64,000 nucleotides of DNA from Hyphomicrobiales bacterium. Its GTDB lineage: Bacteria; Pseudomonadota; Alphaproteobacteria; Rhizobiales; Beijerinckiaceae. The notes beneath the pieces are model-generated. The model ran no database searches. It saw nothing but the letters and a program-made list of their open reading frames with translations, and had not been told where the DNA came from. A program made the translations under genes and the position numbers. Location of the stretch: assembly GCA_027489535.1 (NCBI GenBank), contig JAIXZO010000019.1, forward strand, positions 1 through 64,000. The letters run 5' to 3'. Shown here piece after piece: positions 1 through 64,000 of the stretch (the first letter of the stretch is position 1; every line of letters begins with the position of its first letter).

Positions 1-1
1 C

Positions 2-451
2 CGCGAGAAGATGGAGACGCTCGCCCGCGTCGGCCTCGATTATGTCCATGTCGGCCAGCAGGCGACGACGCTCTCGGGGGGCGAGGCACAGCGCGTGAAG
101 CTCTCCAAGGAGCTCTCCAAGCGCGCCACCGGCCGCACCCTCTACATCCTCGACGAGCCGACGACGGGCCTGCATTTCCACGACGTCGCCAAGCTGATGG
201 AAGTGCTCCATGAGCTGGTCGATCAGGGCAATACGGTCGTCGTCATCGAGCACAATCTCGAAGTCGTGAAGACCGCCGACTGGGTCATCGACATGGGCCC
301 CGAAGGCGGCGACGGCGGCGGCCGCATCGTGGCGCAAGGCACGCCCGAAGACGTCGTGAAGGTCGCCGAAAGCCATACCGGCCGCTTTCTCAAGGAAGTT
401 CTCGCCCGCCGCCCGCTCAAGAAGGGCGGAAAGAGGGTCGCCGCGGAGTAA
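2..451 (+). CDS. uvrA: UvrABC excinuclease subunit A, C-terminal part (partial)
   Basis: This is the 3' end of UvrA, the damage-sensing ABC-type ATPase of nucleotide excision repair. The frame is open from base 2, so the gene begins upstream of the window; the ATG at 11 is internal. What is visible is the second nucleotide-binding domain: the signature [11 protein letters not shown], then a Walker B stretch [12 protein letters not shown], and the switch histidine in VVIEHN. The basic tail KKGGKR ends the protein. UvrA pairs with UvrB to scan DNA in the cytoplasm. The LexA-controlled promoter common to this family would lie outside the window. Identification is firm. Confidence 0.96.
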
Positions 452-473
452 AAGCCGCACTCCCCCCAATCAC

Positions 474-591
474 CCTGATGGTGAGGAGGCCTGCAAAGCG
501 GGGCGTCTCGAACCATCGGTGGCCGCGGCCCGAAAACCTCGTGGTTCGAGACGGCGCATCGCGCCTCCTCACCATGAGGTTTCAGGATCGT
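474..591. repeat. Family A intergenic repeat, inverted pair (A1)
   Basis: Two halves in opposite orientation flank about 25 unique bases. The left half reads from TGGTGAGGAGGC to GTCTCGAACCAT. The right half reads from GTGGTTCGAGACGGC to CTCCTCACCATGAGG. The arms are mutually complementary, so a transcript could fold into a long hairpin. Related copies lie at 27775-27907, 40061-40179, 41923-41960 and 54069-54110. Confidence 0.85.
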
Positions 592-668
592 CGCCGGCAG
601 GTGTAACGAACGTTGCAGCCCCGGCCCGCCATGCACGTTCGACATGCCCGAAGCGGGGAAACCGTTAA

Positions 669-724
669 CGTTCAGCGCATGGCTGTTAGTCTTCTATAAG
701 TCAGATGCGCGTTCAGCGCATGGC
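669..724. repeat. 15-bp direct repeat pair upstream of DUF1127 gene
   Basis: The 15-mer CGTTCAGCGCATGGC occurs at 669-683 and again at 710-724, 41 bases apart start to start (about four helical turns). It sits 146-201 bases before the DUF1127 start codon, with the A/T-rich stretch CTTCTATAAG between the copies. This spacing fits a pair of operator sites, but that function is inferred. The second copy lies just after a TCAGATGCG stretch absent from the first. Confidence 0.45.
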
Positions 725-869
725 GGAACCGAGCCGTTTCGACCTACACCGCACTGCACCAAAGTTCTATATGCACTGCAACAACGGATGACGCACGCAC
801 GTCGCCGATCACCGCCTGAAGCAGATGCAAAGGGCCTCCCGCAGCGGAGAGCCCACAAAGGAGCCCGCC

Positions 870-1025
870 ATGTTCATCTTCCACTTCGTCGCCGAACGCG
901 TCCGCCGCTGGGCCAACTACCGCCTTACCGTCCGCGAGCTGTCCAAGCTCTCCGACCGCGACCTCAGCGACCTCGGCATCAACCGCACCGAGATCTACCG
1001 CGTCGCCAAGACCGCGACTGCCTGA
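870..1025 (+). CDS. DUF1127 family small protein (YjiS-like)
   Basis: This encodes a 51-residue basic protein. The DUF1127 core is clear: VRRWANYRLTVRELSKLSDR followed by DLSDLGI and a short tail. The open frame extends upstream to 825, but the ATG at 870 has AAAGGAG about five bases before it and gives the usual family length and N-terminus. Members in Rhizobiales are short arginine-rich proteins linked to RNA turnover and to phosphate and carbon metabolism; the exact role here is unknown. It is a stand-alone transcription unit with its own terminator at 1051-1083. The upstream direct repeats suggest regulated expression. Confidence 0.85.
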   Translation: MFIFHFVAERVRRWANYRLTVRELSKLSDRDLSDLGINRTEIYRVAKTATA

Positions 1026-1050
1026 TTTAAACTGCGACATCCCCCTCTTG

Positions 1051-1083
1051 AACGCCCGCCCTCACCGGCGGGCGTTCGCGTTT
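1051..1083 (+). terminator. Rho-independent terminator after DUF1127 gene
   Basis: A perfect 10-bp stem (AACGCCCGCC at 1051-1060 pairing with GGCGGGCGTT at 1067-1076) closes a six-base loop, CTCACC. It is followed by CGCGTTT. The hairpin lies 25 bases after the DUF1127 stop codon and before trmFO, so it should separate the two units. Confidence 0.8.
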
Positions 1084-1115
1084 CCGGCGTTGCCGGGAGA
1101 AGGCGCGCGGCTTAT

Positions 1116-2537
<1,422 letters not shown>

Positions 2538-2544
2538 GACCCGG

Positions 2545-3393
2545 TCAGATCCGGCCGAAGGCCGCAGCGCGCCACAGGCGCAGCGGCTTGGTCCACGCCG
2601 CCACGTCCGGCACGGGCCCGAAAGGATCGGTCCGTCGCTGCAACGCGGTGAGCCAAGGTTCGACCAAGGCGACGGGCGCGAAGGCCGAACGGACGGGCTT
2701 CGGCACGGCCGACCATTCCGCCCGCGCTTCGTCGAGGCGACGCGCCGCCAGAGCCCGCAGCTCTTCCAATGCGGCCAAGAGCCCGGGCGACGAACGTCCC
2801 GCAAGAATGTCGGCATGCGCGACGCCGTGGCGCTCCGTCACGTCCTTCGGCAGCATCACGCGCCCCCGGCTCGCGTGCCAAGAAAAGGCGCGCAACAGCC
2901 CCGCCAGCGCATAAGCCACCCCGGCATGTCCCGCGACGGAGGCCGGGCCGGCGTCCCCGCCGTCTGCGAGAACGAGACTCGCGAGGCGCAGCAGCGACGA
3001 GGACGTCTCGCCGCAATAGCCTTCAAGATCGTTCAGCGTGGGCGGCGGATCGTCGTAGAGGTCGCCGGTGCGCGCCTCGATCAAATCGAGAAAGGGCTTC
3101 AGCGGCAGCCGATAGGTCGAAACGGTATCGAGCAGCGCGGCCGCGGTCGGGTTGGCGCGCACGTCGCCGTGGCTCCGCCCTTCGAGCGCGTCGCGCCACC
3201 ATTGCAGGCGGATTTCACCCGGCAGCGGCTCGGAGACGAGATCGCGGATGCGGGCCGCTTCGAGATTGAACGCGTAGATCGCGACGACGGCGGGACGCTT
3301 GTCCGCGGGCAGGAAACGCGTCGCGAGGTGCCGGTCGGGGTCGCCCTCGGCCAACAGGGCGTCGCAAAGCGCAAACGGATCGGCGCCGTCCAT
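2545..3393 (-). CDS. Squalene/phytoene synthase family protein
   Basis: This 282-residue protein belongs to the trans-isoprenyl diphosphate synthase (head-to-head) superfamily. The family core is visible in RIRDLVSEPLPGEIRLQWWRDAL, and in the helical segment ending GETSSSLLRLASLVL. The canonical pair of DxxxD aspartate motifs of true squalene or phytoene synthases is not clearly present. That, and its place behind secDF, makes it closer to the NDUFAF6-like group, whose mitochondrial member helps assemble respiratory complex I. No carotenoid or hopanoid genes lie nearby. It is the last gene of the yajC-secD-secF run, ten bases after the Mth938-like gene. A catalytic role is therefore uncertain. 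Confidence 0.85.
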   Translation of the reverse strand: MDGADPFALCDALLAEGDPDRHLATRFLPADKRPAVVAIYAFNLEAARIRDLVSEPLPGEIRLQWWRDALEGRSHGDVRANPTAAALLDTVSTYRLPLKPFLDLIEARTGDLYDDPPPTLNDLEGYCGETSSSLLRLASLVLADGGDAGPASVAGHAGVAYALAGLLRAFSWHASRGRVMLPKDVTERHGVAHADILAGRSSPGLLAALEELRALAARRLDEARAEWSAVPKPVRSAFAPVALVEPWLTALQRRTDPFGPVPDVAAWTKPLRLWRAAAFGRI

Positions 3394-3403
3394 CGCGCGG
3401 GCC

Positions 3404-3790
3404 TCAGCCGACCGCGAGCAGCGCGGCGGCCACCCGGCGGTTTTCCGCGACCATGATGTTGTAGATGCGCGCCGCGGACCCGGTCGACATCACGTCGATC
3501 GCCATGTTGCCCTGTTTCAGCCGCGCCCGAACGCTTTCGTCGAGAAATGCGATTTCCGGGCCTGCGCCGATCAGCAAGGTATCGATGTCGTCGGCCTCGG
3601 CCATCACCTGCGCGAAGGCCGCGAAGGTGAAGTCCGCCGGCGTCACGGCAGCCCAGGCATGCACGCCCGAAGGAAGCGCGAGGATCGAGCCGCGATGCGA
3701 CATATCCGCGAAGCGGAAGCCGCCGTTGCCGTAGGCGTCGATGACGTGACGGCCCGGTACGAAGCCTTCGTGCAGCCGGCCCGCATTCAT
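3404..3790 (-). CDS. Mth938-like domain-containing protein
   Basis: This gene encodes a 128-residue soluble protein of the Mth938/NDUFAF3-like family. The fold signatures include GGFRFADMSHRGSILAL near residues 23-39 and LLIGAGPEIAFL near 72-83. Its start ATG overlaps the stop of secF in an ATGA (3787-3790), which defines the start and implies coupled translation; a longer upstream reading frame is secF antisense context only. The eukaryotic relative NDUFAF3 takes part in complex I assembly. Here the neighbour is also NDUFAF6-like, so the pair may share a respiratory-assembly role, but that is inference. Confidence 0.85.
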   Translation of the reverse strand: MNAGRLHEGFVPGRHVIDAYGNGGFRFADMSHRGSILALPSGVHAWAAVTPADFTFAAFAQVMAEADDIDTLLIGAGPEIAFLDESVRARLKQGNMAIDVMSTGSAARIYNIMVAENRRVAAALLAVG

Positions 3791-4731
3791 TGGGCGGCGA
3801 CGGGAGCCTGTTCCCGCTCGGCCGCTTCGACCTCGCCCGCATTGCGCAGACCGAGATAGATCAGCACGGGCGCGGCGATGAAGATCGACGAATAGGTTCC
3901 CACGATCACGCCGAACAGCATCGCGTAGCTGAAGCTCTGGATCACCGGACCGCCGAAGATCACCAGAGCGAGCAGCGCCAAAATGGTAGTCACGGACGTC
4001 GTGATGGTGCGCGACAGCGTGGAATTGATCGAAAGGTCGAGCAATTCTCCGGCGGGCATTTTCTTGTATTTGCGCAGCAATTCGCGGATGCGGTCGAACA
4101 CCACCACCGTGTCGTTCAACGAATAGCCGACGATGGTGAGGATGGCCGCGATCGAGGTCATGTTGAACTCGATCTGCGAGATCGCGAAAAAGCCGATCGT
4201 GAGCACGAGGTCGTGCATCGTCGCGATGATCGCGCCGACCGCGAACTGCCACTCGAAGCGGAACCAGAGATAGACCAGCACGGCGATCAGCGAGAGCACC
4301 ACGCCGAGCGTGCCCGACTGCACGAGTTCGCCGGAAACGCGCGGACCGACGACTTCGACGCGACGGAATTCATAGGCATTCTCGAAGACGCCCTTCACCT
4401 TTTCCATCGCCTGCTGCTGGCCGCGCTCGCCGCCGGGCTGCAGGCCGAAGCGGATTGAGACGCCGCCCTGTTCGCCGAAGCCCTGCACTTCGACCTCGCC
4501 CAAGGCGAGATCATGCGTCGCCTCGCGCACGGTGCCGATATCGGCCTTGCCGGACTTCGCCTGCATCTCGATGAGCGTGCCGCCGGTGAAGTCGATGCCG
4601 AAATTCATGCTGATCATGAAGAAGGACAGCACGGCGACGACGGACAGCACGGCCGAAAGCGGGAAGCTCGCGCGCCGGAAGCGCATGAAGCCGAACTTCG
4701 TGTCGTCGGGGATGATGCGGAGGAGTTTCAT
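3787..4731 (-). CDS. secF: Protein translocase subunit SecF
   Basis: SecF, with SecD, uses the proton motive force to help pull preproteins through SecYEG. The N-terminal membrane helix is followed by GIDFTGGTLIEM (near residues 45-56), the hallmark of the SecD/SecF periplasmic domain. Five more helices follow, including the conserved stretch YSLNDTVVVFDRIRE. The ATG at 4731 gives the family start MKLLRIIP and follows GGAG; the frame is open further upstream, but that part overlaps secD. The length is 314 residues. The gene lies 14 bases after secD. Confidence 0.96.
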   Translation of the reverse strand: MKLLRIIPDDTKFGFMRFRRASFPLSAVLSVVAVLSFFMISMNFGIDFTGGTLIEMQAKSGKADIGTVREATHDLALGEVEVQGFGEQGGVSIRFGLQPGGERGQQQAMEKVKGVFENAYEFRRVEVVGPRVSGELVQSGTLGVVLSLIAVLVYLWFRFEWQFAVGAIIATMHDLVLTIGFFAISQIEFNMTSIAAILTIVGYSLNDTVVVFDRIRELLRKYKKMPAGELLDLSINSTLSRTITTSVTTILALLALVIFGGPVIQSFSYAMLFGVIVGTYSSIFIAAPVLIYLGLRNAGEVEAAEREQAPVAAQ

Positions 4732-4745
4732 GGGATCGTCTCCGC

Positions 4746-6356
4746 TCAGAAGGGAATGCGCGTCGGGCGCGCGGTCCGATACCACAGGGCGATCATCATG
4801 CGCGTCATCGTCACGGCGGTCACCACCGTGGTGATGATGCCGAAGATCATCGTGACGGCGAAGCCGCGCACCGGACCGGAGCCGAGCATGAACAAGATCA
4901 CGGCGGCGATGAACATCGTGACGTTGGAGTCGATGATCGTGGCGAAGGCGCGGGTGAAGCCCGCTTCCAACGAAGCCGTCATGCTGCGGCCCGCCCTCGC
5001 CTCCTCGCGGATGCGCTCATAGATCAGCACGTTCGAGTCCACCGCCGTGCCGATGGTGAGCACGATGCCCGCGATGCCCGGCAGCGTCAGCGTGGAACCG
5101 ACCAGCGCCATCAGCGCGAAGATCATCACCACGTGGATCACAAGCGCGATGTTGGCGAACAATCCGAACAGGCCGTAGGTGGCGAAGATGAAGCCCACGA
5201 CGAGCGCGGTGCCGACATAGGTCGCGATCTTGCCCGCCTCGATCGAGTCCTGACCGAGGCCGGGGCCGACGGTGCGTTCCTCGACGATGGTGAGGGGCGC
5301 GGGAAGCGCGCCGGCGCGCAGCAAAATGGCGAGATTGTTGGCCTGCTCCACCGTGAAGCGGCCGGAAATCTGGCCCGAACCGCCGGTAATCGCGGTCTGG
5401 ATGCGCGGAGCTGAGACGACCTTCTTGTCGAGCACGATGGCGAACAGCCGGCCCACATTCTCGGTGGTCGCCTGCCCGAAGCGCTGCGCGCCGCGCACGT
5501 TGAAGCGGAAATTAACGATGGGCTCGCCCGAACGGCCGTCGAAGGCGGGCTGCGCGTCGATCAGGTCTTCGCCCTGCACGATCACGCGGCGTTCGATGGG
5601 CAGGGAGCCTCCGCCGTCGGCATTGGGCAACACCTCGACGTCGCCGGGCGCGGCGCTCGCCTCGGCCACGAAGCGGAATTCGAGCTGCGCGGTGGTGCCG
5701 AGGATTTCCTTCAGCCGACGCGGGTCCTGGAGGCCCGGCACCTGCACGAGAATGCGGTCGATGCCTTGGCGCTGGATGTTCGGCTCGGTGGTGCCGAGCG
5801 CGTCGACCCGGCGGCGCAGCACTTCGATGGCCTGATCGATGGCCTTGCGCACGCGCTCGTTGATGCCCGCCTCGGTCAGGGCGAGCGTCAGCAGGCCGTC
5901 GGGCGATTCGGTCAGCTCCATCGCCGCCGCCCCGGTGCCGCCCATCATGGCGGCGCCCGCGGGCGCGATGATCTCGCGCAGCTTCGGCAGGATGCGCGCA
6001 CGCTCGGCCGGGTCGCCCACGCGCACCGTCACGCCGCGCGCCTGCACGCCGATGCCGCCCGCGAGCGAAACGCGCTCCTCGCGCAGGATGCGGCGCACGT
6101 CGTCGCGCATCGCATTGACCTGCGTGCGGATGATCGCGGGCGTTTCAACTTCGAGAAGCACGTGCGAGCCGCCCTGAAGGTCGAGCCCGAGCGTGATCGC
6201 CTGATGCGGCACGATCCACTTCGGCAGCCAGGAGGGAATCGCCCCGGCAATGCCGTCGCGCTGCGCCGGGCTCAGCACGCTCGGCAGCGCGAACAGGAAC
6301 GAGCCCAGCGCGAGCAGCAGGACGGAAGCCGTCTTCAAACGGGAAAAGCGCAGCAT
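4746..6356 (-). CDS. secD: Protein translocase subunit SecD
   Basis: SecD is a 536-residue RND-type inner-membrane protein. One N-terminal helix (SVLLLALGSFLFALPSVL) precedes the motif TLGLDLQGGSHVLLEVE. A large periplasmic P1 domain follows, containing the paired signature RRRVDALGTTEPNIQRQG and the head region with INFRFN-like strands. The C-terminal five helices include the conserved GTAVDSNVLIYERIREE. The order yajC-secD-secF is the ancestral operon. Upstream spacing to yajC is 35 bases, and no strong Shine-Dalgarno was seen at the ideal distance. Confidence 0.97.
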   Translation of the reverse strand: MLRFSRLKTASVLLLALGSFLFALPSVLSPAQRDGIAGAIPSWLPKWIVPHQAITLGLDLQGGSHVLLEVETPAIIRTQVNAMRDDVRRILREERVSLAGGIGVQARGVTVRVGDPAERARILPKLREIIAPAGAAMMGGTGAAAMELTESPDGLLTLALTEAGINERVRKAIDQAIEVLRRRVDALGTTEPNIQRQGIDRILVQVPGLQDPRRLKEILGTTAQLEFRFVAEASAAPGDVEVLPNADGGGSLPIERRVIVQGEDLIDAQPAFDGRSGEPIVNFRFNVRGAQRFGQATTENVGRLFAIVLDKKVVSAPRIQTAITGGSGQISGRFTVEQANNLAILLRAGALPAPLTIVEERTVGPGLGQDSIEAGKIATYVGTALVVGFIFATYGLFGLFANIALVIHVVMIFALMALVGSTLTLPGIAGIVLTIGTAVDSNVLIYERIREEARAGRSMTASLEAGFTRAFATIIDSNVTMFIAAVILFMLGSGPVRGFAVTMIFGIITTVVTAVTMTRMMIALWYRTARPTRIPF

Positions 6357-6391
6357 GATCGTGAAGCGACCCTTGTCGGGAGTTCAGGACG

Positions 6392-6718
6392 TCAGGACTT
6401 GACCGGCTCGGACTTGGAGCGGACCTCGGCGATCATGGCGCGCAGCACGCGGATCTTCACGCCTTCGCCGGCCTCGATCTCCATTTCGGCATCGTCCGAC
6501 ACCTTGGTGACCTTGCCGACGATGCCGCCGGACATGACCACCACGTCGCCGCGACGCACGTTCTTGATCATTTCCTGATGTTCGCGCGCGCGCTTCTGCT
6601 GCGGGCGGATGATCAGGAAATACATGATCACGAAGATCAGCACGAAGGGCACGATCTGCATCAGCATGTCGGCGCCGCCGGCGGGGCCGGCGCTCTGGGC
6701 GAAAGCGGGAGTGATCAA
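6392..6718 (-). CDS. yajC: Preprotein translocase accessory subunit YajC
   Basis: YajC is a small single-span membrane protein that associates with SecDF. The single helix is IVPFVLIFVIMYFLIIRPQQ, followed by the conserved basic KRAREHQEMIKNVRRGDVV and a small barrel-like domain. The start is chosen at a TTG (6718): it gives the typical family N-terminus (MITPAFAQ) and has GGAG seven bases upstream, whereas the longer open frame would read through upstream non-coding sequence. The predicted length is 108 residues, normal for the family. It is the first gene of the sec operon and is divergent from the DUF815 ATPase gene. Confidence 0.9.
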   Translation of the reverse strand: MITPAFAQSAGPAGGADMLMQIVPFVLIFVIMYFLIIRPQQKRAREHQEMIKNVRRGDVVVMSGGIVGKVTKVSDDAEMEIEAGEGVKIRVLRAMIAEVRSKSEPVKS

Positions 6719-6891
6719 GGCGATTCTCCGAAAAGATGGGCGGAGGCGAAAGCCCCCGAAGCGGCGCGGACTATAGCGACGGGTCCCGCGAAAGCAAATG
6801 AAACGCCGTGTCGCGCCCGCTCGATGGACGCGCCGCCCGCAGGCGATTATCACAAGCGCCGACCGGACCATACGCGACGGAAGAAGCGCCG

Positions 6892-7764
6892 ATGAACAGC
6901 CCCGCCCCCGCCGACCTCGCCCTCCTGCTCGGCCGAATCGCCGATGCGCTGGATCGCCTCGCCCCGCCCTCCGCCGTCGCGGCGGATTTCGAGGCCGCCG
7001 ACGCCTTCGTCTGGCATCCCTCGCCGCCCCGCCTCGCGCCCGTGCCGAAGGTGAACCGCGTCGAGATGATGCTGCTCAAGGGCATCGACAACGTCCGCGA
7101 TCAGCTCACCGACAACACCGAGCGTTTCGCCCGCGGCCTCCCGGCCAACAACGCCTTGCTGTGGGGCGCGCGCGGCATGGGCAAGTCCTCGCTCGTCAAG
7201 GCGGCCCACGCGGCCGCCGCCCGCCTGCCCGGCGCGCCGCCGCTCAAGCTCGTCGAAATCCATCGCGAGGACATCGACAGTCTTCCGGTGCTGATGAACG
7301 TGATGCGCAGCGCGCCCTGCCGCTTCATCGTGTTCTGCGACGACCTCTCCTTCGACGTCACCGACACGTCCTACAAGTCGCTGAAGGCGGTGTTGGAGGG
7401 CGGCATCGAGGGCCGGCCGGACAACGTCATCTTCTACGCCACGTCCAACCGCCGCCATCTGCTGCCGCGCGACATGATGGACAACGAGCGTTCGACCTCG
7501 GTGAACCCCGGCGAAGCCATCGAGGAGAAGACCTCGCTGTCGGACCGATTCGGCCTGTGGCTCGGTTTCCACAAATGCAGTCAGGACGAGTATCTGGAGA
7601 TGGTGAACGGCTATGCCGCGCATTTCCGGCTCGATGCCGATCCCGAGACGATGCGCCACGAGGCGCTGGAATGGTCGATCACGCGCGCCTCGCGCTCCGG
7701 CCGTACCGCTTGGCAGTTCATCCAAGACCTCGCCGGCCGCATGGGCCGACCGCTCGAGGCGTAA
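6892..7764 (+). CDS. DUF815 family AAA ATPase
   Basis: This encodes a 290-residue P-loop ATPase. The Walker A motif is GARGMGKSSLVKA, the Walker B region is RFIVFCDDLSF, and YATSNRRHL is a sensor-like segment. The family (DUF815) is widespread in Proteobacteria and related to the AAA+ helicase-loader group, but no substrate is established. The ATG at 6892 gives the usual start MNSPAPADLALLLGRI; the frame is open to 6808 without supporting signals. It is divergent from yajC and convergent with the LytM lipoprotein gene, and this position beside yajC is common in Rhizobiales. Confidence 0.88.
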   Translation: MNSPAPADLALLLGRIADALDRLAPPSAVAADFEAADAFVWHPSPPRLAPVPKVNRVEMMLLKGIDNVRDQLTDNTERFARGLPANNALLWGARGMGKSSLVKAAHAAAARLPGAPPLKLVEIHREDIDSLPVLMNVMRSAPCRFIVFCDDLSFDVTDTSYKSLKAVLEGGIEGRPDNVIFYATSNRRHLLPRDMMDNERSTSVNPGEAIEEKTSLSDRFGLWLGFHKCSQDEYLEMVNGYAAHFRLDADPETMRHEALEWSITRASRSGRTAWQFIQDLAGRMGRPLEA

Positions 7765-7770
7765 TCGCCC

Positions 7771-7881
7771 ACGAAAAAGGACGGTCGATCGCTCGACCCC
7801 AGGCCTTCAAACGAAAAAGGGAGGTCGATCGCTCGACCCAGGCCTTCAAACGAAAAAGGGAGGTCGATCGCTCGACCTCCC
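7771..7881. repeat. Tandem 39-40 bp repeats, each a hairpin
   Basis: The unit begins ACGAAAAAGG, continues with GGTCGATCGCTCGACC, and ends with AGGCCTTCAA. It is present at 7771-7810, 7811-7849 and, without its last part, 7850-7881. Each copy contains a hairpin: GGTCGA, loop TCGC, TCGACC. Read on the minus strand, each hairpin is followed by a run of T. The last copy has the longest stem (10 bp) and looks like a working terminator of the LytM gene; the other two are near-copies. Copies differ at only a few bases, so the duplication looks recent. Confidence 0.9.
7853..7881 (-). terminator. Rho-independent terminator of the LytM lipoprotein gene
   Basis: On the minus strand a perfect 10-bp stem (bases 7881-7872 with 7867-7858, GGGAGGTCGA with TCGACCTCCC) closes a four-base loop and is followed by five T (7857-7853). 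It lies 46 bases beyond the stop of the LytM gene at 7928. Two further copies of the shorter stem follow in the tandem repeat. Confidence 0.85.
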
Positions 7882-7927
7882 TCCCGGGACGCTTCGTTTG
7901 GGTGACCCGCGGACCGGAGAACCCCGA

Positions 7928-9268
7928 TCAGTTGCCCGACAGGAATTCCAAGGGATCTACGGGCGTCTGGCCCTTGCGGATTTCAAAGCGCAGCTGCGGC
8001 GACTGCACGTTGCCGGTCTGGCCGGAGGTGGCGATCACCTGACCGCGCTTCACCTGCTCGCCGCGCTTCACCTTCAAGTCGCCGTTGTGGGCGTAGACGG
8101 TGACGTAGCCGTTGTCGTGCCGGATGAGCACGAGATTGCCGTAGCCCTTCAGCTCGTTGCCCGCATAGCCCACGGTGCCGCCCTCGGCCGCCTTCACCGG
8201 GGTGCCTTCCGGCACGGCGATGTTGATGCCGTCGCTCTGCTGGCCCGCCTTGTTGCCGAAGCCCGTGATGACGCGGCCGCGCGCCGGCCAACGGAACTCG
8301 TTCGAGGCGGAAGCCTTCTCCGGCACGATCGCGGCGGTCGTTTCCGGTGCTGCGGCGGCGGGCGCGGCGGCAGGCGCAGCCTTGGCGTCGGCCTTCGCGG
8401 CCTTCGGGTCGGGCTTGCCGGTCTTCGGATCGATCTTGGTTTCGGCCTTCGCGTCCGCCTTCGCAGGCTCGGCGGTCTTGGCCGCAGTCTTCGGGTCGGG
8501 CTTCGTCGGCTCGACCGAAGCGACCTGCATCGGCTTGCTGGGCTGCGCTGCGGCGACGGGCGCAACCGGCTTTCCGCCGACGGGCGGCTGCAAGGTCTGG
8601 GGCTGCGCCGCGGCGACCTTGCCGTTCGCGTGCGCCGTCTGGGCGGCCGCAGGAGCGGCCGCGGGCGTCTTTGCGGGAGCGGCGGTCGCGACAGGCACGA
8701 CGGCTTTCGCTGCGGGAGCCGCGGCGACCGCGTTGTAGACCGGGATCACGACCTTCTGGCCCGCCGCGGGCTGGGCGTTGCCGGCCAGATTGTTGGCCGA
8801 GCGGAGCGCGGCTTCCGGCACGCCGTAACGGTTCGCAAGCGTCTTCAGCGTCTCGCCCTGACCGAGCGTGACGGGCGTGCCGCCCTGCGCCGACCAACCG
8901 GCGGCCGCCGTGGAGACCGCCGGGGCGGCGGCGCTCGAAGCGGCGTTCCGCGCCGGGCCGAGCGACGAGGGCAATGCGGTCGGCGCAGGAAGCGGAGCGG
9001 AGGCGACGGAGGGCGCGCCGAGCGGAGCGGACGAGACCTGGCCGACCGCCGGAGACGGCGTGCCGTAGGTGGGCGCGGGCTGGGAAACCGAGGCCGTCGT
9101 CTGGGACTTGTCGTCGAAGCGCGACGAGCCGCCGAAGGGATTGGAGAAAGGATTGTCGTTGAAGCGGACCACGTCCGATCCGCATGCGGCGGCGGCTCCG
9201 CCGATGACGGCGACCATGCACACACGGGAAAGCGTACGCATCGAAACGAACGACCTGAGATGACGCAT
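7928..9268 (-). CDS. LysM and degenerate LytM (M23) domain lipoprotein, NlpD-like
   Basis: This is a cell-envelope protein predicted to help activate amidases that split daughter cells. The N-terminus has a lipoprotein-type signal with Cys29 in AAAACGSD. A LysM domain lies in the middle (GETLKTLANRYGVPEAALRS), then an alanine/lysine/proline-rich linker. The C-terminal M23 fold covers residues 325-446. Three zinc-ligand positions are lost: the HxxxD motif reads SDGIN and the HxH motif reads QLR; only the histidine in VYAHNG remains. Catalysis is therefore unlikely, as in NlpD, EnvC and DipM. The start at 9268 is preferred; GTG or ATG options exist at 9346 and 9241. It closes the surE-pcm run. 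Confidence 0.88.
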   Translation of the reverse strand: MRHLRSFVSMRTLSRVCMVAVIGGAAAACGSDVVRFNDNPFSNPFGGSSRFDDKSQTTASVSQPAPTYGTPSPAVGQVSSAPLGAPSVASAPLPAPTALPSSLGPARNAASSAAAPAVSTAAAGWSAQGGTPVTLGQGETLKTLANRYGVPEAALRSANNLAGNAQPAAGQKVVIPVYNAVAAAPAAKAVVPVATAAPAKTPAAAPAAAQTAHANGKVAAAQPQTLQPPVGGKPVAPVAAAQPSKPMQVASVEPTKPDPKTAAKTAEPAKADAKAETKIDPKTGKPDPKAAKADAKAAPAAAPAAAAPETTAAIVPEKASASNEFRWPARGRVITGFGNKAGQQSDGINIAVPEGTPVKAAEGGTVGYAGNELKGYGNLVLIRHDNGYVTVYAHNGDLKVKRGEQVKRGQVIATSGQTGNVQSPQLRFEIRKGQTPVDPLEFLSGN

Positions 9269-9376
9269 CACGCGACCCCGACACCGAAACTCTACTGTCG
9301 TCAGTAAAATCAGGTTTGGGTTAAGGATCCGTTGAAGCGTGGCCATTGCCGTAGGGGCAGGTCACGTCGAAATTCG

Positions 9377-10021
9377 TCAAAGAGCCGCCGAAGCGCCCGG
9401 CATGAGCAAAGGCAGCGCGATCGGGCCGCGCAGGTCCTCCGAGAACCCCAATTCGCCCGCGCGATAAACCGCGAGACGCCCGCCGGACGCGGTGCGCCGC
9501 ACGCCCACCATGATGCCGTCGGGCGCGAGCAGGGCCAGCAGATTGCGCGGCGGCTCGTCGAAGGACGCGTCGACGAATACGCGGTCGAACGTCTCGCGCG
9601 GCGTGATCCCCAATCCGTCCCCGTGCACCACGCCGACATTGCGGACGGCGAGCGACACCAACCGCGCCTCGGCCTCGGCGGCGAGCGAACGGAAACGCTC
9701 GATGGTCAGAACCTCGCGGGAGAGCCGCGCCAGCACCGCGGCCGAATAGCCCGTACCGGTGCCGATTTCCAACACGCGCAGATCGGGCCGCGTATCCAGC
9801 GCCGCCACCATCGAAGCGAGCACCGTGGGCGCGGCGATGGTCTGCCCGCAGGCGATGGGCAGCGTCATGTCGGACAGCGCGAGATCGACGTAGCGCCGGG
9901 AGACGAAATCCGCGCGCGGCACCGTCTCGAAGGCGCGCAGCAGCGCCGTGTCGCGGAAGCCGCGGGCGCGCAGCGCCATCAGGAATTGAACCTTGGCTTC
10001 CGGGCCGGACGGATCCTGCAT
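9377..10021 (-). CDS. pcm: Protein-L-isoaspartate O-methyltransferase
   Basis: Pcm repairs isoaspartyl residues that form in ageing proteins, using SAM. The SAM-binding motif I is VLEIGTGTGYSAAVLARL, preceded by the family segment LPIACGQTIAAPTVLASM, which forms the substrate-binding lid. The 214-residue length is normal. It lies 22 bases after surE, the usual partner in this order. The following intergenic space (9269-9376) shows no terminator, so transcription may continue into the LytM gene. Confidence 0.95.
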   Translation of the reverse strand: MQDPSGPEAKVQFLMALRARGFRDTALLRAFETVPRADFVSRRYVDLALSDMTLPIACGQTIAAPTVLASMVAALDTRPDLRVLEIGTGTGYSAAVLARLSREVLTIERFRSLAAEAEARLVSLAVRNVGVVHGDGLGITPRETFDRVFVDASFDEPPRNLLALLAPDGIMVGVRRTASGGRLAVYRAGELGFSEDLRGPIALPLLMPGASAAL

Positions 10022-10043
10022 CGCCGCTGCCGCCCCGCCCCGC

Positions 10044-10799
10044 TCAGAACAATCCGGCGAAGCGCGTCAAAGTCGGCTCGTCGGTCATGTCGAGCCGCAG
10101 CGGCGTGACCGAGATCTTCTTTTCGGACAACGCGAGAAGGTCGGTTCCGTGGCCGAGGTCGAACTTGCCGCGCGCAAAGCCGACCCAGAAATAGGCGTTG
10201 CCGCGCCCGTCGGCGCGCGGCTCGATGCGCAGGAAATCGGCGGAGCGCCGCCCCTGCATCGCCACCGCCGTGCCCTGCACCTGATCGGGCGCGCAGTCGG
10301 GGAAGTTCACGTTCACGAGAATGCCGGGGTCGATGCCGGCTTCCAGCACCTTGCGCACGATGGCGGGGCCGTGGGCTTCGGCGCAGTTCCAATGGATGGC
10401 GTTGCGGCCGGCCGGGCCGTAGGCCTGCGACAGCGCGATGGACGGCACGCCCAAAATCGTGCCTTCGATGGCGCCGGCCACCGTGCCCGAATAGGTCACG
10501 TCTTCGGCCGCGTTCTGTCCGCGATTGACGCCCGAGAGCACCAGCGCGGGCTTTTCTTCCATGATGTGGCGCAGCGCCATGATCACGCAGTCGGTCGGGG
10601 TGCCCTTTACCGCGAAACGGCGCTCGCCGACTTCGCGCAGGCGCAGCGGATCGTTGAGCGACAGCGAATGCGCAACGCCGGATTGGTCGGTCTCGGGCGC
10701 GACGACCCACACGTCGTCGGTCAGCGCCTGCGCGATGCGCACGCACACGTCGAGTCCTTCGGCATGGATGCCGTCGTCGTTGGTGACGAGAATGCGCAT
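10044..10799 (-). CDS. surE: 5'/3'-nucleotidase SurE
   Basis: SurE is a metal-dependent phosphatase acting on nucleoside monophosphates and other phosphate esters, linked to stationary-phase survival. The metal-binding start [16 protein letters not shown] carries the paired aspartates at residues 8-9. SGVNRGQN and [11 protein letters not shown] supply the other conserved active-site elements. The start ATG (10799) is two bases after the serS stop; the frame is open further upstream only across serS. The length is 251 residues. Confidence 0.96.
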
Positions 10800-10801
10800 G
10801 G

Positions 10802-12085
10802 TCAGGCGGCCTTTTCGATCTTGGTGATGCCGCCCATGTAAGGCAGCAGCGCGGACGGCACCGTAACGCTTCCGTCCTCGTTCTGATAGTTTTCGAGCAC
10901 CGCGACGAGCGCGCGGCCGGTGGCGACGCCGGACCCGTTGAGCGTATGCACGAAGCGCGTGCCCTTCTCTCCGGCGGGGCGATAACGGGCGTTCATCCGC
11001 CGCGCCTGGAAGTCGCCGCAGACCGAGCAGGACGAAATCTCGCGATACATCCCCTGCCCCGGCAGCCACACCTCGATGTCGTAGGTCTTCTGCGAAGCGA
11101 AGCCCATGTCGCCGGTGCACAGCGTCATCACGCGATAAGCGAGATCGAGCTTCTGCAGCACCTTTTCGGCGCAGGCGAGCATGCGCTCATGCTCCTCGGC
11201 GGACTTCTCCGGCGTGGTGATGGAGACGAGTTCGACCTTGGTGAACTGATGCTGGCGGATCATGCCGCGCGTGTCGCGCCCCGCCGATCCCGCCTCGGCG
11301 CGGAAGCACGGCGTCAGCGCCGTCAGCCGCATCGGCAGTTCTTCCTCCGCCGTGATCGCCTCGCGCACGAGATTGGTGAGCGGCACTTCGGCGGTGGGGA
11401 TGAGCCAGTAATCGGGCGCGACGCGGAACTGATCGTCCACGAATTTCGGCAGCTGCGCCGTGCCGAACATCGCGGGGTCCTTCACCAGCAGCGGCGGGTT
11501 CACTTCCGTGTAGCCGTGCTCCTCGGTGTGCAAATCGAGCATGAACTGCCCGAGCGCCCGTTCGAGTCGCGCCATGGCGCCCTTGTTCACCACGAAGCGC
11601 GCGCCCGACATCTTGGTCGCGGCCTCGAAGTCCATCATGCCAAGCTCTTCGCCCACTTCGAAATGCTGGCGGGCGGGAAACGTGAACGTCTTCGGCGTGC
11701 CGAAGGCGCTCTTGACGACATTGCCGTGCTCGTCCGCGCCGACCGGCACCTCGTCCTTCGGCGTGTTGGGGATCGCGGCGAGCGCGGTGTCCAATTCCGC
11801 GACGGCGGCCTTTTCCTCGGCCTCGAAGCCGGAGAGCTTGTCTTTCAGCGCCGCGACTTCGGCCTTCAGCGCGTCCGCGCGGGCCTGATCCTTGGCGGCC
11901 ATCGCCTGCCCGATCTCTTTGGACAGCGCGTTGCGGCGCTCCTGCGCGGCCTGCGCCTCGGCGATGGCGGCCCGGCGGCGGTCGTCCAGCGCGAGAAGGG
12001 TCGAGGAGAGCGGGTCCGCACCACGGTTCGTCAGGCCCCGGTCGAACAGGGCGGCGTTGTCGCGGATCCAGCGAATATCATACAT
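10802..12085 (-). CDS. serS: Seryl-tRNA synthetase
   Basis: SerRS charges tRNA-Ser (and tRNA-Sec where present). The protein has 427 residues, with the long N-terminal coiled-coil arm in about residues 30-100 that grips the tRNA. The class II catalytic core follows: motif 2 as [21 protein letters not shown] and motif 3 as [18 protein letters not shown]. It lies between tatC and surE, a typical Rhizobiales order. The 39-base space after tatC has no clear promoter. Confidence 0.97.
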
Positions 12086-12124
12086 GGCGGGCGCTCTCGC
12101 AGGCTGTGCCGCGAGAGCGGGAGG

Positions 12125-12928
12125 TCAGGCGCTTGCGGCGTCTTCGGCGTCTTTAGCCGCCTGCTGCGCTTGGCGCTTTTTCTCCACCATCTGCACGGCG
12201 ATGATGGAGCCCTCGTAAAGAAGCAGCGTCGGCACGGCAAGGGCGAGTTGGCTGATCACGTCGGGCGGGGTGACGATCGCCGCGATGATGAACACGATCA
12301 CGATCGCGTAGCGTCGCTTTTCGCGCAGAAACTGCGCGTCGATGAAGCCCGCCCGCGCCAGCAGCGTCAGCAGCACCGGCAGCTGGAAGGTCAGGCCGAA
12401 GGCGAAGATCAGCGTCATGATGAGCGACAGATATTCGCTCACCTTCGGCAGCAGCTCGATCTGCGGCGCGCCCTCCCCGCCCAGTTGCTGCATGCCGACC
12501 GAGAACTTCATCACCAGAGGCATGGCGATGAACATCACCACGCACGTCCCGACGAGGAACAGCACCGGCGTCGCGATCAGATAGGGGCGGAACGCGTCGC
12601 GCTCATTGGCGTAAAGGCCGGGCGCGACGAATTTATAGACCTGGGTGGCGACCACCGGGAACGAGAAGAACGCCGCCCCGAACACCGCGATCTTGATCTG
12701 CGTGAACAGATATTCGAGCGGTGCGGTATAGATCAGCTTCGCCTGCGACGGATCATCGACCACCATCACATAGGGAAACAGCAGGATGTTGTAGATATAT
12801 TTCGCCGCTGCAAAGGAGATGATGAACATCACCATGAACGAGATCAGCGATTTGATGAGCCGTTCGCGCAGTTCGATCAAATGATCCATCAACGGCGCGC
12901 GGGTGGACTCGATGTCCTCTTGGCTCAT
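12125..12928 (-). CDS. tatC: Sec-independent translocase subunit TatC
   Basis: TatC is the polytopic core of the twin-arginine pathway and recognises RR signal peptides of folded preproteins. It has six predicted helices over 267 residues. The cytoplasmic N-terminus carries the invariant stretch HLIELRERL (residues 16-24), and the conserved loop after helix 1 (YIYNILLFPYV) follows. Its start codon overlaps the tatB stop (TGATG at 12926-12930). The C-terminal tail is rich in A, K and Q. Confidence 0.97.
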   Translation of the reverse strand: MSQEDIESTRAPLMDHLIELRERLIKSLISFMVMFIISFAAAKYIYNILLFPYVMVVDDPSQAKLIYTAPLEYLFTQIKIAVFGAAFFSFPVVATQVYKFVAPGLYANERDAFRPYLIATPVLFLVGTCVVMFIAMPLVMKFSVGMQQLGGEGAPQIELLPKVSEYLSLIMTLIFAFGLTFQLPVLLTLLARAGFIDAQFLREKRRYAIVIVFIIAAIVTPPDVISQLALAVPTLLLYEGSIIAVQMVEKKRQAQQAAKDAEDAASA

Positions 12929-13431
12929 CAGGCTTCACTCTCTTCGGCGGCGGCCTTCTTGCGGGTGCGCGTCTTCTTTGCCGGAGCAGGCTCCGCGACG
13001 GGAGCCGCGGCAACCTCTTCGGCGGGCGTTTCGAGCGTCGGCGGAACCTCGGCGGCGATCTGCGCCGCGATGGTTTCCGGCGTTACCGGCACGGGCTCGG
13101 GCGGCGGGGGCAGCACGAGCGGCGGCTCGGGCGCCGCAGGCACGTCGCTCGAAGCCGTCGTGGACGACGTTGAAGTCGACGTCGTCGCGGTTGCGTCGTT
13201 GAACGTATTCGTCACGGACGCGCCGATGTCCTCGACCGACTTCTTCGCCTGGTCGAGTTCCGCCTCGCGCATCGCCTCGGAGAATTGGGACTGGAATTCG
13301 CCCGCCATACGGCGGAGCTTCGCGACGGCTTGGCCGGCGGTGCGGAGCACGCCGGGCAATTCCTTCGGGCCGATCACGACGAGCGCGACCACCCCGATGA
13401 TGATCAGCTCGCCGGCACTGATGTCGAACAT
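12928..13431 (-). CDS. tatB: Sec-independent translocase subunit TatB
   Basis: TatB forms the receptor complex with TatC. It shows one N-terminal helix ([19 protein letters not shown]), the amphipathic helix [20 protein letters not shown], and a long cytoplasmic tail rich in T, A, P and E, typical of Rhizobiales TatB. The ATG at 13431 begins the family pattern [10 protein letters not shown]; the open frame extends further but without support. The length is 167 residues. The stop overlaps the tatC start. Confidence 0.95.
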
Positions 13432-13494
13432 GGACTTGGGCGCCCCGTAGGGGACGCGCGCGCGTCCCCTCATGAATTCAAGATGCGGGCGAGA

Positions 13495-13746
13495 TCAGTG
13501 CGCCTTCGGCTCGGCCGCGGCGGCCGGCGCGGTCTGCGCCTGTGCCGGGGCGGGCTGAGCCGTCGTCTCGATGGTCTTGACCGGCTCGGCGGGCTTTGCG
13601 GCCTCCTCGTCGTCGGCCATGCCCTTCTTGAACGACTTGATGCCCTTGGCGACGTCGCCCATGAGCTCGGAAACCTTGCCGCGACCGAACAGAAGCATCA
13701 CGACGATGCCGACGACGATCCAATGCCAAATGCTGACGCCACCCAT
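13495..13746 (-). CDS. tatA: Sec-independent translocase subunit TatA
   Basis: TatA oligomerises to form the Tat pathway pore. It has 83 residues: a short helix ([19 protein letters not shown]), the hinge, an amphipathic helix ([13 protein letters not shown]) and an acidic then A/P-rich tail. It is the first gene of tatABC. GGGGAG stands nine bases before the ATG. The upstream gap (13747-13803) contains a perfect 7-bp hairpin and may carry a promoter or a weak terminator for the ABC ATPase gene. Confidence 0.95.
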
Positions 13747-13768
13747 GGCGGAAACTCCCCTGCGAGGA

Positions 13769-13786
13769 GCGAACCCTCGGGTTCGC
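13769..13786 (-). other. Hairpin in the tatA leader
   Basis: GCGAACC (13769-13775), loop CTCG and GGTTCGC (13780-13786) form a perfect 7-bp hairpin between the ABC ATPase gene and tatA. There is no T-run on the minus strand, so it is not a standard terminator. It ends 22 bases before the tatA start and could affect RNA stability or translation. Confidence 0.5.
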
Positions 13787-13803
13787 GAAACATGACCGGG
13801 AAA

Positions 13804-14919
13804 CTAGGCATCCGGACGGGCAAAAACAAGGACATCCTCGGAGTCGATCGAAACGCCCACATCCTTTCCGGGCCGCGCGTCGGGATGACCCCTCAATCTG
13901 GCCTTCAAAGGCACGTCCGCGCCCTGCACCGCGATGTCCAAAAGATCGAGTTCGCCGAGGAACCGACGCGACAGCACGCGGCCGGGAATGCAGAACCCCT
14001 GCGCCCGGATCTGCACCGCCTCGGGGCGGATGCACACCACGGCGGCGGTCCCGTCGCGCAGGCCCGGCGCATCGAACAGGCCCAAGGTGGTCTCCACCCG
14101 GCCGCCCCGCACCCTGCCCTCGATCTCCGTGAAATCGCAGAAGAAACGGGCCGCAGCGAGATCGACCGGCCGGCGATAGAGGTCGATCGCCGGGCCGACC
14201 TGCACGATCACGCCGTCGCGCAGCAGCGCCACCCGATCCGCGATGCGCATGGCCTCTTCGGGGTCATGGGTCACGATGACGGTCGTGGACCCCATTTCGC
14301 GCAGCAGCGCGATGGTCTCCTCGCGCACCGAATCGCGCATGCGCCGGTCCAAATTCGAGAACGGCTCGTCCATCAGCACCACGCCGGGCCGCGGCGCGAC
14401 CACACGTGCCAACGCCACGCGCTGCTGCTCCCCGCCCGACAGCGTCGCGGGATAGGATTGCGCATGGTCCGTCATCCCGACGCGACCGAGCGCGCGGGCC
14501 ACGGCGGCGTCCACGTCCGCCGCGTCCAATCCCCGCAAGCCGAAGGCGACGTTCTCGCGCACGGTCAGATGCGGGAACAGCGCGTAATCCTGAAACATCA
14601 GTCCGATGCCGCGATGCTCGGGCTCGACGAAGGCGTCGTCGCCCGCAAGCACCCGCGCATCCAGCGAGATTCGTCCCGTGCTCGGCTTCTCCACGCCCGC
14701 CGCCAGCCGCAGCAAGGTGGTCTTGCCGCAGCCGGAAGGTCCGAGCAGGCACAGCACCTCCCCCGGCTCGATCGCCAAGTCGATGCCCCGCAGCACCTCC
14801 GTACGGCCATAGCGCCGCGTCACGCCCTCGAAGGAAAGGCGCGACGGAATGGCCGCGCCGGCCGTGCCGCGACGGCCCCAGCGGCTCCAGGCGCGTCCGT
14901 CCGGGCTCGCGGCGCTCAT
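13804..14919 (-). CDS. ABC transporter ATP-binding protein, FbpC/PotA-like, orphan
   Basis: This 371-residue ATPase subunit resembles those of iron(III) or polyamine importers. Walker A is GPSGCGKTT (60-68), the Q-loop has Gln110, the signature LSGGEQQ is at 160-166, Walker B is VVLMDEP (180-186), and His218 is the switch residue. A C-terminal TOBE-like domain occupies about 280-371. No permease or binding-protein gene is near, so its partner must be elsewhere. The start overlaps the scpB stop by ATGA (14916-14919), implying coupled translation with the chromosome-segregation genes. In related genomes scpB usually adjoins tatA directly, so this gene looks like an insertion into that block. 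The substrate is unknown. Confidence 0.88.
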   Translation of the reverse strand: MSAASPDGRAWSRWGRRGTAGAAIPSRLSFEGVTRRYGRTEVLRGIDLAIEPGEVLCLLGPSGCGKTTLLRLAAGVEKPSTGRISLDARVLAGDDAFVEPEHRGIGLMFQDYALFPHLTVRENVAFGLRGLDAADVDAAVARALGRVGMTDHAQSYPATLSGGEQQRVALARVVAPRPGVVLMDEPFSNLDRRMRDSVREETIALLREMGSTTVIVTHDPEEAMRIADRVALLRDGVIVQVGPAIDLYRRPVDLAAARFFCDFTEIEGRVRGGRVETTLGLFDAPGLRDGTAAVVCIRPEAVQIRAQGFCIPGRVLSRRFLGELDLLDIAVQGADVPLKARLRGHPDARPGKDVGVSIDSEDVLVFARPDA

Positions 14920-15638
14920 CGCTCGTCCTCGTCGCCCAGCGGATCCTCGACGGCGGAGGCCTTCTCCTCGGCGATGAGCGTGAACAGATCCTCGTCGAGC
15001 GGGTCTTCGTCGCTGCGCAGCGTCGGATCGTCCGACGGCACCGGGACCGTGAACCCCGCCGGGAGCCGCCCGTCGAGAAAGCCCGCGCCCTTCAATTCGT
15101 CCACGCCCGGCAGGTCGTCGACGGCGGACAGGCCGAAATGCGAGAGAAACGCCTCCGTCGTGCCGTAGGTCACGGGCCGTCCCGGCGTGCGGCGACGCCC
15201 GCGCAGCCTGATCCACCCGGTCTCCAGCAGCGCATCCAACGTCCCGCGATGCGCCGAGACGCCGCGGATGTCCTCGATCTCCGCCCGGGTCACCGGCTGA
15301 TGATAGGCGACGACGGCCAACGTCTCGAGCGCGGCGCGCGACAGCTTGCGCGTCTCCTGCGCCTCGCGTGCCAGCAGATAAGAGAGGTCCTCCGCCGTCC
15401 GGAACGTCCAGCGCCCGGCGACTTCGACGAGTTGCACGCCGCGATCCGCATAATCCTCGCGCAGTTGCACCAGCACGTCCGCCACCGGCACGTCGCGCGG
15501 CAGCCGCGAGGCGAGCGTGTCGGCGTCGAGCGGTTCCGCCGCCGCGAACAGCAACGCCTCCGCCACCCGGCAGGCCTCGAGAAAGGCCTTCGGCTCGGAG
15601 ATGCTGCGTTGCCGCTCGGCTGCGAAGGCTCGGCTCAT
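14916..15638 (-). CDS. scpB: SMC-Scp complex subunit ScpB
   Basis: ScpB is the winged-helix (kite) subunit that binds ScpA and regulates the SMC condensin. Its 240 residues contain the family core: EALLFAAAEPLDADTLASRL near the N-terminus, and in the second domain PVTRAEIEDIRGVS and GRPVTYGTTEAFL. The acidic C-terminal tail is typical. Its start overlaps the scpA stop (ATGA, 15635-15638), and its own stop overlaps the ABC ATPase start. Confidence 0.95.
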   Translation of the reverse strand: MSRAFAAERQRSISEPKAFLEACRVAEALLFAAAEPLDADTLASRLPRDVPVADVLVQLREDYADRGVQLVEVAGRWTFRTAEDLSYLLAREAQETRKLSRAALETLAVVAYHQPVTRAEIEDIRGVSAHRGTLDALLETGWIRLRGRRRTPGRPVTYGTTEAFLSHFGLSAVDDLPGVDELKGAGFLDGRLPAGFTVPVPSDDPTLRSDEDPLDEDLFTLIAEEKASAVEDPLGDEDER

Positions 15639-16453
15639 GCGGTCGGGGCTCCTTCCGGCGACCTTTCGGGTTCAGGCTTGCGGGATCGAATGAGGATGGG
15701 GGCGAAGGCGCCGTCCTGCCGCATGTCGATCACCCCTTCGCGCACCATCTCCAAGCTCGTCGCGAACGCCGAGGCGCGCACGGTGGCGCGCCGCGCGGGG
15801 TCGATCACGTATTCCATCAGATAGTCGTCGAGCGCCGTCCAGTCGAGGCCGCCGCCGATCAGCCGGTCCAACGCCTCGCGCGCGTCCGACAGCGACCAGA
15901 CGAAGCGCTTCGAGAAGCTCACCCGCGACAACGCCTTGGTCTGCCGCTGGTCGGCATAGGCCTTCAGCAGATCATAGAGCGTGGCCGCCCATTCCGTCCG
16001 GTGCTCGACATGTACGGGCTCCGGCGCGCCGCGGCCGAACACGTCGCGGCCGAGTTGCGGCCGGTCATAGAGCTTCTTGGCGGCTTCGCGCACGGCCTCG
16101 AGCCTGCGCAGCCGGAAGGCGAGACGGCTCGCAAGTTCCTCCGCGGGCGGTTCGTCGGTCTTGGGAGGCTCGGGCAGCAACAGGCGCGATTTGAGGTAGG
16201 CGAGCCATGCCGCCATCACCAGATAATCGGCCGCCAGTTCCAGCCGGAAGCTCCGCGCCGCCTCGATGAATTCGAGATATTGGTCCGCCAGCGCCAGCAC
16301 CGAGATCTTGTGCAGGTCCACCTTCTGCCGGCGGGCGAGTTCGAGCAGCAGGTCGAGCGGCCCGGCAAAGCCGTCCACGTCCACCAGCAAGGCGGGCTCG
16401 GCATCGCCGCGGTCGACGGCGGCCGGGGCCTCGAAGGACAGTTCCTTCCGCAT
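15635..16453 (-). CDS. scpA: SMC-Scp complex kleisin subunit ScpA
   Basis: ScpA is the kleisin that bridges SMC heads. The signature is in the N-terminal half: FAGPLDLLLELARRQKVDLHKI (residues 29-50) and the SMC-neck-binding helix DYLVMAAWLAYLKSRLLLPE. The C-terminal winged-helix part ends before an RKPEPERSP tail. The length is 272 residues. It follows nagZ by 42 bases. Confidence 0.95.
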   Translation of the reverse strand: MRKELSFEAPAAVDRGDAEPALLVDVDGFAGPLDLLLELARRQKVDLHKISVLALADQYLEFIEAARSFRLELAADYLVMAAWLAYLKSRLLLPEPPKTDEPPAEELASRLAFRLRRLEAVREAAKKLYDRPQLGRDVFGRGAPEPVHVEHRTEWAATLYDLLKAYADQRQTKALSRVSFSKRFVWSLSDAREALDRLIGGGLDWTALDDYLMEYVIDPARRATVRASAFATSLEMVREGVIDMRQDGAFAPILIRSRKPEPERSPEGAPTA

Positions 16454-16495
16454 GGGATGTGCCCAATTCTCGCTTGCAGCCGAATGTTCGGCCCG

Positions 16496-17515
16496 TCAGG
16501 CCACGGCCGCAAGGGCCGCGTCGAGCCGCGCCCGCGCGTCGTCCGCATCGAACGGCTCGGGCGCATGCGCGATGCGGCCCAGCGCCGCCGCCGCTCGGCG
16601 CAGCGCCTCTCCGGCCAGCATCGGAGACGCCTCCGCCACCGCCATCATCTCGTCCATGTCGCCGTTGCAATGCAAGGCGAGGTCGCAGCCGGCCGCGAAG
16701 GCCGCCTCGGCCCTCGCCCGCATGTCGCCGGACAGAGCCTTCATCGAGAGGTCGTCGCTCATCAGGCAGCCGTCGAAGCCGATTTCGCCGCGGATGACGG
16801 AGGCGATGCCGTGCTTCGAGGTGGTGATCGGCGCATCGGGGTCGACGGCCGTGTAGACCACATGCGCCGTCATCGCGAGCGGCATGTCCGCCAACGCGCG
16901 GAACGGCGCGAAATCGATGCGGCGCAATTCGTCGAGCGGCGTGTCGACCACCGGCAGGGCCTCGTGACTGTCCGCGAAGGCGCGGCCGTGGCCGGGAATA
17001 TGCTTGATGATCGGCAGCACGCCCATTGCCATCAGCCCCTCCGCCGCCGCGCGGCCGAGGATCGAGACCGTCGCGGGGTCGAGCCCGTAGGCGCGGTCGC
17101 CGATGATGTCGTGCGCGCCGGGCTGCGGCACGTCGAGCACCGGGACGCAATCCACGTCGATGCCGACCGCGCGCAGATCATGCGCCATCAGCATCGCCGC
17201 CAGCCGCGTCATCTCGCGTCCGAAAACCGGATCGGCGGCGAACAGATCGCCGTAGCGCCGGCCCGGCGGATATTTCGGCCAATGCGGCGCGTTCAGCCGC
17301 TGCACGCGCCCGCCTTCCTGATCCACGAGCACCGGCGCATTCGCGCGCCCGGTGATGTCGCGGAAGGAGTCCGTCAGCGCGCGCAGCTGCGCGGCATCCG
17401 CGACGTTGCGGCGAAAGACGATGAGGCCCCACGGGTCCGCGTCGCGAAGGAAGCCGCGTTCGGAATCGGTGAGGACGGGGCCTGAACAGCCCGCGATGAA
17501 GGCGCGTACGGTCAT
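16496..17515 (-). CDS. nagZ: Beta-N-acetylglucosaminidase NagZ
   Basis: NagZ removes GlcNAc from muropeptides in the cytoplasm during cell-wall recycling. It is a GH3 enzyme of 339 residues. The segment DQEGGR (65-70), the signature KHIPGHG (171-177) and the nucleophile region SDDLSM (253-258) are all present, as is the conserved His of the histidine loop (GHGRAFADSH). It lies downstream of a SPOR-domain protein, and both concern peptidoglycan. Confidence 0.95.
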   Translation of the reverse strand: MTVRAFIAGCSGPVLTDSERGFLRDADPWGLIVFRRNVADAAQLRALTDSFRDITGRANAPVLVDQEGGRVQRLNAPHWPKYPPGRRYGDLFAADPVFGREMTRLAAMLMAHDLRAVGIDVDCVPVLDVPQPGAHDIIGDRAYGLDPATVSILGRAAAEGLMAMGVLPIIKHIPGHGRAFADSHEALPVVDTPLDELRRIDFAPFRALADMPLAMTAHVVYTAVDPDAPITTSKHGIASVIRGEIGFDGCLMSDDLSMKALSGDMRARAEAAFAAGCDLALHCNGDMDEMMAVAEASPMLAGEALRRAAAALGRIAHAPEPFDADDARARLDAALAAVA

Positions 17516-17569
17516 GCGCCGCGCTTACGGTCGAGAGCGCGCGGGGTCAAGCGCCGCGCCGCCCCGGGG

Positions 17570-18997
17570 TCAATTCCGCGCGACGAAGCACTGCCCGCCG
17601 GACGACTTCAACTTCTCGCACAAGCCGACCGCCTCTTCGCGCGACAGCCCGCCGACGCGGACGCGGTAGATCGACTTGCCGTTGACTTCGGCTTTGCGCG
17701 CGGCCAGCGGATAGCCGCCGAGCACGGAGCCGAAGCGCTGCTGCAGCTTCGCCACCGCGTCGCGCGCCTCCGCTTCGGAGCCGGGCGCGGCAAGCTGCAC
17801 GGCGAATTCGCCGGAGCCCGCATCGGCCGTCGGCAACGCAGCCGCCGTCTGCGGCGCGGGCGCGGCGACCGGCGGCGCGGGCTGCGCCGCAGGTGCAGGA
17901 GGTGCAGCCGCCACGACGGTACGCTGCGCCGGCGCGGCAGGCGCGGCAGGCGTTTCGGCCGGCTCGGGCCGGGACGGCGGCATCGGACGCGTCGCGCCCG
18001 CCGTCGTGGTCGTGGTGGCGGTGCCGGTCGGCGGCGTGCCGGGAACGGCGACGGATGTGGAAGGTGCAGGACGCGACGGCGTCACCGCGCCGGAGGACGC
18101 GGCGGCCGGGGGCGGCATCTGCGGCCGGGTCGGGTCGGCGACGGCCGGCAGGCGTGCCGGCACGCCGTCTTCCACGATGGACCCGTCGGGCCGCACGGTG
18201 ACGCTGCGCACCTTTTTGGGTTCGCCCATTCCCAGCGAAGCGCCGGGACGGTTCGCGGTCGCCGCATTGCCTGCAAGGCGTTGCGCCGCGACCACGTCGA
18301 CCGGCTGTTCCTCGCTCGGCACCACCTTGGCGGTCTTGGTGTCGTCGGGGGCGTTGCGGTTGTAGATCTGGGTATTCTGGTTCGGCACTTCGGTGCCGCC
18401 GGGATTGGGCGCGGGCACCTTGGCCGGAGACGTGTCGGCCGCGATCACAGGCGCGTTCGCCGCAACGGGCTTGGGCGCGTCGCGCTTCATCCACGCGGCG
18501 ATGCCGACGCCGCCCGCGGCCACAACAGCCATCGCGGCGAGAATGTAGAGGCCGGTCTTGCGCGGCTTGGGCGCCTCTTCCTCTTCCTCGAAGCGCGAAC
18601 GCTCAAGCGTCCCCTCGCCCTCGAAATAGGGATCGGCTTCCGGATAGGCGGCCTGCTCGGGCAAGGGTGCGCCCTGCGCATAAGCGGGCGGGCGGCGATA
18701 ATCGTCTTGCGGATAGGCGTAGCTTTCCGGGGCCGAATAGGGCCGCTCGGGCTCGGGCTGGGGCGCATAGCCCTGCCGTGCTGCCGGCGCGCTCGCGGTC
18801 CCGAAGCCCGCATAGCCCGGCTGCGGCGGCTCCTGCGCGGGCTCCGCATGACCGACCAATCGGGCCAGTTCCGCCAAGGGATCGTCCACCGGCGGCACGG
18901 AGCGCGCCGATGATCCGCGGCTGGAGGCCGCTTCGCGAAGCTGTCGCTCCAACTCGTCCAAATTGATGGCCGAGCGCAGGCGCATGTCGTCGTTCAT
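17570..18997 (-). CDS. SPOR domain-containing membrane protein
   Basis: This 475-residue protein has a long cytoplasmic N-terminal part rich in P, E, Y and A, one transmembrane helix (149-170, TGLYILAAMAVVAAGGVGIA), and a periplasmic linker dominated by A, P, T and V. A C-terminal SPOR domain (about 395-475) ends in VGLCEKLKSSGGQCFVARN. SPOR domains bind glycan strands stripped of stem peptides at the division site, so this is a likely septal protein. The ATG at 18997 is favoured over the longer frame because it begins the cytoplasmic region cleanly. No homologous FtsN motif is obvious. Two cysteines in the SPOR domain may form a disulfide. Confidence 0.9.
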   Translation of the reverse strand: MNDDMRLRSAINLDELERQLREAASSRGSSARSVPPVDDPLAELARLVGHAEPAQEPPQPGYAGFGTASAPAARQGYAPQPEPERPYSAPESYAYPQDDYRRPPAYAQGAPLPEQAAYPEADPYFEGEGTLERSRFEEEEEAPKPRKTGLYILAAMAVVAAGGVGIAAWMKRDAPKPVAANAPVIAADTSPAKVPAPNPGGTEVPNQNTQIYNRNAPDDTKTAKVVPSEEQPVDVVAAQRLAGNAATANRPGASLGMGEPKKVRSVTVRPDGSIVEDGVPARLPAVADPTRPQMPPPAAASSGAVTPSRPAPSTSVAVPGTPPTGTATTTTTAGATRPMPPSRPEPAETPAAPAAPAQRTVVAAAPPAPAAQPAPPVAAPAPQTAAALPTADAGSGEFAVQLAAPGSEAEARDAVAKLQQRFGSVLGGYPLAARKAEVNGKSIYRVRVGGLSREEAVGLCEKLKSSGGQCFVARN

Positions 18998-19108
18998 GAG
19001 CGCACCTTGGCGTTCCGCGATCGACCCGCCCCCACGGAGCGAATCGCGATCATAGTGTTCGTCGTTTCCGCAGCCCGCGTCGAGCAAGCGGAACGTGTAT
19101 TCGCTGCG

Positions 19109-20863
19109 TCAACGCATCTCGTCGGGTGCGGAAACGCCCAGGATCGAAAGCCCGCAGGCGGCGACGTCCATGACGGTACGAACCATCGCCAAACGTGCCG
19201 AAGACAACTCTCGGTTGTTATCGATAACAAATCGTAAATGCGGCGTATCCTTGCCCTTGTTCCAAAGCGCGTGGAATTCGCTCGCCAGATCATAGAGCCA
19301 GAAGGCGACGCGATGCGGCTCATGCGCCGCGGCGGCCGCATCCACCGCACGCGGGAATTGCGCGATCAGTCGGAAGAGCTGCCGCTCCGCCGGATCGTCC
19401 AGCAAGTCGAAACGCGCACCGGACGAAATCTCCGCCTCGATCCCCGGAAAAGCCTGCTCGGCCTGCCGGAACACGGAGCGGCAGCGTGCATGCGCATATT
19501 GCACGTAGAAGACGGGATTTTCCTTGGTCTGCTCGATAACCTTCGCGAGGTCGAAATCGAGCGTCGCGTCGTTCTTGCGAAACAGCATCATGAAGCGGAC
19601 GGCGTCGCGTCCCACTTCGTCCACCACTTCACGAAGCGTCACGAAGTCCCCGGACCGCTTGGACATCTTCACCGGCTCGCCGGCGCGCAGCAGGCGCACG
19701 AGCTGGCACAGCTTCACGTCCAATTCGGCCTTGCCGCCGGTCACCGCGGCCACCGCCGCGGCCATGCGCTTGACGTAGCCGCCGTGGTCCGCGCCCCACA
19801 CGTCGATCAGCGTGGTGAAGCCGCGCTCGAATTTCGAGGCGTGATAGGCGATGTCGGAAGCGAAATAGGTATAGGAGCCGTCCGACTTCAAGAGCGGCCG
19901 GTCCACGTCGTCGCCGTAGGCCGTCGCACGGAACAGCGTCTGCTCGCGGTCTTCCCAATCTTCGATCGGCGCGCCCTTGGGTGGCGGCAGACGACCTTCA
20001 TAGACGATGTCGCGGGCGCGCAGTTCGTCGATGGTCCGGCGGATCACGTCCACGGGACCCTGCGAGAGGGAGCGTTCCGAGAAGAAGACGTCATGCGTGA
20101 TGGCGAGGCCCGCGAGATCGTCGCGGATCATGTCCATCATCATCGCGATGGCCTTGTCGCGCACGACGGGCAGCCATTCCGCCTCCGGGCGTTCCTTCAG
20201 CGCGGTGCCGTGCTCTGCCGCGAGCGCCGCGCCGACCGGCACGAGATAGTCGCCCGGATAGAGCCCCTCGGGGATCGCGCCGACGTCGTCGCCCAACGCC
20301 TCGCGATAGCGCAGGAAGGCGGAGCGCGCGAGCACGTCGACCTGCGCGCCGGCGTCGTTGATGTAATATTCCCGCGTCACGCCGTGCCCGGTGAATTCGA
20401 GCAGCGCGGCGAGCGCGTCGCCGAACACCGCGCCGCGGCCGTGGCCCACATGCATGGGCCCGGTGGGATTGGCCGAGACGTATTCCACGTTGACCTTGCG
20501 GCCCGCGCCCTTCGCCGACCGCCCGAAATCGCCGCGCGCGGCGGCCGCAGTGCGCATCACGTCGATGAAGACGGACGGCGAGACGCGGATATTGATGAAG
20601 CCCGGCCCCGCCACCTCGACGCCGACGACGTCCTCGGCTTCGCCCAGCACCGCGGCCAGCTTTTCGGCCAGCGCACGCGGATTCGTCTTCGCGTCCTTGG
20701 CCAGCACCATCGCGGCATTGGTCGCGAAATCGCCGTGCGAGGCGTCGCGCGGCGGCTCGACGACCACGCGGGAGACGTCGAGACCCTGCGGGATCACGCC
20801 TTCGAGGGACAACCGATCGAGCGCCGCGATGACGCGGGCCTGGAAGACGTCGAAAATATTCAT
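19109..20863 (-). CDS. argS: Arginyl-tRNA synthetase
   Basis: ArgRS (584 residues) charges tRNA-Arg. The N-terminal Add-1 domain precedes the class I core. The HIGH box is HVGH at 138-141 within [14 protein letters not shown], and the KMSKS loop is [10 protein letters not shown]. The C-terminal DALR anticodon-binding domain includes [26 protein letters not shown]. It is the upstream gene of the SPOR/nagZ/scp/tat run, separated from the SPOR gene by 111 bases. Confidence 0.97.
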
Positions 20864-20896
20864 GGGGCGGGCTGGTCCTCGGGAACGAGGCTGCGC

Positions 20897-22117
20897 CTAA
20901 CGCAAGAGCGGGGTCTCGTCAAACAAACGCCGGTGTTCCTCGAGCGCGAAGCGGTCGGTCATCCCGGCGATGTAATCCGCCGTGCGGCGACGGCGACGGG
21001 TTTCGTCCAATCCCGCCAAACCTTCCGACCATTCCGCCGGCAGCAGTTCCGGCGCGGCGCAAAGCGCTTCGAAAAGGTCGCGGACCACTTGATCCGCCTG
21101 CTTGCGCACCGCGACTACGCTGGCGTGCCGATACATGTTGGGAAACAGGAACGCCTTGATCGTGCGGTCCGCCTCCTCCATTGCCGGCGAAAAGGTCACG
21201 ACCGGCCGTCCGGCCGCCCTCACCTCGCCCGCGGACTGCATGCCTGCCAGTCGCGTCTCGCTCTCGCGGATGACGTCTTCGACGAAACGCGTGATGACGC
21301 GGCGGCCGAGTTCGTGAATGACGCGGACCTGTTCCAAGCCCGGCCATTTCGCCCCGATCTCGTCGAGCAGTTCCGCGAGAAACGGCACGGCTCGGAGATC
21401 GTCCAACGAGAACAGGCCCGCCCGCAGCCCGTCGTCGAGGTCATGCGCGTCATAGGCGATGTCGTCGGCGATGGCGGCGCATTGCGCTTCGGCCGAAGCA
21501 TGGCCCGCGAGATCCAGCGCGTTTTCGGCGTCATGTTCGATGATCGCGCCGGGCACGCCGCGTGCGGCGTAACGCGCCGTCGGCCGTCCCGCAGCGTCCA
21601 GCAACGGCCCGTTGTGCTTCACCAAGCCTTCGAGCGTCTCCCATGTCAGGTTCAGGCCGTCGAAATCGGCATAGCGGCGCTCGAGCCGGGTGACGATGCG
21701 CAGCGCCTGCGCATTGTGGTCGAACCCGCCCCAAGGCCGCATGCAGGCGTCGAGCGCGTCTTCGCCCGTATGGCCGAACGGCGTGTGCCCGAGGTCGTGC
21801 GACAGCGCGAGCGCCTCCGCGAGATCCTCGTCGAGCCCCAAGGCCCGGGCCAAGGCGCGGGCGATCTGCGAAACCTCGATCGTATGCGTCAGCCGCGTCC
21901 GGTAATGGTCGCCCTCGTGATGGACGAACACCTGCGTCTTGTGCTTGAGCCGCCGAAACGCGGTCGAATGGATGATGCGGTCGCGGTCGCGCTGAAATTC
22001 GCTGCGCGTGGGCGACGTCGCCTCCGGCACGAGCCGCCCCCGGCATTCCGCGGGATCGGACGCATAGGCCGCGCGACGGCGGTCGAAGCGGCGGTCGGTC
22101 GGCTCGTTCACCCGCAT
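20897..22117 (-). CDS. dgt: Deoxyguanosinetriphosphate triphosphohydrolase-like protein
   Basis: This is a 406-residue dNTPase of the HD superfamily. The first metal His (78, in [14 protein letters not shown]) and the HD pair His107-Asp108 ([17 protein letters not shown]) are plain. The later [13 protein letters not shown] motif supplies the last metal aspartate. Such enzymes remove dNTPs to triphosphate plus nucleoside. The ATG at 22117 gives the usual start MRVNEP; upstream frame is divergent-promoter sequence. It faces away from erpA, with 119 bases shared. Confidence 0.93.
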
Positions 22118-22236
22118 CCCCGATGGTTGAAGTCCGGCGTTCCCGGACTTACGTTCGCGACAGCTCGATGTGTGCACCACGCACTCTACAAGCGAAAACG
22201 GAAGGGCGCATCGCCTTGAACGATGCGTAAAGACCC

Positions 22237-22596
22237 ATGACGAACGCGATGCAAGCCGACTCGACCACGCCCGCCGCGCTGACCATGACCGAACGCGCCG
22301 CGCGGCGCATCGTCAACGTGCTGAAAGCCGAGCCCGAAGGCTCCATGATCCGCCTCAGCGTCAACGGCGGCGGCTGCTCCGGCTTCCAATATGATTTCGG
22401 CTTCGACCGCGAACGCGCGCCCGACGATCTCGTGGTCGAATTGGACGGCGCGGTGATGCTCGTCGATTCCACCTCGATGGAGCTGCTCGCCGGCTCCACC
22501 GTCGATTTCGTCGACGATCTGATGGGGCAGGCTTTCAAAGTCGTGAATCCCAACGCCACCGCCTCCTGCGGCTGCGGAACGAGCTTTTCCATCTGA
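22237..22596 (+). CDS. erpA: Iron-sulfur cluster insertion protein ErpA
   Basis: This A-type Fe-S carrier is 119 residues long with three conserved cysteines: Cys47 in GGGCSGF, and Cys111 and Cys113 in the C-terminal [10 protein letters not shown]. It takes clusters from the SUF/ISC scaffold and delivers them to target enzymes. It is divergent from dgt and 51 bases upstream of a PfkB-kinase gene, with no terminator seen between. The final GTSFSI is typical of ErpA/IscA. ErpA is the more likely name than IscA, because no iscRSUA genes are present in the window. Confidence 0.92.
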
Positions 22597-22647
22597 CGCG
22601 ACGCCCGTGCTAGCGTCCGGAACCGCATCTGTTCCGGACGCAATCCC

Positions 22648-23538
22648 GTGCAAGCCCTTTTCATCGGACAAACCTATATCGACGTCACCTTCCTCGCCGA
22701 CCGGATGCCGACCGGAGACGAGAAGACCGTGGCGCGCGACTACGCCGTGTCCTTCGGCGGCAATACGGTCACGGCGGCGTTCTGCTGCGCCAAGCTGGGC
22801 GTCGCGCCCGACCTGCTCACCTCCCTCGCCGACGATTGGCTCGGCCGCATGTTCCTCGACATGGCGGCCAAATACGCCATCCCGGTACATGGCCGGAAGG
22901 TGCGCGAAAGCTCGCTGTCCTTCGTCATTCCCAACGGCACGAAGCGTGCGATCATCCGCTGCCGCGACGACGACTACCTCCACCCCTTCCCCGTGCTCAA
23001 CACCGAGGGCTGCCGCGCGCTGCATCTCGACGGCCACCAGCCCGACGCGGCGCTGCATTATGCCCGGGCGATGCGCGCGGCGGGCGTGCTGACCTCGCTC
23101 GACGGCGGAACGGTGCGTGCCAACAGCATGGAATTGCTGGAATTCATCGACGTCGCGGTATGCGGCGAGGATTTCGGCCGGCAGCTCGGCATCACGGCCG
23201 AAGCCCTGCTCGATCTGCTGAAGTCCAAGGGCGTGCGCATCGGCGGCGTCACGCAGGGCGAGCGCGGCATGATCTGGTACGACGAGACCGGCACCGTGAC
23301 ACGCCAGCCTCCCCTCGCCGTCCCCGCCTCCGACATCGTCGATACCAGCGGCGCGGGCGACGTGTTCCACGGCGCCTATCTGGCCTCGAAACTGACGCGT
23401 CCGGACCTGCCTTGGGCCGCCCATTTCGATTTCGCCCGCGGCGCGTCCGCCTTCAAGATCCGCCGGCTCGGCAACGAAGCCGGCCTGCCGACCCGCGAAG
23501 ACGTAGCCGACATGCACGCACGTTTCGGCGCGCCGTAG
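22648..23538 (+). CDS. PfkB family sugar/nucleoside kinase
   Basis: This is a ribokinase-family kinase of 296 residues. The N-terminal glycine-rich signature is VSFGGNTVTAAFCCAKLG. The C-terminal signature is DTSGAGDVFHGAY (from 232), with catalytic Asp238. The substrate cannot be read from sequence; a sugar, sugar phosphate or nucleoside are all possible. The start is a GTG at 22648, which gives the expected QALFIGQTYIDV beginning; no other start fits the family N-terminus. It lies in line with erpA. Confidence 0.9.
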   Translation: MQALFIGQTYIDVTFLADRMPTGDEKTVARDYAVSFGGNTVTAAFCCAKLGVAPDLLTSLADDWLGRMFLDMAAKYAIPVHGRKVRESSLSFVIPNGTKRAIIRCRDDDYLHPFPVLNTEGCRALHLDGHQPDAALHYARAMRAAGVLTSLDGGTVRANSMELLEFIDVAVCGEDFGRQLGITAEALLDLLKSKGVRIGGVTQGERGMIWYDETGTVTRQPPLAVPASDIVDTSGAGDVFHGAYLASKLTRPDLPWAAHFDFARGASAFKIRRLGNEAGLPTREDVADMHARFGAP

Positions 23539-23630
23539 ACCTGAACGACCGGCCGGTTGCGTTTACACGGGCCGGCACAACCTTTAGCGTCGCGGCTCAA
23601 AATGCGTCTCTCCCGGAGCCCTACGTCCCG

Positions 23631-25361
23631 ATGACATTCGATCTCGATTCGACCCTCGTGCGCGCCGCGCGCGGGCTCTCGGTCGCCGCGCTGCTGTGGT
23701 CGGCCCCCGCGTCCGCGCAAAACGTCGCGATCGAGCAGCTCACGCTCGGCTCCGCCACGACCACCATCGTCATCAAGGGCCTCGCGATCGAGGGCTCGTC
23801 GATCTCGGCCGAGGCCGTGCGCGGGCTCAGTTCGGCCGGAGATCTGAAGACGGCCGCGGACATCATCGGCAAGCTGGATGCGAAATCCTTGAAGGCCGCC
23901 TCCGTAGAGACGACCGACCGCGTCGCCAAGGAGCGCAACACAACGGTTCTCGAAGGCGTCGAACTGCTCGACCTCAAAAACGGCCGCGCCGCCAAGGGCA
24001 GCGTCGCCAAGGGGCGCTTCGCCAACACAGACGACGGCGAGACCACCGCCACCGGCGCGTTCGGGCGCATGACGCTGCGCGACGCCGACATCGCCTTCGG
24101 TCTGGCGCTTCAGGCCCCCGGCCCCGCCACCGCGCGCGACCTGCGCAACATCTATGCGGGCGTCGAGGTCGGCGCGCTGGAGATCGACCTGCGCGAAGGC
24201 GGCAGCATGACGATCGACCGCGTCGTCATTCAGGACGTCAAAGCCCGCCAGATGCCCCGCGGCTTGGCCGCGACGACGGAGGATTTCGGCGCGGCCGAGA
24301 ACTTCGAATCGCTCGATCCCAAGCGCCGCGCCGCCTTGGTGCGCGATCTGGACCTGTTCTTCGAGTCGTTCTCGGTCGGGTCGGTCGAAGCCGCCGGCCT
24401 GCGCTTCCGCAACGGCGGCGACGACGCCGTGGTGGGCCGCATCCTCTATACCGGGGCCGCCGCCGGCAAAGGCGCCGCCCTCGCGATCGAGAACGTCACG
24501 CAGGCCGACGGCGAGCAGAAGAGCCGCTTCGGCTCGATCCGCTTTTCCGACTGGTCGCTGACCCCGCTGCTGAAGGGCCTCGTCGCGGCCTATGGCGACC
24601 CCGCCAAGGTGGTGGAGCCGAGCTTGGCGAGCCTGCTGCCGGCCTTCGGCGGCATGCAGATCAAGGACGTCTCGGTCAGCGGCGTGGGCGGCGCGACGAC
24701 CGCCCCGGTGTCCTTGGCGGGCTTCGAACTGCGCATCGACAATCGCGACGGCGGCATTCCCAAGGGCCTGCGCATCGCCGTGGACGGCCTCGCCGCCACC
24801 GTCGACCCGACCGATCCGGATATGGCGCCCTTGCGCGACATGGGAATCAAGGAACTCGACGTGTCGAGCGGCATGGAATTGCTGCTGGCGGGCGAAGATC
24901 TCCAGATCAAGGAAATCTCCCTGCGCAGCGCCGCGCTCGGCAATCTCACTTTGTCGGGCGTGATCGGGAACGCGGGTGCCATCTTCGCCGCGTCTTCGGG
25001 CGAATCCGCGCTGATGTCCGCCTTCGGCCTGTCGCTCAAGCGTCTGGACGTTCTGGTGGAAGATCGCGGCTTGGCGCAGCGCCTCGCCGAGCAGCAGGCC
25101 AAGGCCTCGGGCAAGACGCCCGATCAGGTCCGCAGGGAAACCGCAGGCATGGCGGCCGTTCTGCTGCCCGCCACCCTCGGCTCCTCGCCCGGCGCGAAGG
25201 CGGTGACCGCCGCAGTGCTGAAATTCGTCGCGAAGCCCGGCCGGCTCTCGGTCTCGGCCAAGGCCAAGAACCCCGCCGGCATCGGCGCGGCCGATGCGGC
25301 CGTCATAGCGCAGCCGACCGAGATCTTCACCCTCGTCGACGTCGAAGCGAAAGCCGAGTGA
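23631..25361 (+). CDS. Predicted exported protein, unknown function
   Basis: This 576-residue protein is not recognised. A Sec-type signal peptide is evident (LSVAALLWSAPASAQ), with probable cleavage after ASA. The rest is soluble with alternating short strands, for example GNLTLSGVIGNAG, and repeated SxxGxxxF patterns, suggesting a repetitive beta-rich fold. There are no cysteines and no catalytic motif. The ATG at 23631 gives an unusually acidic N-terminal region (MTFDLDSTLV); a GTG at 23658 would give a cleaner basic one (RAARG). GGAG lies 12 bases before the ATG. It follows the kinase gene by 92 bases. Periplasmic location is inferred; a lipid-transport or envelope-scaffold role is only a guess. 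Confidence 0.8.
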   Translation: MTFDLDSTLVRAARGLSVAALLWSAPASAQNVAIEQLTLGSATTTIVIKGLAIEGSSISAEAVRGLSSAGDLKTAADIIGKLDAKSLKAASVETTDRVAKERNTTVLEGVELLDLKNGRAAKGSVAKGRFANTDDGETTATGAFGRMTLRDADIAFGLALQAPGPATARDLRNIYAGVEVGALEIDLREGGSMTIDRVVIQDVKARQMPRGLAATTEDFGAAENFESLDPKRRAALVRDLDLFFESFSVGSVEAAGLRFRNGGDDAVVGRILYTGAAAGKGAALAIENVTQADGEQKSRFGSIRFSDWSLTPLLKGLVAAYGDPAKVVEPSLASLLPAFGGMQIKDVSVSGVGGATTAPVSLAGFELRIDNRDGGIPKGLRIAVDGLAATVDPTDPDMAPLRDMGIKELDVSSGMELLLAGEDLQIKEISLRSAALGNLTLSGVIGNAGAIFAASSGESALMSAFGLSLKRLDVLVEDRGLAQRLAEQQAKASGKTPDQVRRETAGMAAVLLPATLGSSPGAKAVTAAVLKFVAKPGRLSVSAKAKNPAGIGAADAAVIAQPTEIFTLVDVEAKAE

Positions 25362-25374
25362 CGTCCGCAGAGGC

Positions 25375-27654
25375 TCAGACGGCGGCCTGAGCCTCGACGA
25401 CCGCCAGCGCGGTCATGTTGACGACGCCGCGCGCCGTCACCGACGGCGTCAGCACATGCGCCGGCCGCGCGGGCCCGATCAGGATCGGCCCCACGGGCAG
25501 CGCATCCGCCAACGTCTTGATGAGCTGGAAGGCGATGTTGGCCGCATCCAGATTCGGCATCACCAGCATGTTCGCCTCCCCCTTCAGCGTGGAGGACGGC
25601 ATCTTGCGGTCGCGCACGATCTGCGAGAGCGCCGTATCGCCCTGCATTTCGCCGTCCACCTCCAGATGGGCCGCGCGCTCGCGGATGATGTCGGTCGCCT
25701 GACGCATCTTGCGGGCCGAAGGCGTATCCGTCGCGCCGAAATCGGAATGCGACAGCAGCGCGATCTTCGGCGTGATGCCGAAACGCTCGACATGCTGCGC
25801 GCACAGCACCGCCGCATCGGCGATTTCCTCCGCCGAAGGGTCGGCCTGCACATGCGTGTCGGTCACGAAATAATGGCCCTTCGACGTGATCATCAGCGAC
25901 ATCGCCGAAAGCCGGCGCACGCCCGGGGCCAATCCGATGATGTCGGAGATGTATCGCAGCTTCGAGGAAAACCGGCCCTCCAATCCCGCGATCATCGCAT
26001 CCGCATCGCCGCGCACCACCGCCACCGCGGCGATCACCGTGGTGTTGGTACGCACCAGCGTGCGCGCGGCGTCCGGGTTCATCCCCTTGCGCCCCGCCCG
26101 TTCGATCAGCGTAGCGACATAGTCGCGGTAGCGCGGATCGTCTTCGGGGTTGATCACTTCGACGTCGCGCCCCGGCCGGATCGAGAGACCGTAGCGCTCA
26201 CACCGGCCCGCGATGACGGCCGGGCGGCCCACGAGGATCGGCACGGCGAGCCCCTCTTCCAGCACCACCTGCGCAGCGCGCAACACGCGCTCGTCCTCTC
26301 CGTCGGCATAGATCACGCGCTTGGGGGCGGTCTTGGCCTGCGCGAAGATCGGCTTCATCACGAAGCCGGAGCGGAACACGAAGCGGTTCAACTCCTCACG
26401 ATAGGCGTCGAAATCCGCGATGGGGCGTGCGGCGACCCCCGAATCCATCGCCGCCTTCGCCACCGCCGGCGCGATGCGCAGGATCAGGCGCGGGTCGAAT
26501 GGGCTCGGGATCAGCGATTCCGCCCCGAAGGTCTGCACCTCGCCGCCATAGGCGCGCGCCACGACGTCGGACGGCGCTTCGCGGGCCAGTTGCGCGATGG
26601 CCGCCACCGCCGCGAGCTTCATTTCCTCGTTGATGGTCGAGGCCGCCACGTCGAGCGCGCCGCGGAAGATGTAGGGGAAGCACAGGACGTTGTTGACCTG
26701 ATTGGGGAAGTCCGACCGCCCGGTGCAGATCATCGCGTCCGGCCGGGCCGCGCGCGCCACGTCGGGCAGAATTTCGGGGTTCGGGTTTGCCAGCGCCATG
26801 ATCAGCGGTCGGTCCGCCATGGTCTTCAGCATTTCCGGCTTCAGCACGCCCGCCGCCGACAGGCCGAGGAACACGTCCGCCCCGACGATCACCTCCGCCA
26901 GCGTCCGCTTGTCGGTCTTCTGCGCGAAGACGGACTTCCAGCGGTCCATCAGCTTTTCGCGGCCCTCATAGACCACGCCCTCGATGTCCGTGATCCAGAC
27001 GTTCTCGCGCTTCACGCCGAGATGAACCAGCAGATTGAGGCAGGCCAGTGCCGCCGCGCCCGCGCCCGACGCCACCACCTTCACGCCGTCGAGCGGTTTT
27101 CCTGCCAATTCCAGCGCGTTCATCACCGCGGCCGAAACGATGATGGCCGTGCCGTGCTGATCGTCGTGGAACACGGGGATCGACATGCGCTCCTTCAGCC
27201 GCGCTTCGATCTCGAAGCATTCGGGAGCCTTGATGTCCTCGAGATTGATGCCGCCGAAGGTGGGCTCGAGCGCCGCGACGACGTCGACGAACTGTTCGAC
27301 CCGCTTCTCGTCGACCTCGATGTCGAACACGTCGATGCCCGCGAATTTCTTGAACAGGACGGCCTTGCCCTCCATCACCGGCTTGGAGGCGAGCGGCCCG
27401 ATGTCACCGAGGCCGAGCACCGCCGTGCCGTTGGTGATGACGGCGACGAGGTTCTGGCGCGCGGTCAGTTCCGCCGCCTGCGCGGGATCGGCCGCAATGG
27501 CCTCGCAAGGCGCCGCGACGCCCGGCGTATAGGCCAGCGCCAGGTCGCGCTGGTTGCCGAGCGGCTTGGTCGGCTGGATTTCGAGTTTCCCGGGCTTCGG
27601 CAGGCGGTGATAGACGAGCGCGCCCGAGCGCAGATCATCCGACATCGTAGCCAT
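25375..27654 (-). CDS. maeB: NADP-dependent malic enzyme, PTA-fused type
   Basis: MaeB decarboxylates malate to pyruvate, making NADPH. The protein has 759 residues: malic enzyme domains in the first 430 ([16 protein letters not shown]; cofactor site [27 protein letters not shown]), then a phosphotransacetylase-like domain that has no PTA activity in characterised homologues but affects regulation. The ATG at 27654 has GGAGG eight bases upstream; the frame continues upstream without support. It converges on the exported-protein gene, 13 bases apart. The family A and B repeats lie in its 5' region. Confidence 0.95.
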
Positions 27655-27774
27655 GGCATTCCCCTCCGAAACCCGCCGAATCCGGCGACTTTCCCTGATT
27701 ACACCGTTCAGCCGACCGGAGGCAGGGGGAAACGACGGGGGGAGAGCGGACCTCGGAAAGGCCCGTGAAGCCCG

Positions 27775-27907
27775 ATGGTTCGAGACGCACGGCTGCGCCG
27801 CGCTCCTCACCATGAGGGGTATGTTTCAGACGGCGGATCACATTAGACGGCGGATCACACCCCCAAAACCTCATGGTGAGGAGGCGCAAAGCGCCGTCTC
27901 GAACCAC
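27775..27907. repeat. Family A intergenic repeat, inverted pair (A2)
   Basis: The left half (27775-27818) runs from ATGGTTCGAGACG to CACCATGAGGGG. The right half (27868-27907) runs from ACCTCATGGTGAGGAGG to CTCGAACCAC. The orientation of the halves is opposite to that in A1. They flank about 50 unique bases containing a 17-base-period tandem duplication. Confidence 0.85.
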
Positions 27908-27971
27908 GAGGTTTCCCGCAGGTGAGGCGCGATGGCTTGAGACGCAATGACGGACCGTCGTCCGCGACGCG

Positions 27972-28062
27972 TGTCATCCCGGCCGAAGAGCCGGTACCCA
28001 GCCTTGTTCCACGCCGGCCGAAAGTCCGGGTCCCGGGTCGGCTAACGCCGCCCGGGATGACA
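27972..28062. repeat. Family B intergenic repeat (B1)
   Basis: The ends are inverted: TGTCATCCCGG at the left and CCGGGATGACA at the right. Inside are the conserved pieces ACCCAGCCTTGTTCCACG and GGGTCCCGGGTCGG. Full or partial copies recur at 40186-40223, 41988-42071, 47717-47820, 54146-54236 and 60251-60340. Confidence 0.85.
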
Positions 28063-28079
28063 CCGCGGATCGAAGCAAC

Positions 28080-29855
28080 TCAGCCCTGCTCGGGCAAGTT
28101 CAACCGCAGATGCAGGTCGCGCAGCTGTTTCGGGGTCACGTCGGAAGGGGCGCTCATCAGCAGGTCGAGCGCCTGCTGGTTCATCGGGAACAGAGCGACT
28201 TCACGCAGGTTCTGCGCGCCGACGAGCAGCATGATGATGCGGTCCACGCCCGCCGCCATGCCGCCGTGGGGCGGTGCGCCGTATTGGAAGGCGCGGTACA
28301 TGCCGCCGAAGCGTTCGACCACCGTGTCCTCGCCGTAGCCGGCGATTTCGAACGCCTTCACCATCGCCTCGGGGCGGTGGTTGCGGATGCCGCCGGAGGC
28401 GATTTCGAAGCCGTTGCAGGCGATGTCGTATTGGAACGCCTTGATGGTGAGCGGGTCCTGCCCGTTCAGCGCGTCGAGGCCGCCCTGCGGCATGGAGAAC
28501 GGGTTGTGCGAGAAGTCGACCTTCTTCTCGTCCTCGTTCCATTCGAACATCGGGAAATCGACGATCCACGCCAGTTCGTAGCGGTTCTCGTCCACGAGGT
28601 TCAATTCGGTGCCGACGCGCGTGCGCGCCGAGCCCGCGAACTTCACGAATTTCTCCGGATCGCCCGCGACGAAGAAGGCCGCGTCGCCCTCGGCCAGGCC
28701 GAGCTGCGTGCGGATCGCCTCGACGCGTTCGGGGCCGATATTGTTGGCGATGGGGCCTGCGCCCGCGCCTTCGCGCCAGAAAATATAGCCCAGTCCCGGC
28801 TGGCCCTCGCCCTGCGCCCACGAATTCATGCGGTCGCAGAAGGCGCGGCTGCCGCCCTTGGGGGCGGGCACGGCCCAGACGCGATTCTTCTCGTCTTCAA
28901 GCATGCGCGCGAAGACCTTGAAGTTCGAGCCGCGGAAATGCTCGGAAACGTCCTGCATTTCGATGGGATTGCGCAGGTCCGGCTTGTCGGAGCCGTATTT
29001 GCGCATGGCGTCCGCATAGGGGATGCGCGGCCAGGGGCTCGGCGTGACGTGCTTGCCGTCGCCGAATTCGCGGAACACGCCGCCGACGACCGGCTCGACG
29101 GCCGCGAAGACGTCGTCCTGCGTCACGAAGCTCATTTCCAGGTCGAGCTGGTAGAACTCGCCGGGCAGACGGTCGGCGCGCGGATCTTCGTCGCGGAAGC
29201 ACGGCGCGATCTGGAAGTAGCGGTCGAAGCCCGCCATCATCAACAGCTGCTTGTATTGCTGCGGAGCCTGCGGCAGCGCGTAGAACTTGCCGGGATGCAG
29301 GCGCGACGGCACGAGGAAGTCGCGCGCGCCTTCCGGCGAAGACGCCGTGAGAATCGGCGTCTGGAATTCGTTGAAGCCCTGCCCCTTCATCGCGCCGCGC
29401 AGGTAATCGATGATCGCCACGCGCTTCATGATGTTGTTGTGCAGCGTCTCGCGGCGCAGATCGAGGAAGCGGTATTTGAGGCGCGTTTCCTCGGGGAACG
29501 GCTGATCGCCGAATACCTGCACCGGCAGTTCGGCCGAAGCGCCGAGCACTTCGATCTCGGTCACGAACATTTCGACCGTGCCGGTCGCCAAGTCCTTGTT
29601 GTCGGTTCCGTCGGGACGACGGCGCACCTTGCCGTCGACGCGCACCACCCATTCGGAGCGCAGCTTTTCCGCATCCCGGAAGGCCGGGGAATCCGGGTCC
29701 ACCACGCATTGCGTTATGCCGTAATGGTCGCGCAGGTCGATGAAGAGCACGCCGCCATGGTCGCGGATGCGGTGGCACCAACCGGAAAGGCGCGCCTCTG
29801 CGCCGATGTCGCTTTCGCGGAGCGCGCCGCAGGTATGGGTACGATAGCGGTGCAT
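28080..29855 (-). CDS. aspS: Aspartyl-tRNA synthetase
   Basis: AspRS (591 residues) has an N-terminal OB-fold anticodon domain ([18 protein letters not shown]), the class II catalytic core with motif 2 ([16 protein letters not shown]), a GAD insertion, and motif 3 ([18 protein letters not shown]). In organisms with GatCAB it may be non-discriminating. That is not decidable here. The ATG at 29855 is the family start. It diverges from rnd. Confidence 0.96.
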
Positions 29856-30024
29856 CACGGTCCGTCCCGGATTGGCGGGGCTGAAAAGCCGACCCCGACG
29901 TGAGGAAAAGTCGGGCGGAAAACGCATGCGCCGGCGGGCTTTGTCAAGGTTGCGGCCGAGCGCGCGCGATCACGCGGCCTCGAGGATTGGCCATCGGGCG
30001 CGACTCCGATATTGAAATGTCCTC

Positions 30025-31170
30025 ATGGCCTTGATCACCACCACGGACGCCCTCGCCGCCGCTTGCCACCGTCTGGCGCTTCACCCTTTCGTGACCGTCG
30101 ATACGGAGTTCATGCGGGAGACGACTTATTATCCCAAGCTCTGTCTGATCCAGATGGCGAGCCGGGACGAGGCCGTTCTCGTCGATCCGCTCGCGCCCGA
30201 GATCGACATGACGCCGTTTCTCGTGCTGATGCGCGACCCGAACGTGATGAAGGTGTTCCATTCCGGCCGGCAAGATCTTGAAATTCTTTGGAATTTGGAT
30301 CGCTGCATTCCGAATCCGGTGTTCGATACGCAAGTCGCGGCCATGGTGTGCGGTTACGGCGACAGCGTTTCCTACGAACAATTGGCGCATGATCTTGCCA
30401 AAGCGCGCATCGACAAGTCGTCGCGCTTCACGGACTGGTCGCAGCGGCCCCTGTCCGATGCGCAGCTGATCTATGCCAGTTCGGACGTGACGCATCTGCG
30501 CGACGTCTACTTGGCGCTGAAGCATGATCTCGAAACGACGGGCCGTCTGCATTGGCTCGACGACGAGATGCGGGTGCTCACGTCTCCGGCGACTTACGAG
30601 ATGGACCCCGACAACGCTTGGCAGCGGCTGCGCGGTCGCATCCGCAAGCCGAAAGAACTTGCGATCCTCATCGAACTCGCCGCTTGGCGCGAGCGCGAAG
30701 CCCGGACCCGGGACGTTCCGCGCAGCCGCGTTCTCAAGGACGACGCGATCATGGACGTCGTGACCGCGGCTCCCAAATCGGTTGAAGCTCTTGGCAAACT
30801 GCGTTCGATTCCCTCGGGTTTCGAACGTTCGCGGACGGGTGCGGACATCATCGCGGCGGTCGAGCGCGGGCTTTCGCGCGACCCGAAGACGCTGCCGGAT
30901 CTGGAGCGCGGCGACCGGCGCAATTACAGCCCGGCGACGGTCGAGCTGTTGAAAGTGCTCTTGAAAATGGTGTCGGACGCCGAGCGCGTCGCGCCCAAGG
31001 TCATCGCCACCGTGGACGATCTCGAAGCCATCGCCTCGGACGACGCGGCGACCGTGCCGGCCTTGACCGGGTGGCGTCGGGAGATTTTCGGCGAGCGGGC
31101 GCTGGGCCTCAAGCACGGCCGTTTGGGCCTCGCGATCCACAACGGCAAGGTTGTGTCGTTCGCGCGTTGA
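30025..31170 (+). CDS. rnd: Ribonuclease D
   Basis: RNase D trims 3' ends of tRNA precursors. It has 381 residues. The DEDD exonuclease domain begins with [11 protein letters not shown] (Asp26 and Glu28), has the second motif in [14 protein letters not shown] and the third in [15 protein letters not shown]. An HRDC domain follows ([18 protein letters not shown]-like and [11 protein letters not shown]). It is divergent from aspS and convergent with ppx. Confidence 0.95.
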
Positions 31171-31232
31171 ACCTGAAAAGCGAGAACATGTCGCCGAAAC
31201 GGCGCGGATTTCACGCGAATTAAAGGTCGACG

Positions 31233-31250
31233 CATGCCGAATTCGGCATG
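31233..31250. other. Perfect 18-bp palindrome between rnd and ppx
   Basis: CATGCCGAATTCGGCATG is a perfect palindrome, 63 bases after the rnd stop and 15 bases before the ppx stop. As an RNA hairpin it is CATGCCG, loop AATT, CGGCATG. It has no T-run, so a classic terminator is doubtful, but it could act for either gene at this convergent junction. Confidence 0.5.
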
Positions 31251-31264
31251 AATTCAAGCACCGT

Positions 31265-32773
31265 TCAGCGCTTTTCGAATCCGAACTCGGCCGTGCGGCC
31301 GACGACGCGCGAAAGCGCCTTCAGCCGGCCCATCAGCCGCTCGCTCGCCAGCGGCGACAGATCCGGCGGCAACTCCAAAATGACCTTGCCGCTCTCGCAG
31401 CGCAGCGGCGTGCGCGGGAGCACGCCGGGCATCGCGGCGCTGACCAGATAGGCGACGCGCATCGTCGCCCCGAGGATGCGGGCGCGGTCGATCATGCGGG
31501 CGGTGGTGAGTTCGCGCAGCCGCGGGCTGACCTGATCGTCCGACAGGCCGAGATGGCGGTAAGCCAGCGTCAGGGCGATGAAGGCGCGGCCGGGATGGTC
31601 GACGCCCATGAAGGCGGCGTTGGCGATGATGTTGACGGCCTGCTCGCCGCGATAGTCCGGATGCGCCCGCCAGCCGATGTCGGCGACGAGGCAGGCGGCG
31701 TGGCGCAGGCGGCGCTCGTCGGGCGTTTCCTCGAAACCCGCCGAGCGCATGAAGCCGTCCGTCCAAGCCCGCAATTCCTCGCCGTGCTTCGGCGAGCGGG
31801 AGCGCAGCACGTTGAGTTCGGCCGCGGCCGAGAGCAGCGCGTCCTCGCGCCGTTCCTCTTCGGAGAGGCGTTCGAACAGCAGCCCTTCGCGGACGCCGGC
31901 GGCGGAGACGACGATTTCGGAGGGCTTGCCGGTGCGGATGATCTCTTCGAGCAGCAAAGCGCCGTAGGCGAGCAGCGGACGACGGGCGGCGGAGACGGCT
32001 TCGATCGAATCGAGCGTCTCGGTGGAGACCCGCTCGACCAGTTGGGCGAAATCGGCGGCGTCGGCGGCCGGGATCACGTAATTGTGCATGACGTTGAGCG
32101 AGTAGCCGCGCTGCTTCATGTGCAGCCGCGCCAGCGAGCGCCAAGTTCCGCCGACGGCGTAGAAGGCCCTGCCCTTGAGGTCCTTCAGGCCCGGCCATTT
32201 CGTCAGGGAGTCGCGGATGATGCGCGTCGCCTTTTTGAGATTGCCCTCGGAGCGGTCCTGAAGCGCCAACGCGCCCAACGGCAGCGTGATGCCCTCCCCG
32301 ATCCGGTCGCCCTTGAGGTCGATGAGTTCGAGCGATCCGCCGCCCAGATCGCCGACCACGCCGTCGGGCTGCCAGATGCCGGAAACGACGCCCATCGCGG
32401 AGAGCTGCGCCTCGCGCTTGCCGGAAATGAGATTGATCGGGACGCGGGTGATTTCCTCGCAGCGGCGGATGAAATCGGGACCGTTCGCGGCATCGCGGGC
32501 AGCGGCGGTGGCGACGACGGTGATGTCGCTCACATGCATCGTGTCGCAGAGCACGCGGAAGCGGCTCAAGGCGCCGAGCGCCTTCTCGATGGCGTCGTCG
32601 GCGAGACGGCCGGTGACAGTCACGCCGCGGCCGAGGCCCGCCATCATCTTCTCGTTGAAGAGCGGCGTCGGCGAGCGGGTCAGCCCTTCATAGACGACCA
32701 ATCGAACGGAGTTCGATCCGATGTCGATGATGGCGATCGGAGCGCCGACGTCGAGACGGCCTTGAGCGTTCAT
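31265..32773 (-). CDS. ppx: Exopolyphosphatase, Ppx/GppA family
   Basis: This 502-residue protein of the ASKHA superfamily hydrolyses polyphosphate or pppGpp. The phosphate-1 motif is IDIGSNSVRLVVYEG near the N-terminus, and the phosphate-2 motif is GDLGGGSLELIDL. A C-terminal HD-like helical region follows. The pair with ppk, 35 bases upstream, points to polyphosphate turnover; whether it also acts on pppGpp cannot be told. Confidence 0.93.
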   Translation of the reverse strand: MNAQGRLDVGAPIAIIDIGSNSVRLVVYEGLTRSPTPLFNEKMMAGLGRGVTVTGRLADDAIEKALGALSRFRVLCDTMHVSDITVVATAAARDAANGPDFIRRCEEITRVPINLISGKREAQLSAMGVVSGIWQPDGVVGDLGGGSLELIDLKGDRIGEGITLPLGALALQDRSEGNLKKATRIIRDSLTKWPGLKDLKGRAFYAVGGTWRSLARLHMKQRGYSLNVMHNYVIPAADAADFAQLVERVSTETLDSIEAVSAARRPLLAYGALLLEEIIRTGKPSEIVVSAAGVREGLLFERLSEEERREDALLSAAAELNVLRSRSPKHGEELRAWTDGFMRSAGFEETPDERRLRHAACLVADIGWRAHPDYRGEQAVNIIANAAFMGVDHPGRAFIALTLAYRHLGLSDDQVSPRLRELTTARMIDRARILGATMRVAYLVSAAMPGVLPRTPLRCESGKVILELPPDLSPLASERLMGRLKALSRVVGRTAEFGFEKR

Positions 32774-32808
32774 ACCGTATCGTAATCCGTTCCGCTCCGA
32801 AGTCGAAG

Positions 32809-35085
32809 CTACTGAACGGACTCCGTACGCCCCTTCCGCCCCGCAAGGCTACGAGGGCTTGAACTTTTCAACGACTTTCCGCGCCCCGAGAGGCTGGGAT
32901 TGGTCATGAAGTAGCGATGCGCGTTGAACGGACGGTCCTTCGGGGCCGGCACGATGCGCTCGCTGGAGCCGTCGGGCAGCACCCGCCAGCTCTGCTCGTT
33001 GTCGAGCATGTTGGCGAGGAGGATCTGGTTGAGCACCTGCTCGTGCACCGTGGGATTGGTGATCGGCACCAGCACTTCGACGCGGCGGTCGAGATTGCGC
33101 GACATGAGGTCGGCCGAGGAGATGTAGACGCGCGCATGCGGCCCGGGCATCGGGTGGCCGTTGCCGAAGGCGTAGATGCGCGAATGCTCCAGAAAGCGGC
33201 CGATGATGGATTTGACGCGGATGTTTTCGGACAGGCCGGGAATGCCGGGCCGCAGGCAGCAGATGCCGCGCACGACCAAGTCGATCGGCACGCCCGCGCA
33301 ACTCGCGTCGTAAAGCGCGTCGATGATCACGGGATCGACGAGCGCGTTGCACTTGCCCCAGATGGATGCGGGCCGGCCCGCATTGGCGTGCTCGATCTCG
33401 GCTTCGATATGGGCGAGGAGGCTTTTCTTCAGCGTCAGCGGGGAGACTTCGAGCGCCTCCAATTCCGCCGGTTCGGCATAGCCGGTGATGTAGTTGAACA
33501 CCCGCGCCACGTCGCGCGCGATCATCGGATCGGCCGTGAAATAGGACAGGTCCGTGTAAACCTTGGCCGTGATAGGGTGATAATTGCCGGTGCCGAGATG
33601 GCAGTAGGTGACGAGCCCGCCGCCCTCGCGCCGCACGACCATCGACAGCTTGGCGTGCGTCTTCAATTCGATGAAGCCGAACACGACCTGCGCGCCGGCG
33701 CGCTCCAGATCGCGCGCCCAGCGGATATTGGCCTCCTCGTCGAAGCGGGCCTTGAGTTCGACGAGCGCCGTGACGGATTTGCCGGCCTCTGCCGCCTCGG
33801 CGAGCGCGCGGATGATCGGGCTCTCGGACGAGGTGCGATAGAGCGTCTGCTTGATCGCGACGACGTTGGGATCGCGCGCCGCCTGCTGGAGAAACTGCAC
33901 GACGACGTCGAAGGATTCGTAGGGGTGGTGGACCACGAGATCCTTTTGGCGGATCGCGGCGAAGCAATCGCCCGCATGGTCGCGGATGCGCTCGGGATGG
34001 CGCGGGGCGTAGGGCGTGAATTTGAGGTCCGGCCGATCGAGCGCGACGAGCTGGTTCAGCTCTTCGAGCGCCAGCATGCCTTCGACGATGAAGACTTCGT
34101 CGGGCAGGACGCCGATCTCGTCGGCGACGAAATGGCGGAGCCCTTCGGGCATCGACGAGTCGACTTCCAGACGGATGACGGAGCCGCGGCGGCGCTGCTT
34201 GAGGGCGGATTCGAACAGGCGGACGAGATCTTCCGCCTCCTCCTCCACTTCGATGTCCGAGTCGCGGATGACGCGGAACGTGCCCAAGCCGCGCACGCCG
34301 TAGCCGGGAAACAGCCGCCCGGTGAAGAGCGACATGGCCTGTTCGAGCGCAATGAAGCGCGCACCGCCCGTGTCGGCGAAATCCGGCATGCGGATGAAGC
34401 GTTCGACCTTGTTGGGGATGCGGATCAGCGCGTTGAGCAAGCGGCCGTCAGCACCGCGCACGAGTTCGAGCGCGAGCGAGAAACCGAGATTGGGGATGAA
34501 GGGGAACGGGTGCGCGGGATCGACCGCCAGCGGCGTGAGCACCGGAAAGACGTTGAGGAGGAAATACTCCTCGAGCCATGTGCGCTCGGCGGCGGTGACC
34601 TCTCCCGAATCGACGAGCACGATGCCGACGTCGATCAACTTGCCGCGGATCTCGCGCCAGCGGCGTTGCTGCTCGCCCGCCAATTCGGCGACGGCAGTGC
34701 CGATGCGCGCGAGCTGTTCGGCCGGCAGGAGCCCGTCCTGCGACAGCTGGGTCAGCCCCGCGCGGAACTGGCCGCGCAGGCCCGCGACGCGGACCATGAA
34801 GAACTCGTCGAGATTGTTGGCGGAGATAGACAGGAAGCGGAGCTGTTCCAGCAGCGGGTGGTTGGGGTTCTCGGCCTCTTCCAGCACGCGACGGTTGAAC
34901 TGAAGCCAGGACAATTCGCGATTGATGAAGCGGTGCGGCGAATGACGAAGAACGGCTGCATCGTCCGCTTCGACTTCGGCATGGTGGACCGTCGCCTGAG
35001 TTGCCTGCTCGTCCATCCGTTCGACGTCCTCGATCACTCCGCGCTCCCGTGCACGCATCCGCGCATCTTCTCCCATGCGGATCAT
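32809..35085 (-). CDS. ppk1: Polyphosphate kinase 1
   Basis: PPK1 makes inorganic polyphosphate from ATP. At up to 758 residues it has the N-domain beginning near [16 protein letters not shown], the head domain, and two C-terminal PLD-like domains. The autophosphorylated histidine is in [13 protein letters not shown], and the second site is near [15 protein letters not shown]. The start is uncertain: ATG at 35085 is the first; ATG codons with better upstream purine runs occur at 35058 and 35016. Downstream are ppx and, in the other direction, hdaA. Confidence 0.95.
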
Positions 35086-35106
35086 GACGGTTCTGCGACG
35101 GTGATC

Positions 35107-35805
35107 CTACAACGGCAAAAGCGGATCGTCCCGTCCTTCGCGACGCAGGAGTTCGGCGGCCAGCGCACGGGTGATGCGGCGGCGGCTCGCCAAACCTTCG
35201 CGGTCCAGCGCTTCGACGAAGGCGCGCGCGGCGGCGACCGACCGCTCCAAGCGCGGGCGGACGTAATCCACGACGGTGGTGTCCACGACCATCTGACGCT
35301 CGACGAAGAATTTGACGATCAAGGCGCCGAGAAGCGCCTCGTCGGCCTCCTGCAGATCGATGCGGGGTGCGAGACGGAGCCTCGACAACAGGTCGGCGGT
35401 GGCGAGCCCCCATGCGCCGGGCGGCGTGCGGGCCGTGAGCAACAGAAATCCGCCGCGTTCGCGGAGCGCGTTGACGAGGTGGAACAAAGCCGCCTCCCCG
35501 CCTTCGCAAAGGTCGCAGTCCTCGACGACGACGGCCGGCAGCGCCGCAAGTTCGGGCACCAGCGCGTCCGTGAGATCGGCGCGCGCCACCGACGTCGCGC
35601 CTGCCCGATCCGACCAGACCGCCGCGAGGTGGCTTTTGCCGGAACCGGCCGGGCCGACGAGCAGCACGATGCGATCCGGCCATTCCGGCCAATTCTCGAG
35701 ATAGGCGTAAGCGCGCTCGTTGCAGGGGCTGACGAGAAAGTCGTCGGGGTCGAAGCTCGCGACATGGGGCAGTTCCAGCGCGAGCTGGCGGGGGCCGTCG
35801 CTCAT
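35107..35805 (-). CDS. hdaA: DnaA-homologue regulator HdaA
   Basis: HdaA works with the DNA sliding clamp to stimulate ATP hydrolysis by DnaA and so stop re-initiation. The 232-residue AAA+ protein has the clamp-binding peptide QLALELP at residues 7-13, Walker A GPAGSGKS (51-58) and sensor-type motifs in the lid. It lacks the DnaA DNA-binding domain. The start ATG overlaps the stop of the AI-2E permease gene (TGATG at 35803-35807). Confidence 0.9.
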   Translation of the reverse strand: MSDGPRQLALELPHVASFDPDDFLVSPCNERAYAYLENWPEWPDRIVLLVGPAGSGKSHLAAVWSDRAGATSVARADLTDALVPELAALPAVVVEDCDLCEGGEAALFHLVNALRERGGFLLLTARTPPGAWGLATADLLSRLRLAPRIDLQEADEALLGALIVKFFVERQMVVDTTVVDYVRPRLERSVAAARAFVEALDREGLASRRRITRALAAELLRREGRDDPLLPL

Positions 35806-36893
35806 CAAGCGGCGTCCGACTCGGAGCGCGGCGGGAGCGAAGGAGCCCGGAACAGCGGGCTTTCACGATAGCGCGACAGCGCGAAGCGGATCAGCACGCC
35901 GATGGTGGCGGCGACGGGCACCGCCACGAGCAGCCCCAGAAAACCGAACAGCGAGCCGAACGCGAAGAGCGAGAACATCAGCCAGACGGGATGCAGGCCG
36001 ACCGCCTCGCCCACGATCTTGGGGGACAGGACGTTGCCTTCGAGGAACTGCCCCGTGGCGAAGACGGCGGCGACGGCGGCGACGGGCCACCATTCCGGCC
36101 AGAACTGGGCGACGGAGACGACGAGGCCGAGAAACAGCCCGATGAAGGTGCCGACGAAGGGAATGAAGCTGAGCAGGCCCGCCGTGATGCCGATGAGCAG
36201 GCCGAAATTGACGCCGACGAGCACGAGCCCGATGGCGTACCAAGACCCCAGAAACAGGCAGACGAAGCTCTGCCCGCGAATGAAGCCCGCCAGCGCCCGG
36301 TCGATGCGGCGAAACAGCATGCGCACCGTCTCGCGGTTGGCGGGGGGCACCCAGCCGTCGACGGTGCCGATCATCCGGTGCCAATCGAGCAGCAGGTAGA
36401 AGGCGATGATGGGGGCGAGGACGACGGTGGACACCGCGCCGAAAAACGCCACGCCGCCCGACAGGATCGACTTGCTGATCGAGGTGAGCCACGAACTGAC
36501 ATTGCCGAGCGCGCCGCCGATGGAGCCCGTCAACTCCGTGATGTCCGCGCTTTGGCCGAGACGCTGGGCGAGAACCGAGCCCGCATAAAGTTCGCGCACG
36601 CGCTCGAGATAGCCGGGTACCTTCCCGACGAGACCGGCAATCTCATGCGCCACGACCGGGATGCCGACGAGCAGAATGACCACGAGGGCGAGCACGACGA
36701 CGCTCATCACCGCCGCGACGGCCAGCGCGCGCGGCATGCCCCAGCCGGTGAGGCGCATCACGAAGGGCTGCAGGATGTAGGCGATGCAGAAGCCCGCGAC
36801 GAAGGGCATCAGCGCATCGCGCAGCACATAGACCATGAGCCCGACGGCCGCGAGCAGGACGACCCAGAAGACGGCGTGACGCTGCAGGGGCAT
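35805..36893 (-). CDS. AI-2E family transporter (PerM-like permease)
   Basis: This is an inner-membrane permease of about 362 residues with eight predicted helices. Examples are ALPFVAGFCIAYILQPFVMRL-type helix pairs near the N-terminus and the conserved C-terminal segment EGNVLSPKIVGEAVGLHPVWLMFSLFAFGSLFG. The family includes TqsA (AI-2 exporter) and PerM, but most members are of unknown substrate. I chose ATG at 36893 because GAGGAA lies nine bases upstream; the in-frame ATG at 36902 begins directly after that sequence. Confidence 0.88.
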   Translation of the reverse strand: MPLQRHAVFWVVLLAAVGLMVYVLRDALMPFVAGFCIAYILQPFVMRLTGWGMPRALAVAAVMSVVVLALVVILLVGIPVVAHEIAGLVGKVPGYLERVRELYAGSVLAQRLGQSADITELTGSIGGALGNVSSWLTSISKSILSGGVAFFGAVSTVVLAPIIAFYLLLDWHRMIGTVDGWVPPANRETVRMLFRRIDRALAGFIRGQSFVCLFLGSWYAIGLVLVGVNFGLLIGITAGLLSFIPFVGTFIGLFLGLVVSVAQFWPEWWPVAAVAAVFATGQFLEGNVLSPKIVGEAVGLHPVWLMFSLFAFGSLFGFLGLLVAVPVAATIGVLIRFALSRYRESPLFRAPSLPPRSESDAA

Positions 36894-36919
36894 GCGGGAC
36901 ATTTCCTCGGAGGACCGGA

Positions 36920-37447
36920 TCACGACGTCATGTGGCGCATCCATTGCGCGAAATAGGCGGCGGCGGAAGCGACCGTCAAGACGGCGACGCCGGCGATGGC
37001 CTCGTCCAGCCACGGATCGATGGTGAAGCCGAAGGCCGAGCCGCCGAGCACGAAGGCCGCAAAGGTGATCTGCGCGGCCGTGTTGAGCTTGGACAGCATC
37101 AGCGGACGGATGGCCACCGGCTTGTCCATGACCCAGCTGAGCATGATGGCGGCCACGATGATGATGTCGCGGAACACGACGAGGATCGCCAGCCATGCCG
37201 GCACCATGCCGATGACGGCGAGCGTGACGTAGATCGAGACGAGCAGGGCCTTGTCGGCCAGCGGATCGAGATAGGCGCCGAGCACCGTGCGCATCTCGAA
37301 GCGGCGCGCGATGAAGCCGTCCACGGCATCGGACACGCCCGCGACGACGAAGGCGGCGAAGGCGGCCGCCCATTGGTGGCGGACGATCATCGCGATCGTG
37401 ACCGGGACGAGCAGAAGTCGCATGATCGTGATCAGGTTGGGGATCAT
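36920..37447 (-). CDS. CDP-alcohol phosphatidyltransferase, PgsA-like
   Basis: This is a 175-residue membrane enzyme of phospholipid synthesis. The catalytic signature DGxxARx8GxxxDxxxD is complete ([20 protein letters not shown] then PLAD). It joins a CDP-diacylglycerol to a small alcohol; glycerol 3-phosphate is the usual one for this neighbourhood (pgsA), but the acceptor cannot be proved. The ATG at 37447 has GGAGG upstream. It diverges from purM. Confidence 0.88.
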
Positions 37448-37568
37448 CGAGCCTCCATCTCCGCAATGTAGGCGTTCGCCCACCGGAAATCGACGCCCCC
37501 GCGTCCCGCGGGCTTGCATCGGCCGAACGTGGACTTTACCTCGGGGCTCGCCCCTTGCGGAGAACGTC

Positions 37569-38642
37569 ATGACCGAGCAGCGGACCACCGGCCTCACTTA
37601 CGCGGATGCGGGCGTCGACATCGACGCGGGCAATGCGCTGGTCGACGCGATCAAGCCGATGGTGCGCGCCACGCGGCGGCCGGGGGCGGATGCCGAGATC
37701 GGCGGCTTCGGCGGGTTGTTCGACCTGAAGGCCGCGGGATTCAAGGACCCGATCCTCGTCGCGGCGAACGACGGCGTGGGCACCAAGCTGAAGATCGCCA
37801 TCGAAACGGGCATTCACGACACGATCGGCATCGACCTCGTGGCGATGTGCGTCAACGACATCATCGTGCAGGGCGCGGAGCCGCTGTTCTTTCTCGATTA
37901 CTTCGCCACCGGAAAGCTCGCGCCCGACGTCGGCGCGGCCGTGGTGAAGGGCATCGCGCAGGGCTGCCTGCAGGCGGGCTGCGCGCTGATCGGCGGCGAG
38001 ACGGCGGAAATGCCGGGCGTGTATCGCGGCGGCGACTACGACCTGGCGGGCTTCGCCGTGGGGGCCGCCGAACGCGGCACGCTGCTGCCGCGACCCGACG
38101 TGGGCCCCGGCGACGTGCTGCTCGGCCTGCCCTCCTCCGGCGTGCATTCGAACGGCTATTCGCTGGTGCGGCGCATCGTTTCGGATGCGGGACTGTCGTG
38201 GGACGAGCCCGCGCCGTTCATGCCGTCGGCCACGCTCGGCCGCTCCCTGCTGGAGCCGACGCGCATCTATGTGAAGGCGCTGCTGACGGCGATGGGCGCG
38301 AGCGACGGCATCAAGGCGCTGGCGCATATCACGGGCGGCGGCTTCATCGACAACATCCCGCGCGTGCTGCCGGACGGCACGGGCGTGAAGATCGATCTCT
38401 CCGCCATTCCGGTTCTCCCGGTGTTCCGTTGGTTGGCGAAGGCGGGCGGCGTGGCGGAATACGAGATGCTTCGCACCTTCAACTGCGGCATCGGCATGGT
38501 GATCGCGGTGGACGCGGCGAAGCTCGGGGCGGTGGAGGCGGCGCTGTCGGCGGCGGGCGAAATGCCCGTGCGGCTCGGCCGCGTCATCGCGGCGGCGGAC
38601 GGCGACGAGCGCGTGCAGACCGAAGGACGCCTCGCGCTGTGA
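37569..38642 (+). CDS. purM: Phosphoribosylformylglycinamidine cyclo-ligase (AIR synthetase)
   Basis: PurM makes AIR in purine synthesis from FGAM and ATP. It has 357 residues. The N-terminus has the family pattern [29 protein letters not shown] and [20 protein letters not shown] form the ATP and domain-interface region. The stop overlaps the GTG start of purN by four bases, so the two enzymes are co-translated. Confidence 0.97.
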
Positions 38643-39298
38643 GCGCCGCCCGCAAGAAGACGGCGATCCTGATTTCGGGACGCGGCTCGAACATGACCGC
38701 GTTGATCGCGGCGGCGGCCGACCCGGCCTTCCCCGCCGAAATCGTGCTGGTGCTGTCGAACCGCCCGGGCGCGCCCGGACTGGAGCGGGCGGCGGCGGCG
38801 GGACTGGCGACGGCGACGGTGGACCACAAGGCCTATCCCGACCGGGAGGCCTTCGAGCGGGACATGGACGCGCGGTTGACGGGAGCAGGTGCGGAACTCG
38901 TGTGCCTCGCGGGCTTCATGCGCGTGCTGACGCCGTGGTTCATCGGGCGGTGGACGGGGCGGCTGATCAACATCCATCCCTCGCTGATGCCCGCCTTCCG
39001 GGGGCTGCACACGCATGAGCGCGCCATCGCCGAGGGCGTGAAGATCCACGGCTGCACGGTGCATCACGTGGTGCCGGACGTGGATGCGGGGCCGATCATC
39101 GCCCAAGCCGCCGTGCCGGTGCTGTCGGAAGATACGCCCGAGACGCTCGGCGCGCGGGTGCTCGAAGCGGAGCATCGGGTCTATCCGCTGGCCTTGGCGC
39201 TGACCGCGTCGGGCCGCGCGGTTTTGGAGGGCGGACGGGTGATCACGCTCGGAACGACCGCGTCCTCCGCGCTGATCAGCCCGAATTCGGGCGTCTGA
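38639..39298 (+). CDS. purN: Glycinamide ribonucleotide transformylase
   Basis: PurN transfers a formyl group from 10-formyltetrahydrofolate to GAR. It has 219 residues: the glycine-rich [14 protein letters not shown] at the start, the catalytic Asn-His pair in [14 protein letters not shown], and the catalytic Asp in [14 protein letters not shown]. It begins with GTG inside the purM stop. Unlike the common order, its next gene is an unrelated microprotein candidate and then ndk. Confidence 0.96.
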
Positions 39299-39383
39299 CC
39301 CGAAAAGGCCATCGACGCGCCCCGTTTCGGCCCGCCGAATCGGAAGAGTGCACGCCGGACGCAACGGCGAAGGTGGAAAACCC

Positions 39384-39479
39384 ATGAACAGCTTCTCGCC
39401 GGCCGCCTTGGCCTTGGTCGCGGCGACCTGCATGCTCGGCATCATGATCGCGATGGAAGCGGTCGCTGCGGCGCTGTAG
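39384..39479 (+). CDS. Putative 31-residue membrane microprotein
   Basis: This short frame encodes MNSFSPAALALVAATCMLGI and then MIAMEAVAAAL. Nearly all residues from position 7 are hydrophobic or small, which fits a single short membrane helix. AAGGTGG stands seven bases before the ATG. It is between purN and ndk with no overlap. The family is not recognised and the frame is short, so translation needs proof. Confidence 0.4.
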   Translation: MNSFSPAALALVAATCMLGIMIAMEAVAAAL

Positions 39480-39572
39480 GCCGCACGGCGACGGTCGCGC
39501 CTTGTCCGCGCGTACGGCCGAAGGTATAAGCCGCCTCCTCACGGATTTCCCCGTCTTTCAGCAGGAATGAGC

Positions 39573-39995
39573 ATGGCCCTCGAGCGCACCTTTTCGATCC
39601 TCAAGCCCGACGCGACGGAACGCAACCTGACCGGCGCGGTCAATGCGGTCATCGAGAAGGCCGGTCTGCGCATCGTCGCGCAGAAGCGGATCCACATGAC
39701 CCGCAATCAGGCCGAGACCTTCTACGGCGTGCATCGCGAGCGTCCCTTCTTCGGCGAACTCGTCGACTTCATGGTCTCCGCCCCGGTCGTGGTGCAGGTG
39801 CTCGAAGGCGACAACGCCATCGCGCGCTACCGCGACGTGATGGGCGCCACCAACCCGGCCAACGCCGCGGACGGCACCATCCGCAAGCTGTTCGCCAAGT
39901 CGGTGGGCGAGAACACCGTGCATGGTTCGGACGCGCCGGAGACCGCCGCGATCGAAATCGCGCAGTTCTTCGCCGGCAACGAAATCGTCGGCTGA
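39573..39995 (+). CDS. ndk: Nucleoside diphosphate kinase
   Basis: Ndk equalises NTP and dNTP pools by phosphoryl transfer through His117 (in NTVHGSD). It has 140 residues, typical length. The start at 39573 ([18 protein letters not shown]) is supported by AGGA six bases upstream and by the family N-terminus; the ATG six bases earlier is a weaker alternative. A strong terminator follows at 40024-40053. Confidence 0.97.
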
Positions 39996-40023
39996 TTTTC
40001 CGCTCCTTCGGGAGAGGATGAAG

Positions 40024-40053
40024 CGGCGGCCTCCGGGCCGCCGTTTTCGTTTT
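40024..40053 (+). terminator. Rho-independent terminator of ndk
   Basis: The stem CGGCGGCC (40024-40031) pairs with GGCCGCCG (40036-40043) across the loop TCCG. TTTTCGTTTTT follows. It is a strong example, 28 bases after the ndk stop. Confidence 0.92.
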
Positions 40054-40060
40054 TAAGCGC

Positions 40061-40179
40061 GTGGTTCGAGACGCCCCGCTGCGCGGGGCTCCTCACCATG
40101 AGGGGATCGGTGGAGCTCCGTTTGCGCGTCTACAGCAGGCCTCATGGTGAGGAGGCCCGGAGGGCCGTCTCGAACCATC
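40061..40179. repeat. Family A intergenic repeat, inverted pair (A3)
   Basis: The left half runs from GTGGTTCGAGACG to CACCATGAGGGG. The right half runs from CCTCATGGTGAGGAGG to CTCGAACCATC. The pair starts seven bases after the T-run of the ndk terminator. Confidence 0.85.
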
Positions 40180-40185
40180 GGGAAG

Positions 40186-40223
40186 GGCTGGGTCCCGGGT
40201 CCGCTGCGCGGCCCGGGATGACA
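40186..40223. repeat. Family B repeat, right-end fragment (B2)
   Basis: This is the right half of a family B element only: GGCTGGGTCCCGGGTCC and CCCGGGATGACA. It directly follows the A3 pair. Confidence 0.75.
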
Positions 40224-40360
40224 CACAGTAGGTGGGACGAACCGCGGTGTGCGGATGACGCCGTGCGCGGCGGCCATCTTTGAAGGGCACAGGCAAGCGG
40301 TATTCGCCGGGGCTCGGAATAATCTTGTGGGTGACCTGTGCGTTCAGCATCGGCGCTATG

Positions 40361-40377
40361 GTCCTCCGGCGGAGGAC
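40361..40377 (+). other. Hairpin in dnaB leader
   Basis: GTCCTCC, loop GGC, GGAGGAC is a perfect 7-bp hairpin that ends 47 bases before the dnaB start. The GGAGGA arm resembles a Shine-Dalgarno sequence but is too far from the ATG to be one. Its role is unknown. Confidence 0.4.
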
Positions 40378-40424
40378 GCTACACATCCTGACCCCGTCGG
40401 GGCCACCGAGAGGATCGTCCGACC

Positions 40425-41903
40425 ATGGCGAACAATGTCGCCCGCCTTCCCGATCCCGAGCCGCAGTTTCGCACGGCTCCGCATAATATCGAGGCCGAAC
40501 AGGCGCTGCTCGGGGCGATTCTCGTCAACAACGACGCGTTCTATCGCGTGTCGGATTTTCTCGAGCCCGTGCATTTCCACGAGGAACTGCATCGGCGCAT
40601 CTACGAGCTGGCGCAGTCGCTGATCCGCGTCGGCAAGCTCGCCACGCCGATCACGATGAAGACGTTCCTGGGGGACCAGGATCTCGGCGGCATGACGGTG
40701 TCGCAATATCTCGCGCGGCTCGCGGCCGAAGCTACCACGGTCATCAATGCGGAAGCCTACGGCCGCACGGTCTACGACCTCGCGATGCGGCGGCAGCTGA
40801 TCCGCATCGGCGAGGAGATGGTCAACGTCGCCTTCGACGCGCCGGTGGAAGCCTCGCCGCGCGAGCAGATCGAGGATGCCGAACGCCGGCTCTACGAACT
40901 CGCCGAAACCGGCCGCTACGAAGGCGGCTTCATGGGATTCTCGGACGCGCTGCGCGCCGCCGTCGACATGGCGGCGGAGGCCTACAAGCGCGACCGCAAG
41001 CTGTCGGGCATCGCGACCGGCATGTCGGACCTCGACCGGATGCTGGGCGGATTGCAGCCCTCGGACCTGATCGTGCTCGCGGGACGCCCGGCGATGGGCA
41101 AGACCTCGCTGGCCACCAACATCGCGTTCAACGTGGCGCAGGCCTACACCAATCAGAAGCAGGCCGACGGCACGACCAAGCGGATGGACGGCGGCATCGT
41201 CGGCTTCTTTTCGCTGGAAATGTCGGCCGAACAGCTCGCCACCCGCATCATCGCCGAGCAATCGGGCGTCGCCTCCTACAAGATCCGCCGCGGCGAAATC
41301 CGCGAAGAGGAATTCGGGCGGATCGCGGATGCCGCGCGCGAGATGGAGCGCGTGCCGTTCTACATCGACCAGACCGGCGGCATTTCCATCGCCCAGTTGA
41401 CCGCCCGCGCGCGCCGCCTGAAGCGGCAGAAGGGCCTCGACGTGCTGGTGATCGACTATCTCCAGCTGCTGTCGGGCTCCGCCAAGAAGGGCGAGAACCG
41501 CGTGCAGGAGCTGACCGAGATCACGACCGGCTTGAAGGCCTTGGCGAAGGAATTGGCGGTACCGATCATCGCGCTGTCGCAGCTGTCGCGTCAGGTGGAA
41601 AACCGCGACGACAAGCGCCCGCAGCTCTCGGACCTGCGTGAATCAGGCTCGATCGAGCAGGACGCGGACGTGGTGATGTTCGTTTATCGCGAGGAATATT
41701 ACCTCAAGAACAAGGAGCCGAAGCCCGGCACCGAAGAGTATTTCAAGTGGCAGGCCGAGATGGAGCAGGTCCACGGCCGCGCCGAGGTGATCATCGGCAA
41801 GCAGCGCCACGGGCCGACCGGCACCGTGCAGCTGCAATTCGACGCGGAGATCACGCGCTTCTCGAATCTGGCGCGCGAGGACAGTCTGCCCGATCGGATG
41901 TGA
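40425..41903 (+). CDS. dnaB: Replicative DNA helicase DnaB
   Basis: This ring helicase unwinds DNA at the replication fork. The protein has 492 residues: the N-terminal domain includes PHNIEAEQALLGAIL, and the RecA-like C-terminal domain begins with Walker A GRPAMGKT (220-227). Walker B is LDVLVIDYLQLL, with the DnaB-type arginine finger region later. GAGAGGA lies about ten bases before the ATG. It stands alone between repeat-filled gaps. Confidence 0.97.
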   Translation: MANNVARLPDPEPQFRTAPHNIEAEQALLGAILVNNDAFYRVSDFLEPVHFHEELHRRIYELAQSLIRVGKLATPITMKTFLGDQDLGGMTVSQYLARLAAEATTVINAEAYGRTVYDLAMRRQLIRIGEEMVNVAFDAPVEASPREQIEDAERRLYELAETGRYEGGFMGFSDALRAAVDMAAEAYKRDRKLSGIATGMSDLDRMLGGLQPSDLIVLAGRPAMGKTSLATNIAFNVAQAYTNQKQADGTTKRMDGGIVGFFSLEMSAEQLATRIIAEQSGVASYKIRRGEIREEEFGRIADAAREMERVPFYIDQTGGISIAQLTARARRLKRQKGLDVLVIDYLQLLSGSAKKGENRVQELTEITTGLKALAKELAVPIIALSQLSRQVENRDDKRPQLSDLRESGSIEQDADVVMFVYREEYYLKNKEPKPGTEEYFKWQAEMEQVHGRAEVIIGKQRHGPTGTVQLQFDAEITRFSNLAREDSLPDRM

Positions 41904-41922
41904 TTTCGGACTCCCGAAGCGG

Positions 41923-41960
41923 GTGGTTCCCGCGGTGCGGGGCTTCTCACCATGAGGGGG
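41923..41960. repeat. Family A repeat, single degenerate half (A4)
   Basis: GTGGTTCCCGCGGTGCGGGG and CTTCTCACCATGAGG match the left half of the family, but GAGACG is replaced and the core is shorter. No right half follows. Confidence 0.65.
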
Positions 41961-41987
41961 TTGGTGGCCTTCGTGGGGTGGCAGGAA

Positions 41988-42071
41988 GGCTGGGTCCCGG
42001 GTTCGCTTCGCGCCCCGGGATGACACGGGTGGTTGTCCGGGTTCCGGGTTCTCTTTGTGTGCCGGGATGAC
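41988..42071. repeat. Family B repeat fragments in tandem (B3)
   Basis: Two right-end fragments lie in series: GGCTGGGTCCCGGGTT to CCCGGGATGACA (41988-42025) and GTCCGGGTTCCGGG to CCGGGATGAC (42035-42071). The second ends 12 bases before the alr start, so the repeat forms the 5' region of alr. Confidence 0.7.
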
Positions 42072-42083
42072 GAGGGGACGGGG

Positions 42084-43178
42084 ATGGCTGCGGAACTGAC
42101 CGTCGACAGAGGAGCGCTCGTCGTGAATTGGCGGCGGTTGGCGGCCGTGGCGCGGGGGGCGGAATGCTCCGCAGTGGTGAAGGCGGATGCTTACGGCACG
42201 GGGCTCGAGGGCGCGGTTTCGGCTTTGCGCAGAGTCGGATGCCGGACGTTTTTCACGGCGCATGTGAGCGAGGGCATCCGGGCCCGTGAAGCCGCACCCG
42301 ATGCCGTGATCTATGTGTTGAACGGGCTCGCGCCGGGCACGGCGGGCGATTACGGCGCTTGGCGGCTGCGGCCCGTGCTGGGGTCGATGGAAGAGATCGC
42401 GGATTGGTCGGACTACGTGCATGCGACCGAATTGCCGGGCGAAGCCGCGGTGCATGTCGATACCGGGATGAACCGGCTCGGCCTGCCTCCCTCCGCTTGG
42501 GGCGAAGCCGCGGGGCGGCGGCGCGACAATTGGTTGGGCTTTGAAATCACGCTGCTGATGAGCCATCTCGTTGCCGCAGAAGAACCCGAAAACCCGATCA
42601 ATGCGCGGCAGATCGCGACCTTCGACGAAGCGCGGGCGCTGTTTCCCGGCGTGGCCGGCAGCCTGGCGAATTCGGCGGGCGTGTTTCTTGGACGCGAGGC
42701 GCGGCACGACATGGTGCGGCCGGGTTATGCGCTTTACGGCGGCAATCCCCTGCCCGGCGACGAGAACCCGATGGACCCGGTGGTGACGCTTTCCGTTCCG
42801 ATTCTGCAGGTGCGCGACGTCGCGGCGGGCGACGGGGTCGGCTACAATGCGACATGGACCGCGGCGCGGGCGAGCCGCATCGGGACCGTGCCGCTGGGCT
42901 ATGCCGACGGGTTCCTGCGCGCGGGCTCCGCCGCGACCGGCGAGCGGAAGGCGGAGGCGCTGGTGGACGGCGTGGTCTGTCCGATCGTGGGACGCATTTC
43001 GATGGATCTGCTGGCGCTCGACGTGACCGACGTTCCGGCTGCCGCGCGCGGCACGGACGCGGTCATTATCGGCGGCGCACTCGACGTGGACCGCGTGGGC
43101 CGGAATGCCGGCACCATCGGATACGAGATCCTCACAAGCCTCGGCCGGCGTCATCCACGCCGCGAGATCGGATTCTGA
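42084..43178 (+). CDS. alr: Alanine racemase
   Basis: Alr supplies D-alanine for peptidoglycan. The 364-residue PLP enzyme has Lys33 (VVKADAYGTG) for the cofactor and Tyr254 (GVGYNATW) as the second base. GAGGGGACGGGG stands immediately before the ATG at 42084. Its only upstream space is the family B fragments, so its expression signals may be unusual or it may depend on dnaB read-through. The stop is one base before the radA start region. Confidence 0.95.
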   Translation: MAAELTVDRGALVVNWRRLAAVARGAECSAVVKADAYGTGLEGAVSALRRVGCRTFFTAHVSEGIRAREAAPDAVIYVLNGLAPGTAGDYGAWRLRPVLGSMEEIADWSDYVHATELPGEAAVHVDTGMNRLGLPPSAWGEAAGRRRDNWLGFEITLLMSHLVAAEEPENPINARQIATFDEARALFPGVAGSLANSAGVFLGREARHDMVRPGYALYGGNPLPGDENPMDPVVTLSVPILQVRDVAAGDGVGYNATWTAARASRIGTVPLGYADGFLRAGSAATGERKAEALVDGVVCPIVGRISMDLLALDVTDVPAAARGTDAVIIGGALDVDRVGRNAGTIGYEILTSLGRRHPRREIGF

Positions 43179-43179
43179 C

Positions 43180-44601
43180 GTGGCCAAACGCTCCAACAGC
43201 TTCGCCTGTCAATCCTGCGGGGCGGTCTACGGCCGCTGGCAAGGGCGGTGCGAGGCGTGCAACGGCTGGAACACCATCGCCGAGGAAAGCACCCCCGCGC
43301 CGCTGCCCGGCGGAACCGGGCCGCGCCTCGGCGGCGGACGCGGCAAGGGACGCGTGTTCACGCTGGAGGGATTGGCCGGCGCGAGCATGGACGCGCCGCG
43401 CGTGGCTTCGGGCATCGCCGAACTCGACCGCGTGACGGGCGGCGGCTTCGTGAAGGGTTCGGTGATCCTGCTCGGCGGCGACCCCGGCATCGGCAAATCG
43501 ACGCTGGTGATGCAGGCCTGCGGGGCCTTGGCGAAGGCGGGGCATCGCGTCGTCTACATCTCCGGCGAAGAGGCGGTGGGACAGGTGCGGCTGCGGGCCG
43601 AACGTTTGATGCTGTCCGATGCGCCCGTGGAACTGGCGGCGGAGACCAATGTCGAGGACATCATCGCGACCCTCTCGCAGGGGCCCGCGCCGAAGCTGGT
43701 AATCATCGATTCGATCCAGACGATGTGGACGGAGGCGGTGGAGGCCGCGCCGGGCACCGTGTCCCAAGTGCGCGGCTCGGCGCAGATGCTGATCCGCTAC
43801 GCCAAGACGAGCGGCACCGCGCTGATCCTCGTCGGGCACGTCACCAAGGACGGGCAGATCGCCGGGCCGCGGGTGGTGGAGCACATGGTGGATGCGGTCG
43901 CCTCCTTCGAGGGAGACGGCGCGCACCATTTCCGCATTCTGCGTGCCGTGAAGAACCGCTTCGGCCCGACCGACGAAATCGGCGTGTTCGAAATGACGGG
44001 CGCGGGGCTGGCCGAAGTGCCGAACCCCTCATCCCTTTTCCTCGCCGGGCGCGACACGGGCTCGCCGGGAACCGCCGTGTTCGCGGCGATGGAAGGCACG
44101 CGCCCGCTGCTGGTGGAGTTTCAGGCGCTGGTGGCCCCCTCATCGCTCGGCACGTCGCGCCGCGCGGTGGTGGGGTGGGACCAGAACCGGCTTTCGATGA
44201 TCATCGCGGTGCTGGAGGCCCATGCGGGCCTGAAGCTCGGGCAATACGACGTCTATCTCAATGTGGCGGGCGGACTGCGCATCAACGAACCGGCCGCGGA
44301 TGCCGCTGCCGCAGCGGCGCTGGTGTCCTCGCTGACCGGCGCGCCTCTGCCGGCGGACCGCGTCTATATCGGCGAAGTGGCATTGACGGGCGCGTTGCGG
44401 CCGGCGGCGCAAATGTCCGCACGGCTGAAGGAGGCGGCGAAATTGGGTTTCGCCTCCGCCTTCCTGCCGAAGGCGGGGATCGATTCGGCGGGTTCATCGA
44501 GCATGGGTCTCGATGCGGGCGGCGACGTGACCGACCTCGTCTCCGGCATCGCCGCGCTCGCGCCGCGTGCACGACGCAAGGTCGGGTCCGAACAAGGGTG
44601 A
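43180..44601 (+). CDS. radA: DNA repair protein RadA
   Basis: RadA helps branch migration in recombination and repair. It begins with a C4 zinc finger (Cys10, 13, 24 and 27: CQSCGAVYGRW...CEAC). The RecA-like ATPase has Walker A GGDPGIGKST (99-108) and the RadA-specific motif KNRFG. A Lon-protease-like C-terminal domain follows. The start is GTG at 43180, one base after the alr stop. The length is 473 residues. Confidence 0.96.
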   Translation: MAKRSNSFACQSCGAVYGRWQGRCEACNGWNTIAEESTPAPLPGGTGPRLGGGRGKGRVFTLEGLAGASMDAPRVASGIAELDRVTGGGFVKGSVILLGGDPGIGKSTLVMQACGALAKAGHRVVYISGEEAVGQVRLRAERLMLSDAPVELAAETNVEDIIATLSQGPAPKLVIIDSIQTMWTEAVEAAPGTVSQVRGSAQMLIRYAKTSGTALILVGHVTKDGQIAGPRVVEHMVDAVASFEGDGAHHFRILRAVKNRFGPTDEIGVFEMTGAGLAEVPNPSSLFLAGRDTGSPGTAVFAAMEGTRPLLVEFQALVAPSSLGTSRRAVVGWDQNRLSMIIAVLEAHAGLKLGQYDVYLNVAGGLRINEPAADAAAAAALVSSLTGAPLPADRVYIGEVALTGALRPAAQMSARLKEAAKLGFASAFLPKAGIDSAGSSSMGLDAGGDVTDLVSGIAALAPRARRKVGSEQG

Positions 44602-44668
44602 CGCTCCGGCGGTCGGCCGCTATAAGGACGCCGCACCCTTCCCCCGAACACCCCCGTCCGAGGTGGCG

Positions 44669-45412
44669 ATGAGTCAGTTGCCGGTGAATGTCCTCGACCT
44701 CGCGATCGTCGGGATCATGCTCCTGTCCGCGGTGCTCGCCTCGGTGCGCGGCTTCACGCGCGAAGTGCTCGCCATCGGCTCCTGGGTGGCGGCGGGCTTT
44801 GCGGCCTATGCGTTCCACCCGATGGTTCTGCCGATGGTGGAGCCCTACATCGCCAACAAGCAATTCGCCTTGGCGGCCGCCATCGCTGCGGTGTTCTTCG
44901 TGGTGCTGATCGCCGTGTCGCTGATCACGGTGAAGATCTCCGACATCATTCTCGATTCGAGCATCGGCGCGCTCGACCGCACGCTGGGCTTCATGTTCGG
45001 CGCGGGGCGCGGCTTTCTGATCGCCGTCGTGGCCTTCATGTTCTTCGACTATCTCGTGGGCGAAGGCCGCCAACCCGACATGCTGCGCGACGCGCGGCTG
45101 CGCCCGGTGCTGAAGCAGACGGGCGACACGCTGTTCGCGCTGATGCCGGACGACCCGAACTTCCTCGGGCCGTTGAAGCGCAAGCCGACGGAGCCCTCCT
45201 CGGCCCCCGCGCCGGGGCAGGCGATCGTGCCCGTTCCCGCACCGCCGAGCGGCACCACGCCGATCAGCGCGGGCCGCACGACGGGCACCGCCGTCGCGCC
45301 CGCGACGCCCGCTCCGGCAGCGGCTCCCGCCCCTGCTCCGGCCAAGCCGGCGGACCAGCAGAGCCTGCAGAGGCTCATCGATACGACCAATCCGGCCCAG
45401 CCGAAGCGTTGA
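44669..45412 (+). CDS. cvpA: CvpA family membrane protein
   Basis: CvpA-like proteins have four N-terminal helices (VLDLAIVGIMLLSAVLASVRG; FTREVLAIGSWVAAGFAAYAF) and are linked to colicin V export and envelope integrity in E. coli. This one has 247 residues, the last 75 or so a cytoplasmic or periplasmic A/P/T-rich tail (PAPAAAPAPAPAKPA). AGGTGGCG lies before the ATG at 44669. It lies next to purF, as in many proteobacteria. Confidence 0.9.
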   Translation: MSQLPVNVLDLAIVGIMLLSAVLASVRGFTREVLAIGSWVAAGFAAYAFHPMVLPMVEPYIANKQFALAAAIAAVFFVVLIAVSLITVKISDIILDSSIGALDRTLGFMFGAGRGFLIAVVAFMFFDYLVGEGRQPDMLRDARLRPVLKQTGDTLFALMPDDPNFLGPLKRKPTEPSSAPAPGQAIVPVPAPPSGTTPISAGRTTGTAVAPATPAPAAAPAPAPAKPADQQSLQRLIDTTNPAQPKR

Positions 45413-45482
45413 AAAACGCCGACAAGGGGCGCATATTCATCTCGGAACGGCGCACCCCGGCTGCGTCGGCGCGGAATCACCC

Positions 45483-46937
45483 ATGAACGACCTCGATTTC
45501 GACCTCGACGCCGACCGGCTTCGCGAAGAATGCGGCGTGTTCGGCATCTTCGGCCATCCGGATGCGGCCGCCATCACGGCGCTCGGACTGCATGCCTTGC
45601 AGCACCGCGGACAGGAGGCGGCGGGCATCGTCGCCTTCGACGGCAAGCGCTTCCACTCGGAGCGGAAGCTCGGACTCGTTGGCGACGGCTTCTCGGACCG
45701 CGCGGTGATCGAGCGGCTGAAGGGCTCGCAGGCCATCGGCCATGTGCGCTATTCCACGACCGGCGAAACGGTGCTGCGCAACGTGCAGCCGCTGTTCGCG
45801 GAGCTGCATGGCGGCGGCTTCGCCGTGGCGCACAACGGCAATCTCACCAACGGCTTGACGATCCGTCGTGAACTGGTGCGCGAAGGCGCGATCTGCCAGT
45901 CGACGACGGATACGGAGGTGATCCTCCATCTCGTCGCGCGCAGCCGCCGGGCCCGCTTCGTGGAAGCGTTCGTGGACGCCATCGCGCGGCTCGAAGGCGC
46001 CTACGCCTTCGTCGGCATGACCAACAAGAAGCTCGTCGGCGCGCGCGACCCGCTGGGCATCCGCCCGCTGGTGCTGGGCGAACTCGACGGCAAATACATC
46101 CTCGCCTCGGAGACCTGCGCGCTCGACATCATCGGCGCGCGCTTCATCCGCGACATCGAGAACGGCGAAGTGGTGGTGATCTCGGAGGACGGGATCGAAT
46201 CGCTGAAGCCGTTCCCGCCGCGCGCGGCGCGGCCCTGCATCTTCGAATTCATCTATTTCGCGCGGCCGGACTCGGTGGTGCACGGCCGCCCCGTCTACGA
46301 CGTACGCAAGCGCATGGGCGCGGAACTGGCGGCGGAAGCGGGCATCGACGCGGACGTGGTGGTGCCGGTGCCGGATTCGGGCGTGCCGGCGGCGCTGGGC
46401 TTCGCGCAGGCGGCGGGCATCCCCTACGAGCTCGGCATCATCCGCAACCATTATGTCGGCCGCACCTTCATCCAGCCCACGCAATCGGTGCGCGAATTGG
46501 GCGTGCGCCTGAAGCACTCGGCCAACCGCTCGGTGGTGGCGGGCAAGCGCATCGTGCTGATCGACGACTCGATCGTGCGCGGCACGACCTCCGTGAAGAT
46601 CGTGCAGATGATGCGCGACGCGGGGGCGAAGGAGGTGCATTTCCGCATCTCGAGCCCGCCGATCACGCATCCCGACTATTACGGCATCGACACGCCGGAG
46701 CGCGAAAAGCTGCTTGCCGCGACGCATTCGCTCGAAGAAATGCGCCGCTACATCGGCTGCGACTCGCTCGCCTTCCTCTCGGTGGACGGGATCTATCGCG
46801 CGATGGGCGAGCCGGGCCGTGACCCGGCCGCGCCGAAATTCACCGACCATTGCTTCACCGGCGACTATCCCACGCCGCTGACGGACAAATCCGGCGAAAC
46901 GCCCCGCCAATTGGCCTTGCTGGCCGAAGCCGGCTGA
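45483..46937 (+). CDS. purF: Amidophosphoribosyltransferase
   Basis: PurF starts purine synthesis, making phosphoribosylamine from PRPP and glutamine. It has 484 residues. A 16-residue propeptide precedes Cys17 (EECGVFGIF), the glutaminase nucleophile exposed on cleavage. The C-terminal PRPP-binding loop is VLIDDSIVRGTTS. With purM and purN it shows two purine loci in the window. It is followed in line by the SDR gene, 16 bases away. Confidence 0.97.
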   Translation: MNDLDFDLDADRLREECGVFGIFGHPDAAAITALGLHALQHRGQEAAGIVAFDGKRFHSERKLGLVGDGFSDRAVIERLKGSQAIGHVRYSTTGETVLRNVQPLFAELHGGGFAVAHNGNLTNGLTIRRELVREGAICQSTTDTEVILHLVARSRRARFVEAFVDAIARLEGAYAFVGMTNKKLVGARDPLGIRPLVLGELDGKYILASETCALDIIGARFIRDIENGEVVVISEDGIESLKPFPPRAARPCIFEFIYFARPDSVVHGRPVYDVRKRMGAELAAEAGIDADVVVPVPDSGVPAALGFAQAAGIPYELGIIRNHYVGRTFIQPTQSVRELGVRLKHSANRSVVAGKRIVLIDDSIVRGTTSVKIVQMMRDAGAKEVHFRISSPPITHPDYYGIDTPEREKLLAATHSLEEMRRYIGCDSLAFLSVDGIYRAMGEPGRDPAAPKFTDHCFTGDYPTPLTDKSGETPRQLALLAEAG

Positions 46938-46953
46938 CATCTTCAGGAACAGC

Positions 46954-47694
46954 ATGACCAAGCCTCTCGAAAACCGCATCGCCCTCATCACGGGCGCGTC
47001 GCGCGGCATCGGCCGTGCGGCGGCCTTGGCCTTCGCGGAAGCCGGCGCGCATATCGTGGCCGTGGCCCGCACGCAGGGCGCGCTCGAGGAACTCGACGAC
47101 GCCATCCGCGAGCGCGGCTCCACCGCGACGCTGGTGCCGATGGACCTCAAGGACATGGAAGGCCTCGACCGCCTCGGCGCGGCGATCTTCGAGCGTTGGG
47201 GCAAGCTCGACGTGTTCCTCGGCAACGGGGCCGTGCTCGGCCCGATCTCGCCGCTGGGCCATGTGAGCCCGAAGGCGTGGGACGAGGTGATGACGGTGAA
47301 CGTCACAGCCAATTGGCGGCTGATCCGCTCGCTCGACCCGCTGCTGCAGGCGTCGGACGCCGGGCGCGCGATTTTGCTTTCGTCGGGGGCTTCTTGGAAG
47401 CGCTCGGCCTATTGGGGGCCGTATTCGGTCTCGAAAGCCGCGATCGACGCGCTGGGCTCGACCTATGCCAACGAGAACGCCTCGACCAACGTCCGGGTGA
47501 TGATGGTCAATCCCGGCCCGCTGCGCACCGAAATGCGCGCCGCGGCGCTGCCGGGCGAGGATCCGATGACGCTCGAAACCCCCGAAGACCTCGCGCCGTG
47601 GATCTTGAAGCTGGCCCTGCCGGAATGGTCGGACACCGGCAAGGTGTTCGACTTCCCGAGCCGCAAGGTGCTGAGCTACCGCTGGCCCGAGTGA
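46954..47694 (+). CDS. Short-chain dehydrogenase/reductase
   Basis: This SDR has 246 residues. The Rossmann motif is ALITGASRGIGRAAAL at the N-terminus; the catalytic Tyr-Lys pair is in YSVSKAA, with Ser in SSGASWKRS. The cofactor preference and substrate are not evident. It lies after purF and may share its transcript. No cofactor-selective residue was judged. Confidence 0.9.
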   Translation: MTKPLENRIALITGASRGIGRAAALAFAEAGAHIVAVARTQGALEELDDAIRERGSTATLVPMDLKDMEGLDRLGAAIFERWGKLDVFLGNGAVLGPISPLGHVSPKAWDEVMTVNVTANWRLIRSLDPLLQASDAGRAILLSSGASWKRSAYWGPYSVSKAAIDALGSTYANENASTNVRVMMVNPGPLRTEMRAAALPGEDPMTLETPEDLAPWILKLALPEWSDTGKVFDFPSRKVLSYRWPE

Positions 47695-47716
47695 GGGTTT
47701 CGTAGCCGGTCGGTTG

Positions 47717-47820
47717 TGTCATCCCGGGCCGCGGAGCGGACCCGGGACCTAGTCTTTCTTGCGGACGCCGTGGAACAAGGCTGGGTCCCGGCTCTGCGCT
47801 TCGCTTCGGCCGGGATGACA
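47717..47820. repeat. Family B intergenic repeat, full (B4)
   Basis: This complete copy has the terminal inverted repeat TGTCATCCCGGGCCG and GGCCGGGATGACA, with the internal pieces GGACCCGGGACC and GGCTGGGTCCCGGCTC. It starts 22 bases after the SDR stop. Confidence 0.85.
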
Positions 47821-47840
47821 GGGTTGGTTGATCATCATCC

Positions 47841-47960
47841 CGTCATTGCGAGGAGCGGAGCGACGCGGCAATCCAGGGGCCGCGCGCTCGGTGGTTCGGA
47901 GCAGGGTGCGGGTCGACGGCGACCTTCAGCTGGATTGCTTCGCTTCGCTCGCAATGACGG
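47841..47960. repeat. Family C intergenic repeat (C1)
   Basis: The ends are CGTCATTGCGAGGAGC and CTCGCAATGACG. Inside the left end is AGCGACGCGGCAATCCAGG and near the right end CTGGATTGCTTCGC, which are complementary. A 120-base transcript would form a long hairpin. Other copies are at 56604-56726 and 60120-60236. Confidence 0.88.
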
Positions 47961-47978
47961 AATTCATTTGGTGTCGGT

Positions 47979-48794
47979 CTAGTCGTCGGCCTTTTTCGCG
48001 GGTTTGAGGCGCTTTTTGGTTTGAGGCTCGCGGGGGCCTTCGACGAGGCGGACGATCATGCCGCGGATGGTGCGGACGTCTTGTTCGGACATGCTCATGC
48101 GGTGGAACATGTTGCGCAGGTTGCGGCTCATGTTGGGGCGCTTGTGCGGCGGGCGGAAGAAGCCTCGGGTCGCGAGCTGGTCTTCGAGATAATCGAAGAA
48201 GGACAGCACCGCCTCGCGCGTCGCGGGCGGCCATTTTTCCTTTTTGGCGAAGGGCAGCGGCTCGGCGGCGGCGGCGGCGGCTTGCCAGGCGTAGCCGGCG
48301 AGCAGCACGGCTTGGGCGAGGTTGAGCGAGGCGTAGGCGGGATTGACCGGGTAGGTCAGGATCGCGTCGGCCAGCGAGATATCGTCGTTTTCCAAGCCGG
48401 TGCGTTCGCGCCCGAACAGGATGCCGACCTTTTCGCCGGCGGCGACGCGCGCGCGCATGGCGGGACCGGCTTCGGCGGGGCCGACGACGTCCTTGCCCTG
48501 CCCGCGCTCGCGCGCCGTGGTGGCGTAGACGAAATGCAGATCGGCCATCGCCTCGGCCAAGGACGCGAAGACCTGCGCGCCGTCGAGCACGTATTCCGCC
48601 CCGGCGGCGGCGGCGCGGGTCTTCTGGTGCAGCCAATTGCCGCGCGGCCGCACGAGGCGCATTTCGGACAGGCCGAAATTGGCCATGGCACGGGCGGTCA
48701 TGCCGATGTTCTCGCCGAGCTGCGGCTCGACGAGGATCACGACGGGTCCGCCGGACAAAGCGGGTCGCGTGCGGTCGGTTCCGGCTCCGGGCAT
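47979..48794 (-). CDS. trmJ: tRNA (Cm32/Um32) 2'-O-methyltransferase, TrmJ-like
   Basis: This SPOUT-family methyltransferase modifies the 2'-O position of nucleotide 32 in some tRNAs. It has 271 residues. The N-terminal motif is VEPQLGENIGMTARAMANFG, and the knot region has GILFGRERTGLENDD and NPAYASLNLAQAVLLAGY. The KKR-rich C-terminus is an extension found in this group. The target base is inferred by family resemblance. It is convergent with the SDR gene. Confidence 0.9.
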   Translation of the reverse strand: MPGAGTDRTRPALSGGPVVILVEPQLGENIGMTARAMANFGLSEMRLVRPRGNWLHQKTRAAAAGAEYVLDGAQVFASLAEAMADLHFVYATTARERGQGKDVVGPAEAGPAMRARVAAGEKVGILFGRERTGLENDDISLADAILTYPVNPAYASLNLAQAVLLAGYAWQAAAAAAEPLPFAKKEKWPPATREAVLSFFDYLEDQLATRGFFRPPHKRPNMSRNLRNMFHRMSMSEQDVRTIRGMIVRLVEGPREPQTKKRLKPAKKADD

Positions 48795-48932
48795 GGGGAC
48801 TCGCTTGGCTGATGGCGCTCCGCTCTATGGCGGGCGCGGGAAAGGTGCAAGCGTCGGGAAGGCCGAGACGGTGAACCCGCGCCCGCGACGGCGGTTTTTC
48901 CCGAGGGCCGGGGATTTTGCGGCGGGGTAGCC

Positions 48933-51302
48933 ATGCCTACCGCCCCCGTGCGAGAAGGCGAGCGTTCCATGCCGTATCAGACCCGAGGATCATCGCGGAC
49001 GATGAAGGCTTCCGGAGACATCAGGGGCGGCGACAAGCTGCCCTCCCGCGAGGACGTGCTCGCCTTCGTGCGCAACGAAAAGGGCAAGGTCGGCAAGCGC
49101 GAGATCGCGCGTGCGTTCGACCTGAAGGGCGAGGCCCGCATCGCGCTCAAGCGCATGCTCCGCGAAATGGAAGACGACGGGCTGCTCGACCGGCACGGCA
49201 AGACGCTGCACAAGGGCGGCGGACTGCCCCCGATGGTGCTGTGCGACATCGTAGCGCGCGACCGCGACGGCGACCTGCTCGCCGTGCCCGTGGAATGGGA
49301 CGAAGCCGCGCAGGGCCGCGCGCCGCGCGTCGCCATTCGCATGCCGCGCCGCCCCCGCCCCGGCCAACCGGTGCCCGGATTGCAGGACCGCGTGCTCGTG
49401 CGCGTGGAGGAGACGGACGAAGAGGGCGGCCCCGCCTATCAGGGCCGCGTGGTGAAGCTGCTGGAGCGCGCCCGCGTGCAGGTGCTCGGCATCTTCAAGG
49501 CGCGGCGCGAGGGCGGCGGACGCGTGCTGCCCGTCGACAAGAAGGCGCTCGGCCGCGAATTCCTGATCGCGCCCGGCGACGAGGGCGAAGCCGAGGACGG
49601 CGACCTCGTTTCCGTGACGCCGCGCAGCTCCCACAGCCGCGCCGGCGGGCCTGTTATGGCGCGCATCAAGGAACGGCTGGGCTCGCTGAATTCGGAAAAG
49701 GCGATCAGCCTCGTGGCGATCCATGCCCACGGCATCCCGGACCGCTTCGCGGCCACGACGCTGGCGGAAGCGGAGGCGGCGAAGCCCGCGACGCTGAAGG
49801 GCCGCGAGGACATGCGCGCGCTGCCGCTCGTGACCATCGACCCCGCCGACGCCAAGGACCACGACGATGCGGTCCATGCCGCGCCCGACGACGACCCGAA
49901 GAACAAGGGCGGCTACGTCGTCACCGTCGCCATCGCCGATGTGGCGGCTTACGTGCATACCGGCTCGCATCTCGACCGCGAGGCGCTGGAACGCGGCAAT
50001 TCGGTCTATTTTCCCGACCGCGTGGTGCCGATGCTGCCGGAACGGATCTCCAACGACCTGTGCTCGCTGCGGCCGAACGAGGACCGCGCGGCGTTGGCGG
50101 TGCGCATGGTGCTGGGGGCGGACGGGCAGAAGCGGCGGCATACGTTTCACCGCATCCTGATGCGCTCGGCCGCGAAGCTCTCCTATCAACAGGCGCAGGC
50201 CGCCATCGACGGACGGCCGGACGAGACGACCGAGCCGCTGTTGGCCGACGTGCTGCGGCCGCTGTGGGACGCGTATCACTGCGCCCACAAGGCCCGGCAG
50301 GAACGCGCGCCGCTGGCGCTGGAACTGCCGGAACGCAAGATCCTGCTCAAGCCCGACGGCACCGTAGACCGGGTGATCGTTCCCGAGCGGCTCGACGCGC
50401 ACAAGCTGATCGAAGAATTCATGATCCTCGCCAATGTCGCGGCGGCGGAAGAGCTGGAGGGGCATCGCACCCCCCTGCTCTATCGCGTGCATGACGAGCC
50501 TTCGGTGGAGAAGCTGCGGACCTTGGGCGAAGTGCTCGCCTCGGTCGGCATCAAGATGACGTTGCAGGGCGCGCTGCGGCCGGAATTCTTCAACCGGATC
50601 CTGGCCAAGGTGGTCGACACCGAGCACGCTCCGTTCGTCAACGAGATCGTGCTGCGCAGTCAGGCGCAGGCGCAATATGCGCACGAAAATCTCGGGCATT
50701 TCGGCTTGAACCTGCGGCGCTACGCGCATTTCACCTCGCCGATCCGCCGCTATGCCGACCTGATCGTGCACCGGGCCCTGGTGCGGGCGCTGAAGCTGGG
50801 AAGCGACGGGCTCGCGGACGCCACCATCCCCGACCTGCCGGAGATCGCCGCGGCGATTTCGGCGGCGGAGCGCAGGGCGATGGCGGCCGAGCGCGAGACG
50901 GTGGACCGGCTGATCGCGCATCATCTGGCCGACCGCATCGGCGCGACATTCGACGGCCGCATTTCCGGCGTAACGCGCTCCGGCCTGTTCGTGAAACTGT
51001 TCGAGACGGGCGCGGACGGGTTCATCCCCGCTTCGACCATCGGGGCGGATTACTACGCGCATGACGAGAGCCTGCAGGCGCTCGTCGGGCAATCGACCGG
51101 CGAGAGCTATCGGCTCGGCGACGTGGTGTCGGTGAAGCTGGTGGAAGCCGCGCCGGTGGCGGGCGCGCTGCGATTCGAAATGCTGTCGGACGGCCGGGTG
51201 ATCCCCGGGGCGGGCGGCAAGCGCGGGCGCAGACGCGCCGGCGGCGCGGCGCGCGGCGAGCGGCAGGAACGGGCGAAGGTCCGCAAGAGGAGCAAACGAT
51301 GA
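48933..51302 (+). CDS. rnr: Ribonuclease R
   Basis: RNase R is a 3'-to-5' exoribonuclease that degrades structured RNA. It has up to 789 residues: helix-turn-helix and cold-shock domains at the N-terminus, the RNB domain with the catalytic motif ITIDPADAKDHDDAV, and a C-terminal S1 domain (DGRISGVTRSGLFVKLFETG). A basic, glycine-rich tail ends it. The first ATG is at 48933; others at 48969 and 49002 are possible and none has a clear Shine-Dalgarno. The stop overlaps the DUF983 start. Confidence 0.95.
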   Translation: MPTAPVREGERSMPYQTRGSSRTMKASGDIRGGDKLPSREDVLAFVRNEKGKVGKREIARAFDLKGEARIALKRMLREMEDDGLLDRHGKTLHKGGGLPPMVLCDIVARDRDGDLLAVPVEWDEAAQGRAPRVAIRMPRRPRPGQPVPGLQDRVLVRVEETDEEGGPAYQGRVVKLLERARVQVLGIFKARREGGGRVLPVDKKALGREFLIAPGDEGEAEDGDLVSVTPRSSHSRAGGPVMARIKERLGSLNSEKAISLVAIHAHGIPDRFAATTLAEAEAAKPATLKGREDMRALPLVTIDPADAKDHDDAVHAAPDDDPKNKGGYVVTVAIADVAAYVHTGSHLDREALERGNSVYFPDRVVPMLPERISNDLCSLRPNEDRAALAVRMVLGADGQKRRHTFHRILMRSAAKLSYQQAQAAIDGRPDETTEPLLADVLRPLWDAYHCAHKARQERAPLALELPERKILLKPDGTVDRVIVPERLDAHKLIEEFMILANVAAAEELEGHRTPLLYRVHDEPSVEKLRTLGEVLASVGIKMTLQGALRPEFFNRILAKVVDTEHAPFVNEIVLRSQAQAQYAHENLGHFGLNLRRYAHFTSPIRRYADLIVHRALVRALKLGSDGLADATIPDLPEIAAAISAAERRAMAAERETVDRLIAHHLADRIGATFDGRISGVTRSGLFVKLFETGADGFIPASTIGADYYAHDESLQALVGQSTGESYRLGDVVSVKLVEAAPVAGALRFEMLSDGRVIPGAGGKRGRRRAGGAARGERQERAKVRKRSKR

Positions 51303-51802
51303 CGAGCACCGTGCAAGACGACCGCGTCGCGGGCGACGCCGAAGCGGCCCGCGGGGGCGCTCCGGTCAAGACATGGAGCCGCGAGGCGGATCTGCCGGGG
51401 CGTTCGGTGTTCAGATCGATGCTGCGCGGCGCGGCCGGGCGCTGCCCGCATTGCGGCGAGGGTCGGCTGTTCGGCCGCTTTCTGAAGGTGGTGCCGGAAT
51501 GCGCCGCCTGCGGCGAGGACATGCACCATCACCGCGCCGACGACCTGCCCGCCTATCTGGTGATGTTCGTGACCGGCCATGTCGTGCTCGGCGCACTGCT
51601 TTATGCCGACAATCACGGCTGGACGGCGACGCAGCACATGCTCGCTTGGCCCGCTTTGACGGTGGCGCTCTCGCTGGGCATGATCCAGCCCGTGAAGGGG
51701 GCCGTCGTCGGCCTTCAATGGGCGCTGCGGATGCACGGCTTCGGCACGGGTCCGGACGGCGACGAGCACCCGGCCCTGAAGCCGCATCCGGACCACGCAT
51801 GA
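51299..51802 (+). CDS. DUF983 family membrane protein
   Basis: This encodes a 167-residue protein with a double zinc-ribbon-like pair (CPHCGEG and CAACGED) followed by two membrane helices (YLVMFVTGHVVLGALLYAD and ALTVALSLGMIQPVKGAVV). The function is unknown. ATGA overlaps connect it to rnr upstream (51299-51302) and to the Nudix gene downstream (51799-51802). In Rhizobiales it regularly occurs between these two. Confidence 0.9.
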   Translation: MTSTVQDDRVAGDAEAARGGAPVKTWSREADLPGRSVFRSMLRGAAGRCPHCGEGRLFGRFLKVVPECAACGEDMHHHRADDLPAYLVMFVTGHVVLGALLYADNHGWTATQHMLAWPALTVALSLGMIQPVKGAVVGLQWALRMHGFGTGPDGDEHPALKPHPDHA

Positions 51803-52533
51803 CCGATACCGCCGTCTCCACGCCCGCCGCCGCCGCACCGCGCGCGGCACTCCCGCTGCGCCCCAAGGACGCGGCGACGCTGATCCTGCTCGACCGCTCC
51901 GGCGCGCATCCGAAGGTGCTGATGGGCAAGCGGCATGCGGGGCATAAGTTCATGCCCGGCAAGTTCGTGTTTCCCGGCGGGCGCATCGAGGCGGGCGACC
52001 GGCGCATGTCGGTGGCGGGCGCGCTGGATCCGGTGGTCGAGGAACGGTTGCTCAAGCGCATGCAGCGGCCGAGCCCGATGAAGGCGCGCGCGATGGCGAT
52101 GGCCGCCATCCGCGAGACGTTCGAGGAAACAGGGCTGATGCTGGGCTCGTGCGACTACGGCACGCCCGCGGTGGTGCCGGAAGGGCCTTGGCGCGACTTC
52201 CAGACGCACGGCGTGCATCCCGAACTCGACGGCCTGCATTTCATCGCGCGGGCGATCACGCCGCCGGGACGGCCGAAGCGCTTCGACGCGCGCTTCTTCG
52301 CGGCCGACGCGCAGGACGTGGCGCACCAAGTCGACGGCGTGGTGGGGCCGGAATCGGAACTGGTCGAGCTGGTGTGGGTGCCGTTGTCGGAGGCGCGCGA
52401 CCTCGATCTGCCGCGCATCACGAGCATCGTGCTCGATGAACTCGAAGCGCGGCTCGCGGCGGGGATGCCCGCATGGCGGCCGGTGCCGTTCTACTTCTTC
52501 CGTCGCGGGAACCACCTGCGCGAGGACCTCTGA
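51799..52533 (+). CDS. Nudix hydrolase
   Basis: This 244-residue hydrolase has a Nudix box split by an insertion: FPGGRIEAGDRRMSV then, after roughly 30 residues, AMAAIRETFEETGLML. The same layout occurs in NUDT19-type enzymes. The substrate is unknown, likely a nucleoside diphosphate derivative such as a CoA ester or ADP-sugar. It starts within the DUF983 stop. Confidence 0.88.
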   Translation: MTDTAVSTPAAAAPRAALPLRPKDAATLILLDRSGAHPKVLMGKRHAGHKFMPGKFVFPGGRIEAGDRRMSVAGALDPVVEERLLKRMQRPSPMKARAMAMAAIRETFEETGLMLGSCDYGTPAVVPEGPWRDFQTHGVHPELDGLHFIARAITPPGRPKRFDARFFAADAQDVAHQVDGVVGPESELVELVWVPLSEARDLDLPRITSIVLDELEARLAAGMPAWRPVPFYFFRRGNHLREDL

Positions 52534-52536
52534 AGC

Positions 52537-53700
52537 ATGGAGGCTTCGACCGCCGGCGCCGCCCGGCGCACGCGCAACGTGACCATCGCGGCGGCGACCA
52601 TGACCATCGCGCTGGTGGGCATGGGCCTGTCGCTGACCTTGCCGCTGTTGTCGCTGCGCATGGAAGCCGGCGGGATGACGGGTGGCTTCATCGGCTTGAA
52701 CACCGCGTTCGGCGGGTTGGCGACCGTGCTCGGCGCCCCCTTCGTACCGCGGCTGGCGCGCATGTTCGGCGTGCGGCCGATCCTGTTCGCGGCCGTGGCG
52801 CTGGGGGCGGCCACCCTCCTCTCGTTTCATTACATCCCGAATTTCATCGCTTGGTTCGGCCTGCGCTTTCTGTTCGGCGTGTCGCTGACGATTTTGTTCG
52901 TGCTGAGCGAGTTCTGGATCAACGCCGCCGCCCCGCCCGAGCGGCGCGGACTGGTGATGGGCATCTACGCCACCGTGCTGTCGCTCGGCTTCGCTGCGGG
53001 GCCCGCGATTCTGGCCTTGGTGGGCACGCAGGGCCTCGCGCCCTTTGCGGCGGGCGCGGCGATCTTCCTGCTGGCGACGATTCCCGTGGCCTTGGCCGGG
53101 GGCGAGACGCCCGTGATCGAGGACGAGACGACGCGCAACGTGTGGTCTTTCCTGCGCGCGGCGCCGGCGGCCACCTTGGCGGGCTTCGTCTACGGCGCGG
53201 TCGAGACCGGGGCGTTCGGGCTGCTGCCCGTGTACGGGCGGCGCGTCGGGTTCGACGAACAGGGCGCGGCGGCGCTGATCACCGTGGTGGCGTTGGGCAA
53301 CGTGCTGTTCCAGATTCCCATCGGGCTGCTCGCGGACAAGATCGACCGGCGCAAGGTGCTGCTGGGCTGCGCGCTGGTGGGCGTGGCCGGCGCGGCGCTG
53401 ATCCCCTTCGTCGTCGAGGCGCGATGGGCGCTGACGGCCGTGCTGTTCGTGTGGGGCGGCATCGTCGCGGGCCTTTACACCGTGGGGCTGGCTTTGCTCG
53501 GCGCGCGCTTCACCGGGGCGGAACTGGCGACGGCGAACGCGGCCTTCGTCATTCTCTACAGCATGGGCATGATGGCCGGGCCGCCGCTGATCGGGCTGGG
53601 CATGGACGCGGCCGATCCGCACGGCTTCGCCTGGACCTTGGCGGCGATGTTCGCGGTGTATCTGCTCGTCGCGGGCACGGGCTTCGCGAAAAGCCGCTGA
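52537..53700 (+). CDS. Major facilitator superfamily transporter
   Basis: This is a 12-helix MFS permease of 387 residues with an intracellular loop [12 protein letters not shown] matching the family motif A repeat. The substrate is not evident. It follows the Nudix gene by three bases and ends the rnr-DUF983-Nudix-MFS set. The neighbouring repeats and rpmG promoter begin just after its stop. Confidence 0.9.
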
Positions 53701-53716
53701 TGCGGCCGCGGCTTCC

Positions 53717-53744
53717 TTGACATTCGCCGGGGCATCGTTAGAGA
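53717..53744 (+). promoter_or_regulatory. Probable housekeeping promoter of rpmG
   Basis: A consensus -35 box TTGACA lies at 53717-53722. A 16-base spacer separates it from TAGAGA (53739-53744). It stands 92 bases before the rpmG start codon. This is a prediction from consensus only. Confidence 0.55.
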
Positions 53745-53756
53745 TCGCGCCAACAA

Positions 53757-53777
53757 CGGCCGGTCGCGTACCGGCCG
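53757..53777 (+). promoter_or_regulatory. Leader hairpin upstream of rpmG
   Basis: CGGCCGGT (53757-53764) pairs with ACCGGCCG (53770-53777) across the loop CGCGT, and GTTTCCGTTTCG follows. It lies within the predicted rpmG transcript, 60 bases before the ATG. It resembles a terminator with a weak T-rich tail, so attenuation is possible. It may instead be the end of the MFS transcript. Confidence 0.5.
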
Positions 53778-53836
53778 GTTTCCGTTTCGTGTCGATGCGC
53801 CCGCCGCGGCGCTCTCAAGCTTCGAGGATCCGCGCC

Positions 53837-54004
53837 ATGGCCAAGGCGACTACCATCAAGATCAAGCTCATCTCGAGCGCCGATACGGGCTTCTTCTACG
53901 TGACGAAGAAGAACTCGCGCACGATGACCGACAAGCTGGTCAAGAAGAAGTACGACCCCGTGGCGAAGAAGCACGTGGAATTCCGCGAAGCCAAGATCAA
54001 GTGA
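53837..54004 (+). CDS. rpmG: Ribosomal protein bL33
   Basis: This 55-residue 50S subunit protein has the usual sequence [20 protein letters not shown] then YVTKKNSRT. It lacks the CxxC zinc pairs of the other bL33 type, so it is the zinc-independent form. GAGGA lies about ten bases upstream. A good terminator follows at 54031-54052. Confidence 0.97.
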
Positions 54005-54030
54005 TCCGACGCCTCTCGCGAACCTGAACG

Positions 54031-54052
54031 AAACCGCCCTCCGGGGCGGTTT
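54031..54052 (+). terminator. Rho-independent terminator of rpmG
   Basis: AAACCGCCC, loop TCCG and GGGCGGTTT form a perfect 9-bp stem. The downstream arm continues into TTTTCGTTT. It lies 27 bases after the rpmG stop. Confidence 0.92.
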
Positions 54053-54068
54053 TTTCGTTTCGGGGTGC

Positions 54069-54110
54069 GTGGTTCGAGACGGTGCTGCGCGCCTCCTCAC
54101 CATGAGGTTT
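54069..54110. repeat. Family A repeat, single half (A5)
   Basis: GTGGTTCGAGACGG to CTCCTCACCATGAGG matches the left halves of A1 to A3. No right half follows. Confidence 0.8.
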
Positions 54111-54145
54111 GGGTGGTGGAGTTTGCTCGGGGCGTCACCCCGGTG

Positions 54146-54236
54146 TGTCATCCCGGGCGGCGTGAGCCGACCCGGGACCCAGCTTTTCGGGCATTGTGGG
54201 ACAAGGCTGGGTCCCGGCTCTTCGGCCGGGATGACA
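54146..54236. repeat. Family B intergenic repeat (B5)
   Basis: The terminal inverted repeats TGTCATCCCGG and CCGGGATGACA enclose GACCCGGGACCCAGC and GGCTGGGTCCCGGCTC. The order of the parts matches B4. Confidence 0.85.
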
Positions 54237-54508
54237 GCTGTTGCGTGGTTTTGAAGGAAGGACCGCCGTGGTGGCCGGCCGGGCGATACGGAGGAGGCCA
54301 CTCCGAAGTCGCCCGCGCCGGCCTGACCCCACGGACCCGGGAGATGCGGCGGACCCGGGCATGTCCCGCAGGGTTGTCACGAAAGCGCTTCGAAAAGCGC
54401 GCGACGGTTCGCAGGATAGCGCGAAGCGAATCGAGTTGAAAGAAAAACGAATCGCTTCGCTGCGCCGCCCGGCGGCGCATAGCGCCGACGCGCGACGCCT
54501 CGACCGGA

Positions 54509-54886
54509 TTACGCGTTCGCGGGGCCGGCGAAGGTGCGGACGGTTTCGAGGAATTTCGCGACCGAGATGGGCTTGGAGAGATAGGCCTCGCAGCCGCGCG
54601 CCCGGATGCGCTCCTCGTCGCCCTTCATGGCGAAGGCGGTGACGGCGACGATGGGGATCGGACGCAGATCGGGATCGGCCTTCAGCCACTGCATGATGTC
54701 CTCGCCCGAGATTTCGGGCAGCTGGATGTCCATCAGGATGAGGTCGGGGCGATGGCGGCGCGCGAGATCCATCGCGTCGTGGCCGTTGGCGGTCTTGAGC
54801 GTCACGTAGCCGTGCGCTTCGAGCAGATCGTTGAAGAGCTTCATGTTGAGCTCGTTGTCTTCCACGATCAGAACGGTCTTGGCCAT
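54509..54886 (-). CDS. divK: Single-domain response regulator DivK
   Basis: DivK is a 125-residue receiver domain with no output domain. The phosphorylated aspartate is Asp53 (LILMDIQLP), with Thr83 and Lys105 as the other conserved switch residues. In alphaproteobacteria it links the DivJ/PleC kinases to DivL-CckA and thus to the CtrA cell-cycle programme. It is divergent from DUF3572 and dinB. No TTAA-N7-TTAA CtrA box was found in the 98-base divergent region. The neighbour pleD, usual in this family, is missing. Confidence 0.95.
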
Positions 54887-54984
54887 GACGTCCCCTGCGC
54901 CTCCGAGCGGTTGTCCGCTCGCTCGCGTGCGGTGAAGGTCTTATAAAACCGAGACGTTGAAGAAACACAAATCCGGAGAGCGCG

Positions 54985-55281
54985 ATGGCCCGCCCGCAAG
55001 ACCGCGAAGCCGCAGAAGAACTGGGGATCCGGGCGCTCGGATTTTTGGCGGGGGACCCGGAGCGCCTCGGCCGATTCTTCGAATTGACGGGGCTTTCGCC
55101 CGCCGACATCCGCGCCGCCGCGGCCGATCCCGCTTTTTGGTTGGCGGTGCTGGAACATCTCGCCTCCGACGAAAGCCTGATGCTGGCCTTCGCCGCGCAT
55201 GAAGGGCTCGACCCCGCATCGGTGGAACGGGCGCGGCTGCGGCTGACGCCGCATGTGAACGAGGGTTTGCGCGAGGGCTGA
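54985..55281 (+). CDS. DUF3572 family protein
   Basis: This 98-residue soluble protein is alpha-helical. The family pattern [20 protein letters not shown] is clear, then [22 protein letters not shown]. It has no known function. Its usual place in Rhizobiales is between divK and dinB, and it keeps that place here. It ends 19 bases before dinB. Confidence 0.85.
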
Positions 55282-55300
55282 GGCGGTAGGGGCCGAGGCG

Positions 55301-56575
55301 ATGGCGTCGCTGTGCCGCGACTGCTGCGGGGAAGGACCGGACGATGCGGCGCGCTGCATGCATTGCCGCTCGCCGCGCGTGCTGCGCCACCCGGAATTGG
55401 CGTCGCTCGCGGTCGCGCATGTCGATTGCGACGCGTTCTATGCCTCGGTGGAAAAGCGCGACGATCCGAGCCTCGCGGACAGACCGGTGATCGTGGGCGG
55501 GGGCAAGCGCGGGGTGGTGGCGACCTGCTGCTACGTGGCGCGGACCTTCGGCGTGCGCTCGGCCATGCCGATGTTCAAGGCGCTGGACCTGTGCCCCGAC
55601 GCGGTGGTGGTGCGGCCGAACATGGAAAAATACGTCCGCGTCGGCCGCGAGATCCGCGCGATGATGGGCGACCTGACGCCGCTGGTGGAACCGGTCTCCA
55701 TCGACGAGGCCTATCTCGACCTGACCGGCACGGAACGCGCCCACGGCGCGCCAGCGGCCGTCGTGCTGGCCCGCTTCGCGCGGCGGGTGGAGACGGAGAT
55801 CGGCGTTTCGGTGTCGGTGGGGCTGTCGTGGAACCGGTTTCTCGCCAAGGTCGCCTCCGAGATCGACAAGCCGCGCGGCTTCGCCGTGATCGGGCGGGCG
55901 GAGGCGCAGACCTATCTGGCGACGAAGCCCGTCGGGATCATCCCGGGCGTGGGGCCGGTGACGCGGGAGCGGCTCGCCAAGGACGGCATCCGCACCGTGG
56001 GCGACCTCCAGCGGCTCGACATCGCCGCCCTCGCCCGCCGCTACGGCGAGGACGGGCTGCGGCTGTCGCGCCTGTCTCGCGGCGAGGACGTGCGGGCGAT
56101 CACGTCCGACCGGGAGACCAAGAGCGTTTCGGCCGAGACGACGTTCGATGTCGACGTGTCGGACCCGGAGGTACTGTCGGCGAATGTGCTGGCGCTGGCG
56201 GAGAAGGTGGCGGTTCGGCTGCGGCGGGCCGATCTGGCGGGCCGCTCCGTCACGCTCAAGCTGAAGACGGCGGATTTCAAGACGCGGACGCGGGCGCGTT
56301 CGGGCTTGGCGCCGACCCAGCTCGCCGCACGCATCCACGCCGCCGCCCGCGACCTGCTGCGCAAGGAGGCGGACGGCGTGACGCGGTTCCGGCTGATCGG
56401 GGTCGGCGTGTCCGACCTCGGACCGGGGATCGACGCCGACCGCGGCGATCTCGCGGACGGGGACGCGACGCGCATCGCGGGGGTGGAGAAGGCGCTCGAC
56501 GGACTGCGCGCGAAGTTCGGCGCCGCCGCCGTGCAGCGCGGCTCGGTGTTCGACGTGATGAACCGGAAGAAGTAG
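55301..56575 (+). CDS. dinB: DNA polymerase IV
   Basis: This Y-family translesion polymerase has 424 residues. The catalytic acidic residues are in [13 protein letters not shown] and SIDEAYLDL. The little-finger region is at the C-terminus, without a visible terminal clamp-binding QL-type peptide. An N-terminal extension of about 40 residues has Cys5, Cys8, Cys9, Cys19 and Cys22 (CRDCC...CMHC), which may bind zinc; E. coli DinB lacks it. It probably acts in the SOS or stationary-phase response, but no LexA box was searched. Confidence 0.94.
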
Positions 56576-56603
56576 GCGGCCGGAAATCGGGGGAGCCCCC
56601 TTC

Positions 56604-56726
56604 CGTCATTGCGAGGAGCGCAGCGACGCGGCAATCCAGGGGTGCGCCTCGGGGGCGGAGAGCGGCGGGCTGCGTTGGTTCAAGGCCGCCGTCAGCTGGA
56701 TTGCTTCGCTTGCGCTCGCAATGACG
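56604..56726. repeat. Family C intergenic repeat (C2)
   Basis: The left end is CGTCATTGCGAGGAGCG, the right end CGCAATGACG. GGCAATCCAGG and CTGGATTGCTTCGC form the inner complementary pair. It lies between dinB and eipB, which converge. Confidence 0.88.
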
Positions 56727-56747
56727 GTTGGCGGCGAGGCCTCCCCC

Positions 56748-57563
56748 TTACTTGTCGCAGGCGGCGGGTTTGAGCATTTCGAGTTGCTTCAGCTCGCCCT
56801 TCAGCGCGAAGTCGCCGTAGTCGAGGGTGAGCTTGCGGGCGACGCCGTTGTCGAACATTTCGAAGGCGACGGTGTGGGTCGGGGATTGGTCGCGCGAGTC
56901 GGCTTCGTAGAAGCTGAGGGAAACGGGCCAGCGGGGCATCTTGCCGAGGCCGGCCTTGCGAGACGGCTCGTCGAGGGCCTCTTCGCCGCTCTTGGAGCGG
57001 CCGCCGATGACGGCGATCACGTCGAAGAGCTTGTCGGGCTCGTCCGAGCCGTCGAAGAGCTTCGCTTCCAAACGCGGCGCACCGCTGCGCGCGGCTTCGA
57101 TCACCATCTTGAGATGCTTGGCGGGGAACACGGCTTCCGCGAGACGGTGCGTCTCCCTTTTCGGGGCCGTGGTTTCGACGGTGGTGGCGCCCTTGCGGGT
57201 TTCGGCGCGGCCCTGCACCACGTCCGGCGACTCGGCGCCCTTGCGGCTGTCCTTGGAGAAGCGGAGCGTATCGCCCTCGGCCGACTCGTAGGTGGTGGCG
57301 CGGTGATCGAGGCGCAGCACGCCCGCACCGCCGTCGATGTCGAGCACCTGCCGCACCGATTGTGCATAGCCGTCGCAGGCGGAACCGGTGATTTCGATGA
57401 CGATGCGGCCGGTGGCGGATTCGAGCGCGTTGGCCCCTGAACTGCTCGATAGAGCGAGATCGTAGACGGCGCGATGCGGCGCCAGCACGGGAGCCGCGGC
57501 CGAGGCCGTTCCGGCACCGAGCAAAAGGCTCAGGGCCGTCATCGTCGGGATCATCGTCCGCAT
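56748..57563 (-). CDS. eipB: Cell envelope integrity protein EipB (DUF1849)
   Basis: EipB is a periplasmic beta-spiral protein first studied in Brucella, where it protects the envelope and interacts genetically with TTPA. This homologue has 271 residues and a signal peptide MRTMIPTMTALSLLLGAGTA. It has only two cysteines, Cys63 and Cys269, which would form the disulfide conserved in the family. HRAVYDLALSSSSG and the C-terminal KPAACDK are in place. It is divergent from ridA-gdpD. Confidence 0.9.
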   Translation of the reverse strand: MRTMIPTMTALSLLLGAGTASAAAPVLAPHRAVYDLALSSSSGANALESATGRIVIEITGSACDGYAQSVRQVLDIDGGAGVLRLDHRATTYESAEGDTLRFSKDSRKGAESPDVVQGRAETRKGATTVETTAPKRETHRLAEAVFPAKHLKMVIEAARSGAPRLEAKLFDGSDEPDKLFDVIAVIGGRSKSGEEALDEPSRKAGLGKMPRWPVSLSFYEADSRDQSPTHTVAFEMFDNGVARKLTLDYGDFALKGELKQLEMLKPAACDK

Positions 57564-57651
57564 GGCTTGTCTCCGTCATGTGCGAGAGGAGAAGATAGGC
57601 GTTCGGACGCGCCGCGCCAATGCGGCGATCCCCTTAGCGCGAGGAAACGAC

Positions 57652-58119
57652 ATGAGCATCGAGGAACGGCTGCGGTCGAACGGAATCGAACTTCCCCATC
57701 CGGCCGCGCCGATCGCCAATTACGTCCCCTGCGTCCGATCAGGGTCGCTGCTCGTCGTTTCGGGGCAGCTGTGCCTCGGGCCGGACGGCAAATTGGCCCC
57801 GGCGCATACGGGCAAGCTCGGCGTTTCGGTCAGCCTGGCGGACGGGCAGGCGGCCGCGCGGCTTTGCGCGGTGAACGTGCTGGCGCAGGTGCGCGCGCTG
57901 CTCGGCTCGCTCGAACCGATCAAGCGCTGCATCCGGCTCGGCGGCTTCATCAATTCGACGGCGGATTACGGATCTTTGCCGCAGGTGATGAACGGAGCGT
58001 CCGACTTGATGGTTCTCGTGCTGGGCGACCCCGGACGGCATGCGCGCACCACCATCGGCGTGGCGCAATTGCCGCTCGATGCGGCCGTCGAGGTGGAAGC
58101 GATGTTCGAGGTGGGATGA
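57652..58119 (+). CDS. ridA: RidA family protein (enamine/imine deaminase-like)
   Basis: RidA proteins remove reactive enamines and imines. This is a longer (155-residue) Rid subfamily member with GQLCLGPDGKLAP and AQVRALLGSLEPIKRCIRLGG. The Arg of the active site in the true RidA group is not evident in the usual place, so it may belong to the YjgH/YoaB-like subfamilies with uncertain activity. GAGGAAACGAC lies before the ATG. Its stop overlaps the next gene. Confidence 0.85.
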   Translation: MSIEERLRSNGIELPHPAAPIANYVPCVRSGSLLVVSGQLCLGPDGKLAPAHTGKLGVSVSLADGQAAARLCAVNVLAQVRALLGSLEPIKRCIRLGGFINSTADYGSLPQVMNGASDLMVLVLGDPGRHARTTIGVAQLPLDAAVEVEAMFEVG

Positions 58120-58865
58120 TGGCGGATGTGGGTTGGCTGGTCGATCGCCCGATCGCGCATCGCGGTCTGCATGACCGCGCGCGCGGCCATGTGGAGAACT
58201 CGCTATCGGCGGCCGAATGCGCCGTGGTGAACGGGTTCGCCGTCGAGTGCGACGTACGATTGACCGCCGACGGCGAAGCCGTCGTGTTCCACGACGAGGA
58301 TATGGAACGGCTGACCGGGCATACGGGCCGCGTGGCGGATCGTCGCGCGGCAGAGCTTGCGGCGACGGCTTTGAGCGATTCGACCGACCGCATTCCGCTG
58401 CTCTCGGACCTGCTCGCGACCGTGGCGGGACGGGTGCCGCTGGTGGTCGAGATCAAGAGCCGCTTCGACGGCGACCTGCGGCTCGCGCGCCGCACGGCGG
58501 AGGTGATCCGCAGCTATGCGGGGCCGGTCGCGCTGAAATCCTTCGACCCCGCGGTGGTGGCGGTGCTGCGCGAAATCGCGCCGGAGCGCCCGCGCGGCGT
58601 GGTGGGACAAGCGGTTTTCGAAGGCGATTGGTGTGCGGCGCTCTCGCCCGAGCGCAAGCATGCGATGGCCAATCTGCTGCACTACACGGAGACCTTGCCG
58701 GACTTCCTCTCTTGGAACGTCGGGGCGTTGGAGACCGCCGTGCCCTATCTCGGACGCCACGCCATCGGAATGCCGGTGATCACGTGGACGGTGCGCAGCG
58801 ACGAGGATCGACGGCGCGCGCGGGCCCATGCGGACCAGATGGTGTTCGAAGGCTTCATGCCCTGA
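58119..58865 (+). CDS. Glycerophosphodiester phosphodiesterase
   Basis: This 248-residue cytoplasmic GDPD has HRG at residues 14-16, Glu43 and Asp45 (AVECDVRL) and His58 (VFHDED), all of the known catalytic metal site. It splits glycerophosphodiesters to glycerol 3-phosphate plus alcohol. The start could also be the ATG three bases earlier. Coupling to ridA is implied by the overlap. Confidence 0.92.
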   Translation: MADVGWLVDRPIAHRGLHDRARGHVENSLSAAECAVVNGFAVECDVRLTADGEAVVFHDEDMERLTGHTGRVADRRAAELAATALSDSTDRIPLLSDLLATVAGRVPLVVEIKSRFDGDLRLARRTAEVIRSYAGPVALKSFDPAVVAVLREIAPERPRGVVGQAVFEGDWCAALSPERKHAMANLLHYTETLPDFLSWNVGALETAVPYLGRHAIGMPVITWTVRSDEDRRRARAHADQMVFEGFMP

Positions 58866-58905
58866 ACGGGTTGCCCTCGCGGCTTCGTCCGCTACCCTCA
58901 CGGGC

Positions 58906-60102
58906 ATGACGATGGAAGCGGCGACGAGTGCATTGCGGGCGGAGGTCGAAACCGGCCTTTCGACGATTCCGGCTGCGGAATGGGACGCCTGCGCGGGAGC
59001 GCCCGAGGGCGGCACCCCGCCGAACCCGTTCGTCTCCCATGCCTTTCTCTCCGCGCTGGAAGATTCGGGATGCGTCGGCGGACGCAGCGGCTGGACGCCC
59101 GCACATCTGCTGGTGCGCGACGCGGAGGGACGCCTGACGGGCGCGACGCCGAGCTACCTCAAATCCCACTCGCAGGGCGAGTACGTGTTCGATCACGGCT
59201 GGGCCGAAGCCTATATGCAGGCGGGGGGCGCGTATTACCCGAAGATACAGGTCTCGGTGCCGTTCACGCCCGCGACCGGGCCGCGCCTGCTGGTACGCGA
59301 CGGCCCTCACGCCGAACAGACGCGCGGGCTGCTGGCGCAGGGTTTGAAGACGTTTTGCGGACAGGTGAAGGCCTCGTCGGTTCACCTCACCTTTCTGCCC
59401 GAGGACGAGTGGCGCTATCTCGGCGAACGCGGATATCTGCAGCGCACGGACCATCAGTTCCACTGGTTCAACGACGGCTATCGCAGCTATGACGACTTTC
59501 TCGCGGCGCTCGCCTCGCGCAAGCGCAAGACGCTGAAGCGCGAGCGGCGCGAAGCGGTGCAGAACGACATCGAGATCGTAAGGCTGACGGGTTCGTCAAT
59601 AACCGAAGACGATTGGGACGCGTTCTTCACGTTTTACGTCGACACGGGATCGCGCAAATGGGGGCGGCCCTATTTGACGCGCGCGTTCTTCTCCATGGTC
59701 GGCGAGCGCATGGCCGACCGCATTTTGCTGGTGATCGCCAAGCGTGGCGGACGCCCCATCGCCGGCGCGATCAACTTCATCGGCGACGATGCGCTGTACG
59801 GGCGGAATTGGGGCTGCATCGAGGACCACCCGTTCCTGCATTTCGAGGTCTGCTACCATCAGGCCATCGACTTCGCGATCGAACGCGGCTTGGCCCGCGT
59901 GGAGGCCGGCGCGCAAGGCGAGCACAAGCTGGCGCGCGGCTATCGCCCGGTGGAGACGCGTTCGGCCCACTGGATCGCCGATCCGGGGCTGCGCCGTGCG
60001 GTGGCGGAATATCTCGAGCGTGAACGGCGCTATGTGGACGCCGTTCACGGAGAGCTGGAAGACGCCACGCCGTTCCGCAAAGGGCCGGTCGAGGAGGAGT
60101 GA
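58906..60102 (+). CDS. FemAB-like GNAT-fold protein (DUF482 / PF04339-type)
   Basis: This 398-residue protein belongs to a group with acyl-CoA N-acyltransferase fold, sometimes named peptidogalycan biosynthesis protein. Visible traits include EYVFDHGWAEAYMQAGGAYY and SRKRKTLKRERREAVQNDI, and the C-terminal AGAQGEHKLARGYRPVETRS. The acceptor is unknown; a role in cell-wall or aminoacyl transfer is only a family analogy. The ATG at 58906 is chosen. It follows gdpD by 40 bases. Confidence 0.88.
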   Translation: MTMEAATSALRAEVETGLSTIPAAEWDACAGAPEGGTPPNPFVSHAFLSALEDSGCVGGRSGWTPAHLLVRDAEGRLTGATPSYLKSHSQGEYVFDHGWAEAYMQAGGAYYPKIQVSVPFTPATGPRLLVRDGPHAEQTRGLLAQGLKTFCGQVKASSVHLTFLPEDEWRYLGERGYLQRTDHQFHWFNDGYRSYDDFLAALASRKRKTLKRERREAVQNDIEIVRLTGSSITEDDWDAFFTFYVDTGSRKWGRPYLTRAFFSMVGERMADRILLVIAKRGGRPIAGAINFIGDDALYGRNWGCIEDHPFLHFEVCYHQAIDFAIERGLARVEAGAQGEHKLARGYRPVETRSAHWIADPGLRRAVAEYLERERRYVDAVHGELEDATPFRKGPVEEE

Positions 60103-60119
60103 GCCGGCGGCCCCTCTCC

Positions 60120-60236
60120 CGTCATTGCGAGGAGCGCAGCGACGCGGCAACCCATGGTGCGCCGACGTAGCAGGGCGGCGAGCGAGCGGTACGCGGCGGG
60201 CGCAGGCCGGATTGCTTCGCATCGCTCGCAATGACG
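60120..60236. repeat. Family C intergenic repeat (C3)
   Basis: The ends are CGTCATTGCGAGGAGCGC and CGCTCGCAATGACG. The inner complement GGCAACCCATGG is diverged from the other copies, while GGATTGCTTCGC is retained. Confidence 0.88.
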
Positions 60237-60250
60237 GGTTCGACCCGTCG

Positions 60251-60340
60251 TGTCATCCCGGGCCGCGCAGCGGAACCGGGGCCCAGGCTTGCGGATGTCG
60301 TGGAACAAGGCTGGGTCCCGGCGCTTCGGCCGGGATGACA
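60251..60340. repeat. Family B intergenic repeat (B6)
   Basis: TGTCATCCCGGGCCG at the left and GGCCGGGATGACA at the right enclose GCCCAGGCTTGCGGATG and AACAAGGCTGGGTCCCGG. It lies 14 bases after C3, as B4 lies next to C1. Confidence 0.85.
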
Positions 60341-60483
60341 CCGCGGTGGAATGATATCCTCTTACGGAGCTCCCTGCCGTCCACGCACGTCCCGCCGCCC
60401 GCTGCCGACTGCCGACTGCGCCCTCTTCTTCCGCCGGCGGGAATCCGGTACTTCGGAGGTCGCGCTTTCGCCGGAGGCCTTCG

Positions 60484-60903
60484 ATGTCGAGCTACGATCC
60501 GAACAACATCTTCGCCAAGATCCTGCGCGGCGAGTTGCCGTGCACCAAGGTTTACGAGGACGAGGACGCCCTCGCCTTCATGGACATCATGCCGCGCGCG
60601 GACGGGCATGTGCTGGTGATCCCGAAAACGCCGGCGCGCAACATCCTCGACATCGCGCCCGCCGAACTCTCCAAGCTGATGGTGGCGGTGCAGAAGGTCG
60701 CGAAGGCGGTGAAGGCCGGGACGGGCGCCGAGGGGCTGACGATCCAGCAGTTCTCCGAGACGGCGGGCGGGCAGATCGTGTTCCACATCCATTTCCATGT
60801 CCTCCCGCGCTGGGAGGGCGTGGCGCTGCGCCCGCATACCGGGGCGATGGAAAAGCCCGACGTGCTGGAGGCGCATGCCGCCAAGATCCGCGCGGCGTTT
60901 TGA
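60484..60903 (+). CDS. HIT family protein (Hint-like hydrolase)
   Basis: This 139-residue hydrolase has the histidine triad HIHFHV (101-106) near the C-terminus and the N-terminal sequence IFAKILRGELPCTKVYED. The family cleaves nucleoside phosphoramidates and related compounds. GGAGG lies six bases before the ATG at 60484. The stop is directly before the GTG start of the BenE-like gene. Confidence 0.94.
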   Translation: MSSYDPNNIFAKILRGELPCTKVYEDEDALAFMDIMPRADGHVLVIPKTPARNILDIAPAELSKLMVAVQKVAKAVKAGTGAEGLTIQQFSETAGGQIVFHIHFHVLPRWEGVALRPHTGAMEKPDVLEAHAAKIRAAF

Positions 60904-60904
60904 G

Positions 60905-62101
60905 GTGACCGTCGCGGCGGAGCGGACAGGCGCGGCGGGCGCGTCTTGGCAGGCGGCGGGCGCGGGGCTCGTGGCGGCCGTGGTCGGTTTCGCGAGCTCC
61001 TTCGCCGTGGTGCTGAACGGATTAACCAGCGTCGGAGCTTCGCCCGCTCAGGCCGCGTCCGGATTGATGGCCGCATCGATCGCGATGGGGCTTTGCGCGA
61101 TCGTGCTGAGCCTGAAGCTGCGGCTGCCGATCGCCATCGCCTGGTCGACGCCCGGGGCGGCGCTGCTGGCGAGCACGGCGGTGGAGGGCGGATTTCCCGC
61201 CGCGGTGGGAGCCTTCATCACCGCAGGCGTGCTGGTAGTGCTGGCGGGACTGTGGAAGCCCCTGGGCCGCGCGGTGGCTGCGATCCCCGCGCCGCTGGCC
61301 AATGCGATGCTGGCGGGCGTGCTGCTCGGCCTCTGCCTCGCGCCGGTGAAGGCGGTGGCGCAGGATCCCCTGCCCGCTTTGGCGATCATCGGGGTGTGGG
61401 CCGTGGTCGGCCGCATCAAAAAGATTTTCGCGGTGCCGGCGGCGGCGCTCGCGACGGTGGCCATCCTCGTCGCCACGTCGGGCGGCGGATCGCTTTCGGC
61501 CGAGAGCTTGCTCCCGCAACCGGTGTTCGTCGTGCCCGTCTTCTCGTTTGCGGCGACGGTGGGGGTGGCGGTGCCGCTGTTCATCGTGACGATGGCCTCG
61601 CAAAACATCCCCGGCTATGCGGTGATGAACGCGCACGGCTACAAGCCGGATTTCAACGCGCTACTGCGCAGCACGGGATTGTTCAGCATCGCGGCCGCGC
61701 CGTTCGGCGGGCATGCGGTGAATTTGGCGGCGATCACCGCGGCGCTTTGCGCTTCGCCGGACGCGCATCCCGACCCCGCGCGGCGGTGGTGGGCCTCGAC
61801 GGTGGCGGGCATCGCCTATGTCGCGTTCGGGCTCGCGGCGGGCGGCGCGGCGGCGTTCGTGGCTTCGACGAAGCCGATCTTGATCGAGGCGGTGGCCGGG
61901 CTTGCGCTGCTCGGCGCGCTCGGCGGGGCGCTGCAGGGCGCGACGGCGCAGTCGGAGACGCGCGAGCCGGCGGTGGTGACCTTCGTCGTCGCGGCTTCGG
62001 GGCTGACGCTGTTCGGCATCGGCGGGGCGTTTTGGGGGCTGACGGCCGGGGGCGCGATGATGGCGCTGGACCGGGTGCGGCGTCAGCGGCCGATGAAGTA
62101 G
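60905..62101 (+). CDS. BenE family transporter (benzoate/H+ symporter-like)
   Basis: This inner-membrane permease has about 12 hydrophobic helices in 398 residues, with the family pattern VVGFASSFAVVLNGLTSVGASPAQA near the N-terminus. The substrate cannot be inferred: most BenE homologues lack proof of benzoate transport and no ben genes are near. It starts with GTG at 60905, one base after the HIT stop. Its last 19 bases overlap the 3' end of azlD on the other strand. Confidence 0.85.
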   Translation: MTVAAERTGAAGASWQAAGAGLVAAVVGFASSFAVVLNGLTSVGASPAQAASGLMAASIAMGLCAIVLSLKLRLPIAIAWSTPGAALLASTAVEGGFPAAVGAFITAGVLVVLAGLWKPLGRAVAAIPAPLANAMLAGVLLGLCLAPVKAVAQDPLPALAIIGVWAVVGRIKKIFAVPAAALATVAILVATSGGGSLSAESLLPQPVFVVPVFSFAATVGVAVPLFIVTMASQNIPGYAVMNAHGYKPDFNALLRSTGLFSIAAAPFGGHAVNLAAITAALCASPDAHPDPARRWWASTVAGIAYVAFGLAAGGAAAFVASTKPILIEAVAGLALLGALGGALQGATAQSETREPAVVTFVVAASGLTLFGIGGAFWGLTAGGAMMALDRVRRQRPMK

Positions 62102-62421
62102 GACGCCAGCAGCACCGCCTGCCCGGCGACGATGCCGGCGATCGCGCGGCGGCCGGAGAGGAAGAATGCGGCGAGCGCGGCCGCGATGCCGCCGAAGCGG
62201 CCATAGGCGGGCACGGTCGCCAGCGCGCCGGACGGATCGAACAGCAGCTTGGCGACGACGCCCGCGAGCAGCGTGGCGGCGACGAAGCGTACCCAATCGA
62301 AGACCGGCGAGGACTCGGCGATGCTGCGGCCCAGAACGACGCCGCCCATGCGCCAGATCAGGGTGGGCAAGATGCCGGCAAACAGCAGCAGCAGCCAAGG
62401 CTCGAACGCGTCGGGGATCAT
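62083..62421 (-). CDS. azlD: Branched-chain amino acid exporter small subunit AzlD
   Basis: AzlD-like proteins (112 residues here) have four helices, for example LLLLFAGILPTLIWRMGGVVL and FFLSGRRAIAGIVAGQAVLLAS. With AzlC they form an exporter for branched-chain amino acids or related compounds. Its start overlaps the azlC stop (ATGA at 62418-62421). Its end overlaps the BenE-like gene. Confidence 0.9.
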   Translation of the reverse strand: MIPDAFEPWLLLLFAGILPTLIWRMGGVVLGRSIAESSPVFDWVRFVAATLLAGVVAKLLFDPSGALATVPAYGRFGGIAAALAAFFLSGRRAIAGIVAGQAVLLASYFIGR

Positions 62422-63146
62422 GCGGAGTTCCGGGCTCGATCGAGCATGAAGGCGGCGGTGCCGCCGATGAGGCCGACGGCGAGCAGGTCCAGTTCGGGGC
62501 CGATCAGGCGAGAAGCGAGCGGCTGGAGGAAGAACCCGGCCGCGATGGCGGCCACGTCCGCGACGCGGCGGATGCCCGCCGCGATCGAGACGGTGAAGAA
62601 CAGCGGCGACAGGAACAGCAGCGCCGCCGCCAGAGCCTGAGGGGCGCTGCCGGTCATCAGGTAGCCGACGCCGGTGGCGAAGCCGGAGAGCACGACGCAG
62701 GTGTGGCCGAAGCCGATATAATACGGCACCCGGTTGCTCGGATGCAGCGGCGGAAGGCGGCGCAGACCTTCCGACCAGATCGTGACTGTGACGAAATGCG
62801 AGAGATAGAGCAGCTCGCCGAGGCTTTGGCCGGGACGCCGGATCAGCGGCAGCATCGAAATCGTCATCGGCAGGAAGCGGACGGCGGACAGGCCGACGGC
62901 GAGCGCGATGCCGAGCGGCGAAAGGCCCGCCGCGATGCCGCCGAAAAAGATGATCTGCCCCGGCCCCGCCCAGATGAACAGGGTCGACGCCACCGCCACG
63001 CCGAGCGGATGGCCGACCGCATGCGCCAAGGGCCCGACACCGAGAAGCCCCGCGGCGACCATCGGGGCGGGCAAGGACAATGCGTCGCGCACGCCCTTCA
63101 AAACGGCGCGGAACGTGGTGAGCTGAGCGGGGGACACGCCGTGCAA
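62418..63146 (-). CDS. azlC: Branched-chain amino acid exporter large subunit AzlC
   Basis: AzlC is a membrane protein of 242 residues with about seven helices; the family stretch PMVAAGLLGVGPLAHAVGHPLG begins the membrane domain and PGQIIFFGGIAAGLSPLGIALA follows. The start is uncertain: TTG at 63146 gives the full frame and GTG at 63137 is possible; neither has a clear Shine-Dalgarno. An inverted repeat in the leader (63154-63160 with 63177-63183) may be regulatory. Confidence 0.88.
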   Translation of the reverse strand: MHGVSPAQLTTFRAVLKGVRDALSLPAPMVAAGLLGVGPLAHAVGHPLGVAVASTLFIWAGPGQIIFFGGIAAGLSPLGIALAVGLSAVRFLPMTISMLPLIRRPGQSLGELLYLSHFVTVTIWSEGLRRLPPLHPSNRVPYYIGFGHTCVVLSGFATGVGYLMTGSAPQALAAALLFLSPLFFTVSIAAGIRRVADVAAIAAGFFLQPLASRLIGPELDLLAVGLIGGTAAFMLDRARNSA

Positions 63147-63309
63147 GCGATGATGGTCCGACGTCCGAGTGAAGACCGGACCACCATACCGTCCGGCTTG
63201 CGCCCGACAACTGCCGGCAGCGTATGGGAGCCGCCCGCGACGCGACCGCAGGGACGGACACGGACGCTTAACCCGATCCGTGGTTGAGTGATCTCCATTG
63301 CTTCAACTT

Positions 63310-63345
63310 CCGCGCGCTTCATTTTCGCCGCGCGGCCGCTTTTTT
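63310..63345 (+). promoter_or_regulatory. Terminator-like hairpin before the last gene
   Basis: CCGCGCG (63310-63316) pairs with CGCGCGG (63329-63335) around a 12-base loop. Six T follow at 63340-63345. The start codon of the following gene is only 14 bases later. As no plus-strand gene ends nearby, this may be an attenuator in the leader rather than a terminator of an upstream unit. Confidence 0.4.
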
Positions 63346-63359
63346 GATCGGTGCCGTTT

Positions 63360-64000
63360 ATGTATCGCAGTCTTTTTCCGTTGATCGCCCTGCTTGCGGG
63401 GGCGACGTCGGCTCACGCCGAAAGTCTCTCCGACGCCCTGCGCCCGTCCATCATGCCGCCCGAGGACAAACAGGCGCCGACCGGATTTTCGGTCGGGCCG
63501 GTGGTCGGGATCACCGGGTTCGGCAGCGAAATCGGGTTTCGTCCGCCGCAATCCCTGATCGGGGGGCGCGCTCAATTCACGACGCTGCTCTACGAGACGA
63601 CGGTGAATTCGGGCTCGACCCGCTTCAACACCTCGACGCAAAGCTCCGCGGTCACGCTGATGGGGGACTGGCATTTTGCCGGCAACGGCTGGCGCGCCAG
63701 CGCGGGGCTGCGGCTGGGCGGGCTCGACACGACGCTGCGCTCGGCCGATCCCTTGTCGATCGTGCTCAACGGGGTGAGCTACACCTCGTCGGAGGCGGGC
63801 TCCATTGAAGGGAAGATCAAGTTTCCGGCGGTCCTGCCCGTGCTGACGGTGGGGTATACGCACAGGTTCGACAACGACTCGCCGTGGAGCTTCTCCGTCG
63901 ACGGGGGCGCGCTGATGATGCGCTCGCCGAAGGTCACGCTGACGGCGACCGGGACCGCCGCATCAGACCCGGGGTTCCAAGCCGACCTCGCGGCGGAGCA
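63360..64000 (+). CDS. Predicted outer-membrane beta-barrel-like protein (partial)
   Basis: This gene runs off the window end. The 213 visible residues begin with a signal peptide (MYRSLFPLIALLAGATSAHA) and a mature start ESLSDALRPSIMPPED. Alternating hydrophobic strands and glycine turns follow (GPVVGITGFGSEIGF; SAVTLMGDWHFAGNGWRASA; GLRLGGLDTTL; VLTVGYTHRF). This is the pattern of an outer-membrane barrel, but no specific family is recognised. No Shine-Dalgarno stands at the ATG. The gene is not closed by a stop here, so its length is unknown. Confidence 0.7.
   Translation, partial: MYRSLFPLIALLAGATSAHAESLSDALRPSIMPPEDKQAPTGFSVGPVVGITGFGSEIGFRPPQSLIGGRAQFTTLLYETTVNSGSTRFNTSTQSSAVTLMGDWHFAGNGWRASAGLRLGGLDTTLRSADPLSIVLNGVSYTSSEAGSIEGKIKFPAVLPVLTVGYTHRFDNDSPWSFSVDGGALMMRSPKVTLTATGTAASDPGFQADLAAE

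Follow-up and report, generated by a model that had tools for sequence, protein, structure and literature searches.

Results

The gap between rpmG and divK

We analysed a stretch of DNA of 64,000 nucleotides (hereafter the window), in which rpmG and divK are convergent and separated by a gap at 54005-54508 (Table 1). The divK product is a stand-alone receiver orthologous to DivK, with 73-82% identity to DivK of the 80 best-matching named loci and 96-99% identity to DivK of congeners. The original prediction had read the gap, starting from divK, as repeats, a unique stretch of about 270 nt, and rpmG. These parts are real, including the repeats, which recur elsewhere in the window, but their order is different: unique sequence follows divK, and the repeats lie between it and rpmG. 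Furthermore, the unique stretch, to which no content had been assigned, contains an overlooked small RNA, EcpR1, which starts 132 nt past the divK stop codon on the same strand.

Table 1. Coordinates of the genes and other features at the divK-rpmG locus of the window
Feature	Position	Strand	Evidence and remarks
rpmG, ribosomal protein L33, 54 aa	53840..54004	+	NF001860 77.9 bits; TIGR01023 63 bits
Terminator-like hairpin and T run of rpmG	54030..54053	+	
Dispersed intergenic palindromic repeats, EcpR1-rpmG interval	54068..54237		10 further matches in the window; inverted repeats I4 and I16
EcpR1 (Atu_C6, RF02500) small RNA	54268..54376	-	66.1 bits, gathering score 60, model 1-113
Spacer at the expected position of pleD	54377..54508	-	Inverted repeat I22; two GANTC sites, 54428-54432 and 54449-54453
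divK, single-receiver response regulator, 125 aa	54509..54886	-	PF00072 87.4 bits

Besides the copies in the gap, the palindromic repeats occur near 540 and at 27.8-28.1, 40.0-40.2, 42.0, 47.7-47.8, and 60.2-60.3 kb. In contig 52 of the congener G001 (L203), the blocks matching 43.7-48.9, 48.9-53.8, 54.3-54.4, and 54.5-60.1 kb of the window are rearranged, and some of the repeat copies are close to the breakpoints.

EcpR1 in the gap

With the Rfam covariance model, the score of EcpR1 is close to the family cut-off, and the full length of the model is matched. On the divK strand, the predicted fold has a minimum free energy (MFE) of -67.4 kcal/mol (z = -3.64), with none of 200 shuffled sequences equally stable, and the predicted MFE structure contains both expected stem-loops, SL1 and SL2. 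In an alignment of 29 sequences, one from the window and 28 from relatives, two-sided changes occur at 19 of the 27 consensus pairs and 93.1% of the cells are paired, as compared to 84.6% after shuffling (none of 500 reached 93.1%) and no more than 58.2% after sliding; the consensus structure was taken from the same alignment, and kinship among the sequences inflates these counts. The loop 1 run GGTCCGCCGCATCTCC is intact in the window, and among the 29 sequences the majority of its columns vary little or not at all. Within the genus, 99-104 of 109 EcpR1 positions are identical, whereas identity to G001 is about 75-83% in the nearby coding blocks. In the window, EcpR1 is flanked by divK and rpmG without pleD; in G001 it is relocated, 5.5 kb from divK and beside the homologue of the gene that ends at 60102 in the window. 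RT-15 and other weak Rfam matches around the gap were far under their gathering scores and were discarded.

EcpR1 (SmelC291/SmrC10/Sra33, RF02500) is known from Sinorhizobium meliloti, where, according to the portions of the study available (PMC4414408), its gene is flanked by the divK-pleD operon and rpmG. In that study, stress and ppGpp induce the RNA, which is transcribed from a promoter of its own, represses gcrA and dnaA via loop 1, and is unaffected by overproduced PleD or DivK. Because of this position in S. meliloti, the window can be described as an S. meliloti-type locus minus pleD. Both loci share the divK strand, the rpmG neighbour, the two stem-loops, and the conserved GC-rich loop 1, whereas the window has no pleD before the RNA, its EcpR1 scores near the cut-off, and a gcrA/dnaA pairing site was not recovered in its genus. 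Compared with the divK-pleD operon of Caulobacter and rhizobia, the sequence and place of divK are conserved here and pleD is deleted. EcpR1 of Methylosinus sporium 5, which also lies outside the rhizobia proper, has rpmG as a neighbour and predicted SL1 and SL2 as well. In the available text of that report (PMC12403871), its predicted targets fall into no consistent functional categories, with no clear cell-cycle targets among them, and neither divK nor pleD occurs in the main text.

Absence of pleD from the locus and the genome

pleD is missing from both the locus and the assembled genome. As originally predicted, no pleD is encoded between rpmG and divK, and when the gap was compared with 20 PleD proteins by blastx, a single match of 9 residues (E = 1.1) and no remnant was found. 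The genome-wide search that had been proposed, for a homologue with two receivers and a GGDEF domain, found none: in the assembled genome, which is 95.7% complete, the best match to NF007135 reached about 151 bits (E = 3.7e-44) against a cut-off of 474, and the matching part was the GGDEF region. Genome-wide, there are four GGDEF matches: three of the proteins combine GGDEF with EAL, and the fourth (L002) has a GGDEF domain and a weak match to dCache. None of the four has a Pfam receiver domain. Whole-genome searches of two congeners did not find full-length PleD either. The prediction had allowed pleD to be either lost or moved. Relocation is rejected by the PleD and GGDEF searches, and loss is upheld: full-length PleD was found neither in this genome, nor in the two congeners, nor in the 13 named genomes with a pleD-less divK locus described below.

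PleD and EcpR1 in the genus, family, and order

Among 41 related genomes, the window's genome included, PleD exceeded the curated cut-off in 34, and in none of the three of the window's genus. The seven without PleD are these three (G000, G001, and G002), G006, G007 (78% complete), G027 (1.4 Mb), and G033 (84% complete), and five of the seven have EcpR1. Forty of the 41 have DivK at E <= 3.5e-35; in G033 the best match has E = 5.2e-9. In G002, G006, and G027, EcpR1 and divK share a strand and are about 100-126 nt apart. The comparison of the junction in neighbouring species, which had also been proposed, thus shows the same divK-EcpR1 junction in the congener G002, and G001 is pleD-less as well.

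The pattern extends beyond the genus. In a family sample of 397 genomes, PleD (E <= 1e-90) is found in 268 (34 of 43 genera) and missing in 129, and EcpR1 is found in 296 (33 of 43 genera) under strict filters that may miss weak matches. Both are present in 201 genomes, PleD only in 67, EcpR1 only in 95 (15 of them less than 90% complete), and neither in 34. In an order sample of 297 genomes at least 90% complete, PleD is found in 250 (101 of 118 genera), with no match at E <= 1e-90 in 47. The absence of pleD, presented in the original prediction as a feature of this locus, is therefore common in the order (47/297) and in the family (129/397), and its loss next to a retained EcpR1 is recurrent and apparently tolerated.

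Two further arrangements were observed. In the reduced genome of G027 (L206), from another family of the order, divK and EcpR1 are adjacent and pleD is lacking. In G018 (C6), EcpR1 lies more than 1 Mb from pleD, and it is also far from pleD in other members of groups g17 and g58, so that EcpR1 is not bound to a position beside divK-pleD.

Named divK loci and the Microvirga remnant

We examined 80 named divK loci, selected only as the best matches to DivK of the window. pleD adjoins divK in 67 of them, and locus tags place the two side by side in Caulobacter too, in agreement with the predicted frequent neighbourhood of DivK and PleD. The 13 loci without pleD belong to Ancylobacter, Xanthobacter, Azorhizobium, Microvirga (four), Pseudolabrys, Kaistia (two), Roseibium (two), and one MAG, and PleD was not found over the cut-off elsewhere in any of these 13 genomes. 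A 'Microvirga' MAG (L045) and an Afipia MAG (L072) with frame-broken pleD were scored as PleD present. EcpR1 is found in 11 of the 13 pleD-less loci (L044 and L107 have none, and the match in L092 is weak), as compared to 33 of the 67 with PleD, a difference that may simply reflect relatedness. In ten of the 11, EcpR1 lies 111-244 nt after divK, and in the remaining one (L057) it follows a pleD remnant.

This remnant, from Microvirga aerophila (L057:6138-7271), is an open frame between divK and EcpR1 whose best NCBIfam match is PleD. It covers positions 1-283 of the 457 of NF007135, with two degenerate receiver stretches and no GGDEF domain. By eye, and against what we take to be the receiver consensus, receiver 1 lacks the usual acidic pair and has a Glu where the phospho-acceptor Asp is expected. 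As judged from its sequence, the frame reads as a decaying pleD. In the three other Microvirga loci, divK and EcpR1 are only 111-177 nt apart.

A DivK tree gave at least eight label changes, but its well-supported branches force only one, and it was set aside as too poorly resolved for counting losses. Sister genera offer an informal argument: Methylobacterium and Methylorubrum have pleD whereas Microvirga lacks it, and Stappia has it whereas Roseibium lacks it (the families of Microvirga, Roseibium, Kaistia, and Xanthobacter were looked up, and those of Methylobacterium and Stappia are presumed). Judged from the named genera, several independent losses of pleD are likely, short of proof.

Discussion

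The gap holds a member of a known small RNA family, in an architecture that recurs as a variant of a known locus. We consider it highly probable (roughly 0.85) that an ancestral Hyphomicrobiales divK-pleD-ecpR1-rpmG locus lost pleD by deletion, leaving divK followed by an intact EcpR1. In this scenario, the c-di-GMP output of PleD would have become dispensable and pleD would have decayed stepwise, the GGDEF domain first and the receivers later. DivK may have kept working through the DivL-CckA-ChpT-CtrA branch, of which we searched for CckA, and EcpR1 may have been kept as a separately transcribed, stress-time regulator of the cell cycle rather than as an accessory of pleD. An independent regulator fits the data because EcpR1 survives both the loss of pleD and its own relocation (5.5 kb in G001, more than 1 Mb in G018). 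PleD and EcpR1 are each also absent where the other is present (67 genomes with PleD only and 95 with EcpR1 only, of 397). In the best reading, PleD forms a dispensable arm for c-di-GMP, and EcpR1 is a module of its own. A broader version, in which PleD is an expendable arm of the alphaproteobacterial cell-cycle circuit across Hyphomicrobiales and was lost repeatedly and stepwise, cyclase domain first, while the stress RNA EcpR1 was kept as an independent checkpoint on that circuit and retargeted off gcrA and dnaA in some lineages, is put forward tentatively, at somewhat less than even odds.

In the textbook circuit, PleD is the diguanylate cyclase linking DivJ/PleC with c-di-GMP and CtrA. Its loss could have left the DivK-PleD pair rewired, as the original prediction suggested, with another diguanylate cyclase replacing PleD under DivJ/PleC-type kinases. 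The stand-alone cyclase L002 and the three GGDEF-EAL proteins would be candidates, and a kinase of the PdhS/DivJ family (L229) remains, matching the PdhS (564.7 bits) and DivJ (211.5 bits) models under both cut-offs. However, none of the four GGDEF proteins has a receiver domain in Pfam, and thus there is no visible phosphorelay route to c-di-GMP synthesis. In Caulobacter, PleD makes c-di-GMP in parallel to DivK, both arms driving CckA to the phosphatase state, and Hyphomonas neptunium showed no obvious change when pleD was deleted (PMC7200025, available text). With CckA (1154.7 bits, cut-off 1000), GcrA, DnaA, and the PdhS/DivJ-like kinase retained in the window's genome and this deletion near-silent, we find rewiring unsupported and regard it as unlikely.

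Alternatively, genomes of the window's type may never have had pleD at this place, the divK-pleD pair having formed later in other lineages. The 129 pleD-less genomes of the 397 in the family would agree with this. However, pleD directly follows divK in 67 of the 80 named loci, the two are neighbours in Caulobacter (CCNA_02547 and CCNA_02546; PMC7200025, available text), and a decayed remnant occupies the same place in M. aerophila, so that we give this history very little credence. An assembly or binning artefact, with pleD present in the organism and collapsed out at the repeats, is equally improbable despite the repeats within the gap and the rearranged blocks near it in G001, since the divK-EcpR1 side is free of dispersed repeats, G002 has the same junction, G001 is pleD-less, EcpR1 directly follows divK in G006 and G027, and the isolate genomes of Microvirga sp. 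VF16 (L099) and Xanthobacter oligotrophicus (L043), of which one carries 'complete' in its title, have the same arrangement; the assembly error named in the original prediction as a possible refutation is thus unlikely.

Whole groups that keep DivK and EcpR1 without PleD provide natural knockouts, available among cultured bacteria in Microvirga, Xanthobacter, Ancylobacter, Azorhizobium, and Roseibium; in the one genome looked at for it, that of the window, CckA is kept as well. These genera make it possible to ask where in the circuit c-di-GMP is required, and whether gcrA and dnaA are still regulated by EcpR1 in them. The literature searched, which leaves out most subscription papers, contained no report of pleD loss beside EcpR1 in the text available, and PMC4414408 is the only paper in it found to treat EcpR1, PleD, and DivK together.

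The targets of EcpR1 may differ from those in S. meliloti. In a crude search with approximate start codons, pairing of EcpR1 with gcrA and dnaA (-200 to +100) of the window's genus scored no better by loop complementarity than with random 300-mers, and a duplex model allowing large loops likewise gave no signal on these leaders. Only gcrA of G017 stood out, one of 16 regions tested for matches to the EcpR1 loop. By this sequence comparison, a conserved EcpR1-gcrA/dnaA target circuit is not supported in this genus, and the role of EcpR1 there is putative.

The spacer at 54377-54508 probably holds the EcpR1 promoter; a scan of the region scored no sigma-70-like promoter. GANTC density upstream of EcpR1 is 6.2/kb as compared to a locus mean of 1.7/kb (52 loci), and a map of 73 loci confines the enrichment to some clades, namely the window's genus, the Bosea group, and a few others. 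Lacking a matched set of other promoters, this enrichment is only a lead, as is the idea that a loop would close if EcpR1 were under GcrA/CcrM control. The window as a whole shows a strong depletion of GANTC (CcrM-type) sites, with 92 found and 338 expected. The two in the spacer (54428-54453) fall within the arms of an inverted repeat and lie 56-77 nt upstream of EcpR1. The congeners have one such site, at -76 and -79, the Bosea group has a pair near -82/-62, and many other loci have none.
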